64,000 nucleotides of DNA, taken from contig CAJXKK010000014.1 in NCBI GenBank assembly GCA_913055615.1, forward strand, positions 1-64,000. The letters are read 5' to 3'. Numbering within the stretch: position 1 is the first letter of the stretch; each line of letters opens with the position of its first letter. The position numbers were made by a program, and so were the translations under genes. Below are positions 1-64,000 of this stretch, in pieces. The DNA is from an uncultured Ectothiorhodospiraceae bacterium. GTDB taxonomy: Bacteria > Pseudomonadota > Gammaproteobacteria > XJ16 > Halofilaceae. The notes beneath the pieces are model-generated. The model ran no database searches. It worked only from the letters and a program-made list of their open reading frames with translations, and was not told the origin of the DNA.

Positions 1-1254
1 TACATCATCAGCATGACCCAGGGGCGGGACGACCTGCTCACGCTGCTGCTGCTCGCGCGCTGGGCCGGACTGACCACGCCGGATGGCCGCGTCGACCTCG
101 ACGTCGCGCCGCTTTTCGAGACGGTCGGCGACCTCGAGGCCGGGCCGCAGATCATGGAGCAGATGCTCAACGACCCGAATTACCGCGACCACCTTGCCGC
201 GCGCGGCGACCGCCAGGTCGTCATGGTCGGTTACTCCGACTCCAGCAAGGACGGCGGCCTGGTCGCCTCGCGCTGGGCCCTGCAGTGCGCCCAGGCGGAT
301 CTCGTCGGCGTGGCCGACCGCTTCGGCGTTGACCTGACCTTCTTCCACGGCCGCGGCGGCACCACCAGCCGCGGCGGCGGGCGCATCCACCGCGCGATCC
401 GCTCCGCGCCCCGCGGCTCGGTGCGCGGGCGCCTGCGCGTGACGGAGCAGGGCGAGGTCATCCACACCAAGTACGGTGTGCGCTCCACCGCCATGCGGAC
501 GCTGGAGACCAGCCTGGCGCCGGTCCTCCAGGCGACCGGCGCACCGCAGCCGCTCGACCCGCGCGAGGACGAATGGGCGCGCATGATGAGCGGGATCGCC
601 CGCGCCAGCCGCGCCGCCTACCGCGGTCTCGTCTACGAGGACGATCGTTTCCTGGAATACTTCCGTCACGCAACGCCCATCGACGTGATCGAGCGTATGG
701 CGATCGGCTCGCGGCCCTCGGCGCGCAAGGCCGACCAGCGCATCGAGAACCTGCGGGCCATCCCCTGGGTGTTCGCCTGGACGCAGAGCCGTCAGGTCCT
801 GCCGGGCTGGTTCGGCCTCGGCTCCGGCCTACAGGCGGCGATCGATCAATGGGGTGAAGAGGCCGTCGCGGAGATGCTCTCGGACTGGCCGTTCCTGGCG
901 AACGTGGTCAACGACACCGAGATGGTGCTGGCTAAGGTCGACCTTGGCATCGGCGCCTGGTACGCCGAACTCGCCCCCGAGCACAGCCGGCCGGTGTTCG
1001 ACCTGATCCAGGCCGAATACGACCGCAGCGTCGATCTCATCCTGCGCCTCAAGGGCAATCGGCAACTGCTGGACGACGAGCCCGCGCTGAAGCGCTCGAT
1101 CGGCCTGCGCAACCCGTACATGGACCCGATGAGCCTCGTCCAGGTGGATCTGCTCGCGCGCTGGCGAGCGGGCGGGCGCGAGGACGACGCGCTGTTCCGC
1201 TCGCTGCTGTCGACGGTCAATGGCATCGCCCATGGGCTGCAGCAATCGGGCTGA
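1..1254 (+). CDS. ppc: Phosphoenolpyruvate carboxylase, C-terminal part (5' end outside window)
   Basis: This is the C-terminal 417 residues of phosphoenolpyruvate carboxylase, which adds bicarbonate to PEP to make oxaloacetate and refills the TCA cycle. The frame is open from base 1, so the gene starts upstream of the window. Family signatures are visible: GYSDSSKDGG, FHGRGGTTSRGGG and the C-terminal TVNGIAHGLQQSG, which replaces the usual ...GxRNTG ending. The FHGRGG loop, important for PEP and bicarbonate chemistry, is intact. It converges with the LysR gene, leaving 42 bp between the stop codons and no obvious U-tract terminator. Identification is firm; only the length of the missing N-terminus is unknown. 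Confidence 0.95.
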   Translation, partial: YIISMTQGRDDLLTLLLLARWAGLTTPDGRVDLDVAPLFETVGDLEAGPQIMEQMLNDPNYRDHLAARGDRQVVMVGYSDSSKDGGLVASRWALQCAQADLVGVADRFGVDLTFFHGRGGTTSRGGGRIHRAIRSAPRGSVRGRLRVTEQGEVIHTKYGVRSTAMRTLETSLAPVLQATGAPQPLDPREDEWARMMSGIARASRAAYRGLVYEDDRFLEYFRHATPIDVIERMAIGSRPSARKADQRIENLRAIPWVFAWTQSRQVLPGWFGLGSGLQAAIDQWGEEAVAEMLSDWPFLANVVNDTEMVLAKVDLGIGAWYAELAPEHSRPVFDLIQAEYDRSVDLILRLKGNRQLLDDEPALKRSIGLRNPYMDPMSLVQVDLLARWRAGGREDDALFRSLLSTVNGIAHGLQQSG

Positions 1255-1296
1255 GCCGGGTGTGGTCGAGGCGCCGCCACGTGGACACGGTCGATC

Positions 1297-2160
1297 TCAG
1301 GTCTCGGCCAGTGCCTGCGCGAGCCGGTCGACCAGCACCTCCTCGAACTCGGACCCGAGCCGCTCGGCCGTGAGCTCGCCGAGGTGCAGTTCGATGTCTG
1401 CGTGGCCTGGCTCCGGCAGGCCGAGCGCCGCACCGACATCGAGCAGCCCCTGTCCGATGCGCGGTGCCGGGATGGGCATCACGGCCCGCCGCTGCTGTAC
1501 CGCCTGCTCGAGCGCCCAGCCGTTCTCGCCGGTGTGCACGACGGCGTAGGGGACGTTCTTCTCCTCCAGGGCACCGAGGGCGAGGCAGCGATAGGGGCAG
1601 TTCTCCGGTGCCACCGCCAGCGGCAACGGCTTGTCCTCCGACCACCGGAAATCGGGGTGGCCCGCCCACACCATGCGCTCGCGCGCGACGAACCGACCGG
1701 CGGGCGTGCCTGGACAGCGCGTCAGCATCGCCGCGTCGAGCCGGCCCTGCTGCACCATCTCGGCGAGCACCGGGCTGCGGTGGCACGCCACCACGGGGTC
1801 CGTGCCCGTGTCGTGCCACGCCGTCTTCACGACCAGCGGCATCACGAACTCCGCGTACCGGTCCGGCACCCCGAAGCGCAGCGCCTCGGGCTCCGCACCG
1901 GTGACCACGTCGACGGCCTCCTTGTGCAGCCGCAGCAGATACTGCGCACACGGCAGGAGCGCCTCGCCCGCGGGGGTCAACTCGACCACCCGCGTCGAAC
2001 GCCGGAACAGCCGTCGTCCCAGCAGCTCCTCGAAACGGCGCACGCGCTGGCTGACGGTCGTTTGGCTGCAGTGCAGGCGCTCGGCTGCCGCGGTGAACCC
2101 GCCGACATCCACCACCGTCACGAAGGCCTCGTAGAGTTCAGTCCCGCAGGGGCGTGCCAT
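1297..2160 (-). CDS. LysR-family transcriptional regulator
   Basis: A 287-residue LysR-type regulator. Residues 1–62 form the winged helix-turn-helix (AFVTVVDVGGFTAAAERLHC, then SQTTVSQRVRRFEELLGRRL), followed by a ligand-binding domain of the periplasmic-binding-protein fold. The start at 2160 is preceded by AAAGGAG seven bases away and begins exactly at the HTH; the frame is open further upstream, but that extension has no family counterpart. Regulators of this family usually control a neighbouring or divergent gene, but here the upstream side is a repeat-bearing intergenic region and the downstream neighbour ppc is convergent, so the target and the ligand are unknown. Confidence 0.85.
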   Translation of the reverse strand: MARPCGTELYEAFVTVVDVGGFTAAAERLHCSQTTVSQRVRRFEELLGRRLFRRSTRVVELTPAGEALLPCAQYLLRLHKEAVDVVTGAEPEALRFGVPDRYAEFVMPLVVKTAWHDTGTDPVVACHRSPVLAEMVQQGRLDAAMLTRCPGTPAGRFVARERMVWAGHPDFRWSEDKPLPLAVAPENCPYRCLALGALEEKNVPYAVVHTGENGWALEQAVQQRRAVMPIPAPRIGQGLLDVGAALGLPEPGHADIELHLGELTAERLGSEFEEVLVDRLAQALAET

Positions 2161-2652
2161 GAGTGCTCCTTTACCTGAGACGGTCACGACCGCCCGTGCA
2201 TGCGAGCCATTCTCCGAGCGCGATCCCCCGCGCGGATCCGGATCGCGGTCGCCTATCCAAAAATACTCCGTTAGCTCGCTATCGGTATTAGAAAATACTA
2301 TGGGTAACGCAGATTGCGAGACGAAGTGCCTTTCATGATCCACATTCACAAGGTCGCTTCAAGTCGCGTGGGTCGAGGTTCGCGGTGCCAGTTCGGGTAC
2401 CGGAGCCGATCGCGCCCGGGTCAAGAGAGCGCATGCCTTACGCGGGAATAACCGGGGTCAAAAGAACGAATAACTAATAACTGGAATAACTGGGAATAAC
2501 TGGGAATAACTAAATAACTGGGTACTTCGGGGGCACTTCAAAACGGTCGGGGGCATTCCGCAGACTCGCTGCTCGGGCAAAGCGGGGCATGCTTCGATGC
2601 TGGACCACGCCCCCATGTCGCCACGCAGCCGGGGCGACGGGCGGACCGCGCC
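2161..2652. other. Intergenic region with promoter-like AT-rich DNA and repeats; no gene
   Basis: No credible gene is visible in this 492-bp gap. Positions 2250–2310 are AT-rich relative to the surroundings and carry AAAATACT twice (about 2259 and 2291), around a GCTCGCTATCGG core. This is a plausible LysR promoter or operator region, but I cannot assign boxes. The second half contains the short tandem repeat listed separately. Confidence 0.5.
2443..2522. repeat. Short tandem repeat, GGGAATAACT unit
   Basis: About 80 bp contain at least six GAATAACT/AATAACT units. The best array is GGAATAACT, GGGAATAACT, GGGAATAACT then AAATAACTGGG around 2482–2521, with a GGGAATAACC and a GGGGTCAAAAGAACGAATAACT segment just upstream. 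The A+T-rich units stand out against the GC-rich background. The GGGGTCA...AATAAC style resembles sequence seen beside REP-associated tyrosine transposase genes in other proteobacteria; that comparison is from memory and no transposase is present here. Confidence 0.7.
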
Positions 2653-4023
2653 TCAGACCGATTCCTCCGTGCGCAGCGTCATCCGCACCCGCAGCCCCGG
2701 CTCATTGTCTTCGAGGAGCAGATCGCCGCTGTGCAGTTTCGCGACGGCAGCCACCAGGCTGAGCCCGAGGCCGCTGCCCGGTGAGCGGCGGTGCGTCTCC
2801 AGGCGCACGAAGCGTTCCAGGACGTTCTCGCGCTCGTCCGCGGGGACACCCGGCCCGCTGTCGGCGACGACGAGTTCCGGTCCGGCCTCGGTCTCGCGGG
2901 CGGCGAGTTCGATGCGGCCGCCCGACGGGGCGTATTTCACGGCATTGTCGACGAGGTTGGTCAGGGCCTGGAACAGCAGATCGCGGTCGCCCAGCGTACG
3001 GATGTGCTCGCCTGGTTCGACCACCAGCGTCTGCTCGTGCGCGGCGGCGACGGGTTCATAGAGTTCGCCGACGTCGTCGATCAGATCGCTCAGGTCGATG
3101 CGGCCGAAGCGCCGGCGGCTGCCCGACTCGACTTCTGCGATCCGCAGCAGGGCGTGGAACGTGTTCAGCAGGCCGTCCGCGTCGGCGATGGCCTGATCGA
3201 GCAGGGTGCCGTCGGGATCGTCGCCCGCCTGCAGGCGCTCCAGGCGCCAGCGCAGCCGCGTCAGCGGTGTCCGCAGGTCATGCGCGATGTTGTCCGAGAC
3301 CTGGCGCACGCCATCCATCAGGTCCTGGATCTGGTCCAGCATCCGATTGAGGTTCAGGCTCAGGCGATCGAAGGCGTCATCGGCACCGCGGATCGGCACC
3401 CGCTGCTGGAGTTCACCGGCCATCACCTCGTGCGCGGTCTGGTTGATCCGCTGCAATCGCTTCGCGAGCATCCGGCTGGTGATGAAACCACCGCCGATCG
3501 CCAGCGCCACCGCGATGCCCAGCCCCCATGCCGAGGCGCCGGCGATCAGGCGCTGGAACGAGCGTTCCGTGAAGACATTGCGGCCGACCAGCAGATGCAG
3601 GCCATTGCCGAGCGTGAAGGCACGCGCGCGTACGGGGTAGGCGGCGTTGCTGCCGCGGTCGAGCTGGAATTCGAGCCAGCCGGTTGCATCCGGTGCGACC
3701 GGTTCCGGCCAGCGATCGATGTTGCCGGCGATCGGGTTCATTTCCTTGTCGGTCAGCAGGTACACGGACTGACCGCCGATATTGGCCGCGGACTTGTTGC
3801 TGATCTCGCGTGCCAGCGCGCCCGTGCCGCCGTTGCGGTAGCGGTTGGCGAGTTCCGCGACCTCCGTGGCGATGGCGGCGTCCGTCTGGCGCGCGAGATA
3901 GCCGGCGGTGGCGTAGTGCACGAAGCCGAGCAGGCCGACCACCGATACGGTGAACAGCGCTGTGTAGAGCGCGGCGAGGCGGAAGGTCGCGCTCTTGAGG
4001 AGCGGTCTGATCTGCATGTTCAT
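2653..4023 (-). CDS. Sensor histidine kinase (HAMP, HisKA, HATPase)
   Basis: A 456-residue inner-membrane histidine kinase. Two transmembrane segments (about 13–36 and 163–184) flank a periplasmic sensor domain of about 125 residues. A HAMP linker follows (about 185–238), then the dimerisation helix with phospho-acceptor His248 in SDNIAHDLRTPLTRLRW and a GHKL ATPase domain with the N box around Asn360 (LVDNAVKYAP), DSGPG at 389–393 and GSGLGL at about 416–421. It lies 120 bp downstream of the response-regulator gene on the same strand and is its likely partner. The signal sensed is unknown; the adjacent HtrA-type protease suggests an envelope or metal stress input, which is inference. Confidence 0.93.
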   Translation of the reverse strand: MNMQIRPLLKSATFRLAALYTALFTVSVVGLLGFVHYATAGYLARQTDAAIATEVAELANRYRNGGTGALAREISNKSAANIGGQSVYLLTDKEMNPIAGNIDRWPEPVAPDATGWLEFQLDRGSNAAYPVRARAFTLGNGLHLLVGRNVFTERSFQRLIAGASAWGLGIAVALAIGGGFITSRMLAKRLQRINQTAHEVMAGELQQRVPIRGADDAFDRLSLNLNRMLDQIQDLMDGVRQVSDNIAHDLRTPLTRLRWRLERLQAGDDPDGTLLDQAIADADGLLNTFHALLRIAEVESGSRRRFGRIDLSDLIDDVGELYEPVAAAHEQTLVVEPGEHIRTLGDRDLLFQALTNLVDNAVKYAPSGGRIELAARETEAGPELVVADSGPGVPADERENVLERFVRLETHRRSPGSGLGLSLVAAVAKLHSGDLLLEDNEPGLRVRMTLRTEESV

Positions 4024-4143
4024 GATCCAGCCGCGACGGGCCGCGCGGTGTGAAGGCGCATTCCATGCCCGGGTGCGAGTGTAGCGTTTCGGGGAAGGGC
4101 GTCAGGCACGCTCAGTCCCGGTGCCGCGCGGCGGGAGCGCCGA

Positions 4144-4821
4144 CTAATCCGGCGCGCGCAGCGTGTAACCCGCACCGCGGACGGTCTGCAGCATCTCGTG
4201 TTCATACCCGCGGTCGATCTTCTGGCGCAGCCGGCTGATGTGGACGTCGATCACGTTGGTCTGCGGGTCGAAGTGATAATCCCACACATGCTCCAGCAGC
4301 ATCGTACGCGTGACGACCTGACCGGCGTGACGCATCAGGTACTCGAGCAGCGAGAATTCGCGCGGCTTGAGTTCGATCGTGTCCTGCCCCCGATGCACCG
4401 TCCGGCCCAGCAGGTCCATCTCCAGTTCACCCACGACCAGCCGGGTCTGGTTGCCGGACGGGGACGGGCGGCGCAGCAGGGCCTCGAGCCGGGCGATCAG
4501 TTCGGAGAAGGAAAACGGCTTGACGAGATAGTCGTCGCTGCCCTCGTGCAGACCGGCCACGCGATCATCGACCTGTCCCAGCGCCGACAGGATGAGCACG
4601 GGGGTGGAGATATTGGCCTGGCGGACCGAGCGGATAATCGACAGGCCGTCGACATTCGGCAGCATGCGATCGACGATCATGGCATCGAACTCCTCGTAGA
4701 GCGCGAGGAAGAGGCCGTCCTTGCCATCGCTTGCCTGTTCGACGGTGTAGCCGTGCTCGCGCAGCCCCTTGGAGAGGTACGCCGCGACTTCCGCTTCGTC
4801 TTCAATCACCAGAATGCGCAT
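4144..4821 (-). CDS. OmpR/PhoB-family response regulator
   Basis: A 225-residue two-component response regulator. The receiver domain (1–115) has the acidic pocket at E7/D8, phospho-acceptor Asp51 in MIVDRMLPNVDG and a conserved lysine in YLVKPFSF. The C-terminal winged helix (about 128–222) ends in the usual RQKID...VRGAGYTL signature. Phosphorylated by the downstream kinase, it should bind tandem promoter repeats as a dimer. It is separated from the upstream protease gene by a strong terminator (4898–4926), so the regulator–kinase pair probably has its own promoter in the 76 bp between 4822 and 4897. Confidence 0.95.
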   Translation of the reverse strand: MRILVIEDEAEVAAYLSKGLREHGYTVEQASDGKDGLFLALYEEFDAMIVDRMLPNVDGLSIIRSVRQANISTPVLILSALGQVDDRVAGLHEGSDDYLVKPFSFSELIARLEALLRRPSPSGNQTRLVVGELEMDLLGRTVHRGQDTIELKPREFSLLEYLMRHAGQVVTRTMLLEHVWDYHFDPQTNVIDVHISRLRQKIDRGYEHEMLQTVRGAGYTLRAPD

Positions 4822-4897
4822 CGGTCTCCGCCTCGGTTATGGGGCTGCGCCGGGAAACGACCCGAGCGGCGATTGCGGCCGGCCGGGGTCGGGCTGC

Positions 4898-4926
4898 AAA
4901 AAAGGCGGTCCGGAGTCCGGACCGCC
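4898..4926 (-). terminator. Rho-independent terminator of the HtrA-type protease gene
   Basis: On the minus strand a perfect 10-bp stem (GGCGGTCCGG / CCGGACCGCC, 4904–4926) with a 3-nt loop is followed directly by six U (4898–4903). It begins 20 bp after the protease stop codon and separates that transcript from the response-regulator gene. Confidence 0.93.
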
Positions 4927-4946
4927 AGTTACCACCACAGGATGCC

Positions 4947-6392
4947 TTATTCCTGCGCCGGCAGCGTCAGCGACACGAAAAGGGTGTTATCGCCGCGGCG
5001 GATCTGAACCGCCACGGGCTGTTCCGTTGGCAGCGACTCCACGGTCTCCTTGAGCTCTTCGACGCTCGAAAGTTCCTGGCGGCCCAGCCGCAGGAGGATA
5101 TCGCCCGGGCGGATGCCCGCCTCGGCGACCGGACCGGACCCGACGCGCTGGACCAGCAGGCCGCGCTCGCGCAGGTCGAGTTCCTGTCGTTCTTCGGAGG
5201 TCAGTTCGCGCACGGCGACGTTGAGTGCCGTTTCTTCCGCATCGCCGCCGCTACGGCTGCCGTCATCGTTATCGCTACGCCCGTCGGTGTCCTCGTAGTC
5301 GGACAGCGCGCCGACCTCGACCTCGATGGTCCGGCGCTCACCATCGCGCAGCACCCCCACGTCGACCGATTCGCCGGCGCGTATCCGGCCCACCATGGGT
5401 GGCAGGTCGGCCGCCTCGGCGACCTGCTTGCCGTCGAATGAGAGGATCACGTCGCCCGCCTTCAGGCCGGCCTGTTCGGCGGGGCCGTCGGGTACGGTCT
5501 CGGACACCAGCGCCCCGATCGGCTTGTCGAGGCTGAACGACTGGGCGAGGCCACGGTCGATGGGCTGGATGTTGACGCCCAGATAGCCACGCTCCACGCG
5601 GCCGTGCTCCTTGAGCTGCTCCATGACGTCCATGGCCGTATTGATCGGTACCGCGAAAGACAGGCCCATGTAGCCGCCCGAGCGGCTGAAGATCTGCGAG
5701 TTGATACCGATCACCTCGCCCTCGCCGTTGAACAGCGGGCCGCCCGAATTGCCGGGGTTGACGGCCACATCGGTCTGGATGAACGGCGTATAGGTATCAT
5801 TGGGGAGGTTGCGGTTGAGCGCGCTGACGATCCCCTGCGTGGCCGTGTGCTCAAGGCCGAAGGGCGAGCCGATCGCCAGCACCCATTGCCCCACACTGAG
5901 TTGCCCGGAATCCCCGAGTTCGACGGTATCGAGTCCGTCGGCGTCGATCTTGAGCAGGGCGACGTCACTGGGCTTGTCCACGCCCACGACCTCCGCCTCG
6001 TATTCCTGGCGGTCATCCATCTTGACGATGATCTGGTCCGCCTGGTTGACCACGTGCGCATTGGTGAGCACGTAACCGTCGTCGGATACGACGAAACCGG
6101 AACCCAGCGAGCTGCGTTCGCGCTGCTGCTCCGGGCCCCCGCGTTCGAAGCGCTCGAAGAAGTCGCGGAAGGGGCTGTCGGGTGGCAGCCGCTCCATCAG
6201 GCCTTCGGGCATGTTGCCCGACTCGCGCGATACGGTCTGGGTCGTCGCGATGTGTACGACCGCGCTGCGGTTGTTTTCCACGATCCGCGTGAAATCGGGT
6301 ACACGGTCTTCGGCGCCCGCCGGGGCCGTGGCGCCGACAAGAAGCGCCACGCCAACCAGGGCGGGGGTGAGCATCGGAATTCGGGTCCGCAT
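4947..6392 (-). CDS. degP: Periplasmic serine endoprotease, DegP/HtrA/MucD type
   Basis: A 481-residue HtrA-family protease and chaperone that degrades misfolded periplasmic proteins. An N-terminal signal peptide ends near residue 27 (ATAPAGA-ED). The trypsin-like domain carries the triad His113 (LTNAHVV), Asp143 (SDVALLKI) and Ser216 (GNSGGPL). Two PDZ domains follow (about 275–360 and 385–475). The length is normal for DegP/MucD. It has its own terminator and sits upstream of a two-component system on the same strand; the pairing suggests a shared envelope-stress role, though I see no clear sigma-E promoter. Assignment to the family is certain; DegP rather than DegQ or MucD is by architecture only. 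Confidence 0.95.
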   Translation of the reverse strand: MRTRIPMLTPALVGVALLVGATAPAGAEDRVPDFTRIVENNRSAVVHIATTQTVSRESGNMPEGLMERLPPDSPFRDFFERFERGGPEQQRERSSLGSGFVVSDDGYVLTNAHVVNQADQIIVKMDDRQEYEAEVVGVDKPSDVALLKIDADGLDTVELGDSGQLSVGQWVLAIGSPFGLEHTATQGIVSALNRNLPNDTYTPFIQTDVAVNPGNSGGPLFNGEGEVIGINSQIFSRSGGYMGLSFAVPINTAMDVMEQLKEHGRVERGYLGVNIQPIDRGLAQSFSLDKPIGALVSETVPDGPAEQAGLKAGDVILSFDGKQVAEAADLPPMVGRIRAGESVDVGVLRDGERRTIEVEVGALSDYEDTDGRSDNDDGSRSGGDAEETALNVAVRELTSEERQELDLRERGLLVQRVGSGPVAEAGIRPGDILLRLGRQELSSVEELKETVESLPTEQPVAVQIRRGDNTLFVSLTLPAQE

Positions 6393-6525
6393 CCTCGAGT
6401 ATCTCCCGTGTCGTCAATCAAAAAGGGTTTCGCAGGTGACTCATTGTCCAGCGTGGTGCTTTCCGGGGCCTGTCCGCGGTATTACCGCTTGTTCATCATG
6501 CGCCGTGCATCGGGCCGCCCGGCCT

Positions 6526-6972
6526 TCAGCGCTCGCGTTCGATCAACTGCTTGATGTTGGCCACCGCGTGCTCGCTGCCCTCGTGCACGGCACGCCGGAT
6601 CAGTCGCTCGAATGGCCGCATGTACATCTCCAGCCGCCGAAGCTCGAACGTGAAATCAAGCCGGCAGCGTGCAGGGCCGACCGGCTCGAATACGTACTCG
6701 ATGGCGAACGCCGGCCGTTCGACGCCCTCGAACCGCACGCGCCGGTACGCCTCCAGGTCCGTGACCCGGAAAACGGTCTCGCTGCGCCGCCCGCGGTCCA
6801 CCCGGACCTGGCGCGCCCGCGTGCCCGCTTGTACCGCGTCGCCGTCGAGTGGTTCAAGCTCGTGGACCTCGGGCGACCAGCGCGGATAGTTGTCGAAGAA
6901 TTCGGTCGCGACGAACTCGAAGACCGTCGCGACCGGCCGTTCGATCTCCGTGCTGACCTGTGTCCGCACCAT
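6526..6972 (-). CDS. SRPBCC (START-like) family protein
   Basis: A 148-residue protein whose N-terminus, VSTEIERPVATVFEFVATEF, and central hydrophobic-ligand-fold pattern match the SRPBCC/polyketide-cyclase superfamily (helix-grip fold, one domain over the whole length). Members bind lipids or other hydrophobic ligands; no catalytic residue set is recognisable. It is cytoplasmic (no signal peptide). It lies 133 bp downstream of nothing co-oriented except the DUF4168 gene and upstream of the protease gene, all on the minus strand. The ligand and pathway are unknown. Confidence 0.7.
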   Translation of the reverse strand: MVRTQVSTEIERPVATVFEFVATEFFDNYPRWSPEVHELEPLDGDAVQAGTRARQVRVDRGRRSETVFRVTDLEAYRRVRFEGVERPAFAIEYVFEPVGPARCRLDFTFELRRLEMYMRPFERLIRRAVHEGSEHAVANIKQLIERER

Positions 6973-7309
6973 AGCGTGTCCGGAATATCCGCCTGGCCCG
7001 CCAGTGTCGCGCCTGGCCCGCCGTGAGCGCGACCCCGGTGTGTCCGTCAGTCGAAGCGCCGCGGGGTGACGGGGCGCGCCGTGCTGGGCAAACCGCCTTC
7101 AGCGGCGATAACGATCACGAGCCGGGTCGGCAGGAGAGTCCCCGGCAGCAACCGCGGGGGAGGCGGGCGATTGCCTGATCGACGCCCCGGGAACGGGGAT
7201 CCCGGCGTCGTCATACGGCAGGCGCGTGCGTGCGCGACGATTCGCGTCGTGACGACGCTCGGTCGGCCGATGACGCCGCGACCAGCCGCGGCGTCATCCG
7301 GTCAGCGGT
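6973..7309. other. Intergenic region, no gene; hairpin and a C-rich motif
   Basis: No gene is supported in this 337-bp gap. Two items stand out: the hairpin at 7269–7298 just after the DUF4168 gene, and a minus-strand segment at about 7151–7180 (ATCAGGCAATC followed by C-rich sequence) that resembles the tail of the tandem sRNA-like units at 7.9–8.1 kb and may be a decayed third copy. Confidence 0.4.
7269..7298 (-). terminator. Probable terminator hairpin of the DUF4168 gene
   Basis: A perfect 12-bp inverted repeat (GATGACGCCGCG / CGCGGCGTCATC) with a 6-nt loop lies 11 bp after the DUF4168 stop codon. There is no U-tract on the minus strand, so it may be a non-canonical terminator or a 3'-end protecting hairpin. 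Confidence 0.55.
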
Positions 7310-7735
7310 TCAGCCCGAGTTGTCGTTCTTTTCCTGCATCATGCTCTGCAGTTTCGAACGCAGTTCCTCGTCGTTGTTCAGCTTCTTGCCGATGCGACGG
7401 TATTCGGCGATTTTGAGGCCTTCATCGCGGATCGCGCTGACCATGGCCTGCTGGCCCTGCTTGCGCAGTTCCTGCTGCTTCGACTCGTCTTCCGCCTGCT
7501 GCATCTTTTGCCCGTACTCGGCGCGCACGGTCTGCAGCTGCCCGTAGGCGGCCGCGAATTTCTCGAGATCCGCCTCCGTTACCGGCTCGTTCGAGGCGGC
7601 GGCGTCGGACTGGTCGCTGGCGTTTCCGGACTGGCCGGAGCCCTCGGCGTCGGCGGCGCTCACCATTGTTACGGGCGCGAGCACGAGCAGCAGCGCGAGC
7701 ACGATGCCGCCGTTGAGCCGTGTGACGTTGGTCAT
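7310..7735 (-). CDS. Exported DUF4168 family protein
   Basis: A 141-residue secreted protein with a signal peptide (hydrophobic LALLLVLAPVTMVSA ending near residue 27), a short Ser/Gly/Asp-rich linker and a DUF4168 domain (about 48–138, LEKFAAAYGQLQTVRAEY … IGKKLNNDEELRSKLQSMM). DUF4168 proteins are small, probably periplasmic helical proteins of unknown function. The start at 7735 is set by AGGGGAAATCAT immediately upstream; the longer open frame would run through the sRNA-like repeat. The closest upstream elements are those tandem units, whose terminators point toward this gene. Confidence 0.8.
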   Translation of the reverse strand: MTNVTRLNGGIVLALLLVLAPVTMVSAADAEGSGQSGNASDQSDAAASNEPVTEADLEKFAAAYGQLQTVRAEYGQKMQQAEDESKQQELRKQGQQAMVSAIRDEGLKIAEYRRIGKKLNNDEELRSKLQSMMQEKNDNSG

Positions 7736-7880
7736 ATGATTTCCCCTGTGAATTCCACGATCTGTGTAGTAGTTCCCCGGCCCAACCGAGGCCGGACGAA
7801 CGCGCATCCTGCATGCCGCGACCTTTACGGGTCCTGTGCGGCGGATTACAGAGCGTTCATCCGGGTGGCTGGAAGCGGGC

Positions 7881-7908
7881 AAAAAAAGAGCCGCAGCGAG
7901 TGCGGCTC
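7881..7908 (-). terminator. Rho-independent terminator of repeat unit A
   Basis: Minus-strand stem GAGCCGCA / TGCGGCTC (8 bp, 7888–7908) with a 5-nt loop, followed by seven U (7881–7887). It lies about 145 bp upstream of the DUF4168 start, so it does not terminate a known protein gene. Confidence 0.88.
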
Positions 7909-7991
7909 CAGGGGGGGGGGGCTTACCTGATTGCCATCGACCGCGCGGGGGATCAGCCGTCGTTCGATGCTTCGCATTGTGCATGTGTCAA
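7881..7991 (-). ncRNA. Candidate small RNA A (tandem sibling pair)
   Basis: Read on the minus strand, this segment has the layout of a small regulatory RNA: a TTGACA at 7991–7986 that could be a -35 box or an internal sequence, a conserved stem closed by CATCGA … TCGATG, an unpaired segment GGCAATCAGG, an eleven-C run, and a rho-independent terminator with seven U. No start codon with a ribosome-binding site opens a frame of useful length. The same layout is kept in unit B although the loops differ. The 5' end is uncertain because no good -10 box is seen. Function is unknown; the C-rich stretch could pair with Shine-Dalgarno sequences. Confidence 0.5.
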
Positions 7992-8052
7992 AGTGAACCG
8001 GTCCTGTCCGTAGCGTTACGTGGAGTTCATGGAGGGCTGCGGTTACGGGCAG

Positions 8053-8079
8053 AAAAAAAGGCCGCAGGGTGTGCGGCTC
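8053..8079 (-). terminator. Rho-independent terminator of repeat unit B
   Basis: Minus-strand stem of 6 bp (GCCGCA / TGCGGC, 8061–8077) with a 5-nt loop, followed after one base by seven U (8053–8059). Weaker stem than in unit A but the same position. Confidence 0.8.
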
Positions 8080-8158
8080 AAAGGGGGAGGGGATTGCCTG
8101 ATTGCCATCGACCGCCGGTGCGTCCGTCGTTCGATGGGCGGCATTGTGCAGGTGGAGG
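8053..8158 (-). ncRNA. Candidate small RNA B (tandem sibling pair)
   Basis: Second unit of the pair. The minus strand keeps GCACAATGC, the CATCGAACGACGG … CGGTCGATGG hairpin, GGCAATCAGGCAATC, a pyrimidine run CCCCTCCCCCTTT, and a terminator with seven U. Differences from unit A fall mainly in the loop of the first hairpin and in the C-rich run, while both stems are preserved, which is what selection on RNA structure would give. No obvious promoter hexamers are seen. It is bounded by the Nudix gene's 3' end upstream and unit A downstream. Confidence 0.5.
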
Positions 8159-8196
8159 GTGAACCGGTCCTGTAAGTCGTGTTACGCAGTGTTCAT

Positions 8197-8218
8197 CGCC
8201 CGGGTGCCTGCCCGGGCG
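8197..8218 (-). terminator. Hairpin after the Nudix gene
   Basis: Perfect 8-bp stem CGCCCGGG / CCCGGGCG with a 6-nt loop, 6 bp beyond the Nudix stop codon. No U-tract follows on the minus strand, so termination activity is uncertain. Confidence 0.5.
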
Positions 8219-8224
8219 TTGGCT

Positions 8225-8749
8225 TTACGGCGACCATGGCGGATCGGCAAGCCGCGGCAACAGCGGCTCGAGGATGCGCCAGGTCGCACCCCAGATCCGG
8301 ATGTCGCCGACGCGGAGACACGGAAACTCGGCCGGCTCGGCGAGACCGTGGGCGGCGATCCGTTCATGGCGCCGGGCCTGCGGGTGCAGCAGGTCCGCAA
8401 CCGGCAGTTCGATGATCCCTTCGACCTCGCCGGGTCCCGGCCGCCAGTACGCGGGGCGTTCGATGTGCGCGAGAAACGGATGGATCCGGAAACCGCTCGA
8501 GAATGTGTGGACGGGCGGCAGGGATTCGACCAGCGTGATGCCATCGGCGTTGGCGCCCGTCTCTTCGACCGTCTCACGGATCGCGGTGGCCGCCAGCGTA
8601 GCGTCACGGGCGTCGCGCTTGCCGCCGGGCAGTGCGATCTCGCCCGCGTGGAGACCGCGATTGACGCGGCGGATCAGCAGGAGCTGAAGAGCCCCGTCCG
8701 GGGCGCTGAACAGCGGTACGAGCACGGCGGCTTCGACGGTGCGGGGCAT
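8225..8749 (-). CDS. Nudix hydrolase, CoA pyrophosphatase (NudL/YeaB) type
   Basis: A 174-residue Nudix enzyme. The sequence RRVNRGLHAGEIALPGGKRD followed by ATAIRETVEETG (residues 28–65) combines the Nudix box with the UPF0035/NudL motif (H-A-G-x-I-A-x-P-G-G-x-x-D) that marks CoA pyrophosphatases, which cleave CoA to 4'-phosphopantetheine and 3',5'-ADP. The metal-binding REtVEEtG core is intact. The start MPRTVEAAVLVPL at 8749 matches the family length; the Shine-Dalgarno is weak. It follows the ABC-class ATPase gene by 62 bp on the same strand, so the two may be co-transcribed. Confidence 0.87.
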   Translation of the reverse strand: MPRTVEAAVLVPLFSAPDGALQLLLIRRVNRGLHAGEIALPGGKRDARDATLAATAIRETVEETGANADGITLVESLPPVHTFSSGFRIHPFLAHIERPAYWRPGPGEVEGIIELPVADLLHPQARRHERIAAHGLAEPAEFPCLRVGDIRIWGATWRILEPLLPRLADPPWSP

Positions 8750-8811
8750 CGGAGGCTTCAACAAGGGCGCTGACCCAGAATAGCAGTCCGGGCGCCGGCG
8801 TACCGATTGGA

Positions 8812-10476
8812 TCAGTCGTGCTGGCTGAGCCGCGTGCCCCGCAGGCGACTGAGTGCGGCGATGACCTCCGCGGTGCGGGGCAGCGCGAGGTCGCCGTCCG
8901 GGTACCGCGAGATCCGTGGCCAGCCCGACGCGAGTCGGCTGGCGATCCATGCGGGCGGGTCGTCGATCCGCCCGGGTTCTTCCGCCATCAGCGCGAGCAG
9001 CAGGCCGATCGTGCGCAGTTGTGAGGGATCGACGAGCTGCTCGACGGCGCGCAGATCGATGTCGCCGCGCCCGAATACCAGGGTGTCGCGTCCGCGGGCC
9101 TGGATCTTCCGCTTGCCCGGACGCGTCTCGGCGCTGACCGAGTGCGGGTCCAGCCGCCGGATCGCCGGCCGGCTCAGCGGACCCGCCTGCTCCTCGCGCC
9201 GGCCGGTCACGTGCTCGGCGGCGATCGCATGCGCGCGTGCAGTGACGTCGTAAGGCCGATACGCGTTCATCTCGATGACGGTGTCGGCGCAGTCGAAGTA
9301 ATCGCCCGAGCCACCCATAACCAGCAGGGTCGACACCCCCACCTCGTCGCGCAGTTGACGGATCCGGTCGACGAACGGCGTGATCGGTTCGTGATCCTTC
9401 GCCACCAGTGCCTGCATGCGCTCGTCGCGGATCATGAAATTGGTCGCCGAGGTGTCTTCGTCGACCAGCAGGGTCGAGGCACCGGCCTCGAGCGACTCCT
9501 GCAGCGCCGCCGCCTGGCTCGTGGAGCCGGACGCGAGTTCCGTGCTGAATGCGGTTGTCGACTTGCCGTAGGGCAGGTTGTTGATGAACGGCGACAGATC
9601 GGCCCCGGCCACCGGACGGCCGTCCTCGGCGCGGATCTTGACCGCGGCGGGATCGGCCACGACGCGCTCGCGGCCGTCACCGGGGATGTGGTCGTAGACG
9701 CCGAGTTCAAGGGCCGTGAGCAGGGTCGACTTGCCGTGGAAACCGCCGCCCACGATCAGCGTGATGCCGCGTGGTAAGCCCATGCCCCTGACCGGGCCGG
9801 CGTTCGGCGCGGTCAGGGTGATTCGTCGCTCGGGCGGCGCCGCGAAGGTGATCCCCTCCGCAAGCGGCCGGTCGTCGACCCCACTGCGGCGCGGGAGCAC
9901 GGCGTCCTCGCCGACGAAGCCGACCAGCCCGTTGTCGACCAACTGGTCGCGCAGCGCGCACTGGTCCTCGACGGCGGCGCAGTGCCGCTCGAGCGCCTCG
10001 CCGTCGAGGTGTTCATACTCGGCCACCGCGCGCACGCATTCGGGGAGGTATCTGCAGAGTACCTCACGGGCGCGCTCGCCGCGGATCCGCCGGCCATTGG
10101 CCGGCAACTGCACGCGGAAACGGAGTTCGACGCCGTCGTCCGTGAACAGACAGGCCGTGCGCTCGAGCACGCTCTGGGCACCGGCGTCGATCCCGATCTC
10201 CTCGATCGAGGCCGCCGCGGCCCGGAAACGCCGGGCGATGAAGTCGCGGGCCGCGCGTTCGCGCGCTTCGCCGGCGTGGGCGGCGGCCGGCAGCCCGGCG
10301 CGGGCCCAGGGCACGAACGCCCGCAGCCGCGACGGCGCCGCGAACGGGTCCGCCTGCACGTGATCGACCGCCAGCGTGAAGCGCGGAAACCCGTGCACAC
10401 CCGCGATATCGTGATACGCCTTGTAACCGCGGCCATCGATGCGCTCGAGTGTCTGCTGCAGCTGTTTCGGGTCCAT
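8812..10476 (-). CDS. Predicted ABC-class P-loop ATPase (COG3044 family)
   Basis: A 554-residue cytoplasmic ATPase matching the predicted ABC-class ATPase family (PF09818/COG3044). The N-terminal half is family-specific. A Walker A motif lies at about 243–251 (GGGFHGKST), an ABC-signature-like segment at about 315–333 (ASGSTSQAAALQESLEAGA) and Walker B at about 335–341 (TLLVDED). There is no transmembrane domain, so it is not a transporter subunit. The bacterial function is not established; I recall a trypanosome RNA-editing factor with this fold, suggesting nucleic-acid binding. It is on the minus strand, upstream of the Nudix gene and divergent from zapG. Confidence 0.85.
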   Translation of the reverse strand: MDPKQLQQTLERIDGRGYKAYHDIAGVHGFPRFTLAVDHVQADPFAAPSRLRAFVPWARAGLPAAAHAGEARERAARDFIARRFRAAAASIEEIGIDAGAQSVLERTACLFTDDGVELRFRVQLPANGRRIRGERAREVLCRYLPECVRAVAEYEHLDGEALERHCAAVEDQCALRDQLVDNGLVGFVGEDAVLPRRSGVDDRPLAEGITFAAPPERRITLTAPNAGPVRGMGLPRGITLIVGGGFHGKSTLLTALELGVYDHIPGDGRERVVADPAAVKIRAEDGRPVAGADLSPFINNLPYGKSTTAFSTELASGSTSQAAALQESLEAGASTLLVDEDTSATNFMIRDERMQALVAKDHEPITPFVDRIRQLRDEVGVSTLLVMGGSGDYFDCADTVIEMNAYRPYDVTARAHAIAAEHVTGRREEQAGPLSRPAIRRLDPHSVSAETRPGKRKIQARGRDTLVFGRGDIDLRAVEQLVDPSQLRTIGLLLALMAEEPGRIDDPPAWIASRLASGWPRISRYPDGDLALPRTAEVIAALSRLRGTRLSQHD

Positions 10477-10673
10477 CGGCGCCCGCCCATCGTTTCGATA
10501 TCAGGCAATCCTGGCACAGCCGACAAGGATGAGGCCCGGTCATGAAAGAGCCACGGCGAACGGCTCATGCAGACGCCACACCGATATTGCATTAGCCTTG
10601 CCTCGTACACGCCCGTTACAGTGCAGGGTCTGATTGCCATAGGCGAGCGCCAGCGTGGCGCGGGGAGTCCACC

Positions 10674-11273
10674 ATGGGAACGGAATACTGGGTCCTTTCG
10701 ATCATCGCGATCGTACTCGCGCTCGCGGCGGGCTTTATCGGCGGACGCATGTCCGCACCCCGTCAGCGGCGGGTGGAGGCGATGGAGCAGGAGCGGGACG
10801 CGGCCCGTGAGGAGGCCGAGGCCGTGCGCGCCGAGGTGAACCGCCACTTCGAGGAGAGCGCGCGCATGTTCGGCAAGCTCGCATCGGACTACCGCACGTT
10901 CTTCCAGCAATTCGCGCAGACGGCGCAGAACCTGGGGCTCTCGGAGGGGCGCGCGCGGGAACTGCTGGAAGAGGCTGATCCCAACCTCGTCGCCCGTCAG
11001 GCGGGGACTGGCGATCAGGCGGCGCCTGCAACGCCCGGCACCGAGCCCGAGGCGGAGCCCAGGGCTGAATCCGCCTCCGAATCCACGGCCGCGGAGCATC
11101 CCGATGCGACGCCGACTGAACAACCGGTGGGCGAGCGGGCCGGCGCCGATGAATCGAAGCCGCGGGACGAAACATCGCAGGCGCCCGACGGTGCCACGGC
11201 ATCGGGCGCGCAGGAGCGCCCGGGCACCACTGAAAGCGACGAGGTACCCGCGGATCAGGATCGACGTACCTGA
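10674..11273 (+). CDS. zapG: ZapG/YhcB family membrane protein (DUF1043)
   Basis: A 199-residue single-pass inner-membrane protein. Residues 6–24 (VLSIIAIVLALAAGFIGGR) form the membrane anchor, followed by a coiled coil and the DUF1043 core SARMFGKLASDYRTFFQQFA. The E. coli homologue coordinates cell division and envelope synthesis. The C-terminal 90 residues are Glu/Ala/Pro/Thr-rich and probably disordered, longer than in E. coli (132 residues) and typical of acidic halophile proteins. Start at 10674 is supported by CGGGGAG ten bases upstream. Confidence 0.88.
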   Translation: MGTEYWVLSIIAIVLALAAGFIGGRMSAPRQRRVEAMEQERDAAREEAEAVRAEVNRHFEESARMFGKLASDYRTFFQQFAQTAQNLGLSEGRARELLEEADPNLVARQAGTGDQAAPATPGTEPEAEPRAESASESTAAEHPDATPTEQPVGERAGADESKPRDETSQAPDGATASGAQERPGTTESDEVPADQDRRT

Positions 11274-11282
11274 TGGGCCGCC

Positions 11283-11309
11283 GGCCGGGTCGGTTCAGCC
11301 GGCCCGGCC
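11283..11309. terminator. Hairpin between convergent genes
   Basis: GGCCGGG (11283–11289) pairs with CCCGGCC (11303–11309) with further CGG/CCG pairing inside, in the 40-bp gap between the stops of zapG and the small membrane protein. No U-tract on either strand; a bidirectional terminator is possible. Confidence 0.4.
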
Positions 11310-11313
11310 CGGG

Positions 11314-11640
11314 TCAACTCAGCACGAGTCCCGACAGCATCCAGCCACCCACCGCCCCGACGTTCAGCGCCCAGATAAACGTCAGAAAGCGTGCGGCGTC
11401 GCCCCACATCGGATTGCCGACGTTGCGCGCGCACATCCACACGGATGTCAGGATCCAGGTCGTGTACGGCAACATCACGACGGCTGAGGCGAAGAACAGC
11501 GTCCACGTGATGCCGATGGCCTGCAGCGCCGCGTAGAACACCCCGAACAGGATCCAGCTGCCGAGGACCCCCCAGATCCAGAAGACCGACCACAGGCGCC
11601 CTTCGCCCCTGAGGTGCCGTTTGACGACGTTATCCATCAT
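11314..11640 (-). CDS. Small membrane protein, three predicted TM segments
   Basis: A 108-residue hydrophobic protein with likely membrane segments near residues 18–42, 44–66 and 82–105, and a short cytoplasmic N-terminus (MMDNVVKRHLRGEGR). It contains CARNVGNPMWGDAARFLTFIWA. I do not recognise a named family. A Shine-Dalgarno GGAGG lies upstream in CGTGAAGGAGGTCGGCG. It is convergent with zapG and divergent from the bactofilin gene. Coding status is supported by hydrophobic periodicity and the start signal. Confidence 0.72.
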   Translation of the reverse strand: MMDNVVKRHLRGEGRLWSVFWIWGVLGSWILFGVFYAALQAIGITWTLFFASAVVMLPYTTWILTSVWMCARNVGNPMWGDAARFLTFIWALNVGAVGGWMLSGLVLS

Positions 11641-11775
11641 CGCCGACCTCCTTCACGGCGACCAAGCCGTGGCCCCCAGTATGACCCACTGGCCCGGCCC
11701 GCACCACGGTGGCGCCGGGGGCGCGGGACTAATAATCTATACGGTCTGCCCTGACCGACCCGGAGCGACCGAGCC

Positions 11776-12147
11776 ATGTCCGACGACTTCCGCCATGCCA
11801 GCGATGCCGACGTCACGAGCATCATCGGTGTGCGTGACCGTACGCGCGGAGACTGTCACGTCGGCGGTGGCCTGCGGCTCGACGGCGTGGCGCGCGGCAA
11901 TGTGGTCGGGTCGGGCGACGACGCGGCCCTGCTCGTCAGCCCGAATGCGCGGATCGAAGGGGATATCCACGTGCAGCGGGCGCGGATTGACGGCCATGTG
12001 ACCGGCACGGTGACCGTGGACGGGCACCTCGACGTCCGCTCGGGTGCGGTCATCGAGGGCGATCTCCGCTACGGATCGATGTCGATCGAGACCGGCGCGT
12101 CGATCACCGGGACCCTGACCCCGCTGCGTATCGAAGGGGCCGACTGA
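11776..12147 (+). CDS. Bactofilin-family polymer-forming cytoskeletal protein
   Basis: A 123-residue protein of the bactofilin fold (DUF583): successive short beta strands with the pattern ARIEGDIHVQRARIDGHVTG … GHLDVRSGAVIEGDLRYGSM form the right-handed beta helix. Bactofilins polymerise without nucleotide and scaffold cell-shape or wall-related proteins at membranes. It has no metallopeptidase neighbour, which many bactofilins have. Start at 11776 (MSDDFRHASD) is the only start before the domain. Confidence 0.85.
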   Translation: MSDDFRHASDADVTSIIGVRDRTRGDCHVGGGLRLDGVARGNVVGSGDDAALLVSPNARIEGDIHVQRARIDGHVTGTVTVDGHLDVRSGAVIEGDLRYGSMSIETGASITGTLTPLRIEGAD

Positions 12148-12175
12148 GGCACGCGCCGGAACCGCCACCTCAGGA

Positions 12176-12415
12176 TCAGGCGTTGCGCTCCAGGCGCAGT
12201 CGCCCCTGTTCGTCCAGCCGCAGTGAGCCGACCAGCCGGCCGTCCTGGTCGCCGACATCAAGCGGGCCGTGCCGGTCGAGGCGATGACGGATCGCCGCGT
12301 AGATGCTGTCGACATCGGTGTGCAGCCGCGCCGCCGGGCGCCCCTCCTGGTAGGCGACGAGATCGCTGGCCTGCTGCCAGTCGAGGATGGGGGTGCCGCC
12401 GAGGTTGCTGGTCAT
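12176..12415 (-). CDS. Small hypothetical protein, 79 residues
   Basis: A short gene (MTSNLGGTPILDWQQASDLV … GRLRLERNA) preceded by GGGGGGAT about ten bases before the ATG. The sequence LVAYQEGRPAARLHTDVDSIYAAIRHRLD looks like an ordinary soluble protein, with strand-like VGSLRLDEQGRLRLE at the end. It is convergent with bactofilin (28-bp gap) and divergent from the sugar dehydrogenase, sharing about 180 bp that must hold both promoters. The frame continues open upstream across the sugar dehydrogenase, which is antisense noise. No family recognised. Confidence 0.6.
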   Translation of the reverse strand: MTSNLGGTPILDWQQASDLVAYQEGRPAARLHTDVDSIYAAIRHRLDRHGPLDVGDQDGRLVGSLRLDEQGRLRLERNA

Positions 12416-12595
12416 GCGTGTCGTATCCCCCCGGGCGCGCGCCGAGACCGGACAATACTTCATGGAAGGCTGGTATCCTGGCAGCGCCGCGGGTGCGTTG
12501 CCAGCCGGGATCGAGGCGGGTGGGCCAGCGGGGCTGTGCCGGGTCCTGCCGATGGCGGTATCCTGTATCGGTACACAGACCCTCAGGGGTATATC

Positions 12596-13693
12596 ATGCC
12601 GCGTATGCGATCCGCCCTTGCAACCGGGCTTCTCGGGCTGGTGCTCATGCCAGTACAGGCGGTCGCCGAGGTGCGCACGCAGACCGTCGCCGAGGGCCTG
12701 GACCATCCCTGGGCCATGGCCTTCCTGCCGGATGGCGAGGTCCTCGTGACCGAGCGCTCCGGTGCCCTTCTGCGCATCGATCGCGACAATGGTGAACGTA
12801 CCCCGATCGATGGCGTGCCCGCCGTCGACGCCCGCAACCAGGGCGGCATGCTGGACGTCCAGCTGCATCCCGATTTCGCCGAGAACCGCCAGGTCTATCT
12901 CACCTGGTCCGGCGAATGCGGTGAGGGCAACGCGACCCATCTCGGCCGCGGCCGCCTCGACAGGGATCGCCTGGCGGATTTCGAGACGCTGTTCGTCGCC
13001 ACGCCCTGTGTCGACAGCACCAAGCACTTCGGTTCGCGGATCGTCTTCGATGGCGACGGGTATATTTTCATGACCGTGGGTGAGCGCGGCGAACGCGATC
13101 GCTCCCAGGACATCGGCGATCACAACGGGTCGGTCCTGCGGCTGTTACCGGATGGGGGTATCCCCGGGGACAATCCGTTCGTCGACCGCGAAGACGCCGA
13201 GGCGGCGATCTACAGTTACGGTCACCGCAACCCCCAGGGTGCGGTGATCCATCCCGACACCGGGGCGGTCTGGATCCACGAACACGGACCGCGCGGCGGC
13301 GACGAGATCAACCTGCCGCAGGCGGGCGCCAACTTTGGCTGGCCGAAAACGACCTACGGCAAGGAGTACTGGGGGCCGGAGATCGGACCCGATGAGCTCG
13401 AGGGCACCGTCCAGCCGATCCATTACTGGGTGCCATCGATCGCGCCCTCGGGCATGGACTTCTACACGGGCGAGCGTTTCCCCGAATGGAAAGGCAATCT
13501 GTTCATCGGGGCGCTGGCAATGACGCACCTGGCCCGGCTCGAAATGGATGGCACGGAGGTCGTGCGCGAGACGCAGCTCCTCGATGACCGCGGCTGGCGC
13601 ATCCGCGACGTGCGCACCGGGCCGGACGGTTACCTGTACCTGCTGACCGATGCCGGTGACGGGCGCCTGGTGCGCGTGGCGCCGGCCGAATAG
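12596..13693 (+). CDS. PQQ-dependent aldose sugar dehydrogenase (glucose/sorbosone dehydrogenase, YliI type)
   Basis: A 365-residue six-bladed beta-propeller protein with a signal peptide (cleavage near VQAVAE, residue 22). The GSDH domain covers about 30–360: GLDHPWAMAFLPDGEVLVTER, GSRIVFDGDGYIFMTVGERG, YGHRNPQGAVIHPDTGAVWI and HGPRGGDEINL are family signatures. Members oxidise aldoses in the periplasm using PQQ and pass electrons to a quinone or cytochrome. The ATG at 12596 follows CAGGGGTATATC and opens directly into the signal peptide. No PQQ synthesis genes are in the window, so the cofactor may be imported or made elsewhere. Confidence 0.85.
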   Translation: MPRMRSALATGLLGLVLMPVQAVAEVRTQTVAEGLDHPWAMAFLPDGEVLVTERSGALLRIDRDNGERTPIDGVPAVDARNQGGMLDVQLHPDFAENRQVYLTWSGECGEGNATHLGRGRLDRDRLADFETLFVATPCVDSTKHFGSRIVFDGDGYIFMTVGERGERDRSQDIGDHNGSVLRLLPDGGIPGDNPFVDREDAEAAIYSYGHRNPQGAVIHPDTGAVWIHEHGPRGGDEINLPQAGANFGWPKTTYGKEYWGPEIGPDELEGTVQPIHYWVPSIAPSGMDFYTGERFPEWKGNLFIGALAMTHLARLEMDGTEVVRETQLLDDRGWRIRDVRTGPDGYLYLLTDAGDGRLVRVAPAE

Positions 13694-13741
13694 CCCTCGG
13701 GGATAACTACCGGGATACGCCCGGAAAAGACTGGAGTCACC

Positions 13742-14347
13742 ATGCAGCTGCTCGTTTCTCCAACCTCGCCCTACGCCCGCAAGGCCCGGATCGTACTCCG
13801 TGAGCGCGGTCTGACCGGGCGCGTGAACGAGTGTTTCATCAACCCGCATCAGGATCCCGCCGAGCTGCTCGCCGCGAACCCGCTGGGCAAGATCCCGACC
13901 CTCGCCCGCGACGAGGGCACGCCGCTGTACGACAGCCGCGTCGTCTGCGAATGGCTCGACGCGCTGGCCGGCGACGACGGGCTGATCCCCGCCGGCGGCG
14001 CCGAGCGTTGGGCGGTACGCCACGCCGAGGCCCATGCCGACGGCATCCTTGATCTCACCGTCGCCACGGTCATGGAGCGCGCCCGCGCCGCGGGCGAGCA
14101 GTCACCGGGCTCGATGGCGCGCTGGCGCGAGAAGATCGAGCGCGCCGTGGCGGCGACGGACACGGTGCGCGGCGCCCTGCCGGAGCGGTTCAGTCTCGGT
14201 GACATCGCGCTGGCCGTCACCCTGTCGTATCTCGATCTGCGCCTGCCGGACTTCGACTGGCGCACGGCGCACCCGACGCTGGCCGAGTGGCACGCGGGCG
14301 TGGCCGAACGCGCGTCCATGCGCGAGACGGCGCCGCCGGCCCAGTGA
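13742..14347 (+). CDS. Glutathione S-transferase family protein
   Basis: A 201-residue GST. The thioredoxin-fold N-terminal domain (1–80) begins MQLLVSPTSPYARKARIVLRE with Ser/Thr at the catalytic turn (SPTSPYARK), cis-Pro loop NPLGKIPTL and the glutathione gamma-glutamyl-binding LYDSRVVCEWLD. The all-helical C-terminal domain follows. It lies 48 bp after the sugar dehydrogenase on the same strand with GGAG upstream of the ATG and may be co-transcribed. The substrate is unknown. Confidence 0.88.
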   Translation: MQLLVSPTSPYARKARIVLRERGLTGRVNECFINPHQDPAELLAANPLGKIPTLARDEGTPLYDSRVVCEWLDALAGDDGLIPAGGAERWAVRHAEAHADGILDLTVATVMERARAAGEQSPGSMARWREKIERAVAATDTVRGALPERFSLGDIALAVTLSYLDLRLPDFDWRTAHPTLAEWHAGVAERASMRETAPPAQ

Positions 14348-14390
14348 GTCGATCCCACCGCCCTATGCACGGTGTGATGTCCCCCGCATG

Positions 14391-14425
14391 CAGGCCAGCT
14401 TGGGGGCGAAGGGAGCCAGCCGGCG
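14391..14425. repeat. Dispersed repeat, GGCCGGCTTGCGACC type (diverged copy)
   Basis: CAGGCCAGCTTGGGGGCGAAG followed by GGAGCCAGCCGGCGG resembles the copies at 51.76, 60.88 and 63.55 kb. Inverted GCCAGC/GCTGGC-like ends let it form a hairpin. It sits between the GST and recQ genes. Confidence 0.6.
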
Positions 14426-14482
14426 GATGCCGCCCCGGTCCCGACTCGTTTTTCTCACAGGGGAAGTGAAGGAGTGAACGAA

Positions 14483-16630
<2,148 letters not shown>

Positions 16631-16662
16631 ACGCGGATTACACGACAAGGTCGCCTCTTCCG

Positions 16663-16812
16663 TGCAGGAGCGAGCTTGCTCGCGAACCGGGGGTGTCCGC
16701 TCGAAAGCCTGTGGAATCGGTGCAGGTTTCGGGCAGGCAGGCGACTTCGATCGGTCGCAGTGCCAGTAGAGGGCATGCAAGGGTACGTTCGCGAGCAAGC
16801 TCGCTCCTACAG
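16663..16812. repeat. REP pair (REPIN/BIME-like), inverted copies
   Basis: TGCAGGAGCGAGCTTGCTCG (from 16663) and its inverted partner TTCGCGAGCAAGCTCGCTCC (from 16788) flank 100 bp with no gene. This is the REP consensus known from Pseudomonas and relatives. Each copy is palindromic and the two can pair, giving a mobile REPIN. It lies between recQ and a convergent lipoprotein gene and may act as a transcription boundary. No RAYT transposase is in the window. Confidence 0.9.
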
Positions 16813-16866
16813 CAGCCGGGGAGCGTCCGGCGGTGCAACGCCGGCCACTGCCGTTGTTGCTTGCGC

Positions 16867-17388
16867 CTATTTCTCGGGCCGCTTATAGACGAGCTCGTGC
16901 GCGACCTGGAGCCGGTCGTTGCGCAGCGCCATGATGATCTTGCCCCGCTCGGTGCGCCACTCGCTGTAATACACCAGATGGCCGGCCGCGACCGCGTCGC
17001 CGTAGCGCTCCGGTTCATCGGCCAGCATCCGGTTGCGCCAGATCATGCGGTCGAGACGGGGCATGCCGTGGCGGTCGATGAGATCGGACTTGAGCCGTTC
17101 GAAGTCGTCGATGTAGCGGGCGTTGTCCTCATGGGCGGCGCGGTTGAACCAGTGCGTGGCCTCCAGCCCGTCCGCGGCGAAGCGGTAGCTCAGTGTCAGC
17201 GGTATGCCGGCGCGCTCGATGTGATACACCAGCCGGTCCGCGGGTGCGATCACCGGTTCGTGCGGTTCCGCGGCCAGCACCTCCGAGCGCGGCGTCCCCC
17301 AGGCGAATGTGCGCGTCTCCGGCGGCGGCTCAGGGGTGGTCGTGCAGGCGGCAAGCAGCAGCAGGGCGATGATCGCGATCAGGCGCAT
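16867..17388 (-). CDS. Hypothetical lipoprotein
   Basis: A 173-residue predicted lipoprotein: MRLIAIIALLLLAAC has a lipobox LAAC with lipidation at Cys15, followed by TTTPEPPPE linker and a soluble domain (TFAWGTPRSEVLAAEPHEPV … YSEWRTERGKIIMALRNDRL). The TFAWGTPRSEV start resembles BamE/SmpA-like small domains in outline, but I cannot assign a family. Start at 17388 is set by GAGGA nine bases upstream and by the signal peptide. It is convergent with recQ across the REP pair and divergent from the rhomboid gene. Confidence 0.75.
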   Translation of the reverse strand: MRLIAIIALLLLAACTTTPEPPPETRTFAWGTPRSEVLAAEPHEPVIAPADRLVYHIERAGIPLTLSYRFAADGLEATHWFNRAAHEDNARYIDDFERLKSDLIDRHGMPRLDRMIWRNRMLADEPERYGDAVAAGHLVYYSEWRTERGKIIMALRNDRLQVAHELVYKRPEK

Positions 17389-17654
17389 AGCGGAGTCCTC
17401 TGGCGCGTCGATGAGGCCGGAAAATCGGTCGTACGTCCGCGATGTCCCGGCCCGGCGCGGGATACCTTTACGGGCTCGTAAGCCGTTGTCGTGGCCCGAT
17501 CGATACACCGCATGGCGCGCGGACGCAAATCGTTCGCGCCCACTGGCATCGTTCGTTTGCCCGCGCTAGGGTAACGCGGTGCGCCGGCCCGGCGTGCAAT
17601 GCCATCGGTGCGTGCAGGGAAGCGCGCCGACGCCCCGCCATGGAAGCTTAGTAT

Positions 17655-19133
17655 ATGCTGATCATACCGTTCGACCGCCCCATCGACTGGCAGCGCCCAC
17701 CGGTCGTCACGTTCGCGCTTGTGGCCGTGAACGTGCTGGTTTTCCTGCTGTTCCAGCTCGACGACGGGCGGGAGATCCAGCAGGTCAAGAAGTATTACTA
17801 CGATTCCGGTCTCGCGGAGATCGAACTGCCCCGCTATCGCGACTGGCTCGAGGCGCAGGGCGAAGACCCCTTCGTGGAGCAATTCGGTGACCGGATCGAC
17901 GATCCCGCCGCGCCCTGGTTCGGGCAAATCCTCGGCGACGGGACGTTCACGCGGCGGCTCGAGGCCGGCAAGGTTATTGGGCCGGAGCACCCCGAATACG
18001 GGCGCTGGCAGCGGGCCCGCGAAGGGCTGGCGCGGCGGCTTGATCAGACGACCGTGTGGGGACACGGGCTGCGCCCCGCCGAGTCCGCACCGAGCACCTT
18101 CCTGACCCACATGTTCCTGCACGGCGGCTGGTTCCATCTGATCGCCAACATGCTCTTCCTGGTCGCGCTCGGTCTGCTCGTCGAGGTCGCGCTGGGCAGC
18201 CTGATGCTGATCGGCCTGTACCTGCTCTCGGGGCTCGGGTCGGTCGGCCTGTTCATCGCCGCGCAGCCGCAGGGTCTGATGCCGCTGGTCGGCGCTTCGG
18301 GCGCAATCGCCGGTCTGGTGGGGCTGTGCGGCGTGTTGTACGGCCTGCGCCGGATCCGGTTTTTCTACTTCATTGGCGTCTACTTCGATTACGTGAAAGC
18401 GCCGGCACTGGTCCTGCTCGGGCTCTGGCTCGGCAAGGAGGTGTACCAGTACATCCAGTACTCGGAGCTGAGCAACGTGGCGTATACCGCCCATATCGGC
18501 GGCATCCTGGCCGGAGCGGTTGCCGGTGCCGTCGTGCGTTTCGGGACCAATGCCGTCGATGAAGATGCGCTGGACGAGCGCGAACGCAACGAGGCCTTCG
18601 AGCGCGAACTCGGTGCGGCCCATGAGCGGCTGGCGGCGATGGAGCCCGACCGCGCGCGCGCCCTGTTCGAGCGCATGGCGCGTGACTGGCCCGGCAACGT
18701 CCGGGTGCTGGACGGCCTGTTCCGCGCCAGCCGTTTCGCGCCCGCCAGCGATGCCTATCACGACGCCGTCCAGCGTATCCTGCGTCTTGAGCCGCGGGAT
18801 GATGAGACCGCGGAGCTGATGCTTACGGCCTTCCGCGATTACCGCCGGCGCGCGCGGCCGAAACCGAAGATCGGCGGCGCGGTCATGGAGCGGATGATCG
18901 ATCTGCTGCTGCGTCGCGGCACGGCCGAGGAGGCGGCACCGCTCGTCCAGGCCGCCCTGAAGCACCCGCAGCGGTTCAGCGCGATCGAGGAGAGCGCGAT
19001 CCGGCTCGCGCGCAAGTATCAGCGCGAAGGCGAGCGCGAGCGGGCACGATCGCTCTACCACTACCTTCTGCAGCACTTCCCTGGCACGGCGGCCGCGCGC
19101 CAGGCCGAGCGCGCGCTGACTGATGTCCGCTAA
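17655..19133 (+). CDS. Rhomboid-family intramembrane serine protease with C-terminal repeat domain
   Basis: A 492-residue membrane protease. Residues 15–35 are the first membrane helix, followed by an unusually long soluble loop (36–145) and the rhomboid core: FLTHMFLHGGWFHLIANMLF (149–168), the nucleophile Ser215 in LVGASGAIAG and the catalytic His280 in AYTAHIGGILAG. A cytosolic tail (about 300–492) of TPR-like helices ends HYLLQHFPGTAAARQAERAL. The active-site dyad is intact, so it should cleave transmembrane substrates. Its stop overlaps that of the convergent DUF4013/TPR gene by 3 bp. Substrate unknown. Confidence 0.9.
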   Translation: MLIIPFDRPIDWQRPPVVTFALVAVNVLVFLLFQLDDGREIQQVKKYYYDSGLAEIELPRYRDWLEAQGEDPFVEQFGDRIDDPAAPWFGQILGDGTFTRRLEAGKVIGPEHPEYGRWQRAREGLARRLDQTTVWGHGLRPAESAPSTFLTHMFLHGGWFHLIANMLFLVALGLLVEVALGSLMLIGLYLLSGLGSVGLFIAAQPQGLMPLVGASGAIAGLVGLCGVLYGLRRIRFFYFIGVYFDYVKAPALVLLGLWLGKEVYQYIQYSELSNVAYTAHIGGILAGAVAGAVVRFGTNAVDEDALDERERNEAFERELGAAHERLAAMEPDRARALFERMARDWPGNVRVLDGLFRASRFAPASDAYHDAVQRILRLEPRDDETAELMLTAFRDYRRRARPKPKIGGAVMERMIDLLLRRGTAEEAAPLVQAALKHPQRFSAIEESAIRLARKYQREGERERARSLYHYLLQHFPGTAAARQAERALTDVR

Positions 19134-20428
19134 CCGGCAAGCGCGTCACGCAGCGCCCGCGCCCGCGTGGCGGCCGGGTGGTCCGGGAAGCGCCTGATCA
19201 CGAAATCCGCGACCTGGCGGGCCTTGTGGGGCTGCTGGAGGAAGTCGGCGAAGACCCGCGCCACCTCCAGGTACAGCGGCGGGATGGACGGGCTCTTCGG
19301 GAAGTCCTTGTGGAAGCCGTTGGCCATGCGCACGGCACGGCGGTATTCCCCGCGCTGCACCAGCATGTTCATCAGGGGTTCGTAATCGGTCTCCCGTGCC
19401 GGGCGCAGGGCGGGATCGATATCGGTGATGTCGATGAACACCTCGGTGGCCTCGCGCAGGCGGTTGGCGTCGATCAGTTCACTCAGCAGCGTGCCGGCAT
19501 TGTCGACCTGGGCATCCTCGTCGTCGGTGAGTTTCAGCACCTGGTGACGTTGCTTGCGCAGTTCGATCGCGTGCTCGGGGTGCTCGCGGATCAGGCTGCC
19601 CAGACGCTGGGCCGCGGATTCGTAGTTGCCGGCCTCGATATCCTCGTCGACCGGGTCGAGCAGTTCGCCCCAGCCGTCGTCCGCGTCCGCGAGCGCCTCC
19701 GGTGCATAGCCGACGCGGTCGTGGTACTGGAAGATCAGGTAGCCCATGAGATTCATCATGGTGAAGAAGAACAGGTTCTGGAAGAAGGTGCTCAGGAAGG
19801 CCTGCGCCGCCAGAGGCAGCCCCTGGCCGAAAAGGGACATGACCGTGCCCGCGCCGCCATTGAGCAGGATGAGCAATCCGAACACCGCGAAATAGGGCCA
19901 GCCGATACGGAAGGCGATGCCGAACAGGGTCGCCGGGTTGAGGGCGGCGAAGACCGAGCGTTCCAGCGCGAGCGTCATGACGATCGCCGGGAACAGCGCG
20001 GCCACCGCGATGGTATAGACGATGAAGCCGACGAGGACCAGGGCCGGGGGCAGGATGAGCGCCAGCGCCCAGGCGAACAGGCCAAGCAGGATGAATACCG
20101 CGATCTGCTTGAACGGCAGCTCGTAGCCGTCGATCAGGGTCTCCCTATCGAGGCGCGGGGGCAGTGTGTGGCCGTTCGCCGTCTGCTCCAGGATGTCGTA
20201 GCCGTACTTGATCGAGAAAACGGCCGCGACGATCGGTACCATCAACCCGAACAGGAAACCACCACCGCCGCCGCTTGCCAGGTCGATCACGATGGCATTG
20301 GTGACCGCCAGCGCCAGCAGGACGTACAGGCCCGGCGGCGTCAGCGGGTAGAGAAAGAACCGGGGCATCCGGTTCCAGAATGGGGTGATCGTGACCGGCT
20401 TGCGTCGCATCCGTGCCGACATGGGCAT
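19130..20428 (-). CDS. Membrane protein with DUF4013-like TM domain and TPR-like tail
   Basis: A 432-residue protein. The N-terminal half has about six membrane helices (YVLLALAVTNAIVIDLA, IAVFILLGLFAWALALIL, YFAVFGLLILLNGGAGTVMS and others) in the DUF4013 arrangement. Residues 255–432 form helical repeats (AQRLGSLIREHPEHAIELRK … RQVADFVIRRFPDHPAATRA). Function is unknown. It is tail-to-tail with the rhomboid gene, and both proteins combine a membrane domain with a similar repeat tail ending in (R/H)FP…AA-R-A-x-AL, so a functional link is possible but unproven. Alternative starts at 20422 and 20410 exist. Confidence 0.82.
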   Translation of the reverse strand: MPMSARMRRKPVTITPFWNRMPRFFLYPLTPPGLYVLLALAVTNAIVIDLASGGGGGFLFGLMVPIVAAVFSIKYGYDILEQTANGHTLPPRLDRETLIDGYELPFKQIAVFILLGLFAWALALILPPALVLVGFIVYTIAVAALFPAIVMTLALERSVFAALNPATLFGIAFRIGWPYFAVFGLLILLNGGAGTVMSLFGQGLPLAAQAFLSTFFQNLFFFTMMNLMGYLIFQYHDRVGYAPEALADADDGWGELLDPVDEDIEAGNYESAAQRLGSLIREHPEHAIELRKQRHQVLKLTDDEDAQVDNAGTLLSELIDANRLREATEVFIDITDIDPALRPARETDYEPLMNMLVQRGEYRRAVRMANGFHKDFPKSPSIPPLYLEVARVFADFLQQPHKARQVADFVIRRFPDHPAATRARALRDALAG

Positions 20429-20651
20429 CTCCGTGTGGACGTCGTTTGGGCGTGAGTATGCCGCGCGCGGGCCGTATTGTCAGGCTTCCGGGGGGCGTTC
20501 GACCGTTCACGGCGATCTCGGGAGAAACATCCGTGTCCAGTCATCGAGCAGAAGACCAGCGCGACGAACCCCAAGACCGACGCGACGAGCTGCACGCGGG
20601 ATAATTGGTCGACCAACCAGTTACGGGCCGTTGAACGTGTGCAGCACGAGA

Positions 20652-21176
20652 GTGGCTTCCAGCGAAAAACCGGCAGAAACGGGGACGCCCCGGACCCATC
20701 AACCGAGCGGAAACGCCCGTCTTGCCGTGATCGCCACCGCGCTGACGGCACTGGTGGCGACGAGCGCCGCTGCGGCGTCGGAATCCGCCGACGACGCCGT
20801 CGAGGCGGTGCGCGATCGACCGGCCATCGATATCACGGCATCCGACGTGACCGCGACGGATCCGGAGGCAGAGGGCGCCCCGGCCGTGCGGATCGACGTG
20901 GGCCGGATTGATATTGGTGCCGGTAGCCTGATCGCAAGAGCGGGATCGGGTACAGTGCTCCAATGTTACGCTGCTGAGGACAATCCATCGCGGCAGTGCG
21001 GTGGCGCATGCGGCGATCCCCGATCGCCCCGAAAGGAATGGGCCACGGTCGCAGAAGGCCTCCAGGTCGAGCCGTTCGACCGGGCCAGCATGGAGCAGCC
21101 CGACGCGTTACCCGACGAGACGACCCTGCGCCGTCGCGGGACAATTCTCGCGTTCATCCGGCACATCCTCTGCTAA
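20652..21176 (+). CDS. Doubtful exported protein, possibly a remnant
   Basis: A frame from GTG at 20652 encodes 174 residues with a convincing signal peptide (ARLAVIATALTALVATSAAA) and an acidic segment (ITASDVTATDPEAEGAPAVRI), but the Shine-Dalgarno is poor and the C-terminal third changes character (CYAAEDNPSRQCGG…RRRGTILAFIRHILC). It runs directly into a decayed methyltransferase fragment. I read it as either a fast-evolving exported protein or part of a decayed locus between the DUF4013 and HD-GYP genes. The region 20429–20651 upstream holds no gene. Confidence 0.3.
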   Translation: MASSEKPAETGTPRTHQPSGNARLAVIATALTALVATSAAAASESADDAVEAVRDRPAIDITASDVTATDPEAEGAPAVRIDVGRIDIGAGSLIARAGSGTVLQCYAAEDNPSRQCGGACGDPRSPRKEWATVAEGLQVEPFDRASMEQPDALPDETTLRRRGTILAFIRHILC

Positions 21177-21530
21177 CGCGACAAGGTCCGCCTGCCGGCG
21201 GGCACGCCCGAGGCCGAGCGAATCCCGCGCTACGTCCTGCAGGCATTCCACGGTCTCGCCGGGATCGCCCGGGCCCTGCGCCCCGGCGGCATCTTCGTGC
21301 TCGCCGAGCCCTCGCCGCAGCAGGCGTACCGTGGCGCGTGCCCGCTCATCCGCGAGTACGGCTGGCGCGGGCTCTACTTCCGCGCGCTCGTGCAGATGAT
21401 GCACGAGCCCTGCATCGACGCTTGGCACCGGTTCGATGTCCCCGCAGAGGCGCGCGCCCACGGTGTTGTCACGGAGGAAGTGGTGGAGGGCATGCCGATC
21501 AAGCGCTGGATCCTGCGCCGGAAAAGCTGA
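21177..21530 (+). pseudogene. C-terminal fragment of a SAM-dependent methyltransferase
   Basis: The frame 21177–21530 translates to a continuous 117-residue stretch with the late Rossmann-fold motif IARALRPGGIFVLAEPSPQQ, followed by YFRALVQMMHEPCIDAWHRF and KRWILRRKS. This is the end of a class I methyltransferase. No SAM-binding glycine motif precedes it: a stop codon lies at 21174 and the upstream sequence is unrelated. A GTG at 21297 could start a 77-residue product but without the active site. I call it a pseudogene truncated at its 5' side. Confidence 0.65.
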
Positions 21531-21599
21531 TAGGTCGATCCCGTTCCTGCGAGCTTGCTCGTCGCGTCACGCCGGGGTCTTCCATGGGGCGCTAAGTCA

Positions 21600-21640
21600 A
21601 AACCGGCATCACGCCAAGGCACAGAGCACGCCGAGGAAGG
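21600..21640. repeat. Dispersed CGCCAAGGCACAGAGCACGC-type repeat
   Basis: The sequence ATCACGCCAAGGCACAGAGC followed by ACGCCGAGGAAGGTGT looks like the common gammaproteobacterial intergenic repeat based on CGCCAAGGCGCAGAG…CGCAGAGGA. A degenerate REP piece (TGCGAGCTTGCTCGTCGCG, 21548–21566) lies just before it. The gap 21531–21738 has no gene. Confidence 0.5.
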
Positions 21641-21738
21641 TGTCAGGCAGGTCGTAGCGCCGGCTGGGGAGGGTGTGGCCGCCGCCCTGCATGGCGAGCA
21701 GGCGCACGGGGACTCCGCTGGATTCGGGCGGTCCGGGT

Positions 21739-23091
21739 TCAGGCGGCCTCGGTCGCCTTGCCGGAATCCCGTCGACCGCGCCCGAACTCACGGGCGACGA
21801 CCTTGCCGATATCGATATTCGCTTCGCGCTGGCCGAGGGCGCGACGGATCTGACGCGCGTTCACCTGCGCATCCGCTCCGTCGGTCGCGGCCAGATTCAG
21901 GAGCAGGCGTTTGCGGTACGGCTCCCCGTCCGGGGTGCGCAGCAGCAGCACGGTCGGCCACGCACCGGCACCGGGGCGGCTGCCGACGACGATGCCGATC
22001 GCACCGTTATCCAGCTGCACGAGGCTGCCGACCGGCCAGGTGCCGACACAGCGGATGAAGGCCTCGACGAGTTCACTGCCGAAGGTCTCTTCCGCACTCC
22101 GGTAGAGCTCCTGCAGCGCCTGATCCGGGCGGAACGCCGCCCGGTACGGTCGATCCACGGTCATGGCGTCGAAGCTGTCCGCCAGCCCGGCGATGAGGGC
22201 CTGGCGCGGCAGGGAGTCGCCACCGGCGCCGTTCGGGTAACCGCGGCCATCAATGCGCTCGTGGTGCTGGCGCACGATGGCGAGGGCTTCGGCGGGCAGC
22301 CCGGCCGCGGCCAGTTGTTCGCCGCCGATCTCCACGTGCTGGCGCATGGTCGCGCGCTCGCCCGAGGACAGGGGCCGTTTCTTGGTCAGCGTCTCGCGTG
22401 GCACCTTGATCATGCCCACGTCCATGAGCAGCGTCCCGAGACCGAGACACTGCAGGCCCTTGCCTTCCATACCGAGGCTGGCGCCGAAGGCGAGGGCGAT
22501 CGCGCAGGAATTCGCCGCGTGGTCCGCCAGGTAGGAATCGTGGCGTTGCAGGCGACTCAGCCACAGGGAGGGGCTGGCGTCCGCGTTGATCAGCCGCGAC
22601 ATCTGATCGACCGCCCGGGTCGCGCGCGTGATGTTGAGCGGGCGATTCTGGTGGAGCCGCAGTAGCGATTCCCGCACCGCCTCGGAGGCGGCATCGCGGA
22701 TATTCGAGGCCGCATGCACGAGTCTGCCAAAGCGGGCCCGGTCGGGGTGTGTGGTCGGCTCGAACAGCGTGCCCGCGCACTCGCGCAGGGCCTCCGGCAC
22801 CCGGCGTTGCTTGAGGGCCTCGTGCGTCGGTGAACCGATCTGCTCTGTGTGGAGGGGCTGGCGCTTGCCCGCTGCCATCACGGCCTCGGCCGCCGCCGGC
22901 TCCGACTGCCCGAGATCAATGTATACGCTGCGGCAATAGGCCCGCAAGGTTTCGATCTCCTGCTCCGTGGCAATCCGGAAACCCTGGAATATGAACGGCG
23001 TTTCGACCCACGGGCGGTCCAGCGCATGAATATGCAGTCCCAGGCGGAGGAGATCCACTGGCACCGCTGTCGATTGTTCGTTGAGATTCAT
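21739..23091 (-). CDS. HD-GYP domain protein with N-terminal DUF3391, altered HD motif
   Basis: A 450-residue protein with DUF3391 (about 8–130) followed by an HD-GYP domain (about 175–350). The GYP motif (HHERIDGRGYPNG, 276–288) and His191 and His252 are present, but the HD dyad of the usual LLHDIGK is Met223-Asp224 (LLMDVGMIKVP) and the following GK lysine is also changed. HD-GYP enzymes hydrolyse cyclic di-GMP with a two- or three-metal centre that includes this histidine, so activity is doubtful; it may bind the nucleotide as an effector. A poorly conserved C-terminal region (370–450) follows. The AGGAGG Shine-Dalgarno is perfect. Confidence 0.9.
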   Translation of the reverse strand: MNLNEQSTAVPVDLLRLGLHIHALDRPWVETPFIFQGFRIATEQEIETLRAYCRSVYIDLGQSEPAAAEAVMAAGKRQPLHTEQIGSPTHEALKQRRVPEALRECAGTLFEPTTHPDRARFGRLVHAASNIRDAASEAVRESLLRLHQNRPLNITRATRAVDQMSRLINADASPSLWLSRLQRHDSYLADHAANSCAIALAFGASLGMEGKGLQCLGLGTLLMDVGMIKVPRETLTKKRPLSSGERATMRQHVEIGGEQLAAAGLPAEALAIVRQHHERIDGRGYPNGAGGDSLPRQALIAGLADSFDAMTVDRPYRAAFRPDQALQELYRSAEETFGSELVEAFIRCVGTWPVGSLVQLDNGAIGIVVGSRPGAGAWPTVLLLRTPDGEPYRKRLLLNLAATDGADAQVNARQIRRALGQREANIDIGKVVAREFGRGRRDSGKATEAA

Positions 23092-23371
23092 GACCGGAAC
23101 CTCCTGACGTCAGTCACGGACGTAAAGGGCCGGACGCATCGCCTGCGCCGCACTCCCGGCTGGACTTTCGGGCGATTGTCGAATCTTGCCACGGCACATC
23201 TTGCCATTACGAGATACGGTTCACACTTTTGGGGGATATCGCGCGGTTTATGGCCGGTTTTGGTGGGGAGCACGCACCTTTGGGCTATATAGGGCGCACA
23301 GGGGTGTCAACGCGCTTTGCCGCCCAAGGCGGTCCATCGCCGGGCTTCAGTGCGCGGTTGGTCCGCTGGGT

Positions 23372-23632
23372 CTAATCGGGCGAGCGGTGGACGGACTGCA
23401 GCCGTTTCATGGCGCGGTTGAGCAGAGTCTGGACCGCGTTGACGCCGCGATCGTGGATGATGCGGCTGGCATCCACCTCGCTTGACGGCAGTTCCTCGCC
23501 GAGCAGGATCACCTGCAGATCGCGTTCGCGACGCAATCGATCGTAGAAGTGTTCGGTAACCGGCCCACGCTGCTCGCCATGGGAAAGCAACAGTTGCACG
23601 GCTTCGCCGAGCGCGTCTTCGTAGGTCTCCAT
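23372..23632 (-). CDS. Small hypothetical protein, 86 residues
   Basis: A soluble, probably helical protein (METYEDALGEAVQLLLSHGE … SRIIHDRGVNAVQTLLNRAM). GGAGG lies seven bases upstream of the ATG, which supports translation. No domain is recognised. It stands alone between the HD-GYP gene's promoter region and a small exported protein; all three are on the minus strand but with gaps of 280 and 55 bp. The 280-bp gap 23092–23371 upstream of the HD-GYP gene has no gene. Confidence 0.62.
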   Translation of the reverse strand: METYEDALGEAVQLLLSHGEQRGPVTEHFYDRLRRERDLQVILLGEELPSSEVDASRIIHDRGVNAVQTLLNRAMKRLQSVHRSPD

Positions 23633-23687
23633 AGCATGCCTCCATGGATCGGGATGTTATCCCTATTGTAGGTTATCAGGGGCGCCG

Positions 23688-23918
23688 TCAGTCGATCCGG
23701 ATCGTGCGCGAGTACAGGCGCACCGGGTCGGCGCCGTCGTCGTGGATGCCGCGGCAGAGGCGGAAATCCATCAGCACGGGCTGTGTGCCATCGCTGTAGT
23801 AATATCCGACCACCTGCCGGGTGTCGCGGCTGGAGGGCGGGTTATCGGCGTCAGCAGCGGACGTCGTGACCGTGAGCCCGAGCCCGATGCACGTGGCAAG
23901 GACAGGGCGCTTACGCAT
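23688..23918 (-). CDS. Small exported protein, 76 residues
   Basis: MRKRPVLATCIGLGLTVTTSAADA is a typical Sec signal peptide (cleavage near residue 22). The mature part of about 54 residues contains VVGYYYSDGTQPVLMDFRLC, then RGIHDDGADPVRLYSRTI, with one cysteine. A strong Shine-Dalgarno (GGAGGGA) precedes the ATG. I do not recognise the family. The protein should be periplasmic. Confidence 0.65.
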   Translation of the reverse strand: MRKRPVLATCIGLGLTVTTSAADADNPPSSRDTRQVVGYYYSDGTQPVLMDFRLCRGIHDDGADPVRLYSRTIRID

Positions 23919-23997
23919 GCGAATCGTCCCTCCGGAACCTTGGGTTCAGTGTCGTGGAAGCCGCCCGGCCTGACAACCCGGGAAACGCCCCGCGGCC

Positions 23998-25035
23998 TCA
24001 GTCACAGAGGCGGTTGCTGGCCGCGGACGGCGTAATGACTTTCGCGGCCGGCATGCCGCGGTCCAGCCAGGCGCGGATATCGGTGATCGTACGACCACGC
24101 TGGCGGTCGCGCGTGAGGTAGTGATAGCCCTCCGGGTACAGCCGCAGGGCGATCCCCGGCCCGGCCTTGCCCAGTTGCCGGAACAGCGCGCAGGCGGCGG
24201 CATGCGGGATGATGTCGTCGCGCTCGCCGTACAGTACGAGCGTGCCGGGTGGCAGTGAGGGGATCCGCTGTAACGCCCGGTCCATAAGGTCGACTACACC
24301 ATAGACCATGTCGATGCGGACTGCGCGCAGTATGTCGGGATCGAGTGCGTGCAGGCGCGCGATCGTCGGATCGTCGGTGACGCGGATATCGACCAGGGCA
24401 CGTCCCCAGCTCTGGCGCGGGCGGGCCCCAGGCGCGATCCAGTGGCTCAGTCGCAGCGTCGCCCGCTGGATCCAGGGCAGGCTGTCCCAGCCGTGAACCG
24501 CCGGTGCCAAGAGGATCGTACTCGCGGGCCGGATGGCGCGGTCTCCAGTCACGGCGAGTGTCGCGATGGCCCCGCCCATGCTGTGACCGAGCAGATGGAC
24601 CGGGGTGTCCGGATACCGCTGTCGGAGGAGCCGGTAGGCGCTGCGTGCGTCGCGGACCAGCGCCCGCTGACCCGCCCAGAAGCCGCGGGTGGCCGTATCG
24701 CCGAAGCCCCGTTGGTCATATGCGTACACCCGGTACCCCGCTGCCGCGAGGTGCGGAGCAAGGGCGAAGAAGATCCGGCGGTGTTCGCTGAAACCGTGCA
24801 GCGCCAGCACGATGCCGCGCGGCTTGCCCGCACCCGACCAGCGGGTCAGCGGCATTCTGAGGCCGTCGGCGGCGATCCAGTCCGTATCGGTGAGGCGCGG
24901 CCGCGGGGCATCCCCGGTTGGCGAGGGTTTGTCGGGGCCCGCGCAGGCCGTGAGCACGAGGGCGACCAGCAACATCGCCCCGCCCCGGATCGAGGGTCGG
25001 CGGGCTTGCCGACCCGGGGGGGCGCCGGTTACCAC
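23998..25035 (-). CDS. Alpha/beta hydrolase, monoacylglycerol-lipase/lysophospholipase type, predicted lipoprotein
   Basis: A 345-residue serine hydrolase. The core LALHGFSEHRRIFFALAPHL (oxyanion HGF) and nucleophile elbow GHSMGGA match the Serine aminopeptidase S33/lysophospholipase family; the acid lies in YGERDDIIPH and the histidine in YPEGYHYL. A signal with lipobox LTAC (Cys31) indicates lipidation. I keep the GTG start at 25035, which overlaps the DUF2058 stop by translational coupling and gives an Arg-rich n-region; an ATG at 24975 would leave no positive charge. Natural substrate unknown. Confidence 0.8.
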   Translation of the reverse strand: MVTGAPPGRQARRPSIRGGAMLLVALVLTACAGPDKPSPTGDAPRPRLTDTDWIAADGLRMPLTRWSGAGKPRGIVLALHGFSEHRRIFFALAPHLAAAGYRVYAYDQRGFGDTATRGFWAGQRALVRDARSAYRLLRQRYPDTPVHLLGHSMGGAIATLAVTGDRAIRPASTILLAPAVHGWDSLPWIQRATLRLSHWIAPGARPRQSWGRALVDIRVTDDPTIARLHALDPDILRAVRIDMVYGVVDLMDRALQRIPSLPPGTLVLYGERDDIIPHAAACALFRQLGKAGPGIALRLYPEGYHYLTRDRQRGRTITDIRAWLDRGMPAAKVITPSAASNRLCD

Positions 25036-25613
25036 ATCAGGTCGTCGGGCACGCGATACGCCGCATACGGGTCCTCATCCGTATCCTTGCCGCGCTCATC
25101 CCCCGAATTGAGCACCAGTACCGCCTCCGGGGCGATGCTGCGGACCCGCCGGGCCACCTTCGCCGGCACGAGTTCGCAGCGCTCACCGTCGCTCACGACC
25201 GCAAGCTCCCCGCGCGCGATCCGGCCCTGTTGCGTCCCCGTGACCGCGATCTCGCGCACGCGCGCGCCTTCGGTGAAACGATAGGGTACGCCGGCATAGG
25301 CACGATCGATGCGGTTTGCACGCATGATCTGACGCAGCTGGTCGGCCTTCTCCTCGGCGGTTGGCTGGCGTTTATCCGCCGGGGCTGGTTTGTCCGCGGG
25401 CTTCTCTGTCCCCTTCGGCGGCGCGGCGCGGGGGCCGCCCTTGTCGCCGACGGACTGTTGCGCGGATTGACGCGCCTTGTGGCCGCCACCGGATTTTTTC
25501 GCGCCCCCGCGCCTGCCGCCGCCGCGGCGCCGGCGGTCCTGTCGTGACCGGTTCAGACTTTCCTCATCGGCGAGGCCCGCCTGGACCAATTGTTCCTGCA
25601 GCGAAGTGGACAT
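25029..25613 (-). CDS. DUF2058 family protein (YaiL-like)
   Basis: A 194-residue protein of the DUF2058/COG3122 family: N-terminal MSTSLQEQLVQAGLADEESL, a Lys/Arg/Gly-rich low-complexity segment (residues 25–85) and the conserved C-terminal domain ending DPYAAYRVPDDLMW. Members are described as nucleoprotein- or polynucleotide-associated, consistent with the basic linker, but no activity is firmly known. It overlaps the downstream hydrolase gene by 7 bp, suggesting an operon. Confidence 0.88.
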   Translation of the reverse strand: MSTSLQEQLVQAGLADEESLNRSRQDRRRRGGGRRGGAKKSGGGHKARQSAQQSVGDKGGPRAAPPKGTEKPADKPAPADKRQPTAEEKADQLRQIMRANRIDRAYAGVPYRFTEGARVREIAVTGTQQGRIARGELAVVSDGERCELVPAKVARRVRSIAPEAVLVLNSGDERGKDTDEDPYAAYRVPDDLMW

Positions 25614-25878
25614 ATCGGCTGGTCATCGTGATGGAGAAACCGGGCACACAGAATACCGATCGGCGGCGCACGCGCCTACCGTCGGGGCGCCGCGGTCACC
25701 CCGAGCGGCCGCCCGGGGCCACGCTCGCGCGTACGCCTGGTTTCCCGTATTCGCTGTCGCTGGGTGGTCGCCTCCGATCTCCCTGACGCCCCGGCGCAGC
25801 CGATCCGATGAGTCGGGTACGACCGGCGGCCGTCCGATCGGTTTCCCCGGGAGCCTATCCGGTGCGTTTGCCGAACGG

Positions 25879-26703
25879 TCAGCGCCCGCGCGATTCCAGC
25901 GTGTCCATGCGGGCGTGCATCTGCTGCATCAGCCGCAGCATCTCCTGACGCTCGTCGTGGGCCCGCGCCTCGATCTCCGCGCGCTGTTGCATATCATCGG
26001 CGTGCACGCTCTCCTGCATCGTGGTCACGATGATGCCGATAAAGAGATTGAGTACGGTCAGCGACGTGATCAGGATGAACGCGACGAAGAAGATCCAGGC
26101 CAGGGGGAACTCTCCGATTACCGGTCGTGCAACGCTCATCGACCAGCTCTCAAGCGTCATGATCTGGAACAGCGTATAGAACGAGCGGGCGAGCGAGCCG
26201 AAGAAGCGCGGGAAGTCGTCACCGAACAGTTGCGTGCCCATGACCGCGAAGATGTAGAACACCATCAGCAGCAGGAACACCACCCAGCCGATGCTCGGCA
26301 GGGCCCGCAGCAGGGATTCGATCAGTTTGCGCAGGCGCGGTACCTTGCCGAGCAGGCGCAGGACCCGGAGGATGCGCAGGGTACGCAGGATCGCGAACGG
26401 CCCGGATGCCGGGACGAGCGCGATCGCTACGATCAGGAAGTCGAAGACGTTCCAGGCGCTGCGGACGAAGCGCAGGTCGAATGCGATCAGTTTCAGGGCG
26501 ATCTCGACCACGAAGATCGCCAGGACCGCCTGCTCGACGGCCCGGATCGCGGGGCCCTGGGCGGCCATGATCGAATCCGAGGTCTCCAGGCCCAGGGTCG
26601 CCGCGTTCAGCACGATAAGCGCGATGATCCCGTTCTGGACATGCCGGTTTTCGACCCATGCGCCCAGGCGCTCGCGCAGCGATGGGTTGGTCATTTCCTG
26701 CAT
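25879..26703 (-). CDS. Bacterial voltage-gated sodium channel (NavAb/NaChBac type)
   Basis: A 274-residue six-helix channel subunit, expected to form homotetramers in the inner membrane. The S4 voltage sensor has Arg at every third position (107, 110, 113, 116 in ILRTLRILRVLRLLGK). The pore loop carries the sodium selectivity filter TLESWSM (183–189), identical to NavAb, NavMs and NavAe. S6 is SLTVLNLFIGIIVTTMQ, followed by a hydrophilic neck and a coiled coil (about 236–272, LRLMQQMHARMDTLE) that assembles tetramers. The start is MQEMTNPSL at 26703; Met4 at 26694 is an alternative. A role in pH or sodium homeostasis or motility is inferred from relatives. Confidence 0.92.
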   Translation of the reverse strand: MQEMTNPSLRERLGAWVENRHVQNGIIALIVLNAATLGLETSDSIMAAQGPAIRAVEQAVLAIFVVEIALKLIAFDLRFVRSAWNVFDFLIVAIALVPASGPFAILRTLRILRVLRLLGKVPRLRKLIESLLRALPSIGWVVFLLLMVFYIFAVMGTQLFGDDFPRFFGSLARSFYTLFQIMTLESWSMSVARPVIGEFPLAWIFFVAFILITSLTVLNLFIGIIVTTMQESVHADDMQQRAEIEARAHDERQEMLRLMQQMHARMDTLESRGR

Positions 26704-26897
26704 AAGCGGTTCACCGTCAAGACACGGCGCAGCAGTATACGCGCAACTCCGTCTCCGAAGCAGGCCTGCAACCCCGTGTCGGTGTGCCATAGAATGGTGG
26801 CCCGTCCGGAAATGCCCGCGCTGGCGCGCGCCTCCGGCGCCCGGAGCGGGGAGCCGCGTTGTCCGGTACGCAGATCGGTTGTTGCGGGATCATGACT

Positions 26898-27797
26898 ATG
26901 TCCGATTATCGCTATTACACCTGCGATGTGTTCACCCGGGAACGCTTTGGCGGCAACCCGCTGGCCGTGGTTCCGGATGCGCGTGGACTCGATACCGGGG
27001 CGATGCAGGCCCTGGCAGGGGAGTTCAATTACTCCGAGACGACGTTCGTGTTCCCGCACGGGGACCGGAACACGCGCGCGGTGCGCATCTTCACGCCGAC
27101 GGTGGAAGTGCCGTTCGCCGGCCACCCGAACGTGGGCACGGCGTTCATGCTGGCGGCACTTGATGAAGTCGAATGGGATGCGGATGCCGCGCTGGTCCGC
27201 TTCGAGGAGAAAGCCGGGACCGTACCAGTGCGCATCGTGCGTGATGAGCATGGCGGCGTGTTCTGCGAACTGACGGCGCCGGGGCCGCTCGCGCTCGGGC
27301 CGGAGCTGCGGATCGAGGATGTGGCGGCGGCGCTCGGGCTGGAGGCCGAGGATATCGTCACGACCATGCACCCGCCGCGCGTCGCCTCGGTCGGACTGCC
27401 GTTCGTGGTGGTCGAGGTGGCGAGTCGCAGGGCGCTGGCCCGCGCGGTGCCGGACATTCGTGGCATGAAAGCCCTGCAGGGGCGCGGGATCACGCCGGAT
27501 ATCCACCTCTACACCCGCGATACCGAAGAACTCGATCTGCAAACGCGCATGTTTGCGCCGCTGGACGGCGTACTGGAGGATCCGGCCACCGGGAGCGCCA
27601 ACAGCGCGTTGATCGGGCTGTTGGGGCAGGTCGATCCGGCTGCCTCCGGCCAGTGGCGGTGGCGCATCGCGCAAGGTGTGGATATGGGCCGCGCGAGCGA
27701 GCTGTTCGGTTCCGTCGAGAAAGCGGCGGGTGGGGTCTCCGCGGTGCGGATGGGCGGTTACTGCGTGCCGGTCTTTGCCGGGACGTTCTCCTGGTGA
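26898..27797 (+). CDS. PhzF family protein
   Basis: A 299-residue protein of the PhzF/YddE isomerase family, two diaminopimelate-epimerase-like halves. Signatures: FGGNPLAVVPDA, the catalytic Glu47 in FNYSETTFVFP, PTVEVPFAGHPNVGTAFML and the C-terminal LEDPATGSANSALIGLLG. PhzF itself isomerises a phenazine precursor; most relatives, like this one outside a phenazine cluster, have unknown substrates. ATG 26898 has GGGA about ten bases upstream; ATG 26892 is a possible start two codons earlier. It is divergent from the sodium channel gene. Confidence 0.88.
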   Translation: MSDYRYYTCDVFTRERFGGNPLAVVPDARGLDTGAMQALAGEFNYSETTFVFPHGDRNTRAVRIFTPTVEVPFAGHPNVGTAFMLAALDEVEWDADAALVRFEEKAGTVPVRIVRDEHGGVFCELTAPGPLALGPELRIEDVAAALGLEAEDIVTTMHPPRVASVGLPFVVVEVASRRALARAVPDIRGMKALQGRGITPDIHLYTRDTEELDLQTRMFAPLDGVLEDPATGSANSALIGLLGQVDPAASGQWRWRIAQGVDMGRASELFGSVEKAAGGVSAVRMGGYCVPVFAGTFSW

Positions 27798-27830
27798 TGG
27801 GCGCCCGCGGGTTCGCAGTGGGAGGCGCTT

Positions 27831-27941
27831 GTGCGAACGATCTTCAGTGACGACCAGCTGCTGCATCACGGCCGCGGCGAGATGAACGGCGCGCGACTGA
27901 TCGACGAAGGCGAGCGCGCCGTAATGCCGTCGGGGTGCTGA
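27831..27941 (+). pseudogene. N-terminal fragment of a histone-deacetylase-like/acetylpolyamine amidohydrolase gene
   Basis: GTG at 27831, with GGGAGG seven bases upstream, opens a frame reading VRTIFSDDQLLHHGRGEMNG, then ARLIDEGERAV, which matches the N-terminus of acetylpolyamine amidohydrolases (S-x-D-x-x-LHHG-x-x-E). After 36 codons the frame ends in TGA at 27939–27941 and nothing of the zinc-binding catalytic domain follows. The start signals are intact, so the gene was cut off at its 3' side, probably by deletion. Confidence 0.6.
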
Positions 27942-28018
27942 CCGGATTCGAGGGTGTCTGACTTCGGCCTGGATACAGTCGTGCGTGTCCATCGGATCGT
28001 TCAACCGGATATTGGATC

Positions 28019-28396
28019 ATGGTGAACACAACCCTGCAGGTACTCGACAGCCCGTTTTCGATTCATCGCCTGGCGGCCGGAGCAGCGGTCCCCGAGCGCG
28101 TTACGGCCTGCAGTTTCCACTGGATCGCTCGCACCGACGAAGAAACCTCGATCGTCTGCCCATCATCGGTGGCCGTATCCGGCGCCCGTACGGAGCCGGG
28201 GTGGGCATGTATCAAGGTGATGGGGCCTGTCGATTTCGCGGTAACGGGATTGCTGGCCGGACTGGCACGGGTGCTGGCCGACGCGGGGATCAGCATCTTC
28301 GCACTTTCCACATTCGATACGGATTATCTGCTCGTGCCCTCGAGCCGTATCGATGAAGCGGTGACGCTGCTGCGGCGCGCCGGCTACGGGTTCTGA
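28019..28396 (+). CDS. ACT domain-containing protein
   Basis: A 125-residue protein. The C-terminal part (WACIKVMGPVDFAVTGLLAG … DAGISIFALSTFDTDYLLVP) is an ACT domain of the COG3603 type, similar to the regulatory domains of aspartate kinases but standing alone. Such proteins are thought to bind amino acids and regulate enzymes; the ligand is unknown. GGATC precedes the ATG; the start is acceptable because the N-terminal strand VLDSPFSIHRL is typical of the family. Confidence 0.82.
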   Translation: MVNTTLQVLDSPFSIHRLAAGAAVPERVTACSFHWIARTDEETSIVCPSSVAVSGARTEPGWACIKVMGPVDFAVTGLLAGLARVLADAGISIFALSTFDTDYLLVPSSRIDEAVTLLRRAGYGF

Positions 28397-28435
28397 AAAT
28401 CGGCGCGTGTTCCCCATGTGACGTGCAACCCCGCG

Positions 28436-28604
28436 CTAGGAGCCTGTCCGGGAAACCATGTACCTACTGCGCGCGTACCACAGCGGCGTCTTTCCGCGAT
28501 CGCTCAACTCACATGGCACCCACCATGCTCGTTTCACGATCGCGAAAATACACTCGCTGTGCCACGCGCTCGCTACGGCACAGATTTCCCGGACAGGCTC
28601 CTAG
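28436..28604. mobile_element. MITE-like fold-back element, 169 bp
   Basis: The ends are a perfect 20-bp inverted repeat: CTAGGAGCCTGTCCGGGAAA at 28436–28455 and its reverse complement at 28585–28604. The inner sequence also aligns with its own reverse complement over almost the whole length (for example CGCGCGTACCACAGCG against AGCGCGTGGCACAGCG), meeting at CATGG…CCATG in the centre. It has no coding capacity. Whether CTAG is a target duplication or part of the ends cannot be told because it is palindromic. It lies between the ACT gene and the suc terminator. Confidence 0.85.
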
Positions 28605-28673
28605 CCTGACCTGCTTTGCGCCCTGGCGAGAGGTCTTTCCCGTGGGAGCCTGTGTGCGCGCGTAGACGTTTCA

Positions 28674-28721
28674 GGGAGGTGCGCGCGTTCGCCTTCGGCG
28701 AAAACGCGCCGACGTCCCTCC
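28674..28721. repeat. Palindromic repeat with GCGCGTTCGCC arms
   Basis: GGGAGG … GCGCGTTCGCC, a TTC loop, GGCGAAAACGCGC … CCCTCC form nested inverted repeats (28674–28679 with 28716–28721; 28683–28693 with 28697–28709). It resembles intergenic palindromes seen in related genomes. The surrounding gap 28397–28867 contains no gene apart from the fold-back element and terminator. Confidence 0.55.
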
Positions 28722-28811
28722 ATCAGGGATTTACGGAGGCGCGGGGGGTGCGCTGCCACCCGCATATCTTCGGCTGGCAGGCGCTGAGGGGGTGCGGATA
28801 CACCGCTCAAT

Positions 28812-28843
28812 AAAAAAGCCGCCACGGCGGACCGCGGCGGCTT
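28812..28843 (-). terminator. Rho-independent terminator of the suc operon
   Basis: Minus-strand stem AAGCCGCC / GGCGGCTT (28816–28843, extended by inner GC pairs) followed by six U (28812–28817). It lies 25 bp after the sucD stop and ends the sucABlpdCD unit. Confidence 0.92.
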
Positions 28844-28867
28844 CGGTACGGCGCAGAGACCGGGGTG

Positions 28868-29740
28868 TTACCAGCCCGTCGCCTCGGCCACGCCCTTGCC
28901 GATATCGGCGGGGCTCTTCACGGTGACGACGCCCGCCTTCTCCAGTGCGGCGTATTTCTCGGCCGCCGTGCCCTTGCCGCCGGCGATGATCGCGCCGGCG
29001 TGGCCCATGCGCTTGCCCTTGGGCGCCGAGACGCCGGCGATGTAAGCGACCACCGGTTTGCTCACGCGCTGCTGGATGAACTCGGCCGCCTCTTCCTCGG
29101 CCGTGCCGCCGATCTCGCCGACCATGACGATCGCCTCGGTCTCCGGATCCGCCTCGAACAGCTCCAGCGCATCGATGAAGTTGGTGCCCGGGATCGGGTC
29201 GCCGCCGATGCCGATGCAGGTGCTCTGGCCGTACCCCGGATCGGTGGTCTGCTTGACGCACTCGTAGGTGAGCGTGCCCGAGCGCGAGACGATGCCGACC
29301 TTGCCCGGCTTGTGGATCTCGCCCGGCATGATCCCGATCTTGCATTCGCCCGGCGTGATGATGCCGGGGCAGTTCGGGCCGATCAGGCGCGAATCGGTCT
29401 GGTCGATGTAGGCCTTGGCCTGGAGCATGTCCAGGGTCGGGATACCCTCGGTGATGCAGACGATCAGTTTCACGCCGGCCTCGGCCGCCTCCACGATGGA
29501 GTCCTTGCAGAACGGCGCGGGGACGTAGATCACGCTGGCATCGGCGCCGGTGGCCTCGACCCCTTCCGCGACCGTGTTGAACACGGGCAGGTCGAGATGC
29601 GTGGTACCGCCCTTGCCGGGCGTGATGCCGCCGACCATCTGCGTGCCATAGGCGATCGACTGTTCACTGTGGAAGGTGCCCTGTTTGCCGGTGAAACCCT
29701 GGCAGAGGACCTTGGTGTTGCTGTTGACGAGCACTGACAT
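28868..29740 (-). CDS. sucD: Succinyl-CoA synthetase alpha subunit
   Basis: A 290-residue alpha subunit that binds CoA and carries the phosphohistidine in the reversible conversion of succinyl-CoA to succinate with ATP or GTP formation. [20 protein letters not shown] is the CoA-binding N-terminus, [20 protein letters not shown] the central signature and [17 protein letters not shown] holds the active-site histidine. Full length and normal in sequence. It follows sucC with a 2-bp gap and is the last gene of the operon. Confidence 0.97.
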
Positions 29741-29742
29741 GA

Positions 29743-30909
<1,167 letters not shown>

Positions 30910-30992
30910 TGCGGGTACTCCCTGCGGGTTATTCGGTTACCGGCGGATTCGCTCCTACAGGCCTACAGGGGCGCGTCCGAACCGTTCGGATA

Positions 30993-31020
30993 CCGGTTCG
31001 CGGGCAAGCCCGCTCCTACA
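30993..31020. repeat. REP sequence, GGTTCGCGGGCAAGCCCGCT type
   Basis: CCGGTTCGCGGGCAAGCCCG followed by CTCCTACA is a REP palindrome in the inverted orientation; a partial TTCGCTCCTACAG lies at 30950–30962. Both are in the lpd–sucC intergenic gap and could form an mRNA-stabilising hairpin that lowers downstream expression. Confidence 0.85.
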
Positions 31021-31026
31021 ATCCTC

Positions 31027-31062
31027 TTTTCTCTTCGCGCTCTCTGCGACTCTGCGAGAAAC
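31027..31062. repeat. CTCTGCG-type dispersed repeat
   Basis: TTTTCTCTTCGCGCTCTCTG followed by CGACTCTGCGAGAAA matches in style the segments at 39236–39390 and, inverted, at 63522–63550. It abuts the REP sequence and ends 11 bp from the lpd stop codon. Confidence 0.7.
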
Positions 31063-31072
31063 CGCCTTCGAC

Positions 31073-32530
<1,458 letters not shown>

Positions 32531-32554
32531 TCAGTTCCCGCTGCTGCAGGGGAG

Positions 32555-32795
32555 AACCACAGATGGACACAGATGAACACGTGAACACGGATATGTTTCA
32601 GCTCCGGGACCAACTGCCTCTCGAACAGTGCTTTGCAATTCGGCTTCGCTCGGCACCGCAACTGCGATAAACCGCTTGCGAAGAAAAGAATCCGTGCCGC
32701 ATCCCTTGGCTCTCAGAGCCTCAGGGATCCAATCATCCGTGAAGCGGTGAGGCGTCCTCTGACCAATCTGTGTTCATCTGTGTCCATCTGTGGTT
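32555..32795. repeat. Inverted repeat element, ACCACAGATGGACACAGATG type
   Basis: AACCACAGATGGACACAGAT + GAACAC (32555–32580) recurs as an exact reverse complement at 32770–32795, a perfect 26-bp inverted repeat spanning 241 bp. The core sequence is a widely seen dispersed repeat in proteobacterial genomes. The interior has no gene. The whole unit fills the sucB–lpd gap (32519–32832). Confidence 0.85.
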
Positions 32796-32832
32796 TTTGT
32801 CTTCAGATACGTCGGCGTCGCCTAGGGGCGGA

Positions 32833-34140
32833 TCACACGTCCAGGATCAGCCGCGCCGGGTCTTCGAGGAGTTCCTTGATCGCGACGAGGAACTGGACCG
32901 AGTCCTTGCCGTCGACGATGCGGTGATCGTAGGACAGCGCGAGGTACATCATCGGGCGGATGACGACCTCGCCGTTCTCGGCGACCGGGCGTTCCTGGAT
33001 CTTGTGCATGCCGAGGATCGCGCTTTGCGGCATGTTGATGATCGGCGTCGAGACCAGCGAGCCGAATATGCCGCCGTTGGTGATCGTGAAGGTGCCGCCG
33101 GTCATCTCCTCGATGCCGATCTTGCCCGCCTGGGCGCGGCCGCCGAAGTCGCGGATCTGTTTCTCGATATCGGCCATCGACATGTTCTCGGCGTCGCGCA
33201 GGACCGGCACGACCAGGCCGCGATCGCTGGACACGGCGATGCCGACATCGCAGTAACCGTGATAGACGACATCGCTGCCGTCGATGGAGGCGTTGATATC
33301 CGGGAAGCGCTTGAGCGCCTCGGTGGCGGCGGTGACGAAGAAGCTCATGAAGCCGAGTTTGGTGTCATGCGCCTTCTCGAACTGGTCCTTGTACTTCGCC
33401 CGCAGGTCCATGACCGGCTTCATGTTGACCTCGTTGAACGTGGTCAACATGGCGGTCTGCTGGGTCGCCTGTACCAGGCGTTCGGCGATCCGGGCGCGCA
33501 GACGGGTCATCGGCACGCGCTTCTCGGGGCGGTCGCCCTGGCTGTAGCTGACGCCCGCCTGCTGCGCGGTTTCACCGGCCGACGGTGCCTGCGCGGGCTG
33601 CGCGCCCTCAGTCGGTGGCTCCGGCGCTTTTTCCTTCGCCGCTTCGGGCTGCTTCGCCGCGCTGGCGGATTCGACGTGGCGCTGCACGTCTTCCTTGAGG
33701 ATGCGGCCATCCTTGCCGGTGCCCTCGATCGTGGCGGGATCGAGGCCATGTTCCGCGATCAGCTTGCGCGCGGCCGGGCCGGCCTTGGCATCGGCCGAGC
33801 CGCCTTCCGTTTCCGCCGTGGTGTCTTCAGCGCTCTCTGTGGACGCGGCCTCCGTCTGGTCGCCGCCCGCATCGCCCGTGTCGCCGCCGCCTCCGCCCGC
33901 GGCGCCCTCGCTTACGCGGCCGAGGACGGTGTCCGCCGTGACCGTGGCGCCCTCGTCGTGGAGTATCTCCTCGAGGACGCCATCGGCCGGCGCCGGTACC
34001 TCGAGGACGACCTTGTCGGTCTCGAGTTCGACCAGGACCTCGTCGCGCTTGACGCTGTCCCCCTTGTTCCTCGTCCAGCTCGCGACGGTCGCGTCGGAGA
34101 CGGATTCGGGTAATTGCGGGACGGTGATGTCTGTGCTCAT
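32833..34140 (-). CDS. sucB: Dihydrolipoyl succinyltransferase (E2 of 2-oxoglutarate dehydrogenase)
   Basis: A 435-residue E2 core protein. One lipoyl domain (1–75) with Lys43 in [14 protein letters not shown], an acidic Ala/Thr/Glu-rich linker, a peripheral-subunit-binding domain ([20 protein letters not shown]), a Pro/Ala linker and the catalytic domain with [15 protein letters not shown]. It transfers the succinyl group to CoA. The linker around residues 80–115 is unusually acidic. It follows sucA by 88 bp. Confidence 0.97.
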
Positions 34141-34228
34141 GAGCGGGTTCCTTCACTCCGGGCGCATTCGGGTACGGCCCCATTGGCCGTACCACGGCGG
34201 GCGGTCGGGGTAATGACGGGCGGCGCCG

Positions 34229-37081
34229 TCACTCCTTGATGTCCAGGGCGTCGACGACGAGCGCGTGCTGCTGCTTGGCGTGCCGGCTATGGTAGCCGAC
34301 AGCTGGTGAGGGCGACGCGGCACGGCCGGCGTAGTGCAGGTCGCTGTCCTCGCCGAGCACACGTTCGAGCCGGTGCTTGAGGTGGTACCACGCCCCCTGG
34401 TTGCGCGGTTCCTCCTGGCACCAGACGTATTCCGTGGCATTCGGGAAGCCTGCCACGACTTCGCCGAGCTCCGTGTACGGGAAGGGGTACAGCTGCTCGA
34501 CCCGCACGATGGCAATGTCGTCGATCCCTTCTTCCTGCCGGCGGGTAATAAGGTCGTAGTACACCTTGCCGGTGCAGATCACCACCCGGCGGACGTTCTT
34601 CGGGTTCAGCTCGGCGGTGTCGCCGATGACGCTGTGGAAATGCCCCCCGGCGAGGTCGTCGATCGAAGAGGTCGCGAGCTTGTGGCGCAGCAGGCTCTTG
34701 GGCGTCATCACCACCAGCGGTTTGCGATAAGGTCGCAGCATCTGACGGCGGATCATGTGGAACGCCTGGGCGGGCGTCGTCGGCACGCAGACCTGCATGT
34801 TGTAGTCGCCCGGCTGCTGTTCGGCGCAGAGTTGCAGGAAGCGTTCGAGGCGGGCCGAGGAGTGCTCCGGGCCCTGGCCCTCCTGACCATGCGGCAGGAA
34901 CATGGTCAGGCCGCAGAGGCGCCCCCACTTGGCCTCGCCGGAACTGATGAACTGGTCGATGACCACCTGGGCGCCGTTGACGAAGTCGCCGAACTGGGCC
35001 TCCCAGATCACCATCGTTCGCGGGTCCGCGGTGGAGTAGCCGTACTCGAAGGCGAGCACCGCTTCCTCGGACAGTAGCGAATCGATGATCAGGAAGTTTG
35101 ACTGGTCGTCGCCGAGCTTGCGCAGCGGGACGTAGCTGCTGCCATCGACCTGGTTGTGCAGCACGGCGTGGCGGTGGAAGAAAGTGCCGCGCCCCGAGTC
35201 CTGGCCGGACAGGCGCACCCCGTAACCCTCGGTGACGAGGCTGGCGTAGGCCATGATCTCGGCGAAGCCCCAGTCGATCGGCAGGGCACCAGCCGCCATC
35301 TTGCCGCGGTCCGCCTGGATCTTGGCGACGCGTTTATGCAGCTCGAAGCCCTCGGGGAGTTCCTCCTGTCGCGACCACAGCTCGCGCAGGCGCTCGGCCG
35401 GCACGCTCGTGTCGCAGGGATCGTTCCACTGGTTGCCGATGAAAGGGCTCCAGTCGACGGTCAGTTCGTTGACGAAATCCTCATCGGTGATGATCTTCGG
35501 CGTAACCGTGTCGCCCGCGTCCATGTGGTCGCGGTACTCCTGCGCCATCCGGTCGCTCTGCTCCGCGTTGACCTCGCCAGCGTCGTTCAGGCGCTGGGCG
35601 TAGACTTCCCGGGTTGTCGGCAACGCCTTGATCTTGCGGTACATCATCGGTTGTGTCGCCGACGGCTCATCGGCCTCGTTGTGGCCGTGGCGCCGATAGC
35701 AGACCATGTCGATGACGACGTCCTTGTGGAACTGGTTGCGGTAATCGAGCGCGATCTGCGTGACCAGCAGTACCGCCTCCGGATCGTCGCCGTTCACGTG
35801 GAAGATGGGGGTATTGATCATCTTCGCGACGTCGGTGCAGTACAGCGATGAGCGCGTATCCAGCTTGTTCGAGGTGGTGAAACCGATCTGATTGTTGATC
35901 ACCACGTGCACGGTGCCGCGGGTGGAGTAGCCGCGCGACTGCGACAGGTTCAGGGTTTCCTGCATCACGCCCTGGCCGGCCATGGCGGCGTCGCCGTGGA
36001 CGAGGATCGGGAGCACGACCTTGCCGCCGCGGTCGTCGTGGCGGTCCTGGCGCGAGCGTGCAGAGCCCTCGATCACCGGATTGACGATCTCCAGGTGCGA
36101 GGGATTGAACCCGAGCGCCAGATGCACCGGGCCCTGGCTGGTCAGGTAATCGGACGAGAAGCCCTGGTGGTACTTGACGTCGCCGGCGGCGAGCGTGTCG
36201 TCCTCGTGGCCCTCGAATTCCTGGAACAGGTCGGCGGGTTGCTTGCCGAAGATGTTCACCAGCACGTTCAGGCGGCCGCGGTGGGCCATGCCGAGTACGA
36301 TCTCCTTCGCTCCCTGATCGCCGGCGCGCTCGACCATTTCGTTGAGCATCGGGATCAGGGACTCGGCGCCCTCCAGAGAGAAGCGCTTCTGGCCGACGTA
36401 CTTCGAGTGCATGTAGCGCTCAATGCCCTCGGCCGCGGTCAGGCGCTCCAGCAACCAGCGGCGGCGCCCGGCCGACAGATTCGGTTCGGCCTGCGGGGTC
36501 TCCATCCGGTTCTGCAGCCAGCGCTTCTCGGCCGTGTCCGCGATGTGCATGTACTCGGCGCCGATCGAGCCGCAGTAGGTCTTCTGCAGCGCGTCGAGGA
36601 TCTCGCGCAGGGTCGCGTCGCCAAGGCCATGGAGTGATCCTGTATGGAAGACGGTGTCGACGTCGGCCTCGGACAGGTCATGCGCGTCTAGGCGCAGCTC
36701 ATCGATCTCCGGAGCCTCCCAGCGGTCCAGTGGATCGACCTTCGCGTGGCGATGCCCGCGGAAGCGGTAGGCATTGATGAGCTGCAGAACGCGGATCTGC
36801 TTGCGTTCATGGTCCGCCTGCCTGGCATCGGTGGATCCGGTCCGCGCGACGCCCCTGCCGGACTCGAACCGGTAGAACTGGGCGCGGACTTCCGAAGGCG
36901 GCATATCGGGCTGGGTGGCGCCGTCGACCTGGGGCAGGCTATCGAAATAGCGCCGCCATTCATCGGGTACGGAGGCCGGGTCGCGGAGCCAGGCTTCGTA
37001 GAGGGCCTCCAGATAGGGGCCGTTGCCGCCGTCGAGCAGCGATGTGCTCCACAGGGCCTGCATCGGGGACTGTTCGGTCAT
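34229..37081 (-). CDS. sucA: 2-oxoglutarate dehydrogenase E1 component
   Basis: A 950-residue thiamine-diphosphate enzyme that decarboxylates 2-oxoglutarate. The N-terminal segment (SPMQALWSTSLLDGGNGPYL) is the E2-binding tail, followed by ADTAEKRWLQNRME, GMAHRGRLNVLVNIFGKQP, the ThDP motif GDAAMAGQGVMQETLN … INNQIGFTTS, and HGQEGQGPEHSSARLERFLQ. Length and motifs are those of E. coli SucA (933 residues). It is the first gene of the suc operon, with its promoter presumably in 37082–37447. Confidence 0.97.
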   Translation of the reverse strand: MTEQSPMQALWSTSLLDGGNGPYLEALYEAWLRDPASVPDEWRRYFDSLPQVDGATQPDMPPSEVRAQFYRFESGRGVARTGSTDARQADHERKQIRVLQLINAYRFRGHRHAKVDPLDRWEAPEIDELRLDAHDLSEADVDTVFHTGSLHGLGDATLREILDALQKTYCGSIGAEYMHIADTAEKRWLQNRMETPQAEPNLSAGRRRWLLERLTAAEGIERYMHSKYVGQKRFSLEGAESLIPMLNEMVERAGDQGAKEIVLGMAHRGRLNVLVNIFGKQPADLFQEFEGHEDDTLAAGDVKYHQGFSSDYLTSQGPVHLALGFNPSHLEIVNPVIEGSARSRQDRHDDRGGKVVLPILVHGDAAMAGQGVMQETLNLSQSRGYSTRGTVHVVINNQIGFTTSNKLDTRSSLYCTDVAKMINTPIFHVNGDDPEAVLLVTQIALDYRNQFHKDVVIDMVCYRRHGHNEADEPSATQPMMYRKIKALPTTREVYAQRLNDAGEVNAEQSDRMAQEYRDHMDAGDTVTPKIITDEDFVNELTVDWSPFIGNQWNDPCDTSVPAERLRELWSRQEELPEGFELHKRVAKIQADRGKMAAGALPIDWGFAEIMAYASLVTEGYGVRLSGQDSGRGTFFHRHAVLHNQVDGSSYVPLRKLGDDQSNFLIIDSLLSEEAVLAFEYGYSTADPRTMVIWEAQFGDFVNGAQVVIDQFISSGEAKWGRLCGLTMFLPHGQEGQGPEHSSARLERFLQLCAEQQPGDYNMQVCVPTTPAQAFHMIRRQMLRPYRKPLVVMTPKSLLRHKLATSSIDDLAGGHFHSVIGDTAELNPKNVRRVVICTGKVYYDLITRRQEEGIDDIAIVRVEQLYPFPYTELGEVVAGFPNATEYVWCQEEPRNQGAWYHLKHRLERVLGEDSDLHYAGRAASPSPAVGYHSRHAKQQHALVVDALDIKE

Positions 37082-37447
37082 GGCCGGTGGCTGCCGATTG
37101 GTTGACGGAATCGTGCGCGGTAACGCGGCCCGCTCTCCGGCATGCCGGTCCTCGCGCGCGCGACACCGAGCGCACCCGGGAGTCTGTGGGCAGGAATGAT
37201 CAAGACCTGATCGTGGCTAACCGGTTGCAAAGCGCATGCCACGCGTCGCATTTTCGATTGACAGCGACGCCCGCGCCGGGGCTTCTGCCCCGTAGCCGTT
37301 ATTGAATCGTGTCGGGCGCCCGAATGCAAGGCGGGGAACGCTCGTTCGCCGTGGTCATTGGATGGAACTGCGGCGGTGAACGATAAGCGTAGCAAATTAT
37401 TCTGCGAGGACCGTTTTCCGGCGCGCCTGTCCTTGCCCTGGGCGACC
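37082..37447. other. Intergenic region upstream of sucA; no gene
   Basis: 366 bp between sucA and the isocitrate-dehydrogenase-family gene, both minus strand. The part near 37380–37410 is AT-rich for this genome and may hold a promoter. I cannot name -35/-10 boxes with confidence, and see no hairpin with U-tract that would end the upstream gene. Confidence 0.4.
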
Positions 37448-38488
37448 TCAGCCAGAAATCGGCGAGGCGTTCGCGAACTCCTGCTCCATTCGTTTGAGAA
37501 CGGCATCGGTGAAACCGCTGGTCCCCAGCCGGCCACCGAGGTCGGCGGTGGTCTCGCCCGCCTCGATCGCACCAAGGACCGCCAGGCGCAGGGCATGTCC
37601 CAGATCGTAGCGGTCGATATGGTCGAGCAGCATGCCGAAGGAGAGGAAGATGGCGCTCGGATTGCACTTGTCCTGCCCGGCGATGTCGGGGGCCGTGCCG
37701 CCGGCCGGATCGAACATGGCGACGTCGACGTTGTGATCGGCGTCAAACGAGAAATTGCCGGAGGCCCCCGTGCCGAGGCTGCCGACCAGGCCCGAGGCCA
37801 TGTCGGACAGGAAATCCCCGTACTCGTTGAGCACCAGAACGACCTCGAAGTCCTGGGGTTTCAGGATGATCTTCGCAAGCATCGCATCGAACAGTTCGAC
37901 ATGATGTGCGACATCCGTATAACCCGCCTGGCGCACGTCTGCCACCACGGATTCGAACAGGCCATCGGTGACCCGCTGGATCGTGTGCTTTGAGGACGAG
38001 GTCATCGACAGACCCTTTTTGCGGGCGAGATCGAACGCGAATTTCGCCGCCTGCGCGCAGGGCTCGCGCTCGACCATGCGCAGGGAGACCGCCGCGTTGT
38101 GTCCGATCAGCTGCCCGGGGTCGTCGTAGGTCCCGCCGGTCGCGATCCGCACGATATGCAGATTGACGTTCTCCTTGAAGTTCGACGAGATCCCCTTGAT
38201 CGATATGGCCGGGCGATAGATCACCGAGAAACCGACCCGGCGACGGATTAGCGCGTTGGGGCTGCTGGTGCGGGTGACGGTCGGGTACTTGAGCGCCAGC
38301 CGGTTGCGGCGCATCGCTTCCTCGGCCTCGTCGATCGCCGCGTCGCCGTCGCGCTCGCGGCGCTCCAGCGACCAGTCGACGCCCTCGAAATCGAGGTCGA
38401 TGGGCAGCGCGTCGGCGATTCGATGGACTGCAGTCGCGAGCTCCGGGCCGATGCCGTCGCCGTGGAGTTCGGTGATCGTGGTGCTCAT
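37448..38488 (-). CDS. Divergent isocitrate/isopropylmalate dehydrogenase family protein
   Basis: A 346-residue member of the beta-decarboxylating dehydrogenase family. Substrate-site residues are retained: Ser76-x-Asn78-x3-Arg82, Arg92, Arg114, Tyr121, Lys167 and Asp201/225/229 (NEYGDFLSDMASGLVGSLG). The usual FREN(T/S)E segment is replaced by VRIATGGTYDDPG, and the NAD(P)-site HGTAP is GGTAP followed by AGQDKCNPSA as in isocitrate dehydrogenases. The location beside sucAB suggests an NAD-linked isocitrate dehydrogenase. Its ATG overlaps the stop of the DUF1244 gene (ATGA), indicating coupling. Other 2-oxoacid substrates cannot be excluded. Confidence 0.8.
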   Translation of the reverse strand: MSTTITELHGDGIGPELATAVHRIADALPIDLDFEGVDWSLERRERDGDAAIDEAEEAMRRNRLALKYPTVTRTSSPNALIRRRVGFSVIYRPAISIKGISSNFKENVNLHIVRIATGGTYDDPGQLIGHNAAVSLRMVEREPCAQAAKFAFDLARKKGLSMTSSSKHTIQRVTDGLFESVVADVRQAGYTDVAHHVELFDAMLAKIILKPQDFEVVLVLNEYGDFLSDMASGLVGSLGTGASGNFSFDADHNVDVAMFDPAGGTAPDIAGQDKCNPSAIFLSFGMLLDHIDRYDLGHALRLAVLGAIEAGETTADLGGRLGTSGFTDAVLKRMEQEFANASPISG

Positions 38489-38763
38489 GACTGCGTGCCC
38501 GTCGTGTCCGGTTGCCGTTCGTTCTGGTAGCGCGCCTTCCACTCGGCGTAGGGCATGCCGTAGACGATCTCGCGCGCCGCCTCGTAGTCCATCTCCACCC
38601 CGCGCTCCTCGGCGGCGGCGCGATACCATTTGGAGAGGCAGTTGCGGCAGAAGCCGGCGAGCTCCATCAGATCCAGGTTCTGGACGTCGGTGCGTTCACG
38701 CAGGTGGGCGACGAGCGTGCGAAAGGCCTGGGCCTCGATCTCGGTGCGGGTCTGTTCATCCAT
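38485..38763 (-). CDS. DUF1244 family protein
   Basis: A 92-residue protein of the DUF1244 family (PF06844): FRTLVAHLRERTDVQNLDLM, then ELAGFCRNCLSKWYRAAAEE and YGMPYAEWKARYQ are conserved, including the Cys-x2-Cys in CRNC. Function unknown; the Cys pair and histidine could bind metal. It is translationally coupled to the isocitrate-dehydrogenase-family gene. GAGG precedes the ATG. Confidence 0.88.
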   Translation of the reverse strand: MDEQTRTEIEAQAFRTLVAHLRERTDVQNLDLMELAGFCRNCLSKWYRAAAEERGVEMDYEAAREIVYGMPYAEWKARYQNERQPDTTGTQS

Positions 38764-38876
38764 CGCGACCTCCTGCAGGCTAGCGGATTATCAGCGTGCG
38801 ACGATTGTACTGCCGCGACGCGGGGCGAAGCCACGCCGATGCGCCGGCCTACGGTTTGATGAGGGGAGTCGACTGC

Positions 38877-39212
38877 ATGTCTCCATGGCTGGCGCTCGCC
38901 GTGATTGCCGCCGCGCTCGGCTGGTGGTGGCTGTCGATGCGTGCCCGTGAGCAGGCCGTGCGCGCCGCGCGCGGCGCCTGCCGGCGATTCTCGGTGCAAC
39001 TGCTCGACGAGACCGTCGCGCTGCGCCGCCTGGGCCTCGCCCGCGGCAACGATGGCCGCCTCCACCTCTGGCGGCTGTACCGCTTCGAATTCAGCCAGAC
39101 CGGCGGCGAACGCTACGGCGGCCACGTGGCCCTGTTGGGCCAGCGGCTCATGGATGCCCACCTCGAGGCCGTCAACGAAGACGACCCGCCGGCCCGTAAC
39201 CGGCTCGGGTGA
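38877..39212 (+). CDS. DUF3301 family membrane-anchored protein
   Basis: A 111-residue protein: one N-terminal membrane helix (LALAVIAAALGWWWLSM) and the DUF3301 domain (CRRFSVQLLDETVALRRLGL … LWRLYRFEFSQTGGERYGGH). The soluble part probably faces the cytoplasm. Function unknown. GAGGGGAG twelve bases upstream supports the ATG at 38877. It is divergent from the DUF1244 gene. Confidence 0.87.
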   Translation: MSPWLALAVIAAALGWWWLSMRAREQAVRAARGACRRFSVQLLDETVALRRLGLARGNDGRLHLWRLYRFEFSQTGGERYGGHVALLGQRLMDAHLEAVNEDDPPARNRLG

Positions 39213-39229
39213 TGCGTTTTGGTCGCCTG

Positions 39230-39392
39230 AGACGAAACGCGATTTTCTCGCACAGGCGCGCAGATCGTGGAGAGGGCGGTTCTTTGTCGGGAGCGTTTCT
39301 GGCCTCGCCGCCTTGTGCATATTGGTATCGATTTTTCTTTTTCTTTTTCTTTTTTCCTCCGCGCACTCCGCGCCTCCGCGAGAGAATGATTT
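39230..39392. repeat. CTCTGCG-type repeats and a pyrimidine tract
   Basis: Two repeat arms (ATTTTCTCGCACAGGCGCGC near 39240 and CGCACTCCGCGCCTCCGCGA near 39361) flank the segment, and 39332–39356 is a TTTTTC tandem run. The arms are partly complementary. The gap 39213–39478 has no gene beyond this. Confidence 0.6.
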
Positions 39393-39478
39393 TGACCTTG
39401 TCGGAATAGCATGGGCCTTGCCGGAGGCCGCAGCCGCGGGTAGCGTGCCGTCTGCCTCATAACCGGGAGTGTGAACCC

Positions 39479-39976
39479 ATGTGCGATTGTCCCTGCGGCT
39501 CCGGCCGTGACTTCGATGCCTGCTGCGGGCCGTACCTCGCCGGCGAGGCGCAGCCGCCGACTGCCGAGGCGTTGATGCGTGCGCGCTACACCGCGCACAC
39601 GCGCGCGGACATTGACTACATCCAGGCGACGCACGATGATGCCACGAGTGAGGACATCGACCGCGATGCCACCGACCGCTGGGCGCGGCGCTCCGAGTGG
39701 CTGGGCCTGGAGATCCGCGCTATCGAGGCCGGCGGCGAGGGGGACGATGTCGGCGCCGTCGAGTTCGTCGCCCATTTCCGCGAGCGTGACGAGCGCCGGC
39801 GCCATCATGAGCTCGCGCGCTTCAAGCGCGACGGGCACGGCAGCTGGGTCTATGTCGACGGCGAGGCGCCGGAGCAGGCAACCATCCGGCATGGGGGCCC
39901 GCGCGTGGGCCGCAATGATCCCTGCCCCTGTGGCAGCGGTCGCAAATACAAGAAGTGCTGCGGCGCGCCGGCCTGA
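39479..39976 (+). CDS. YchJ family protein with two SEC-C motifs
   Basis: A 165-residue protein with zinc-binding SEC-C motifs at both ends ([15 protein letters not shown] near the start; [15 protein letters not shown] at the end) around a YchJ/NTF2-like middle ([20 protein letters not shown] … [19 protein letters not shown]). SEC-C motifs mediate protein contact in SecA. The exact role of YchJ is not known. The start MCDCPCGSG has a weak upstream GGGAG. Confidence 0.88.
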
Positions 39977-40073
39977 GACCGCTGATTGATCGGCGTTTGA
40001 TTCGGATCAATATCCGGCGGCTACAAAGCGGCGATCATAACGGCGATGTTTCCGATTCCGAGGAGGAACGCAC

Positions 40074-40556
40074 ATGATCCAATCCATACTGGTGCCGGTG
40101 GACGGCTCCGCGAATTCCGACAAGGCGGTCGCGATCGGGGCCGATATTGCTTCGAAATACAATGCCAAGCTGCATCTGCTCAACGTGCTGCTTTACGGCC
40201 ATGTCCCCGACTCGATCCGTAACCTGTCGGACAAGAAGGGGAAGGAGGAGCCCCCGATCGCCGTTGGCGCGGGGTATGTAGAGGCATCCCTGCCGCACGA
40301 GGTGCTGGAGGATATCGCCGCAAAACTGCTCGAGCGCGCGAAGAAGACCGCTGAAGAACACGGCGCCTCGGATATCTCGACCAACTGGCGGGGCGGCTCG
40401 ACGACCGAGGGCATCCTCGAGCAGGCGAAAGAGGTTGAGACCGATACCATCGTGATGGGGTCGCGCGGTCTGAGCAACCTCAAGGGGCTCGTGATCGGCA
40501 GCGTTTCGCACAAGGTCCAGCACCTGTTCGAAGGGACCGTCATTACCGTCAAGTGA
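40074..40556 (+). CDS. Universal stress protein (UspA family)
   Basis: A 160-residue single-domain Usp: MIQSILVPVDGSANSDKAV at the start and the ATP-binding signature GSRGLSNLKGLVIGSVSHKV near the C-terminus (G-x2-G-x9-G-S). Such proteins bind ATP and help survive stress; the specific role is unknown. AGGAGGAA precedes the ATG. It stands alone, convergent with rsmJ. Confidence 0.92.
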   Translation: MIQSILVPVDGSANSDKAVAIGADIASKYNAKLHLLNVLLYGHVPDSIRNLSDKKGKEEPPIAVGAGYVEASLPHEVLEDIAAKLLERAKKTAEEHGASDISTNWRGGSTTEGILEQAKEVETDTIVMGSRGLSNLKGLVIGSVSHKVQHLFEGTVITVK

Positions 40557-40576
40557 CCCGCACGGCGGGGCGGGTC
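40555..40576. terminator. Hairpin between convergent uspA-like and rsmJ genes
   Basis: GACCCGC (40555–40561) pairs with GCGGGTC (40570–40576) with an 8-nt loop, in the gap between the two stops and overlapping the Usp stop codon. No U-tract; a weak bidirectional terminator is possible. Confidence 0.4.
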
Positions 40577-41389
40577 TCAGGTGGACTCCGCCCCGCCGGC
40601 ATAGATGTCGAACCGGGTCGAGCGGCCATCAATCGAACCGCTCGGCGCGGGACCGGGGAGTGCAACAGCGCCGCGCGGGCGCTTGACCACCACCCGTCGA
40701 CGGGCCGCGGCGATGGCGGTCGGCAGCAGCGCGTCGCTGTCGCCATCCGCGCCGACCAGTGCCCGGAACACCTGCATCTCCTTGCGGACCGCCGCGGACT
40801 TGCGCCGCGGCGGGTGCATCGGGTCGACGATGATGGTATCGGCGGCCCGCCCGGCGAGTACGGCGATCGCCTCGGCCTCGATCAGTTCTATGCCCGCCGC
40901 GATCGGCGCCGCCTCTTCATCCGCACGGGCCCGCTCCAGTGCATCCGCCAGCAAAGCGGACACCGCGGGATGGCGCTCGACCAGCGTGACCCGGCAGCCC
41001 ACCGCAGCCAGCAGCCACGCGTCGCGGCCGAGACCGGCGGTGGTATCGATCACTTCCGGCGTCTGGCCCTGGCGTGCACCCGCGGCGCGCAGCAGGCCCT
41101 CGTCGGCCCGGGCCGCTTCACGTCCACGGCGCGCCGTCGCGCCCGTGACGAAGTCCGCGTAGACGGCGCCTGGCGCGGCCGCTCCAGTGAGCTGCACCTG
41201 CAGGCGCTCGGCCGTCAGCACGAGCGCGAGCCGTCCGGCCTCCTGCGGCGGTTCCACGGTCACCGGGAGGCCGAGGCGCTGCGCCAACGCATCGGCCTCG
41301 CCCCGGCGACCGTCGGCCGCGCAGACGATCACGGCCTGTTGCGGGTACAGTGCGTCCGTTGGCGCCTGTTCCTCCGATGGACTGCCCAT
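40577..41389 (-). CDS. rsmJ: 16S rRNA (guanine1516-N2)-methyltransferase RsmJ
   Basis: A 270-residue SAM-dependent methyltransferase of the RsmJ/YhiQ family. VIDTTAGLGRDAWLLAAVGC is the SAM motif, TLVERHPAVSALLADALERA follows, and IIVDPMHPPRRKSAAVRKEM is the family signature. It modifies G1516 in helix 45 region of 16S rRNA. The ATG at 41389 overlaps the ATG of the divergent Rieske-like gene by 2 bp (CATG), so the two genes have overlapping leaders. Confidence 0.93.
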   Translation of the reverse strand: MGSPSEEQAPTDALYPQQAVIVCAADGRRGEADALAQRLGLPVTVEPPQEAGRLALVLTAERLQVQLTGAAAPGAVYADFVTGATARRGREAARADEGLLRAAGARQGQTPEVIDTTAGLGRDAWLLAAVGCRVTLVERHPAVSALLADALERARADEEAAPIAAGIELIEAEAIAVLAGRAADTIIVDPMHPPRRKSAAVRKEMQVFRALVGADGDSDALLPTAIAAARRRVVVKRPRGAVALPGPAPSGSIDGRSTRFDIYAGGAEST

Positions 41390-41870
41390 GACCGATCTCC
41401 GGGAATCGCCGCGGCGCCTGCGCCTGCGGGTCACGCTCAAGCTCATGATGGCATTGGCCGGTATCGCCGTGCTGGCGATCGCCGTGCGCTATCTGGCCGG
41501 TGGCGACAGCGCGGCGACGCTCGAGCGGGTGCGCGTCGACGTATCCGGTGTGGCGCCCGATACGGTCCGCACCGTCGGCTGGCAGGGCCGCCCCGTGATC
41601 GTCCTGCGGCGCAGCCGGGTGACCATCGATCGCCTCGGCGCGCGGTCAGGCGATGATACGAGTCCGGGCTGGTTCGTCGCCTTTGCCAATGGCACCGCGC
41701 GCGGCTGCAGTGTGGTGTGGGAACCGGGCGCCCGGCGTTTCCGCGAGAGCTGCAGTCAGGCTGCCTGGGATGCCGCCGGCGAGCCATTGTCGGGGACGGA
41801 CGCCGCGCCACTGAAGGTTCCGCCGCACCGGTTCAGCGGGGACGGGCAACTGCTGCTGGGTGCGGATTAG
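41388..41870 (+). CDS. Rieske-fold protein lacking iron-sulfur ligands
   Basis: A 160-residue protein with one N-terminal membrane helix (residues 18–36) and a C-terminal Rieske-like domain. Aligning to the Rieske motifs, CTHLGC is GTARGC (106–107 kept only as Gly-Cys) and CPCHGS is ESCSQA: both ligand cysteines and both ligand histidines are gone, while Cys107 and Cys122, which form the stabilising disulfide in true Rieske proteins, remain. The fold end PLKVPPHRFSGDGQLLLG is typical. It should be anchored with the domain in the periplasm. Function unknown; electron transfer by a 2Fe-2S cluster is not possible. No bc1 genes are adjacent. Confidence 0.72.
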   Translation: MTDLRESPRRLRLRVTLKLMMALAGIAVLAIAVRYLAGGDSAATLERVRVDVSGVAPDTVRTVGWQGRPVIVLRRSRVTIDRLGARSGDDTSPGWFVAFANGTARGCSVVWEPGARRFRESCSQAAWDAAGEPLSGTDAAPLKVPPHRFSGDGQLLLGAD

Positions 41871-41892
41871 TCGCAATCACCCTCCGGCTCAA

Positions 41893-41950
41893 GCGATGTA
41901 GGTTGGGCTTCCAGCCGGACAGATCAGGGGCTTACGTAAGCCCGACTTAC
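41893..41950. repeat. GTAGGTTGGGCTTCCAGCC-type dispersed repeat
   Basis: GATGTAGGTTGGGCTTCCAG + CCGGACAG and then GGGCTTACGTAAGCCCGACTTAC form two hairpins (the second is the palindrome GGGCTTACGTAAGCCC). The style is that of common gammaproteobacterial intergenic repeats. It lies between the Rieske-like gene and slyX, which converge, and may help termination. Confidence 0.6.
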
Positions 41951-41975
41951 TGTACTCCCGATAATCAGCGGTTCC

Positions 41976-42155
41976 TTAGTCCGAATCGCCCTCCGGCTCC
42001 AGCTTGGCGAGGCGCCGCTCGAGCCGCTCACAGCGCTGTACCAGGCGATCCTGGGCGGCGGCCTGGCCCTGGAGGGTGGCGTCGAGCTGCTCGAAATCGT
42101 GCTGCAGGCGCATCAGTCGCTCCTCGATCGCGTCCAGGCGCTCTTCGGTCTTCAT
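41976..42155 (-). CDS. slyX: SlyX family protein
   Basis: A 59-residue coiled-coil protein (MKTEERLDAIEERLMRLQHD … RLERRLAKLEPEGDSD), slightly shorter than E. coli SlyX (72). Function is unknown. Its ATG overlaps the stop of the upstream dehydrogenase gene (ATGA), so translation is probably coupled. Confidence 0.82.
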   Translation of the reverse strand: MKTEERLDAIEERLMRLQHDFEQLDATLQGQAAAQDRLVQRCERLERRLAKLEPEGDSD

Positions 42156-43120
42156 GCCCCCTCCGGGCCAGCGACGACATTGTCCGGCCTGCCGGCGCCG
42201 AAATCGGCGATGTGGTCCGCCACCTGCTCGACCAGGCGTTGCCGGGCGGCCTGTGAGCCCCATGCGGCGTGCGGGGTGACGATGAGGTTCGGGATATCGT
42301 CGGCGAGCAGCGGGTTGCCGTCGCGCGGCGGCTCCTGCGTCAGCACGTCCATGCCCGCACCGCCGATCAATCCGGCGCGCAGCGCCTCGGCCAGCGCCGC
42401 CTCGTCCACGATGCCGCCCCGGGCGGTATTGATCAGCAGCGCGTGCGGCTTCATGCGTTCGAGTTCGGCCCGGCCGATGAGGCCGCGCGTCGCGTCGGTG
42501 AGCGGGCAGTGCAGGGTGAGCACGTCGGCGCGTTGTAGCAGATCCTCGACCGCTACCCGGTCTGCGGGGATGTCGCTCGCACCCGGGCGGGCGGCGACCT
42601 GCACGTCCATATCGAAGGCACGGGCGATGCCGGCGACCCCCTGCCCGAGCGTCCCGTAGCCGATGACGCCGAGGGTCTTGCCGGCCAGCTCGGTGATCGG
42701 GAAGTCGAGCAGACAGAAAAACGGTGACCGTGACCACTCACCGGCACGTACGGCGGCCTGATAATCCGGCAATCGCGTCGCCAGGGCGAGGATCAGTGCG
42801 AACGTATGCTGGACCACGGAAGGGGTACCGTAGCCGGTAGCGTTGCACACCGTCACCCCATGCGCGCGGGCCGCTTCGAGGTCGATGTTGTTGACCCCGG
42901 TGGCCGCCACACACACGAGCTGCAGGCGCTTGGCGGCGGCGAAGGCATCGGCATCGAGGACCACCTTGTTGGTGATGACGACATCCGCGTCGCGGATCCG
43001 CCCGGCGGTCTCCCCGGAGGCGGTGTGGCCGTGCCAGTCCCAGCTGTCCAGTTGCCCGCGCAGGCGCGTCAGGTCGAGACCGGGGCCGAGGGTGTCCGCG
43101 TCGAGGACGACACCGTGCAT
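42152..43120 (-). CDS. D-2-hydroxyacid dehydrogenase (glycerate dehydrogenase/hydroxypyruvate reductase type)
   Basis: A 322-residue NAD(P)-dependent dehydrogenase. The Rossmann motif is GVIGYGTLGQGVAGIA; catalytic Arg in INTARGGIVDE, Glu in the TQEPP loop and His in VTPHAAWGS are present. The set resembles HprA-type glycerate dehydrogenases that reduce hydroxypyruvate. GGAG lies 6 nt before the ATG at 43120; an earlier ATG at 43132 is less well placed. It starts 25 bp after mreD on the same strand and is coupled to slyX. Confidence 0.88.
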   Translation of the reverse strand: MHGVVLDADTLGPGLDLTRLRGQLDSWDWHGHTASGETAGRIRDADVVITNKVVLDADAFAAAKRLQLVCVAATGVNNIDLEAARAHGVTVCNATGYGTPSVVQHTFALILALATRLPDYQAAVRAGEWSRSPFFCLLDFPITELAGKTLGVIGYGTLGQGVAGIARAFDMDVQVAARPGASDIPADRVAVEDLLQRADVLTLHCPLTDATRGLIGRAELERMKPHALLINTARGGIVDEAALAEALRAGLIGGAGMDVLTQEPPRDGNPLLADDIPNLIVTPHAAWGSQAARQRLVEQVADHIADFGAGRPDNVVAGPEGA

Positions 43121-43145
43121 ACGACACTCCATGGGGAACTGGTTA

Positions 43146-43625
43146 TCAGGTTGCCTGGTAGCGCCGCCGCAGATCGCGCAGGACGACGAACAGCAGCGGC
43201 CAGAATATCAGCGCCGTCGGCGGCGCCGCGAAATACAGCCAGGGGGCCTCGGGCGCCCGCCCCGCGAGGCCACTGGTCCACAGGACCAGCGCCTGCTTGA
43301 TCAGCAGAAGGACGGTCACGATCAGGGCCTGCTGCGCGATTGGCTGGACCCGCAATCGCTGATGGTAATGCAGCGCGAAGGCCACGACGATCACGGCCCC
43401 GAGCGCATTCTGGCCGAGCAGCGCGCCCTGGGAGACATCCAGGAGGATGCCCGCGATCCACGCGAAAGTCAGTCCGAAGCGTCGGGGCAGCGCCATCGCC
43501 CAGTAGAGTGCTACCAGCGTAACCCAGTCGGGCCGGAAGGGCGCCGCGGCGTCGGGCAGCGGCATCATGGCCAGCATCAGGGCCACGGCCAGCGTCAACG
43601 GGATCAGCCACCAGCGCGGATTCAT
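43146..43625 (-). CDS. mreD: Rod shape-determining protein MreD
   Basis: A 159-residue integral membrane protein with about five hydrophobic segments, including LIPLTLAVALMLAMMPLP and LLGQNALGAVIVVAFALHYH, and family residue pattern FRPDWVTLVALYWAMALPRR. It belongs to the Rod elongasome with MreB, MreC, RodA and PBP2. Its start overlaps the mreC stop by 4 bp. Confidence 0.9.
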   Translation of the reverse strand: MNPRWWLIPLTLAVALMLAMMPLPDAAAPFRPDWVTLVALYWAMALPRRFGLTFAWIAGILLDVSQGALLGQNALGAVIVVAFALHYHQRLRVQPIAQQALIVTVLLLIKQALVLWTSGLAGRAPEAPWLYFAAPPTALIFWPLLFVVLRDLRRRYQAT

Positions 43626-44575
43626 CGCCCACTCCGCGCGGGCGCATCGGGCGCATCCGTGTCCTGTGCGGGCACACCGTCCCCGTCCCGAGCGCCCTCA
43701 CGCCCAGCGTCCGGTGGAGGTACATACCCGTCGCCCTCGACGCCATCCTTGCCGGTCCCGTCGGGCCATACGAGCAGGACCTCGCGCGAGCGGTCGAGCT
43801 GCGCCCGCGGCGCGGCGATCACGCGCGCGAAGGGTGCCCCCGGGCGGCGCTCGACCTCGACCACGGTGGCGACCGGATAGTTCGCAGGGAATCGCCCGCC
43901 GAGGCCGGAACTCACGATGAGATCACCGACGCGTACATCGGCATTGTTGGGGATATAGCGCAGTTCCAGTCGATCAGGCTCGCCGGTGCCCTCGGCGATC
44001 GTGCGCAGGCCGTTGCGATTGATCTGGACCGGCAGGGCGTGGTTCGGGTCGGAGATCAACAGGGCGGTGGCCGTGAACGGCCCCGTGCGGATGACCTGCC
44101 CCATGACGCCGTAGGCGTCGATCAGGGGCTGGCCGGCATAGACGCCATCGCGTTCGCCCTGGTTGACCACGACCTGTTGGCGAAAGGGGTCCAGCGAGAC
44201 CGACAGGAGTTCCGCGACGAGCACGCGGTCATCCCGGTCCGCGGACGCCTCCAGGAGCATGTGGAGACGCTCGTTCTCGCTGCGCAGCGTTTCGAATTTG
44301 AGCTGACGCGCACGCAGGCGGAGGTTTTCCCGTTCCAGCGCGTTGACGCGCTCGACCAGCTCCTCGTGCGACCGGACCTGGTCGGAACTCCACCCGAGGA
44401 AACGGGAGGGGAGGTCGACCGCATAGCGCAGCGGCGCGATCGCGCCGGAGAGGAATCCGCGCACCTGTTCAAGCTGATTGAAGCGGTGATCGGCCACCAT
44501 CAGCGTCGCCGACAGCAACACGAAGAACAGCGTCCGCACCAGCGGACCGGTTCCCTGCTGGAACAGCGGCTGCAT
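43622..44575 (-). CDS. mreC: Rod shape-determining protein MreC
   Basis: A 317-residue bitopic protein: N-terminal membrane helix (TLFFVLLSATLMVADHRF), periplasmic coiled coil (about 65–100, VERVNALERENLRLRARQLK) and the double beta-barrel domain (LLSVSLDPFRQQVVVNQGER … VSSGLGGRFPANYPVATVVE). The C-terminal tail (about 265–317) is Asp/Pro/Gly-rich and probably disordered. It links MreB to wall synthases. The mreBCD order is conserved. Confidence 0.94.
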   Translation of the reverse strand: MQPLFQQGTGPLVRTLFFVLLSATLMVADHRFNQLEQVRGFLSGAIAPLRYAVDLPSRFLGWSSDQVRSHEELVERVNALERENLRLRARQLKFETLRSENERLHMLLEASADRDDRVLVAELLSVSLDPFRQQVVVNQGERDGVYAGQPLIDAYGVMGQVIRTGPFTATALLISDPNHALPVQINRNGLRTIAEGTGEPDRLELRYIPNNADVRVGDLIVSSGLGGRFPANYPVATVVEVERRPGAPFARVIAAPRAQLDRSREVLLVWPDGTGKDGVEGDGYVPPPDAGREGARDGDGVPAQDTDAPDAPARSGR

Positions 44576-44620
44576 CAGGCCATCCCCCGCTGGACGGGGT
44601 GGCGTCGGGCGCCCGTACGA

Positions 44621-45712
<1,092 letters not shown>

Positions 45713-45875
45713 CTACTGTAGCAATGGGCTTCGTCCGGTACAAGCAATCGGACCGCGGAAAGTCGGCGATCGCATGCCGATTCGGGCGATATCGGTTATG
45801 GGGTGACGGAATCCACACGGTAAGGGGTCCACCAGGCACGATCATGGAACGTTTTCGGCGTCTTTTCCGTGTGCA

Positions 45876-46376
45876 ATGGTCGCGGAAGCGGGCAAGCGGG
45901 CGCGCGCGTACCGCCTTGAACTGGCCCGCGGCGCGAGTGGTTTCGGGTTCCTGGACGGCTTCGAGAACCATTTCGACGTGTCGCTGGATGAGCGTGGGCG
46001 CAGCGGTTGGGACCTGTCCGCCGGCATCGCGTTATCCGACCGCGACGATCGCGCGACCACCGACGATTTCTTCAGCTTCTCGTACGATGAATCCCGCGCC
46101 GCCGCGGATTACACGTTCCGCCTCGACGCCAGCCACCATCTCGAGCTGTCGGGGGACTGGCGCCGACGCGACTTCGACGGCCAGGAGATCCGCGGTTGCC
46201 AGGCCCGCGGCACACGCGAAGATGACCTGATCGGCCTCGGGATTGCACTCGACCGCCGTCTGGGGAGCGACTGGAGCGCGCACGCCAGCCTGCGCCTTGA
46301 GGAGCGCGATTCCACGCTGCAGCAGTTCGATTACGACCGCGAGGTGATCCGCCTGCGGCTCGAACGGATCTTCTGA
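45876..46376 (+). pseudogene. C-terminal outer-membrane beta-barrel fragment
   Basis: The 166-residue frame has the alternating amphipathic strands of an outer-membrane barrel (ADYTFRLDASHHLELSGDWR; DWSAHASLRLEERDSTLQQF; terminal REVIRLRLERIF ending in Phe as barrels do). It lacks a signal peptide and the N-terminal strands, so no barrel could be assembled from this piece alone. I read it as the 3' remnant of a larger barrel gene. Codon use is normal and the frame is intact, so the truncation may be recent, or a start could lie in a disrupted upstream frame. Confidence 0.55.
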
Positions 46377-46515
46377 ATGTGACGCATGTTACGATTCCCC
46401 GCTTGCGCGCACGGTTCCGGCGGATCCGATGGAACGTTTTCGCCGGGCGCTTCGTGTCTGCGGGCGGGGCGATGGATCAATCGCCAATCCCACAACGAAG
46501 GCAAGGGAATCGATC

Positions 46516-47436
46516 ATGCAACAGCAATATCCGATCAAGCGTATGCGCCGCGCGCTCGGCGCCGGCGTCATGCTGGCCGGGACCGTCGCTCTGGCGGCCT
46601 GTGGCGGCGGCAGCTCCGGGGATGGCTCGGGCTCGCTCAGCCTCGGGGTGACCGATGCCCCGGTCGACAGCGCGCAGCACGTGTTCGTCGAGTTCTCGTC
46701 GGTCACGCTGAAACCGTCGGAGGGAGAGCCCTTCACGGTCGATTTCGATGACCCCAAACGGATCGATCTGCTGGCGCAGCAGAACGGCGACAGCGAACTC
46801 CTGTTGGAAAACGAGCCGGTGACCGCCGGCGCCTACGATTGGGTCCGTCTCGGTGTGAACCTCGATGGTGAGATGGACACTTATCTCGTAAAAAACGGGA
46901 GTGAGCATGAGCTCAAAATCCGCAGTGGCCGCCAGACCGGCCTCAAGCTGGTAAGCGGCTTCGTCGTCGCACAGGGGGCCAATCTTGACCTGACGATCGA
47001 CTTCGATCTGCGCAAATCCATAGTCGAATCGGCGGGTGAATACAAACTCAAGCCCGCGCTTCGCTTGGTGAACAACGATGAGACCGGTGAGATCGCGGTT
47101 ACGGCGACGGATACCTACGTGTCCGACAACCAGTGCGGTACTGACGATAGCAAGCAGGCGGTCTATGTCTTCGAGGGCGCCGGCGTCACGCCGGACGACG
47201 TCGACGGTACGGAACCGGACCCCCTCACGACGGTCCAGCTGCGCGACGAGGATACCGACGGCACCTACACCGCCACCGCCGCTTTCCTCGAGACCGGTAC
47301 GTACACGGTGGCCTACACCTGCGACCCCGAGGACGATGAGCCGGAAGCCGGGAACAGCCTGACCTTCATGGATGCGATCGACGTCGAGGTGACGGCCGGC
47401 GAGACGGCCGAGTACGCACTGCCGCTGTCGCCGTAA
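46516..47436 (+). CDS. DUF4382 family lipoprotein
   Basis: A 306-residue predicted lipoprotein with lipobox LAAC (Cys29) followed by a GGGSSGDGSGSL linker. DUF4382 (about 40–190, LSLGVTDAPVDSAQHVFVEF … GEYKLKPALRLV) and a beta-rich C-terminal domain (200–306) follow. It is very acidic, matching a halophilic exported protein. Function unknown. AAGGGAA upstream of ATG 46516 supports the start. Confidence 0.88.
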   Translation: MQQQYPIKRMRRALGAGVMLAGTVALAACGGGSSGDGSGSLSLGVTDAPVDSAQHVFVEFSSVTLKPSEGEPFTVDFDDPKRIDLLAQQNGDSELLLENEPVTAGAYDWVRLGVNLDGEMDTYLVKNGSEHELKIRSGRQTGLKLVSGFVVAQGANLDLTIDFDLRKSIVESAGEYKLKPALRLVNNDETGEIAVTATDTYVSDNQCGTDDSKQAVYVFEGAGVTPDDVDGTEPDPLTTVQLRDEDTDGTYTATAAFLETGTYTVAYTCDPEDDEPEAGNSLTFMDAIDVEVTAGETAEYALPLSP

Positions 47437-47521
47437 CGCGGCGAAGTGGGCCCGCGGCCGCCCCCATCACGAGCGGCGCGGTTTACGGGTGCTGCATGGC
47501 GAAAACCCGGGAACCCCCGTG

Positions 47522-47551
47522 CCTGGCCACGATCCCGTGGCCGGGCTTTTC
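47522..47551 (+). terminator. Rho-independent terminator of the DUF4382 gene
   Basis: CCTGGCCAC / GTGGCCGGG (9-bp stem with one G·U pair, 6-nt loop) followed by CTTTT, 86 bp after the DUF4382 stop. Confidence 0.75.
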
Positions 47552-47634
47552 TGATCCGCCCCGCCGAGCGCACCAGGCGTTACGATGGGGATTCGGCGCG
47601 CCGCGCGGTGTGGCAATCCTGGCTGGAGCAATAC

Positions 47635-48123
47635 ATGACGAACGATCGGACTTACAACTGGAATCGGATTGGAGTAGCCGTATCCGCGGCCGCACTCGCG
47701 TTCGCGACTTCCTTCCCGCTGACAGCGATGGCCGATCAGTCCGGTAATGCGGGCGGAAACGCTGGCGGTAACGCGGCCGAGGTCGCCGGGGACAAGGGCG
47801 GCGACCGGGGCCAGAAGGGGCTCGACAAGGCCCGCGAAGCGGGCGCGGACCCGCAGGCGAACGAGCGCGCCACCGGCAACAAGGGCAACAAAGGGAAGCA
47901 GAAACGGGACCGCGGAGAGCGCGAGTCCGAACGTGGCCGGCAGGAACGCGACCGCGACCGCAATGAGGACGAACGCGATCGGGCCGAGGATGAGCGCGAC
48001 CGCGCGGAGGACGAGCGCGAGCGGGCGGAAGAGGAGCGCGAGCGTGAAGCCGAGCGGGCCGAAGAGGCGCGTGACCGGGCTGAGGAAGACGGCGAGCCCG
48101 AAGAACGGGAATCAGACGACTGA
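47635..48123 (+). CDS. Exported, highly charged low-complexity protein
   Basis: A 162-residue protein with a signal peptide (VAVSAAALAFATSFPLTAMA, cleavage near residue 32). Mature residues begin with Gly/Asn repeats (GNAGGNAGGNA), a Lys/Gly segment, then a long Arg/Glu/Asp stretch with approximate 7-residue units (DERDRAE, DERDRAE, DERERAE). The charged part would be an extended helix or disordered. No family recognised; it may be a periplasmic or surface protein. GGAGCAATAC precedes the ATG. Confidence 0.65.
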   Translation: MTNDRTYNWNRIGVAVSAAALAFATSFPLTAMADQSGNAGGNAGGNAAEVAGDKGGDRGQKGLDKAREAGADPQANERATGNKGNKGKQKRDRGERESERGRQERDRDRNEDERDRAEDERDRAEDERERAEEEREREAERAEEARDRAEEDGEPEERESDD

Positions 48124-48443
48124 GGCGCCCTCGGCGCGACATCGTCGGCCCCACGGATAGGGCCACTTTGCCGGCCTGGATCTCGGGTGGCAACGGTAGG
48201 TCGCTGGCCGCTGTCAGATCGGCCACCCCGGTATTGATGCCGGCATCGCGATACGGGTGGACCGTCGGGCCCCCGCGACGGTGACAACAAGCGTAGCAGG
48301 CGCCAGCGAAATAGCTTGTCGCTGTCGCGGTGATTCGATCCCGCGGATGCCAGGAGGTCCGGCTACACCGCCCGCGTACCCCGCAATGGTCAAATGTGAT
48401 ACCTTCGCGCGCCTGCAAAGTCCCCGGCCCGGAGGTACGCGAC
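48124..48443. other. Intergenic region before gatC; no gene
   Basis: 320 bp between the charged exported protein and gatC. No gene with a start signal is visible on either strand. The minus strand has a short protein-like stretch near 48135–48270 without start or family match. The gatCAB promoter should be here; TGTGATACCTTCG near 48399 is AT-richer than its surroundings. Confidence 0.4.
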
Positions 48444-48731
48444 GTGTCCCTGTCGCCCGACGAAGTCCGCCGAATCGCCCATCTCGCCCGGCTGTCCGTG
48501 GCCGATGACGAGGTCGCGGCGAACGCGAACGATCTCTCGAATATCCTCGACCTGGTCGATCGGATGAACGCGGTCGACACCAGTGGTGTCACGCCGATGG
48601 CGCATCCGCAGAACGCCACGCAGCGCCTGCGCCCGGACGTGGTGACCGAGCCCGATCAGCGCGAGCGCTACCAGCGGCTCGCGCCGGCCGTCGAGCGCGG
48701 CCTCTACCTCGTCCCGCGCGTGGTCGAGTAA
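48444..48731 (+). CDS. gatC: Asp/Glu-tRNA amidotransferase subunit C
   Basis: A 95-residue GatC (SLSPDEVRRIAHLARLSVAD … GLYLVPRVVE), the belt subunit that stabilises the GatA–GatB contact. GTG start at 48444 with GGAGG 8 nt upstream; no ATG fits. First gene of gatCAB. Confidence 0.95.
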   Translation: MSLSPDEVRRIAHLARLSVADDEVAANANDLSNILDLVDRMNAVDTSGVTPMAHPQNATQRLRPDVVTEPDQRERYQRLAPAVERGLYLVPRVVE

Positions 48732-48815
48732 AGCCCTTACGTGGCGGTGGCATGACCGTCGCCAACCATGATTTCCGGCCGCACCGGGCCGACCAACGAC
48801 GGATCGAATCCCGTG

Positions 48816-50276
48816 ATGCATGACCGTACCATCGCCGAACTGGCGCGGGCCCTTGCCGACGGCGAGGTCTCCAGCGTCGAATTGACCCGCGGCTTCCTCG
48901 ACCGGATCGAGGCCCGCAACCCGGACAGCAACAGCTTCATCACCATCACGCGCGAGCAGGCGCTGGCCGAGGCCGAAGTGGCTGATGCGGGCCGCGCGGC
49001 CGGTCGGGCCGGCGCGCTCACCGGCGTGCCGATCGCGCACAAGGACATCTTCTGCACCGATGGTGTCCGCACCAGCTGCGGCTCGCGCATGCTCGACAAT
49101 TTCGAGGCGCCCTACGACGCCACGGTCGTGCGCAACATGCGCGAGGCCGGGCTGGTCATGCTCGGCAAGACCAACATGGACGAGTTCGCGATGGGCTCGT
49201 CCAACGAGACCTCTTACTACGGCCCCGTCAACAACCCCTGGGATCCCCGGCGTGTTCCGGGCGGCTCCTCCGGCGGGTCCGCGGCCGCGGTCGCCGCGCG
49301 CCTGGCGCCCGGCGCGACCGGCACCGACACCGGCGGCTCGATCCGCCAGCCGGCGGCCATGTGCGGGCTGACCGGGCTCAAACCGACCTACGGGCGCGTG
49401 TCGCGCTTCGGCATGGTCGCCTTCGCCTCCAGCCTCGACCAGGGCGGGCCGCTGGCCCGGACGGCCGAGGACTGCGCGCTCATGCTGGGCGCGATGGCGG
49501 GCTTCGACCCGAACGACTCCACCAGCATCGATCGCCCGGTCGACGACTACGCCGGCGCCCTCGACGGCGTCAGCCTGCAGGGCCTGAAGGTGGGCCTGCC
49601 GAAGGAATACTTCGGTGAGGGCATGAGCGAGGGGGTGCGCGGTGTGGTCGATGGCGTCGCCGAGCGGCTGCGCGAGCTCGGCGCGGAACCGGTCGAGATC
49701 TCGCTGGCGCACACGGATCTGTCGGTGCCGGCGTACTACGTGGTCGCGCCGGCCGAGGCGTCGTCGAACCTCTCGCGTTTCGACGGCGTGCGCTACGGCT
49801 ACCGCTGCGAGGAGGCGAAGAACATCCTCGATCTCTACGAGCGCTCGCGCGGCGAGGGCTTCGGCGCCGAGGTCAAGCGCCGCATCATGGTCGGGACCTA
49901 TGCGCTGTCGGCCGGCTACTTCGATGCCTATTACCTCAAGGCGCAGAAGATCCGCCAGCTCATCAGCGAGGATTTCCGCAAGGCGTTCGAGCAGGTCGAC
50001 GTGATCCTCGGCCCGACCTCACCGACGACCGCCTTCCCGATCGGCGAGCGCAGCGACGATCCGGTCGCCATGTACATGTCGGACGTCTACACCATCGCCG
50101 TCAACCTGGCCGGGCTCCCGGCGCTGTCGATGCCCGCCGGTTTTGCCGACGGGCTGCCGGTAGGCGTCCAGCTCATCGGCAACCACTTCGACGAGGGCCG
50201 CCTGCTCGGGGTCGCTCACCAGTATCAGCAGGCCACCGATCACCACCGCCAGGTTCCGGCGGGCGTGAACGACTGA
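48816..50276 (+). CDS. gatA: Asp/Glu-tRNA amidotransferase subunit A
   Basis: A 486-residue amidase that releases ammonia from glutamine for amidation of misacylated Asp-tRNA(Asn) or Glu-tRNA(Gln). The Ser-cisSer-Lys triad is visible: Lys76 ([10 protein letters not shown]), cis-Ser in [10 protein letters not shown] (about 151–152) and nucleophile Ser175 ([11 protein letters not shown]). Start [13 protein letters not shown] at 48816 matches the family; a longer open frame to 48768 is not needed. Confidence 0.96.
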
Positions 50277-50293
50277 ACGGGGTGAGGGCAATC

Positions 50294-51730
50294 ATGCAGT
50301 GGGAAACCGTCATCGGGCTGGAGATCCACGCCCAGCTCGCGACCAACAGCAAGATCTTCTCGGGCGCCTCGACGCGGTTCGGCAATGAGCCGAACCGCCA
50401 GGCCTGCCCGGTCGACCTCGGCCTGCCCGGCGTGCTGCCGGTGCTCAACGAAGGCGCCGTCGCCATGGCCGTGCGCCTCGGGCTCGGCATCGGTGCCGAC
50501 ATCGCCGGGCGCTCGGTGTTCGCGCGCAAGAACTACTTCTACCCGGACCTGCCCAAGGGCTACCAGATTTCGCAGTATGAGATCCCGGTGGTCGGCACCG
50601 GGCAGCTCGAGATCGCCCTCGACGATGGCACGGTCAAGACCATCGGCGTCACGCGCGCGCACCTGGAGGAGGACGCCGGCAAGTCCCTGCACGAGGACTT
50701 CCACGGCATGACCGGGATCGACCTCAATCGCGCCGGCACCCCGCTGCTGGAGATCGTCTCCGAGCCGGATATGCGCTCGCCGGCGGAGGCCGTCGCCTAC
50801 GCCAAGAAGATCCGCACGCTGGTACGCTATCTCGGCATCTGCGACGGCAACATGCAGGAGGGCTCGCTGCGCGTCGACGCCAACGTCTCCATCCGGCCCG
50901 CCGGCTCGCAGGAGTTCGGCACGCGCGCGGAGATCAAGAACGTCAACTCGTTCCGTTTCCTCGAGAAGGCGCTCAACTTCGAGATCGAGCGCCAGCGCGA
51001 GATCCTGGAGGACGGCGGTACCGTCCAGCAGGAAACGCGCCTCTACGACGCCAACGCCGACGAGACGCGCTCGATGCGCACCAAGGAAGAGGCGAACGAC
51101 TACCGCTACTTCCCTGATCCGGATCTGCTGCCACTGGAAGTGGACCAGGCCTTCATCGAAAGCGTGCGCGTCGAGCTCCCGGAACTGCCGGATGAAAAGC
51201 GCGATCGCTTCATCAGCGAATATGGCCTGCCGGTCTACGACGCCAACGTCCTGACCGCCTCGCGCGAGCTGGCCGATTACTACGAGGCGACGGTCGCGGC
51301 GGCCGGCGGCGCGCCCAAGGTCGGGGCCAACTGGGTCATGTCCGAGCTCGGCGGCGTACTGAACGCGCAGGGGCTCGATATCAGCGACAGCCCCGTCTCG
51401 GCCCAGGCGCTCGGCGGCCTGATCCAGCGCATCCAGGACCAGACCATCTCCGGCAAGATCGCCAAGCAGGTGTTCGAGGCCATGGTCGCCGGCGAGGGCG
51501 ATGCCGACGGCGTTATCGAGGCCAAGGGGCTGAAGCAGATCACCGATACCGGCGAGATCGAGCGCATGATCGACGAGGTCGTCGATGCCAACCCCGGCCA
51601 GGTCGAGCAGTACCGCGCCGGCAAGGACAAGGTGCTCGGCTGGTTCGTCGGCCAGGTCATGAAGGCCTCGCGCGGCAAGGCAAACCCGGAGCAGGTGAAC
51701 CAGCTGCTGCGCCAGAAGCTCGACGCCTGA
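50294..51730 (+). CDS. gatB: Asp/Glu-tRNA amidotransferase subunit B
   Basis: A 478-residue kinase/amidotransferase subunit that phosphorylates and amidates the tRNA-bound acid. [20 protein letters not shown], the ATP and metal site ([20 protein letters not shown]), tRNA-binding middle and C-terminal YqeY-like tail are present. GAGG precedes the ATG at 50294; an in-frame GTG at 50282 is less well placed. It follows gatA by 17 bp. Confidence 0.96.
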
Positions 51731-51754
51731 GGCGCGCGCGTCAGGCGCGCGGGC

Positions 51755-51858
51755 ACGTGGGCCGGCTTGCGACCAACGGGAGCCAGCCGGCGGGCCACGT
51801 TTCGGTTTTGTCGAATGGGTGCCGGCTGTTGCCTGACGGCAAAAGCCGGCCTACGCCT
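51755..51858. repeat. GGCCGGCTTGCGACC-type repeat block
   Basis: CACGTGGGCCGGCTTGCGAC + CAACGGGAGCCAGCCGGCGGGCCACGT is a 40-bp imperfect palindrome, followed by GTGCCGGCTGTTGCCTGACG and GGCAAAAGCCGGCCTACGCC in the opposite orientation, giving a nested pair. It matches the elements at 60.88 and 63.55 kb. The 325-bp gap 51731–52055 holds no gene otherwise. Confidence 0.75.
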
Positions 51859-52055
51859 TTGGGCAGAACCGGCGTGACAGTCAGCGATCCGACTCCGGCG
51901 TCCGTGCGATGGCGATCAGACCGCGCCTCTTGCCGTAACCCGAGCTGCGCGGACATTGACAGGACTGTGCCTGCCGCAGATTCTGTCCCCCGGTCCGGCA
52001 GCCGCTGGCCCGTGACTTTTCCTGTCCCCATACCCCTGAGGATTTCCCGCTCCCG

Positions 52056-52505
52056 ATGAACGTCAGCCTCACACAGCGCGAATACCGGCTCCTGCTCGAC
52101 CTGCTGCTCGCGGCCGATTGGGTGATCCACGGACACCGCCCGGAAGAGACCGCGGAAGGCGAGCCCTACCGCATGGTGATCCAGAAGCTCCTCTCGGTAG
52201 CCCCCGATTTCGATCTCGGGGACCTCGTGGAGATCGACAGCGAGCACAACCAGTACCGGCCGACGCGCAAGCTCGAGGACGAGACCGGCGCCTGGAAGCT
52301 GCTGGACGAATACGACGACCGGGCATTCTGGGAGGAACTCATCGTGCGCATGGCCGAACGCGATGTCGCCGCCATGCCCGGCAAGGGCGACGTCTCGTCC
52401 ATGTCGCAGGATGAGTACGAGCGGCTGGTCGGCCCGCTGGAGGAGAAATACGCCGGGGAGTTCCATGCCAACGGGATTGAGCGGTTGACCTTGCGGAACA
52501 GTTGA
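52056..52505 (+). CDS. Hypothetical protein, 149 residues
   Basis: A soluble acidic protein (MNVSLTQREYRLLLDLLLAA … YAGEFHANGIERLTLRNS) with regular helix-like stretches (WKLLDEYDDRAFWEELIVRM) and no signal peptide. GAGGA lies about fourteen bases before the ATG. No domain recognised. It is isolated between repeat-rich gaps. Confidence 0.7.
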   Translation: MNVSLTQREYRLLLDLLLAADWVIHGHRPEETAEGEPYRMVIQKLLSVAPDFDLGDLVEIDSEHNQYRPTRKLEDETGAWKLLDEYDDRAFWEELIVRMAERDVAAMPGKGDVSSMSQDEYERLVGPLEEKYAGEFHANGIERLTLRNS

Positions 52506-52582
52506 TCCTTCCCGGGCTTGGTCCGATGCCCGCCCGCAAGGTTTTCGTCAAGGCGACTCCTGCGCAGCGGCTGGCATAGCCC

Positions 52583-52610
52583 TGTAGGAGCGAGCTTGCT
52601 CGCGAACCGG
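52583..52610. repeat. REP sequence, GGAGCGAGCTTGCTCGCGAA type
   Basis: TGTAGGAGCGAGCTTGCTCG + CGAACCGG, a single complete copy in the same orientation as the left copy of the pair at 16.66 kb. It lies in the 353-bp gap 52506–52858, which has no gene. Confidence 0.88.
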
Positions 52611-52662
52611 CGTCGGTTCGCAGTCCGCTATCTCCCTGCGCCGATGTTCTCCTGTCCGGGGA

Positions 52663-52707
52663 CGTGGCGTGGGTTTCGCCCGCGGACAGCGGGCGAAACC
52701 CGCCACG
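52663..52707. repeat. Strong hairpin between a hypothetical gene and prmC
   Basis: GGTTTCGCCCGC / GCGGGCGAAACC (12 bp, 5-nt loop GGACA) is extended by CGTGGCG / CGCCACG across a 2-nt bulge. Very stable on both strands, without a U-tract. It may protect or terminate the convergent transcripts, or be a repeat of its own kind. Confidence 0.65.
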
Positions 52708-52858
52708 ACTCCAAAAGAGAAAACACCGACACCGAACCACGCAGGCTGAAAGGAGACGTTAACGACGCCGACACGCAGATGTCGGGTTAAAACACGACCT
52801 ACAGCGGACGCCGAAGTTGTCCGTTGAATCCCGCCCGCGAGGCTGGGCCACCGCGTTC

Positions 52859-53700
52859 CTATCGCGACGCCTTCCCGGAAGTGAACCGTGGCAACCCCGC
52901 TTCGTCGAGATGGGTCTCGACAGCGGTAAGCCCCTCGCCGGCGAACAACGCCGCGACCGCCTCCCCCTGATCCATCCCGTGCTCGACCACCACGAGCCCA
53001 CCCGGGGCGAGATGATGCGGCGCCCCGGCGGCGATCTCGCGCAGGGCGTCGAGGCCGTCGGCGCCGCCATCGAGCGCGCCGACGGGTTCGAAACGGACGT
53101 CGCCGGCGGCGAGATGCGGGTCACCGGTGCGGACATAGGGCGGGTTGGAGACGATCACGTCGAAACGCCGGGGCCCAAGCGGTCCGAACCAGCTGCCTGC
53201 CTGGAATTCAATATTGACGACGCCGTGGCGGGCGGCATTCGCCCGGGCGAGGTCCAGCGCGGGGCCTGCGGCCTCGACGGCCGTGACGCGGGCATCGGGG
53301 CGTTCATGCGCGAGCGCCACGGCGATGCAGCCGCTGCCGGTGCCGAGATCGAGCACGCGTGGTTCGGTCACCGCACTCGCCCGCAGATGATCGAGCGCCG
53401 CGCGCACCAGGCCCTCGGTCTCCGGTCGCGGGATGAGTACGTCCGGCGAGACCATGAACGCCAGCGACCAGAATTCGCGCTCGCCCAGCAGGTAGGCGAT
53501 GGGCTCGCCCGCCGCCCGCCTTGCGATCCGCTGGTCGTAGCGCTCGGCAACGCCGGGGTCGAGTTCCGCCTCCGGCCAGGCGTGCAGCCAAGTGCGCGCT
53601 CGCTCGAGCGTGGCCGCGAGCAGCAGTTCGGCGTCGAGCCGCGCGGTCGGCGAAGCGGTCAGGCGGGCGCGGGCGGCGGCCAGGGCCGCGTCCACGCGGG

Positions 53701-53704
<4 letters not shown>
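52859..53704 (-). CDS. prmC: Peptide-chain-release-factor glutamine N5-methyltransferase
   Basis: A 281-residue methyltransferase that modifies the GGQ glutamine of RF1 and RF2. N-terminal helical domain, SAM motif [14 protein letters not shown] (about 118–131) and catalytic NPPY (187–190) as in HemK/PrmC. Its ATG overlaps the prfA stop by 4 bp, matching the conserved hemA–prfA–prmC operon. It acts directly on the product of the gene before it. Confidence 0.95.
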
Positions 53705-54785
<1,081 letters not shown>

Positions 54786-54789
<4 letters not shown>

Positions 54790-56054
54790 TGCGAATCCCC
54801 GTCCAGGCCCAGCAGTTCGCGGGCCGCATCGATGACGTCGGTACGTTCCTCGCGCCCGGCGCGGCGCAGACCGACCGTCGGGTCATGGATCAGGCGCCGG
54901 GTGAGGGTGCGCGCGAGGAACGCCAGCGCCTCCTCGGGGTCCTCGCCGCGTTCCAGCATGCGCCGGGCCTGCTCGAGGGTGCGTTCACGGACCTGGTCGG
55001 CCTGTTCGCGGTAACTGCGTATGGTGCCCACGGCATCGAGTGAACGTTGCCACGCCAGAAAGGTCTCAACCTGACGCTCGATGATGTCCTCGGCCTCGGA
55101 GGCGGCCTCCCGGCGCGCGGCCATGTTCTCCTCGATGACACCGCGCAGATCGTCGACGGTGTACAGGAAGACGTCGTTCAGGCGCCCGATCTCGGGTTCG
55201 ATGTCACGCGGCACGGCGATATCGACCATGAATATGGGCCGGTGGCGCCGGCGTTTGAGGGCCTGCTCGACTGCCCCCTTGCCGAGAATCGGCAGGGTGC
55301 TCGCGGTCGACGAGATCACGATGTCGGCGTCATGCAGGACATCGGGGATCTGGGCCAGGCCGATGCCGTCGCCGCCGAAGGACTCGGCGAGGTGGATCGC
55401 GCGCTGGGCGTCGCGATTGGCGACCGTCAGGCGCCGCAGGCCGGCGCCATGGAGGTGGCGGCCGGCCAGTTCGATGGTCTCGCCGGCCCCGATCAGCAGC
55501 GCCCGCAGCGACGACAGATCGCCGAAGATCTGGCGCGCCAGGGTGGTGGCCGCAAACGCAACGGAGACCGGACTGGCTCCGATCGCCGTCTCCGTGCGAA
55601 CCTCCTTGGAGACCGCGAACGCATGCTGGAACAGTTTCCCGAGTTCGGTGCCCACGGCGTCATGGGTGGCGGCGGCGCGCCAGGCGTCCTTGAGCTGGCC
55701 GGCGATCTGGGGCTCGCCCAGGATCAGCGAGTCGAGGCCGGAGGCGACGCGCAGCAGGTGGCGGACCGCGTCGGCGTCGCGGCGCTCGTACAGGCATGGG
55801 GTCACCGCGGACGGGTCCGCGCCATGCCAGCCGTGGAACCACTCGATGATCGCGCCGCTATCGGTGTCCGGGCTGTCCAGCGCACAATAGAGTTCTGTAC
55901 GATTGCAGGTCGAGACGATCGCCGCCTCCTCGACGCCGGCAAGCGCCATGAGCCCGCCCAGCGCCTGCTCCAGCCCACTCGGCTCGAACACGACGTGCTC
56001 GCGGATCTCGACCGGCGCGGTCGTATGATTCAGGCCAACGACAAGAAGGGGCAT
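54786..56054 (-). CDS. hemA: Glutamyl-tRNA reductase
   Basis: A 422-residue NADPH-dependent enzyme that commits glutamyl-tRNA to tetrapyrrole synthesis. The catalytic Cys50 lies in [10 protein letters not shown]; the NADPH-binding segment is [20 protein letters not shown], and SSTAST follows. First gene of the hemA–prfA–prmC operon, divergent from the TPR lipoprotein gene with 94 bp between starts. Confidence 0.97.
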
Positions 56055-56148
56055 CTAGTATGGGGAGCGCCACAAACACGCGATTCTCGTCCATTGGCCC
56101 CGCAGTGACAACCAGACGTCGCATTTCGCGGCGTGGCAATGACATCGG

Positions 56149-57972
56149 ATGAATCCCATGGTGCGAATCCCGTCCATCCTGCGAGCGGTCTCGCTGCTCC
56201 CGTTTCTGCTGCTCGCGGCCTGTGCGACGGCGCCGGACGGGGGCAAGCCGGCGGAGGACGCGCAGCCCGAGGAGCAGTCCACGACCGAACCGGAGCGCGA
56301 CGACGAACCGGGCACCGGGGAGGAAGATACCGCCGAGACCGCGGCGGCCGAGGACGAGCAGCGCCGCGAGCCGCAGCGGCGGGGGCTGCACGGCGAGAGC
56401 CTGTACCGCCTGCTGGTGGCGGATTTCGCGGGCCGGCGCGGGGACGTCGGTCTGGCGCTGCAGGGCTATCTGGAGACCGCGCGGGAAGAAAATGACCCGC
56501 GCATCGCGGAGCGGGCCGCGCGCCTCGCCGTGTATGCGGGGCGCATGGACGCGGCGCTCGAGGCCGGGCGCCGCTGGGCCGAACTCGCGCCGGACAGCCG
56601 CGAGGCGCATTCGACGCTCGCCAGGCTCCATCTGCGTGAGGGCCATACCGACGATGCCCTCGTGCACCTGCGCCGCGTGATTACGCTCACCGATGGCGGC
56701 GTCGAAGACGGGCTGCGCGAGGTCGCGGCGCTGCTCGACGGCGCCGAGCGCCCGGAGGCGGCCCTGCCGGTGGCGTCCCGACTCGCGGATGAATACGCCG
56801 ACCGGGCGATCGCCCAGGTGATGGTCGCCGATCTCGCTCATCGCGCCGGCGATGGGGCCGAGGCGCTCGCCGCCGTCGAGCGCGCGCTGGAACGGGACTC
56901 GTCTCTCACGCGGGCGCTGGTGCTGCGGGCCCGGATCCTGCTCGAGCGTGGTCGCACCGAGGAGGCGTTCGCCGGGCTCGAGGCGGCCGTCGAAGAGGCA
57001 CCGGATGATCGCCGCCTCGCACTCGGCTACGTCCGCCTGCTGGTGGAGGCCGAACGCCACGAGGCGGCGGTGCCGGCCATGCAGCGGACCTTTGAGCGCT
57101 TCGGCGACAATGCCTCGGCCGTCTACACGCTCGGGCTGCAGGCCATGCAGATCGAGGCATGGGACGACGCCAGAATCTACCTGCAGCGCCTGGTGGCCAT
57201 GGATGCCCGCACCGGCTCCGCCCATTACTACCTCGGCCGCATCGCCGAGCAGGAGGGTGACTGCACCGGGGCGCTGCGCCACTACATCAAGGTCGGCCGG
57301 GGCGATCACCGCTTCGATGCCGAGTTGCGTGCGGCGGTGTGCATGGCCGAGGTCGACCGCATCGATGAGGCCAGGCTCCACCTGGAGCGCCTCGCCTCGC
57401 GCTACCGCGACGAGCAGCCGAGCGCGCAGATCACCCTGACACGTGCGCGCGTCGAGCGGATCGCCGAGAACCCGGATCGCGCCCTGGATGTCATGGGGAA
57501 TGCTGTCGAGCGCCGCCCGGACTCGGTCGAGCTGCGCTATAACCGCGCGCTGATGGCGGCCGAGATGGACCGGTTCGAGTTGGCCCGTTCTGATCTCCGG
57601 CACATCCTCGACCAGGAGCCCGACAACGCCCGCGCCCTGAACGCGCTCGGGTACATGCTCGCCGATCGCGATATGCAGCTGCAGGAGGCGCGCTCCATGA
57701 TCGAGCGGGCGCTGGAGCAGAACCCCGAGGATGCCGCCACGCTCGACAGCATGGGCTGGGTGCTCTACCGCCTGGGGCAGCCGGAGGCGGCACTGGAATA
57801 CCTGCGCTCGGCCTGGGAGCGCAGCCGCGATGCCGAGATCGCCGCCCACCTGGGCGAGGTCCTGTGGGCGACCGGGGCCCGCGACGAGGCGCGCGCCATC
57901 TGGGATGAGGGCCGCGAGCTCGGCAACGGCGGTTCTGTGCTCAAGGAGACCGTCGAGCGGCTTGATCCATGA
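56149..57972 (+). CDS. TPR-repeat lipoprotein
   Basis: A 607-residue predicted lipoprotein (lipobox LAAC, Cys25), an acidic disordered linker (30–80) and about twelve TPR-like helical pairs (for example AYDWDDARIYLQRLVAMDAR region and LNALGYMLADRDMQLQEARS, IERALEQNPEDAATLDSMGW, VLYRLGQPEAALEYLRSAWE). Such proteins serve as scaffolds at the outer membrane. Its stop overlaps the lolB start by 4 bp, and the pairing with lolB–ispE is conserved in gammaproteobacteria. An ATG three codons on is an alternative start. Confidence 0.88.
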   Translation: MNPMVRIPSILRAVSLLPFLLLAACATAPDGGKPAEDAQPEEQSTTEPERDDEPGTGEEDTAETAAAEDEQRREPQRRGLHGESLYRLLVADFAGRRGDVGLALQGYLETAREENDPRIAERAARLAVYAGRMDAALEAGRRWAELAPDSREAHSTLARLHLREGHTDDALVHLRRVITLTDGGVEDGLREVAALLDGAERPEAALPVASRLADEYADRAIAQVMVADLAHRAGDGAEALAAVERALERDSSLTRALVLRARILLERGRTEEAFAGLEAAVEEAPDDRRLALGYVRLLVEAERHEAAVPAMQRTFERFGDNASAVYTLGLQAMQIEAWDDARIYLQRLVAMDARTGSAHYYLGRIAEQEGDCTGALRHYIKVGRGDHRFDAELRAAVCMAEVDRIDEARLHLERLASRYRDEQPSAQITLTRARVERIAENPDRALDVMGNAVERRPDSVELRYNRALMAAEMDRFELARSDLRHILDQEPDNARALNALGYMLADRDMQLQEARSMIERALEQNPEDAATLDSMGWVLYRLGQPEAALEYLRSAWERSRDAEIAAHLGEVLWATGARDEARAIWDEGRELGNGGSVLKETVERLDP

Positions 57973-58631
57973 TGGCGGGGCGCTGCAGGATCGCCGTACT
58001 GTGCGTGTGCACCACGCTGCTCGCCGCCTGTGCGACCGGGCCGCGGTCGGTACCCGGGGACCGGGAAGTGGCGTGGTCTGAGCAGCGCGAGCGGCTGGAG
58101 GCGCTGTCCGGCTGGCGGGCAAAAGGGCGTCTCGCCGTGCGCACCCCGGACGATGCCGGCAATGCGAACTTCGTCTGGGTCGAGGCGGGGGATGAGCATT
58201 TCCGCCTCCGCCTCGAGGGCCCGCTCGGCCAAGGCGGCGGCCGCCTGGTCGTGGATGGCGAGCAGGCCGTTTTGACCACCGGCAACGGCCAGCGCTTCGC
58301 CGGTGCGGATGCCGGCCGCCTGCTCGACGAACTCTACGGCTGGGATATCCCGGTTACAGGCCTGCGCCATTGGCTGCTCGGCCTGCCGGGGGCCGATGCG
58401 GATTACGAACTGGACCGGTTTGGCCGCATCACCAACCTGGACTGGCGGGGCTGGCGCATCGAATACCGCCGTTACCGCCAGGTGGGCGATCTCGACCTGC
58501 CCGCGACACTGGTCGCGAGCAACGCCGATTCCGCCACCGAGATCCGGGTCGCGATCGATCAGTGGGAGCCGCAGAGTAATGAACAGGCGCCATCGGAGGA
58601 GGGTTCGACCGTACCGCTGATGGGAGGCTGA
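57969..58631 (+). CDS. lolB: Outer-membrane lipoprotein insertion protein LolB
   Basis: A 220-residue lipoprotein (lipobox LAAC, Cys21). The LolB half-barrel is seen in LEALSGWRAKGRLAVRTPDD, FRLRLEGPLGQGGGRLVVDG and TGLRHWLLGLPGADADYELD. It accepts lipoproteins from LolA and inserts them into the outer membrane. Coupled to the TPR gene and 4 bp from ispE. Confidence 0.93.
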   Translation: MMAGRCRIAVLCVCTTLLAACATGPRSVPGDREVAWSEQRERLEALSGWRAKGRLAVRTPDDAGNANFVWVEAGDEHFRLRLEGPLGQGGGRLVVDGEQAVLTTGNGQRFAGADAGRLLDELYGWDIPVTGLRHWLLGLPGADADYELDRFGRITNLDWRGWRIEYRRYRQVGDLDLPATLVASNADSATEIRVAIDQWEPQSNEQAPSEEGSTVPLMGG

Positions 58632-58635
58632 GCGC

Positions 58636-59529
58636 ATGTCGTCGGCGGATACGCGTCGGGATCGCGGGCACTGGAGCTGCGGCTGGCCCGCGCCGGCGAA
58701 GCTGAATCTGTTCCTGCACATCACTGGCCAGCGCGCCGACGGCTATCATGCGCTGCAGACGCTGTTCCAGTTCCTCGATCACGGCGATTCGCTCGCCTTC
58801 CGGCTGCGCGCCGACGCGGGCATACGCCGGCTTGGCGGTATGGCGGCGGTCGCCCCGGAAGACGACCTCGCCATCCGGGCCGCGCGCGCCCTGCAGGCGG
58901 CCGCCGGCATCGATGCCGGCGCCGATATTGCCATCACCAAGCAGATCCCGGCCGGCGGCGGCCTCGGCGGCGGCAGTTCCGACGCCGCGACGACGCTGGT
59001 TGCGCTGAATCGGCTTTGGGGCGCCGGGCTGTCGCCGGCCAGGCTCGCGCAGATCGGGCTCGGCCTCGGCTCCGACGTGCCGGTCTTCGTCCACGGCCGG
59101 GCCGCCTGGGCGGAAGGGGTCGGCGAGGAGCTGGAGCCGGTGGAGCCGCGTGAGCCCTGGTATCTGGTGATCGTACCGCCGGTCGAGGTCTCGACCGGGG
59201 CGTTGTTCGGGGCGCCCGAATTGACACGCGATTGTCCTCCGATGACAATGCGCGACTTTCTCGCGGGCGGCGGCGGCAATGTGTTCCAGTTGCCGGTGCG
59301 CCACCGCTACCCGGAGGTGGCCGAAGCGCTAGACTGGTTGTCGGCGCAGGGCATGAAGCCGCGGCTGACGGGGACCGGCGCCAGCGTGTTCGGCGCCTGC
59401 GGCAGCGAGCCGGAAGCCCGCGCCGCCCGCGCGCGCATGCCGGCGGGCTGGTACGGTTTTACCGCCCGCGGCAGCAACCGCTCGCGACTGGCGACCCGAA
59501 TGACGGCGCTGGCCGAACGCGAAAGCTGA
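58636..59529 (+). CDS. ispE: 4-diphosphocytidyl-2-C-methyl-D-erythritol kinase
   Basis: A 297-residue GHMP kinase of the MEP isoprenoid pathway. WPAPAKLNLFLHITGQRADG is the N-terminal signature, ATP loop IPAGGGLGGGSSDAATTL, and the C-terminal GTGASVFGACGSEPEA. Operon order lolB–ispE–tRNA-Gln–prs is conserved. Confidence 0.96.
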   Translation: MSSADTRRDRGHWSCGWPAPAKLNLFLHITGQRADGYHALQTLFQFLDHGDSLAFRLRADAGIRRLGGMAAVAPEDDLAIRAARALQAAAGIDAGADIAITKQIPAGGGLGGGSSDAATTLVALNRLWGAGLSPARLAQIGLGLGSDVPVFVHGRAAWAEGVGEELEPVEPREPWYLVIVPPVEVSTGALFGAPELTRDCPPMTMRDFLAGGGGNVFQLPVRHRYPEVAEALDWLSAQGMKPRLTGTGASVFGACGSEPEARAARARMPAGWYGFTARGSNRSRLATRMTALAERES

Positions 59530-59541
59530 AAACCGGACAAC

Positions 59542-59616
59542 TGGGCCGTAGCCAAGCGGTAAGGCAACGGGTTTTGATCCCGTGATGCGCAGGTTCGAAT
59601 CCTGCCGGCCCAGCCA
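59542..59616 (+). tRNA. tRNA-Gln (anticodon TTG)
   Basis: 75 nt including an encoded CCA (59614–59616). Acceptor stem TGGGCCG / CGGCCCA, D-arm AGCCAAGCGGTAAGGC, anticodon stem ACGGG/CCCGT with loop TTTTGAT (anticodon TTG), T-arm CAGGTTCGAATCCTG. Its place between ispE and prs matches Pseudomonas and relatives. The 3' half is partly duplicated just downstream. Confidence 0.96.
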
Positions 59617-59632
59617 AAATATTGAAGGGCGG

Positions 59633-59756
59633 CGGGTTTTGATCCCGTGATGCGCAGGTTCGACGGATTCGCCGGGAGCGAGTCCGCGCGAGCGAAGCGA
59701 GTCCCGAAGGGATGCGGCCTATGGATGGGCCGCGCCATCCTGCCGGCCCAGCCAAA
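59633..59756 (+). repeat. Interrupted partial copy of tRNA-Gln
   Basis: 59633–59663 repeats exactly the 31 nt of the tRNA from the anticodon stem to the T-loop (59568–59598). Then 73 bp (59664–59736) are inserted, and 59737–59756 repeats exactly the remaining 20 nt through CCA (59599–59618). The flank TGAAGGGCGGCG also recurs after both copies. The D-arm and 5' acceptor strand are missing, so it is not a functional tRNA. The insert is rich in GAGCGA/GCGAGTC-like palindromes. The rest of the gap 59757–59886 has no gene. Confidence 0.9.
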
Positions 59757-59886
59757 TCATGAAGGGCGGCGCCGACAGGATTGGCGCGGCCCGTAACAGA
59801 CAGTCGTACGACAGTCGCGTGAGATCCGGTCGAACCGGAGTGCGGCGGTCAGCACCCAGATTCTTCGCAAGCCGGAAGGCCCGCCC

Positions 59887-60840
59887 GTGTCCGAATCGTC
59901 CATGATGGTGTTTGCCGGGAACGCTAACCCGGATCTCGCCCAGGCTGTCTGTAACCACCTGAACCTCCCGCTCGGCAAGGCCAATGTCGGGTCTTTCAGT
60001 GATGGTGAAACGACGGTCGAGGTGCTGGAGAACGTACGCGGACGGGATGCCTTCATCGTCCAGTCCACCTGCCAGCCCACCAACGACAACATGATGGAGA
60101 TCCTGCTCCTGTGCGACGCGCTGCGGCGCGCCTCGGTCGAGCGGATCACCGCGGTGGTGCCGTATTTCGGCTACTCGCGCCAGGACCGGCGCATCCGCCA
60201 CCAGCGCGTGCCCGTCAGCGCGAAGGTCGTCGCCAATATACTCTGCACGGCCGGCATCGACCGCCTGCTCACGGTCGACCTGCACGCGGACCAGATCCAG
60301 GGGTTTTTCGATATCCCGGTGGACAACGTCTACGCGTCGCCACTGCTGCTGGGCGATATCTGGCGCCAGAAGCACCCGAACATCGTGGTCGTCTCACCGG
60401 ACGTCGGCGGCGTGGTCCGGGCGCGGGCGGTGGCCAAGCGCCTCGATGACTCGGATCTGGCGATCATCGACAAACGGCGCCCGCGCGCGAACGAGTCCGA
60501 GGTCATGCACATCATCGGTGACGTGCGCGACCGCACCTGCATCATCATCGATGACCTGGTCGATACCGCCGGCACGCTGTGCCAGGCGGCGAAAGCGCTC
60601 AAGGAGCACGGCGCCCGTGCCGTCGTCGCGTACGCGACCCATCCGGTCCTGTCGGGGCCGGCGGTCGAGCGCATCGACAACTCGACGATCGATGAACTGG
60701 TCGTCACGGACACCATCCCCCTGAGTGAGGCCGCGGCCGCGAGCCCGCGGATCCGGCAGCTCGGCGTGGCCGAGCTGCTTGCGGAGACCCTCCGGCGCGT
60801 ACATCGCGAGGAGTCGGTGTCCTCGCTGTACGTCGACTGA
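59887..60840 (+). CDS. prs: Ribose-phosphate pyrophosphokinase
   Basis: A 317-residue PRPP synthase, making PRPP from ribose 5-phosphate and ATP for nucleotide, histidine and tryptophan synthesis. [16 protein letters not shown], the ATP loop [30 protein letters not shown] and the PRPP loop [14 protein letters not shown] are all present. GTG start at 59887 with GGAAGG upstream; family length supports it. Confidence 0.96.
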
Positions 60841-60874
60841 CGTAAACAGCGGACGGGTTGGTTTGCCGGCGTCC

Positions 60875-60909
60875 GTAGGCCGGGTTGCGACCGAAGGGAG
60901 ACAGCCGGC
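60875..60909. repeat. GTAGGCCGGCTTGCGACC-type repeat
   Basis: GTAGGCCGGGTTGCGACCGA + AGGGAGACAGCCGGC in the prs–rplY gap; same element as at 51.76 and 63.55 kb. The arms GCCGG/CCGGC allow a hairpin. Confidence 0.75.
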
Positions 60910-60971
60910 AGCCGGCCCCGAACGGTTGAAACAGGATTTTCCAACAGTCGTCACTGGTCGCGGTGGCGGCG

Positions 60972-61005
60972 ACCGCCTCTTCCATGGGGGAAGGGCGCGG
61001 TTTTT
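60972..61005 (+). terminator. rplY: Terminator-like hairpin in the rplY leader
   Basis: ACCGC (60972–60976) pairs with GCGGT (60997–61001) and inside it CTTCC (60979–60983) pairs with GGAAG (60989–60993), followed by five T (61001–61005). It ends 25 nt before the rplY ATG, too close for a new promoter, so it is either the prs terminator read through by a promoter further up or an attenuator of rplY. Confidence 0.6.
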
Positions 61006-61030
61006 CACGTAACGTAGAGAGAGTACTGCC

Positions 61031-61753
61031 ATGAGTGGTGACATCGAGTTCACGCTGGAAGCGCAGTCTCGCGAGGACGTGGGGAAGGGTGCGAGCCGCC
61101 GCCTGCGTCGCGAGAAGAAAGTCCCGGCTGTGGTTTATGGTGGCGGCAAGGACGCGCAGTCCCTGACGCTCAACCACAACGAGGTCTGGCGCAAGCTCCA
61201 GTTCGAAGCCTTCTTCTCCCATATCATCACGCTCCAGATCGACGGCAAGCACAAGCAGCAGGCCATCGTGCGTGATCTCCAGCGGCATCCGTTCAAGCCG
61301 CTGATCGGGCATATGGACTTCCAGCGCATCGTCGCCGACCAGGAACTCCAGGTCCGTGTGCCGCTGCACTACATGAACGAGGAAGAGTCCGTCGGCGTGC
61401 GCATGAACGGCGGCGAAATCAGCCACCTCGAGTCCGAGGTGCTGGTGGCCTGTCTGCCGAAGCATCTGCCCGAGTACATCGAGGTGGATCTCGCCAACCT
61501 GGACGTGGGCGACACCCTCCACATGTCCGATATCCAGCTGCCCGAGGGCGTGCGCCTGGTCGATCTGGATCATGGCGAGGAATACGATCGCGGTATCGTC
61601 TCCTGCCATATGCCGCGCGTGACGACCGATCAAGACCTCGAGGAAGAGGTGCCGGAAGGCGAAGAAGCGGCCGAGGGCGAGGAGGCATCCGGCGAGGACT
61701 CCGGCGGCGACGCCGGCGAGAAGTCGGACGACTCCGAAGCGGACAAGGGCTGA
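61031..61753 (+). CDS. rplY: 50S ribosomal protein L25 (TL5/CTC type)
   Basis: A 240-residue long-form L25 that binds 5S rRNA. The 5S-binding domain (1–95) includes VGKGASRRLRREKKVPAVVY and RDLQRHPFKPLIGHMDFQRI; the C-terminal TL5 domain follows, with an acidic Glu/Asp/Ser tail (205–240) as in halophiles. Position between prs and pth is conserved. Confidence 0.95.
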   Translation: MSGDIEFTLEAQSREDVGKGASRRLRREKKVPAVVYGGGKDAQSLTLNHNEVWRKLQFEAFFSHIITLQIDGKHKQQAIVRDLQRHPFKPLIGHMDFQRIVADQELQVRVPLHYMNEEESVGVRMNGGEISHLESEVLVACLPKHLPEYIEVDLANLDVGDTLHMSDIQLPEGVRLVDLDHGEEYDRGIVSCHMPRVTTDQDLEEEVPEGEEAAEGEEASGEDSGGDAGEKSDDSEADKG

Positions 61754-61789
61754 TCCGGGGCCGGCCCGGCCGTCCCCGGAGCGCATACC

Positions 61790-62383
61790 GTGGCGGGCGC
61801 GCGTGCGACGTTCCGGCTCGTGGCCGGGCTCGGCAACGTCGGCGCGCGCTATGCCGGGACCCGGCACAACGCCGGGTTCTGGTATGCGGATGCCCTCGCG
61901 CATCGTCTGCGGGCCGACTTCCGGTCCGACCGCAAGGCCCAGGGCGAACTCGCGAAGGCCGCCGTCGACGGTGGTGATCTGCGCCTGCTCAAGCCCGCTA
62001 CCCTGATGAACCACAGCGGTCGCTCGGTCGCCGCCGTGGCCCGATTCCACAAGCTCGCGGTGGCCGATGTACTGGTCGCCCACGACGACATGGATCTGCC
62101 CGCCGGCACGGTGCGCCTGAAGTATGGCGGCGGCCATGGCGGCCACAACGGCCTGCGCGATATCGACGCGCATCTCGGCTCGCGCGATTACTGGCGCCTG
62201 CGTATCGGCGTGGGTCATCCGGGCGACCGCGGCGGCGTCATCGATTACGTGCTGACGCGGCCATCGCCGGACGAACGGCGTGCCATCGAGGACGCCCTTG
62301 AGCGCGTGGTGGACGAGACTGATCGCCTGTTCGTCGATGGCGACGTCGAAGCGGCCATGAATGCCCTGCACACGCGCGGCTGA
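61790..62383 (+). CDS. pth: Peptidyl-tRNA hydrolase
   Basis: A 197-residue enzyme that frees tRNA from prematurely released peptidyl-tRNA. Catalytic His26 in YAGTRHNAGFW, LLKPATLMNHSGRSV and the DDMDLPAGTVRLKYGGGHGG loop are present; the usual GLGNPG is GLGNVG, a mild change. GTG start at 61790 with GGAG upstream; family start MAGARATFRLVAGLGN fits. Confidence 0.95.
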   Translation: MAGARATFRLVAGLGNVGARYAGTRHNAGFWYADALAHRLRADFRSDRKAQGELAKAAVDGGDLRLLKPATLMNHSGRSVAAVARFHKLAVADVLVAHDDMDLPAGTVRLKYGGGHGGHNGLRDIDAHLGSRDYWRLRIGVGHPGDRGGVIDYVLTRPSPDERRAIEDALERVVDETDRLFVDGDVEAAMNALHTRG

Positions 62384-62405
62384 TCCTTCCTGACGGAGTA
62401 ACCAC

Positions 62406-63497
62406 ATGGGTTTCAAGTGCGGCATCGTCGGCCTGCCGAACGTCGGCAAGTCGACGCTGTTCAATGCGCTCACGGCGAACGGTATCGCCGCGGAGAATTA
62501 TCCCTTCTGCACGATCGATCCGAACGTCGGGATCGTGGCGGTGCCCGATCCGCGCCTCGACCAGCTCGCGGCGATCGCGAAACCGCAGGAGGTCATCCCC
62601 ACGACGATCGAATTCGTCGATATCGCCGGCCTCGTCGCGGGCGCTTCGAAGGGCGAGGGGCTCGGCAACCAGTTCCTCGCCAACATCCGCGAGACGGACG
62701 CGGTGGTCCAGGTCGTGCGCTGTTTCGAAGACGATGACGTCATCCACGTCAGCGGCCGGGTGGATCCGGTGAGCGATATCGAGACCATCGCCACGGAGCT
62801 TCTGCTCGCCGACATGGATACCCTGGCCCGCGCGGTCGAGCGCGCCGCCAAGGCCGCGCGCTCGCAGGACAAATCGGCCATCGCGCGGCATCGGTTCCTG
62901 GAGGACCTCAAGGCCCACGTGGACGCCGGCGAACCCGCACGGACGTTCGAGGTGCCGGACGATCAGCAGGGCAACTTCCGCGAACTGCACCTGATCACCG
63001 CCAAGCCGGTGATGTATATCGCCAACGTCGACGAGGACGGTTTCGACGACAACCCGAAGCTCGAGGCGGTACGGGAGACGGCCGCGCACGAGGGGGCGAT
63101 CGTCGTGCCGGTGTGCGCGAAGATCGAGGCGGAGCTCGCGCAGCTCGAGTCCGAAGAACAGGCCGAGTTCCTCGGCGAGCTGGGCCTGGATGAGCCCGGC
63201 CTCAACCGCGTGATCCGTGGCGGCTACGACCTGCTGGGGCTGCAGACCTTCTTCACCTGCGGGCCGAAAGAGGTACGGGCCTGGACGGTCGCGAAGGGTG
63301 CAACGGCGCCGCAGGCCGCCGGCGAGATCCACTCCGACATGCAGCGCGGCTTCATCCGCGCCGAGGTGACCGCGTTCGACGACTTCGTCGCCCACGGCGG
63401 CGAGCAGGGCGCGAAGGATGCCGGGCGCTGGCGCCTGGAGGGCAAGCAGTACGTCATGCACGAGGGCGACGTCTGCCACTTCCGCTTCAACGTCTGA
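62406..63497 (+). CDS. ychF: Ribosome-binding GTPase/ATPase YchF
   Basis: A 363-residue Obg-family protein, ATPase-specific rather than GTPase. P-loop [34 protein letters not shown] and the altered G4 motif NVDE (N-x-x-E) that switches specificity to ATP. TGS-like C-terminus ends [10 protein letters not shown]. Follows pth by 22 bp. Confidence 0.96.
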
Positions 63498-63521
63498 CGC
63501 GGCCGGCCGGCTAAAAACCAT

Positions 63522-63585
63522 CTCTCGCAGAGGCGCGGAGCCCGCAGAGGGTAGGCCGGCTTGCGACCAGCGGGAGCCAGTCGGC
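63522..63585. repeat. Two dispersed repeats before tRNA-Met
   Basis: CTCTCGCAGAGGCGCGGAGC + CCGCAGAGG (63522–63550, inverted CTCTGCG type) directly abuts GTAGGCCGGCTTGCGACCAG + CGGGAGCCAGTCGGC (63551–63585). Junctions of different repeat families are typical of REP-rich gaps. Confidence 0.75.
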
Positions 63586-63601
63586 ACCTCGGGGGGAAGT
63601 C

Positions 63602-63630
63602 TTGACACTCCGACGACCTGACGCCAGAAT
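63602..63630 (+). promoter_or_regulatory. Sigma-70 promoter of tRNA-Met
   Basis: A perfect -35 box TTGACA (63602–63607), a 17-bp spacer and CAGAAT (63625–63630) as -10; transcription would start near 63637, eight bases before the tRNA. Confidence 0.72.
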
Positions 63631-63644
63631 CTCGCGCCTGTCGT

Positions 63645-63721
63645 GGCGATGTAGCTCAGTCGGTTAGAGCACAGCATTCATAATGCTGGTGTCGCTGGTT
63701 CAAGTCCAGCCATCGCCACCA
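63645..63721 (+). tRNA. tRNA-Met (anticodon CAT, elongator type)
   Basis: 77 nt with encoded CCA. Acceptor stem GGCGATG / CATCGCC, D-arm AGCTCAGTCGGTTAGAGC, anticodon stem CAGCA/TGCTG with loop TTCATAA, T-arm GCTGGTTCAAGTCCAGC. A paired first acceptor position and the D-arm match elongator rather than initiator tRNA. Confidence 0.94.
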
Positions 63722-63783
63722 CCTATTCCCGCCGCCGATTTCGCCCGATCCCGGCACCGAAGAGAGGGAAACGGTCCGGCTGA

Positions 63784-63842
63784 GTAGCCCGGATCACACG
63801 GCGCCCGTAGCCCGGATGCAGCCGAAGGCGGAATCCGGGAGA
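63784..63842. repeat. GTAGCCCGGAT-type dispersed repeats, two copies
   Basis: GTAGCCCGGAT occurs at 63784 and 63807; the second continues GCAGCCGAAGGCGGAATCCG + GGA, the full common element. Confidence 0.75.
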
Positions 63843-63864
63843 CCCTCCAATCGCGTGTGGCCGC

Positions 63865-64000
63865 TCAGCGCGGCGTGGCGCGGTACGCGGTCGGCTCCAG
63901 CCGGAAGCGTTCATGCAGCGAGCCATTGATCGCGTACAGCCGCGGGAAGTCCCGGAACGCGAACACGCGGTAGAGCCAGAAGTGCTCATGGTGGGTCGCC
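63865..64000 (-). CDS. C-terminus of a DUF3883-like protein (gene continues beyond window)
   Basis: The last 44 codons of a minus-strand gene entering from the right edge. The translation includes THHEHFWLYRVFAFRDFPRL, then YAINGSLHERFRLEPTAYRA, which looks like the end of a DUF3883 domain; this domain is found in helicase-, restriction- and defence-associated proteins. The stop is TGA at 63865–63867. Domain identity rests on this short piece, so it is tentative. Confidence 0.5.
   Translation of the reverse strand, partial: ATHHEHFWLYRVFAFRDFPRLYAINGSLHERFRLEPTAYRATPR

Follow-up and report, generated by a model that had tools for sequence, protein, structure and literature searches.

Several similar small RNAs (csRNAs), each with two stem-loops around an unpaired anti-Shine-Dalgarno (anti-SD) stretch, are found in streptococci under the control of CiaRH: their promoters carry a direct-repeat TTTAAG-N5-TTTAAG box that is read by the OmpR-family regulator CiaR, htrA belongs to the same regulon and the csRNA types differ between streptococcal species (PMC3091779). 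The locus described here, comprising two units (A and B) from a gammaproteobacterium, is similar in that it has predicted sibling sRNAs, an N5-spaced box, two stem-loops together with an unpaired stretch, and a box shared with an HtrA/DegP protease gene. It differs in the sequence of the box (TGAAC-N5-GTAAY as opposed to the CiaR box), in the pairing motif (csRNAs carry complements to both the SD and the AUG, whilst units A and B carry a long C run) and in the host, csRNAs being from Gram-positive bacteria and exhibiting no visible sequence homology to A and B. CiaRH-csRNA-HtrA is the closest working parallel, with the resemblance being one of working and not of descent.

Within the gammaproteobacteria, the nearest parallel is that of OmrA and OmrB from E. 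coli, two sibling sRNAs under OmpR (PMC4211561). Units A and B are likewise a sibling pair in a gammaproteobacterium for which we propose an OmpR-family regulator, although they have no Rfam match to OmrA/OmrB or to any other family. The pairing region of OmrA/OmrB is the 5'-end, whereas that of A and B would be internal and C-rich, and to our knowledge neither degP nor a DUF4168 gene is co-regulated with OmrA/OmrB. A preliminary description of the locus had pointed instead to the Rhodobacter RNAs CcsR1-4, which are processed from a precursor together with ccaF1 under RpoHI/RpoHII (PMC8307010). This likeness holds for the sibling arrangement, with both being homologous tandem sRNAs, and for the presence of a C-rich motif; it does not extend to gene organisation, as units A and B have separate promoters and terminators and lie downstream of a NUDIX hydrolase gene, not ccaF1. 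The C-rich motif of CcsR1-4 is anti-SD-like and is presented in a loop (CCUCCUCCC), whereas A and B have an unpaired CCCCUCCCCC or C11 between their hairpins; it is a locus from a third species, with C6 runs in its hairpins, that resembles CcsR most. A sibling pair that controls metabolism is also described for Neisseria (PMC5362039), and here the comparison covers the sibling pair and the Gram-negative host. No homology of units A and B to the csRNAs, OmrA/OmrB or CcsR was shown. The units constitute a new family within an established class of regulators. Our main reading, to which we assign a probability of roughly 0.6, is that A and B are sibling anti-SD sRNAs driven by an envelope-stress two-component system.

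Anatomy of the sibling units

The window, a 64-kb stretch of DNA that is contig C14 of a 3.0-Mb genome, contains units A and B head-to-tail on the minus strand, downstream of the NUDIX hydrolase gene (8749-8225) and ahead of the gene for a DUF4168 protein (7735-7310), each unit with its own promoter and its own Rho-independent terminator outside protein genes. The predicted RNA starts lie 167 bp apart, in agreement with the two units of about 170 bp initially reported at this place. The predicted RNAs are:

8053..8137, minus strand: sRNA A (5' hairpin, unpaired GCAAUCAGGCAAUCCCCUCCCCC, terminator and U7; covariance-model match 8137-8052, 99.6 bits)
7881..7970, minus strand: sRNA B (5' hairpin, unpaired GCAAUCAGGUAAG and C11, terminator and U7; covariance-model match 108.9 bits)

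Both RNAs exhibit the same layout, in which CAUCGA/UCGAUG closes a 5' hairpin that is followed by an unpaired GCAAUCAGG-NAA-N-C-rich stretch and then by a GC-rich terminator hairpin with U7, such that two stem-loops flank the unpaired C-rich stretch in the predicted fold. At the DNA level the CATCGA/TCGATG stem and GGCAATCAGG are present in both units, the C-rich run is CCCCTCCCCC in unit A and an 11-C run in unit B (7911-7921), and the terminators comprise stems at 8077-8061 (A) and 7909-7887 (B), each with T7. The hairpin, shared stretch, C-rich runs (including that of eleven C) and minus-strand terminators of the preliminary description are hence all present, with the two terminators being the only such sites on this strand in 7200-8800. 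Ten-mers with at least nine C and otherwise T occur only twice in the whole window (both strands), once in each unit. Compared with shuffled sequences, the folding energy of the window copies A and B is by itself unexceptional (z -1.6 and -0.5), and that of the three sister-species copies is exceptional (z -3.9, -3.2 and -3.8); the window copies fold no better than shuffles. Conservation is the stronger evidence for the units. We hold the existence of sRNA genes A and B to be very likely, and read them as sibling genes for trans-acting sRNAs of approximately 85-90 nt.

Downstream of the DUF4168 gene, at 7150-7190 on the minus strand, GTCGATCAGGCAATCGCCCGCCTCCCCC follows a stable hairpin in a manner like the hairpin-to-C-rich part of the sRNAs. 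The sister species has only a degenerate version of this stretch, which may be what is left of a third unit, an sRNA from the 3'-UTR or a chance resemblance.

Conservation and extent of the family

The search for relatives yielded two congeners and otherwise members of the same class only. Both units are kept at the same place in the sister species (G001), where a third, free-standing unit is found 110 kb from the tandem pair (G001:C4:297428-297519, minus strand), where it faces a large convergent OmpA-like gene and is itself followed by no gene. Between the window and the sister species the RNA segments are 76-100% identical (sRNA A 85-94%, sRNA B 76-100%) and the promoters 75-84%, compared to 19-50% for the inter-unit spacers; conservation also reaches beyond the C-rich run, with GCAAUCAGG equally conserved. 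Unit A is more similar to the A unit of the sister species (86%) than to the adjacent unit B (79%), which indicates that the duplication is older than the species split and that both copies have been retained. The outer CAUCGA/UCGAUG stem is retained in the free-standing copy, the inner stem of which is altered with pairing still predicted. No pair with a two-sided change was found in the five-sequence alignment, in which the stems of the tandem copies are nearly invariant: formal covariation is weak owing to this invariance and to the small number of sequences.

The five copies from the two species score 59-109 bits in the covariance-model search across relatives that had been suggested as a check, and convincing matches among 369 genomes of the class were obtained in the genus only. 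Matches in two other families (G337, G157) were rejected, the first overlapping the end of an ORF and its terminator and the others being C-rich 3' ends with a terminator; given that 369 genomes were searched, these were taken as chance. Comparison with Rfam 15 gave no match of the units over threshold: RF02451 (ncr1241) was rejected at 25.1 bits against a gathering cut-off of 60 bits, as was asX2, which fell far under its threshold. A genome-wide 15-mer scan of GTDB contigs was uninformative, with matches spread over phyla at chance expectation. No reading frame in the units is conserved between the window and the sister species, and a small peptide was rejected as in B the ATGGCAATCAGG frame runs for only four codons before a stop, and in the B unit of the sister species it is without an ATG.

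The tandem duplication and the dispersed third copy in one species would also fit units left over from a small repeat or mobile element, or coding for peptides, without function as RNA. This we regard as extremely improbable: this genome has only two copies and the sister species three, the RNA and promoters are conserved whilst the spacers are not, unit A is closer to its counterpart in the sister species than to B, and the reading frames are not conserved. The earlier claim of an sRNA family that is undescribed, as judged from Rfam and the papers searched, is instead supported by five homologous units in two species, one of them free-standing, that share a conserved promoter, hairpin, unpaired stretch and terminator.

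A promoter box shared with degP and DUF4168

Alignment of the upstream regions revealed a promoter common to the units, TGAAC-N5-GTAAY-N9-[-35]-N17/18-[-10], with AGGNCC as the -35 and, for example, CACAAT or CATAAT as the -10. The hairpin begins 6-7 nt after the end of the -10, and hence would form the start of the RNA. The same box and geometry are found before the DUF4168 gene and degP:

8141..8197, minus strand: promoter of sRNA A (TGAAC 8195-8191, GTAAC 8185-8181, -35 AGGACC 8171-8166, -10 CACAAT 8148-8143; profile E 2.4e-13)
7974..8031, minus strand: promoter of sRNA B (TGAAC 8029-8025, GTAAC 8019-8015, -35 AGGACC 8005-8000, -10 CACAAT 7981-7976; profile E 1.0e-12)
7804..7861, minus strand: promoter of the DUF4168 gene (TGAAC 7859, GTAAT 7849, -10 CAGGAT 7811-7806; profile E 7.2e-12)
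6442..6497, minus strand: promoter of degP (TGAAC 6495, GTAAT 6485, -10 GACAAT 6448-6443; profile E 7.8e-12)

The separate promoter of each unit, and the link that the shared box makes between sRNA A, sRNA B, the DUF4168 gene and degP, had gone unnoticed in the preliminary description. A promoter profile built from nine such promoters identifies these four as the only strong sites in this genome (E <=8e-12; next 0.04), and five strong sites in the sister species. A looser geometry, GTAAY-N32/33-NANNAT, occurs five times in the 128 kb of strand of the window, with four of the five being the promoters listed above, and is also present in the 250 bp preceding each of the three further DUF4168 paralogs of this genome (G000:C50, C40, C25). 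As this looser pattern was drawn up after viewing the upstream regions of the paralogs, it constitutes strong support and not a blind test; it is also possible that the paralogs inherited their promoter geometry with the duplicated genes. That all four DUF4168 copies found in the genome carry this geometry provides a first functional hint for DUF4168, for which our literature search found no paper. The protein genes concerned are:

7310..7735, minus strand: DUF4168 small exported protein (Pfam PF13767, E 3.6e-13), a probable fellow regulon member
4947..6392, minus strand: Do/DegP-family periplasmic serine protease (TIGR02037, 498 bits, above cut-off)
4144..4821, minus strand: OmpR-family response regulator, directly after degP (PF00072 and PF00486), the proposed activator of the box
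2653..4023, minus strand: sensor histidine kinase (HAMP, HisKA, HATPase_c), the proposed partner of the regulator

In two species the units carry terminators and immediately precede the DUF4168 gene on its strand, which could suggest that they form a leader of this gene, in which tandem promoters and attenuator-like terminators set the level of read-through without any role in trans. We consider such a leader unlikely, since after unit B there is a further promoter copy that belongs to the DUF4168 gene itself, the third unit of the sister species is free-standing and convergent with another gene, and the unpaired GCAAUCAGG/C-rich stretch, for which a leader would have no use, is conserved. The DUF4168 protein looks to be a co-regulated member of the same regulon rather than a target of the sRNAs.

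OmpR-family activators typically use a repeated box beside a poor -35, and the spacing of the TGAAC-N5-GTAAY box resembles that of an OmpR-family site. The response regulator encoded after degP is 99% identical in the sister species, similar regulators are widespread in the class, and a degP-like gene lies right beside such a regulator, often divergently, in 10 of 28 loci from other families. We deem it probable that the adjacent two-component system controls the box, with its regulator as the putative binding protein. The same sRNA genes could nonetheless be served by another regulator, with the adjacent system being incidental: the box half-sites vary (TGAAC, TTACG, TGACT) and a first look at the genome gives 27 candidates for other OmpR-family regulators. 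This is the less plausible assignment, as one of the four strong sites precedes degP, the adjacency of degP and regulator recurs in other families, and the spacing of the box resembles that of OmpR-family sites.

A response regulator-kinase pair beside a degP-like gene is recurrent in many gammaproteobacterial families, and GTAAY is found before several of the degP genes at the regulator loci from other families, which is suggestive only. This linkage of two-component system and DegP is general and merits separate study.

Possible targets and proposed mechanism

Duplexes were predicted with the start regions of the 53 genes in the window. The start region of the DUF4168 gene ranks only 47th of these, and thus the earlier suggestion that the RNAs control this neighbour by base-pairing is not upheld, with a shared promoter box being found in its place; degP, at rank 28 of 53, was also rejected as a direct target. 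A 12-nt perfect complement to sRNA A at the start of an ABC-class ATPase gene (10511) was set aside as it is not conserved in the sister species. Genome-wide, the long complementary sites besides the sRNA loci fall inside genes or in unclear regions, with none at a convincing gene start. The C-rich motif is in keeping with the broader suggestion that the RNAs act on many mRNAs through anti-SD pairing, whilst a target to go with it was not found in these searches.

The same result leaves room for RNAs that are real and bind a protein or sequester another RNA as a sponge: GCAAUCAGG is conserved as much as the C-rich run, neither the duplex ranking in the window nor the genome-wide complementarity search gave an mRNA target, and a C-rich stretch could bind G-rich RNA or a C-binding protein. 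However, anti-SD RNAs are classically arranged with unpaired C-rich sequence flanked by two hairpins, as seen in the csRNAs (PMC3091779), and C-rich loops are also present in the third species. We judge a protein-binding or sponge function to be rather unlikely, and lean, by a small margin over even odds, towards anti-SD action.

The gene anatomy, the conservation, the box with its small gene set, the adjacent two-component system and the Hfq gene of this genome, all of which were computed here, can be joined in a scheme in which we infer transcription of the units, the regulator that binds the box, the signal, the use of Hfq, anti-SD action and the kind of target. The promoter of each unit would be sigma-70-type and activator-dependent, with a poor -35 next to the TGAAC-N5-GTAAY box, and the response regulator of the OmpR family whose gene follows degP would probably be the activator. 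On sensing envelope trouble, the kinase would act through this regulator to induce the sRNAs at the same time as DegP and the exported DUF4168 proteins. Probably working with Hfq, for which their U7 tails are suited, the sRNAs would use the unpaired GCAAUCAGG/C-rich stretch to cover purine-rich Shine-Dalgarno regions, leading to less synthesis of some, probably exported, proteins. Such a scheme offers a circuit for envelope stress that is open to test and, for a predicted one, unusually complete, running from kinase and regulator through the box to the protease, the exported proteins and the sRNAs, in a little-studied gammaproteobacterial lineage.

The corresponding locus in a third species

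In the third species (G002) no homolog of the RNA was detectable by covariance-model search. The syntenic position, right after the NUDIX gene (G002:C198:27379-27551), exhibits the box together with a -35 (AGGACA) and a -10 (TATCAT); this promoter is the second-best profile match in G002, albeit a weak one (E 0.32). Downstream of the box, a stretch of 117 nt holds three hairpins, and a C6 run lies in or close to the loop of each one; the predicted stability of this fold greatly exceeds that of shuffled sequences (z -6.4). The stretch has no sequence similarity to units A and B and no U-tract terminator downstream, and is followed by a separate ABC-transporter operon. If transcribed, the G002 RNA has nothing in common with A and B beyond the input box and the C-rich motif, and the locus would then be a clean case of turnover of an sRNA body with persistence of the input promoter and the pairing motif. 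Tentatively, one may envisage that a Gram-negative lineage has independently built the logic of CiaRH-csRNA-HtrA, in which a two-component system couples DegP to sibling anti-SD RNAs and only the regulator box and the C-rich pairing motif are maintained by selection, leaving the RNA body free to be replaced entirely at the same locus in a related species, with three C6-bearing hairpins in place of two short RNAs; we put this possibility at below even odds.

Two further observations were made in G002. The permease gene of the ABC transporter encodes a long His/Asp-rich repeat, suggesting metal binding. The best match to the promoter profile in this genome (G002:C117:13795-13843) lies before the gene for a small exported Asp/Trp-rich protein, which is a possible further member of the regulon.
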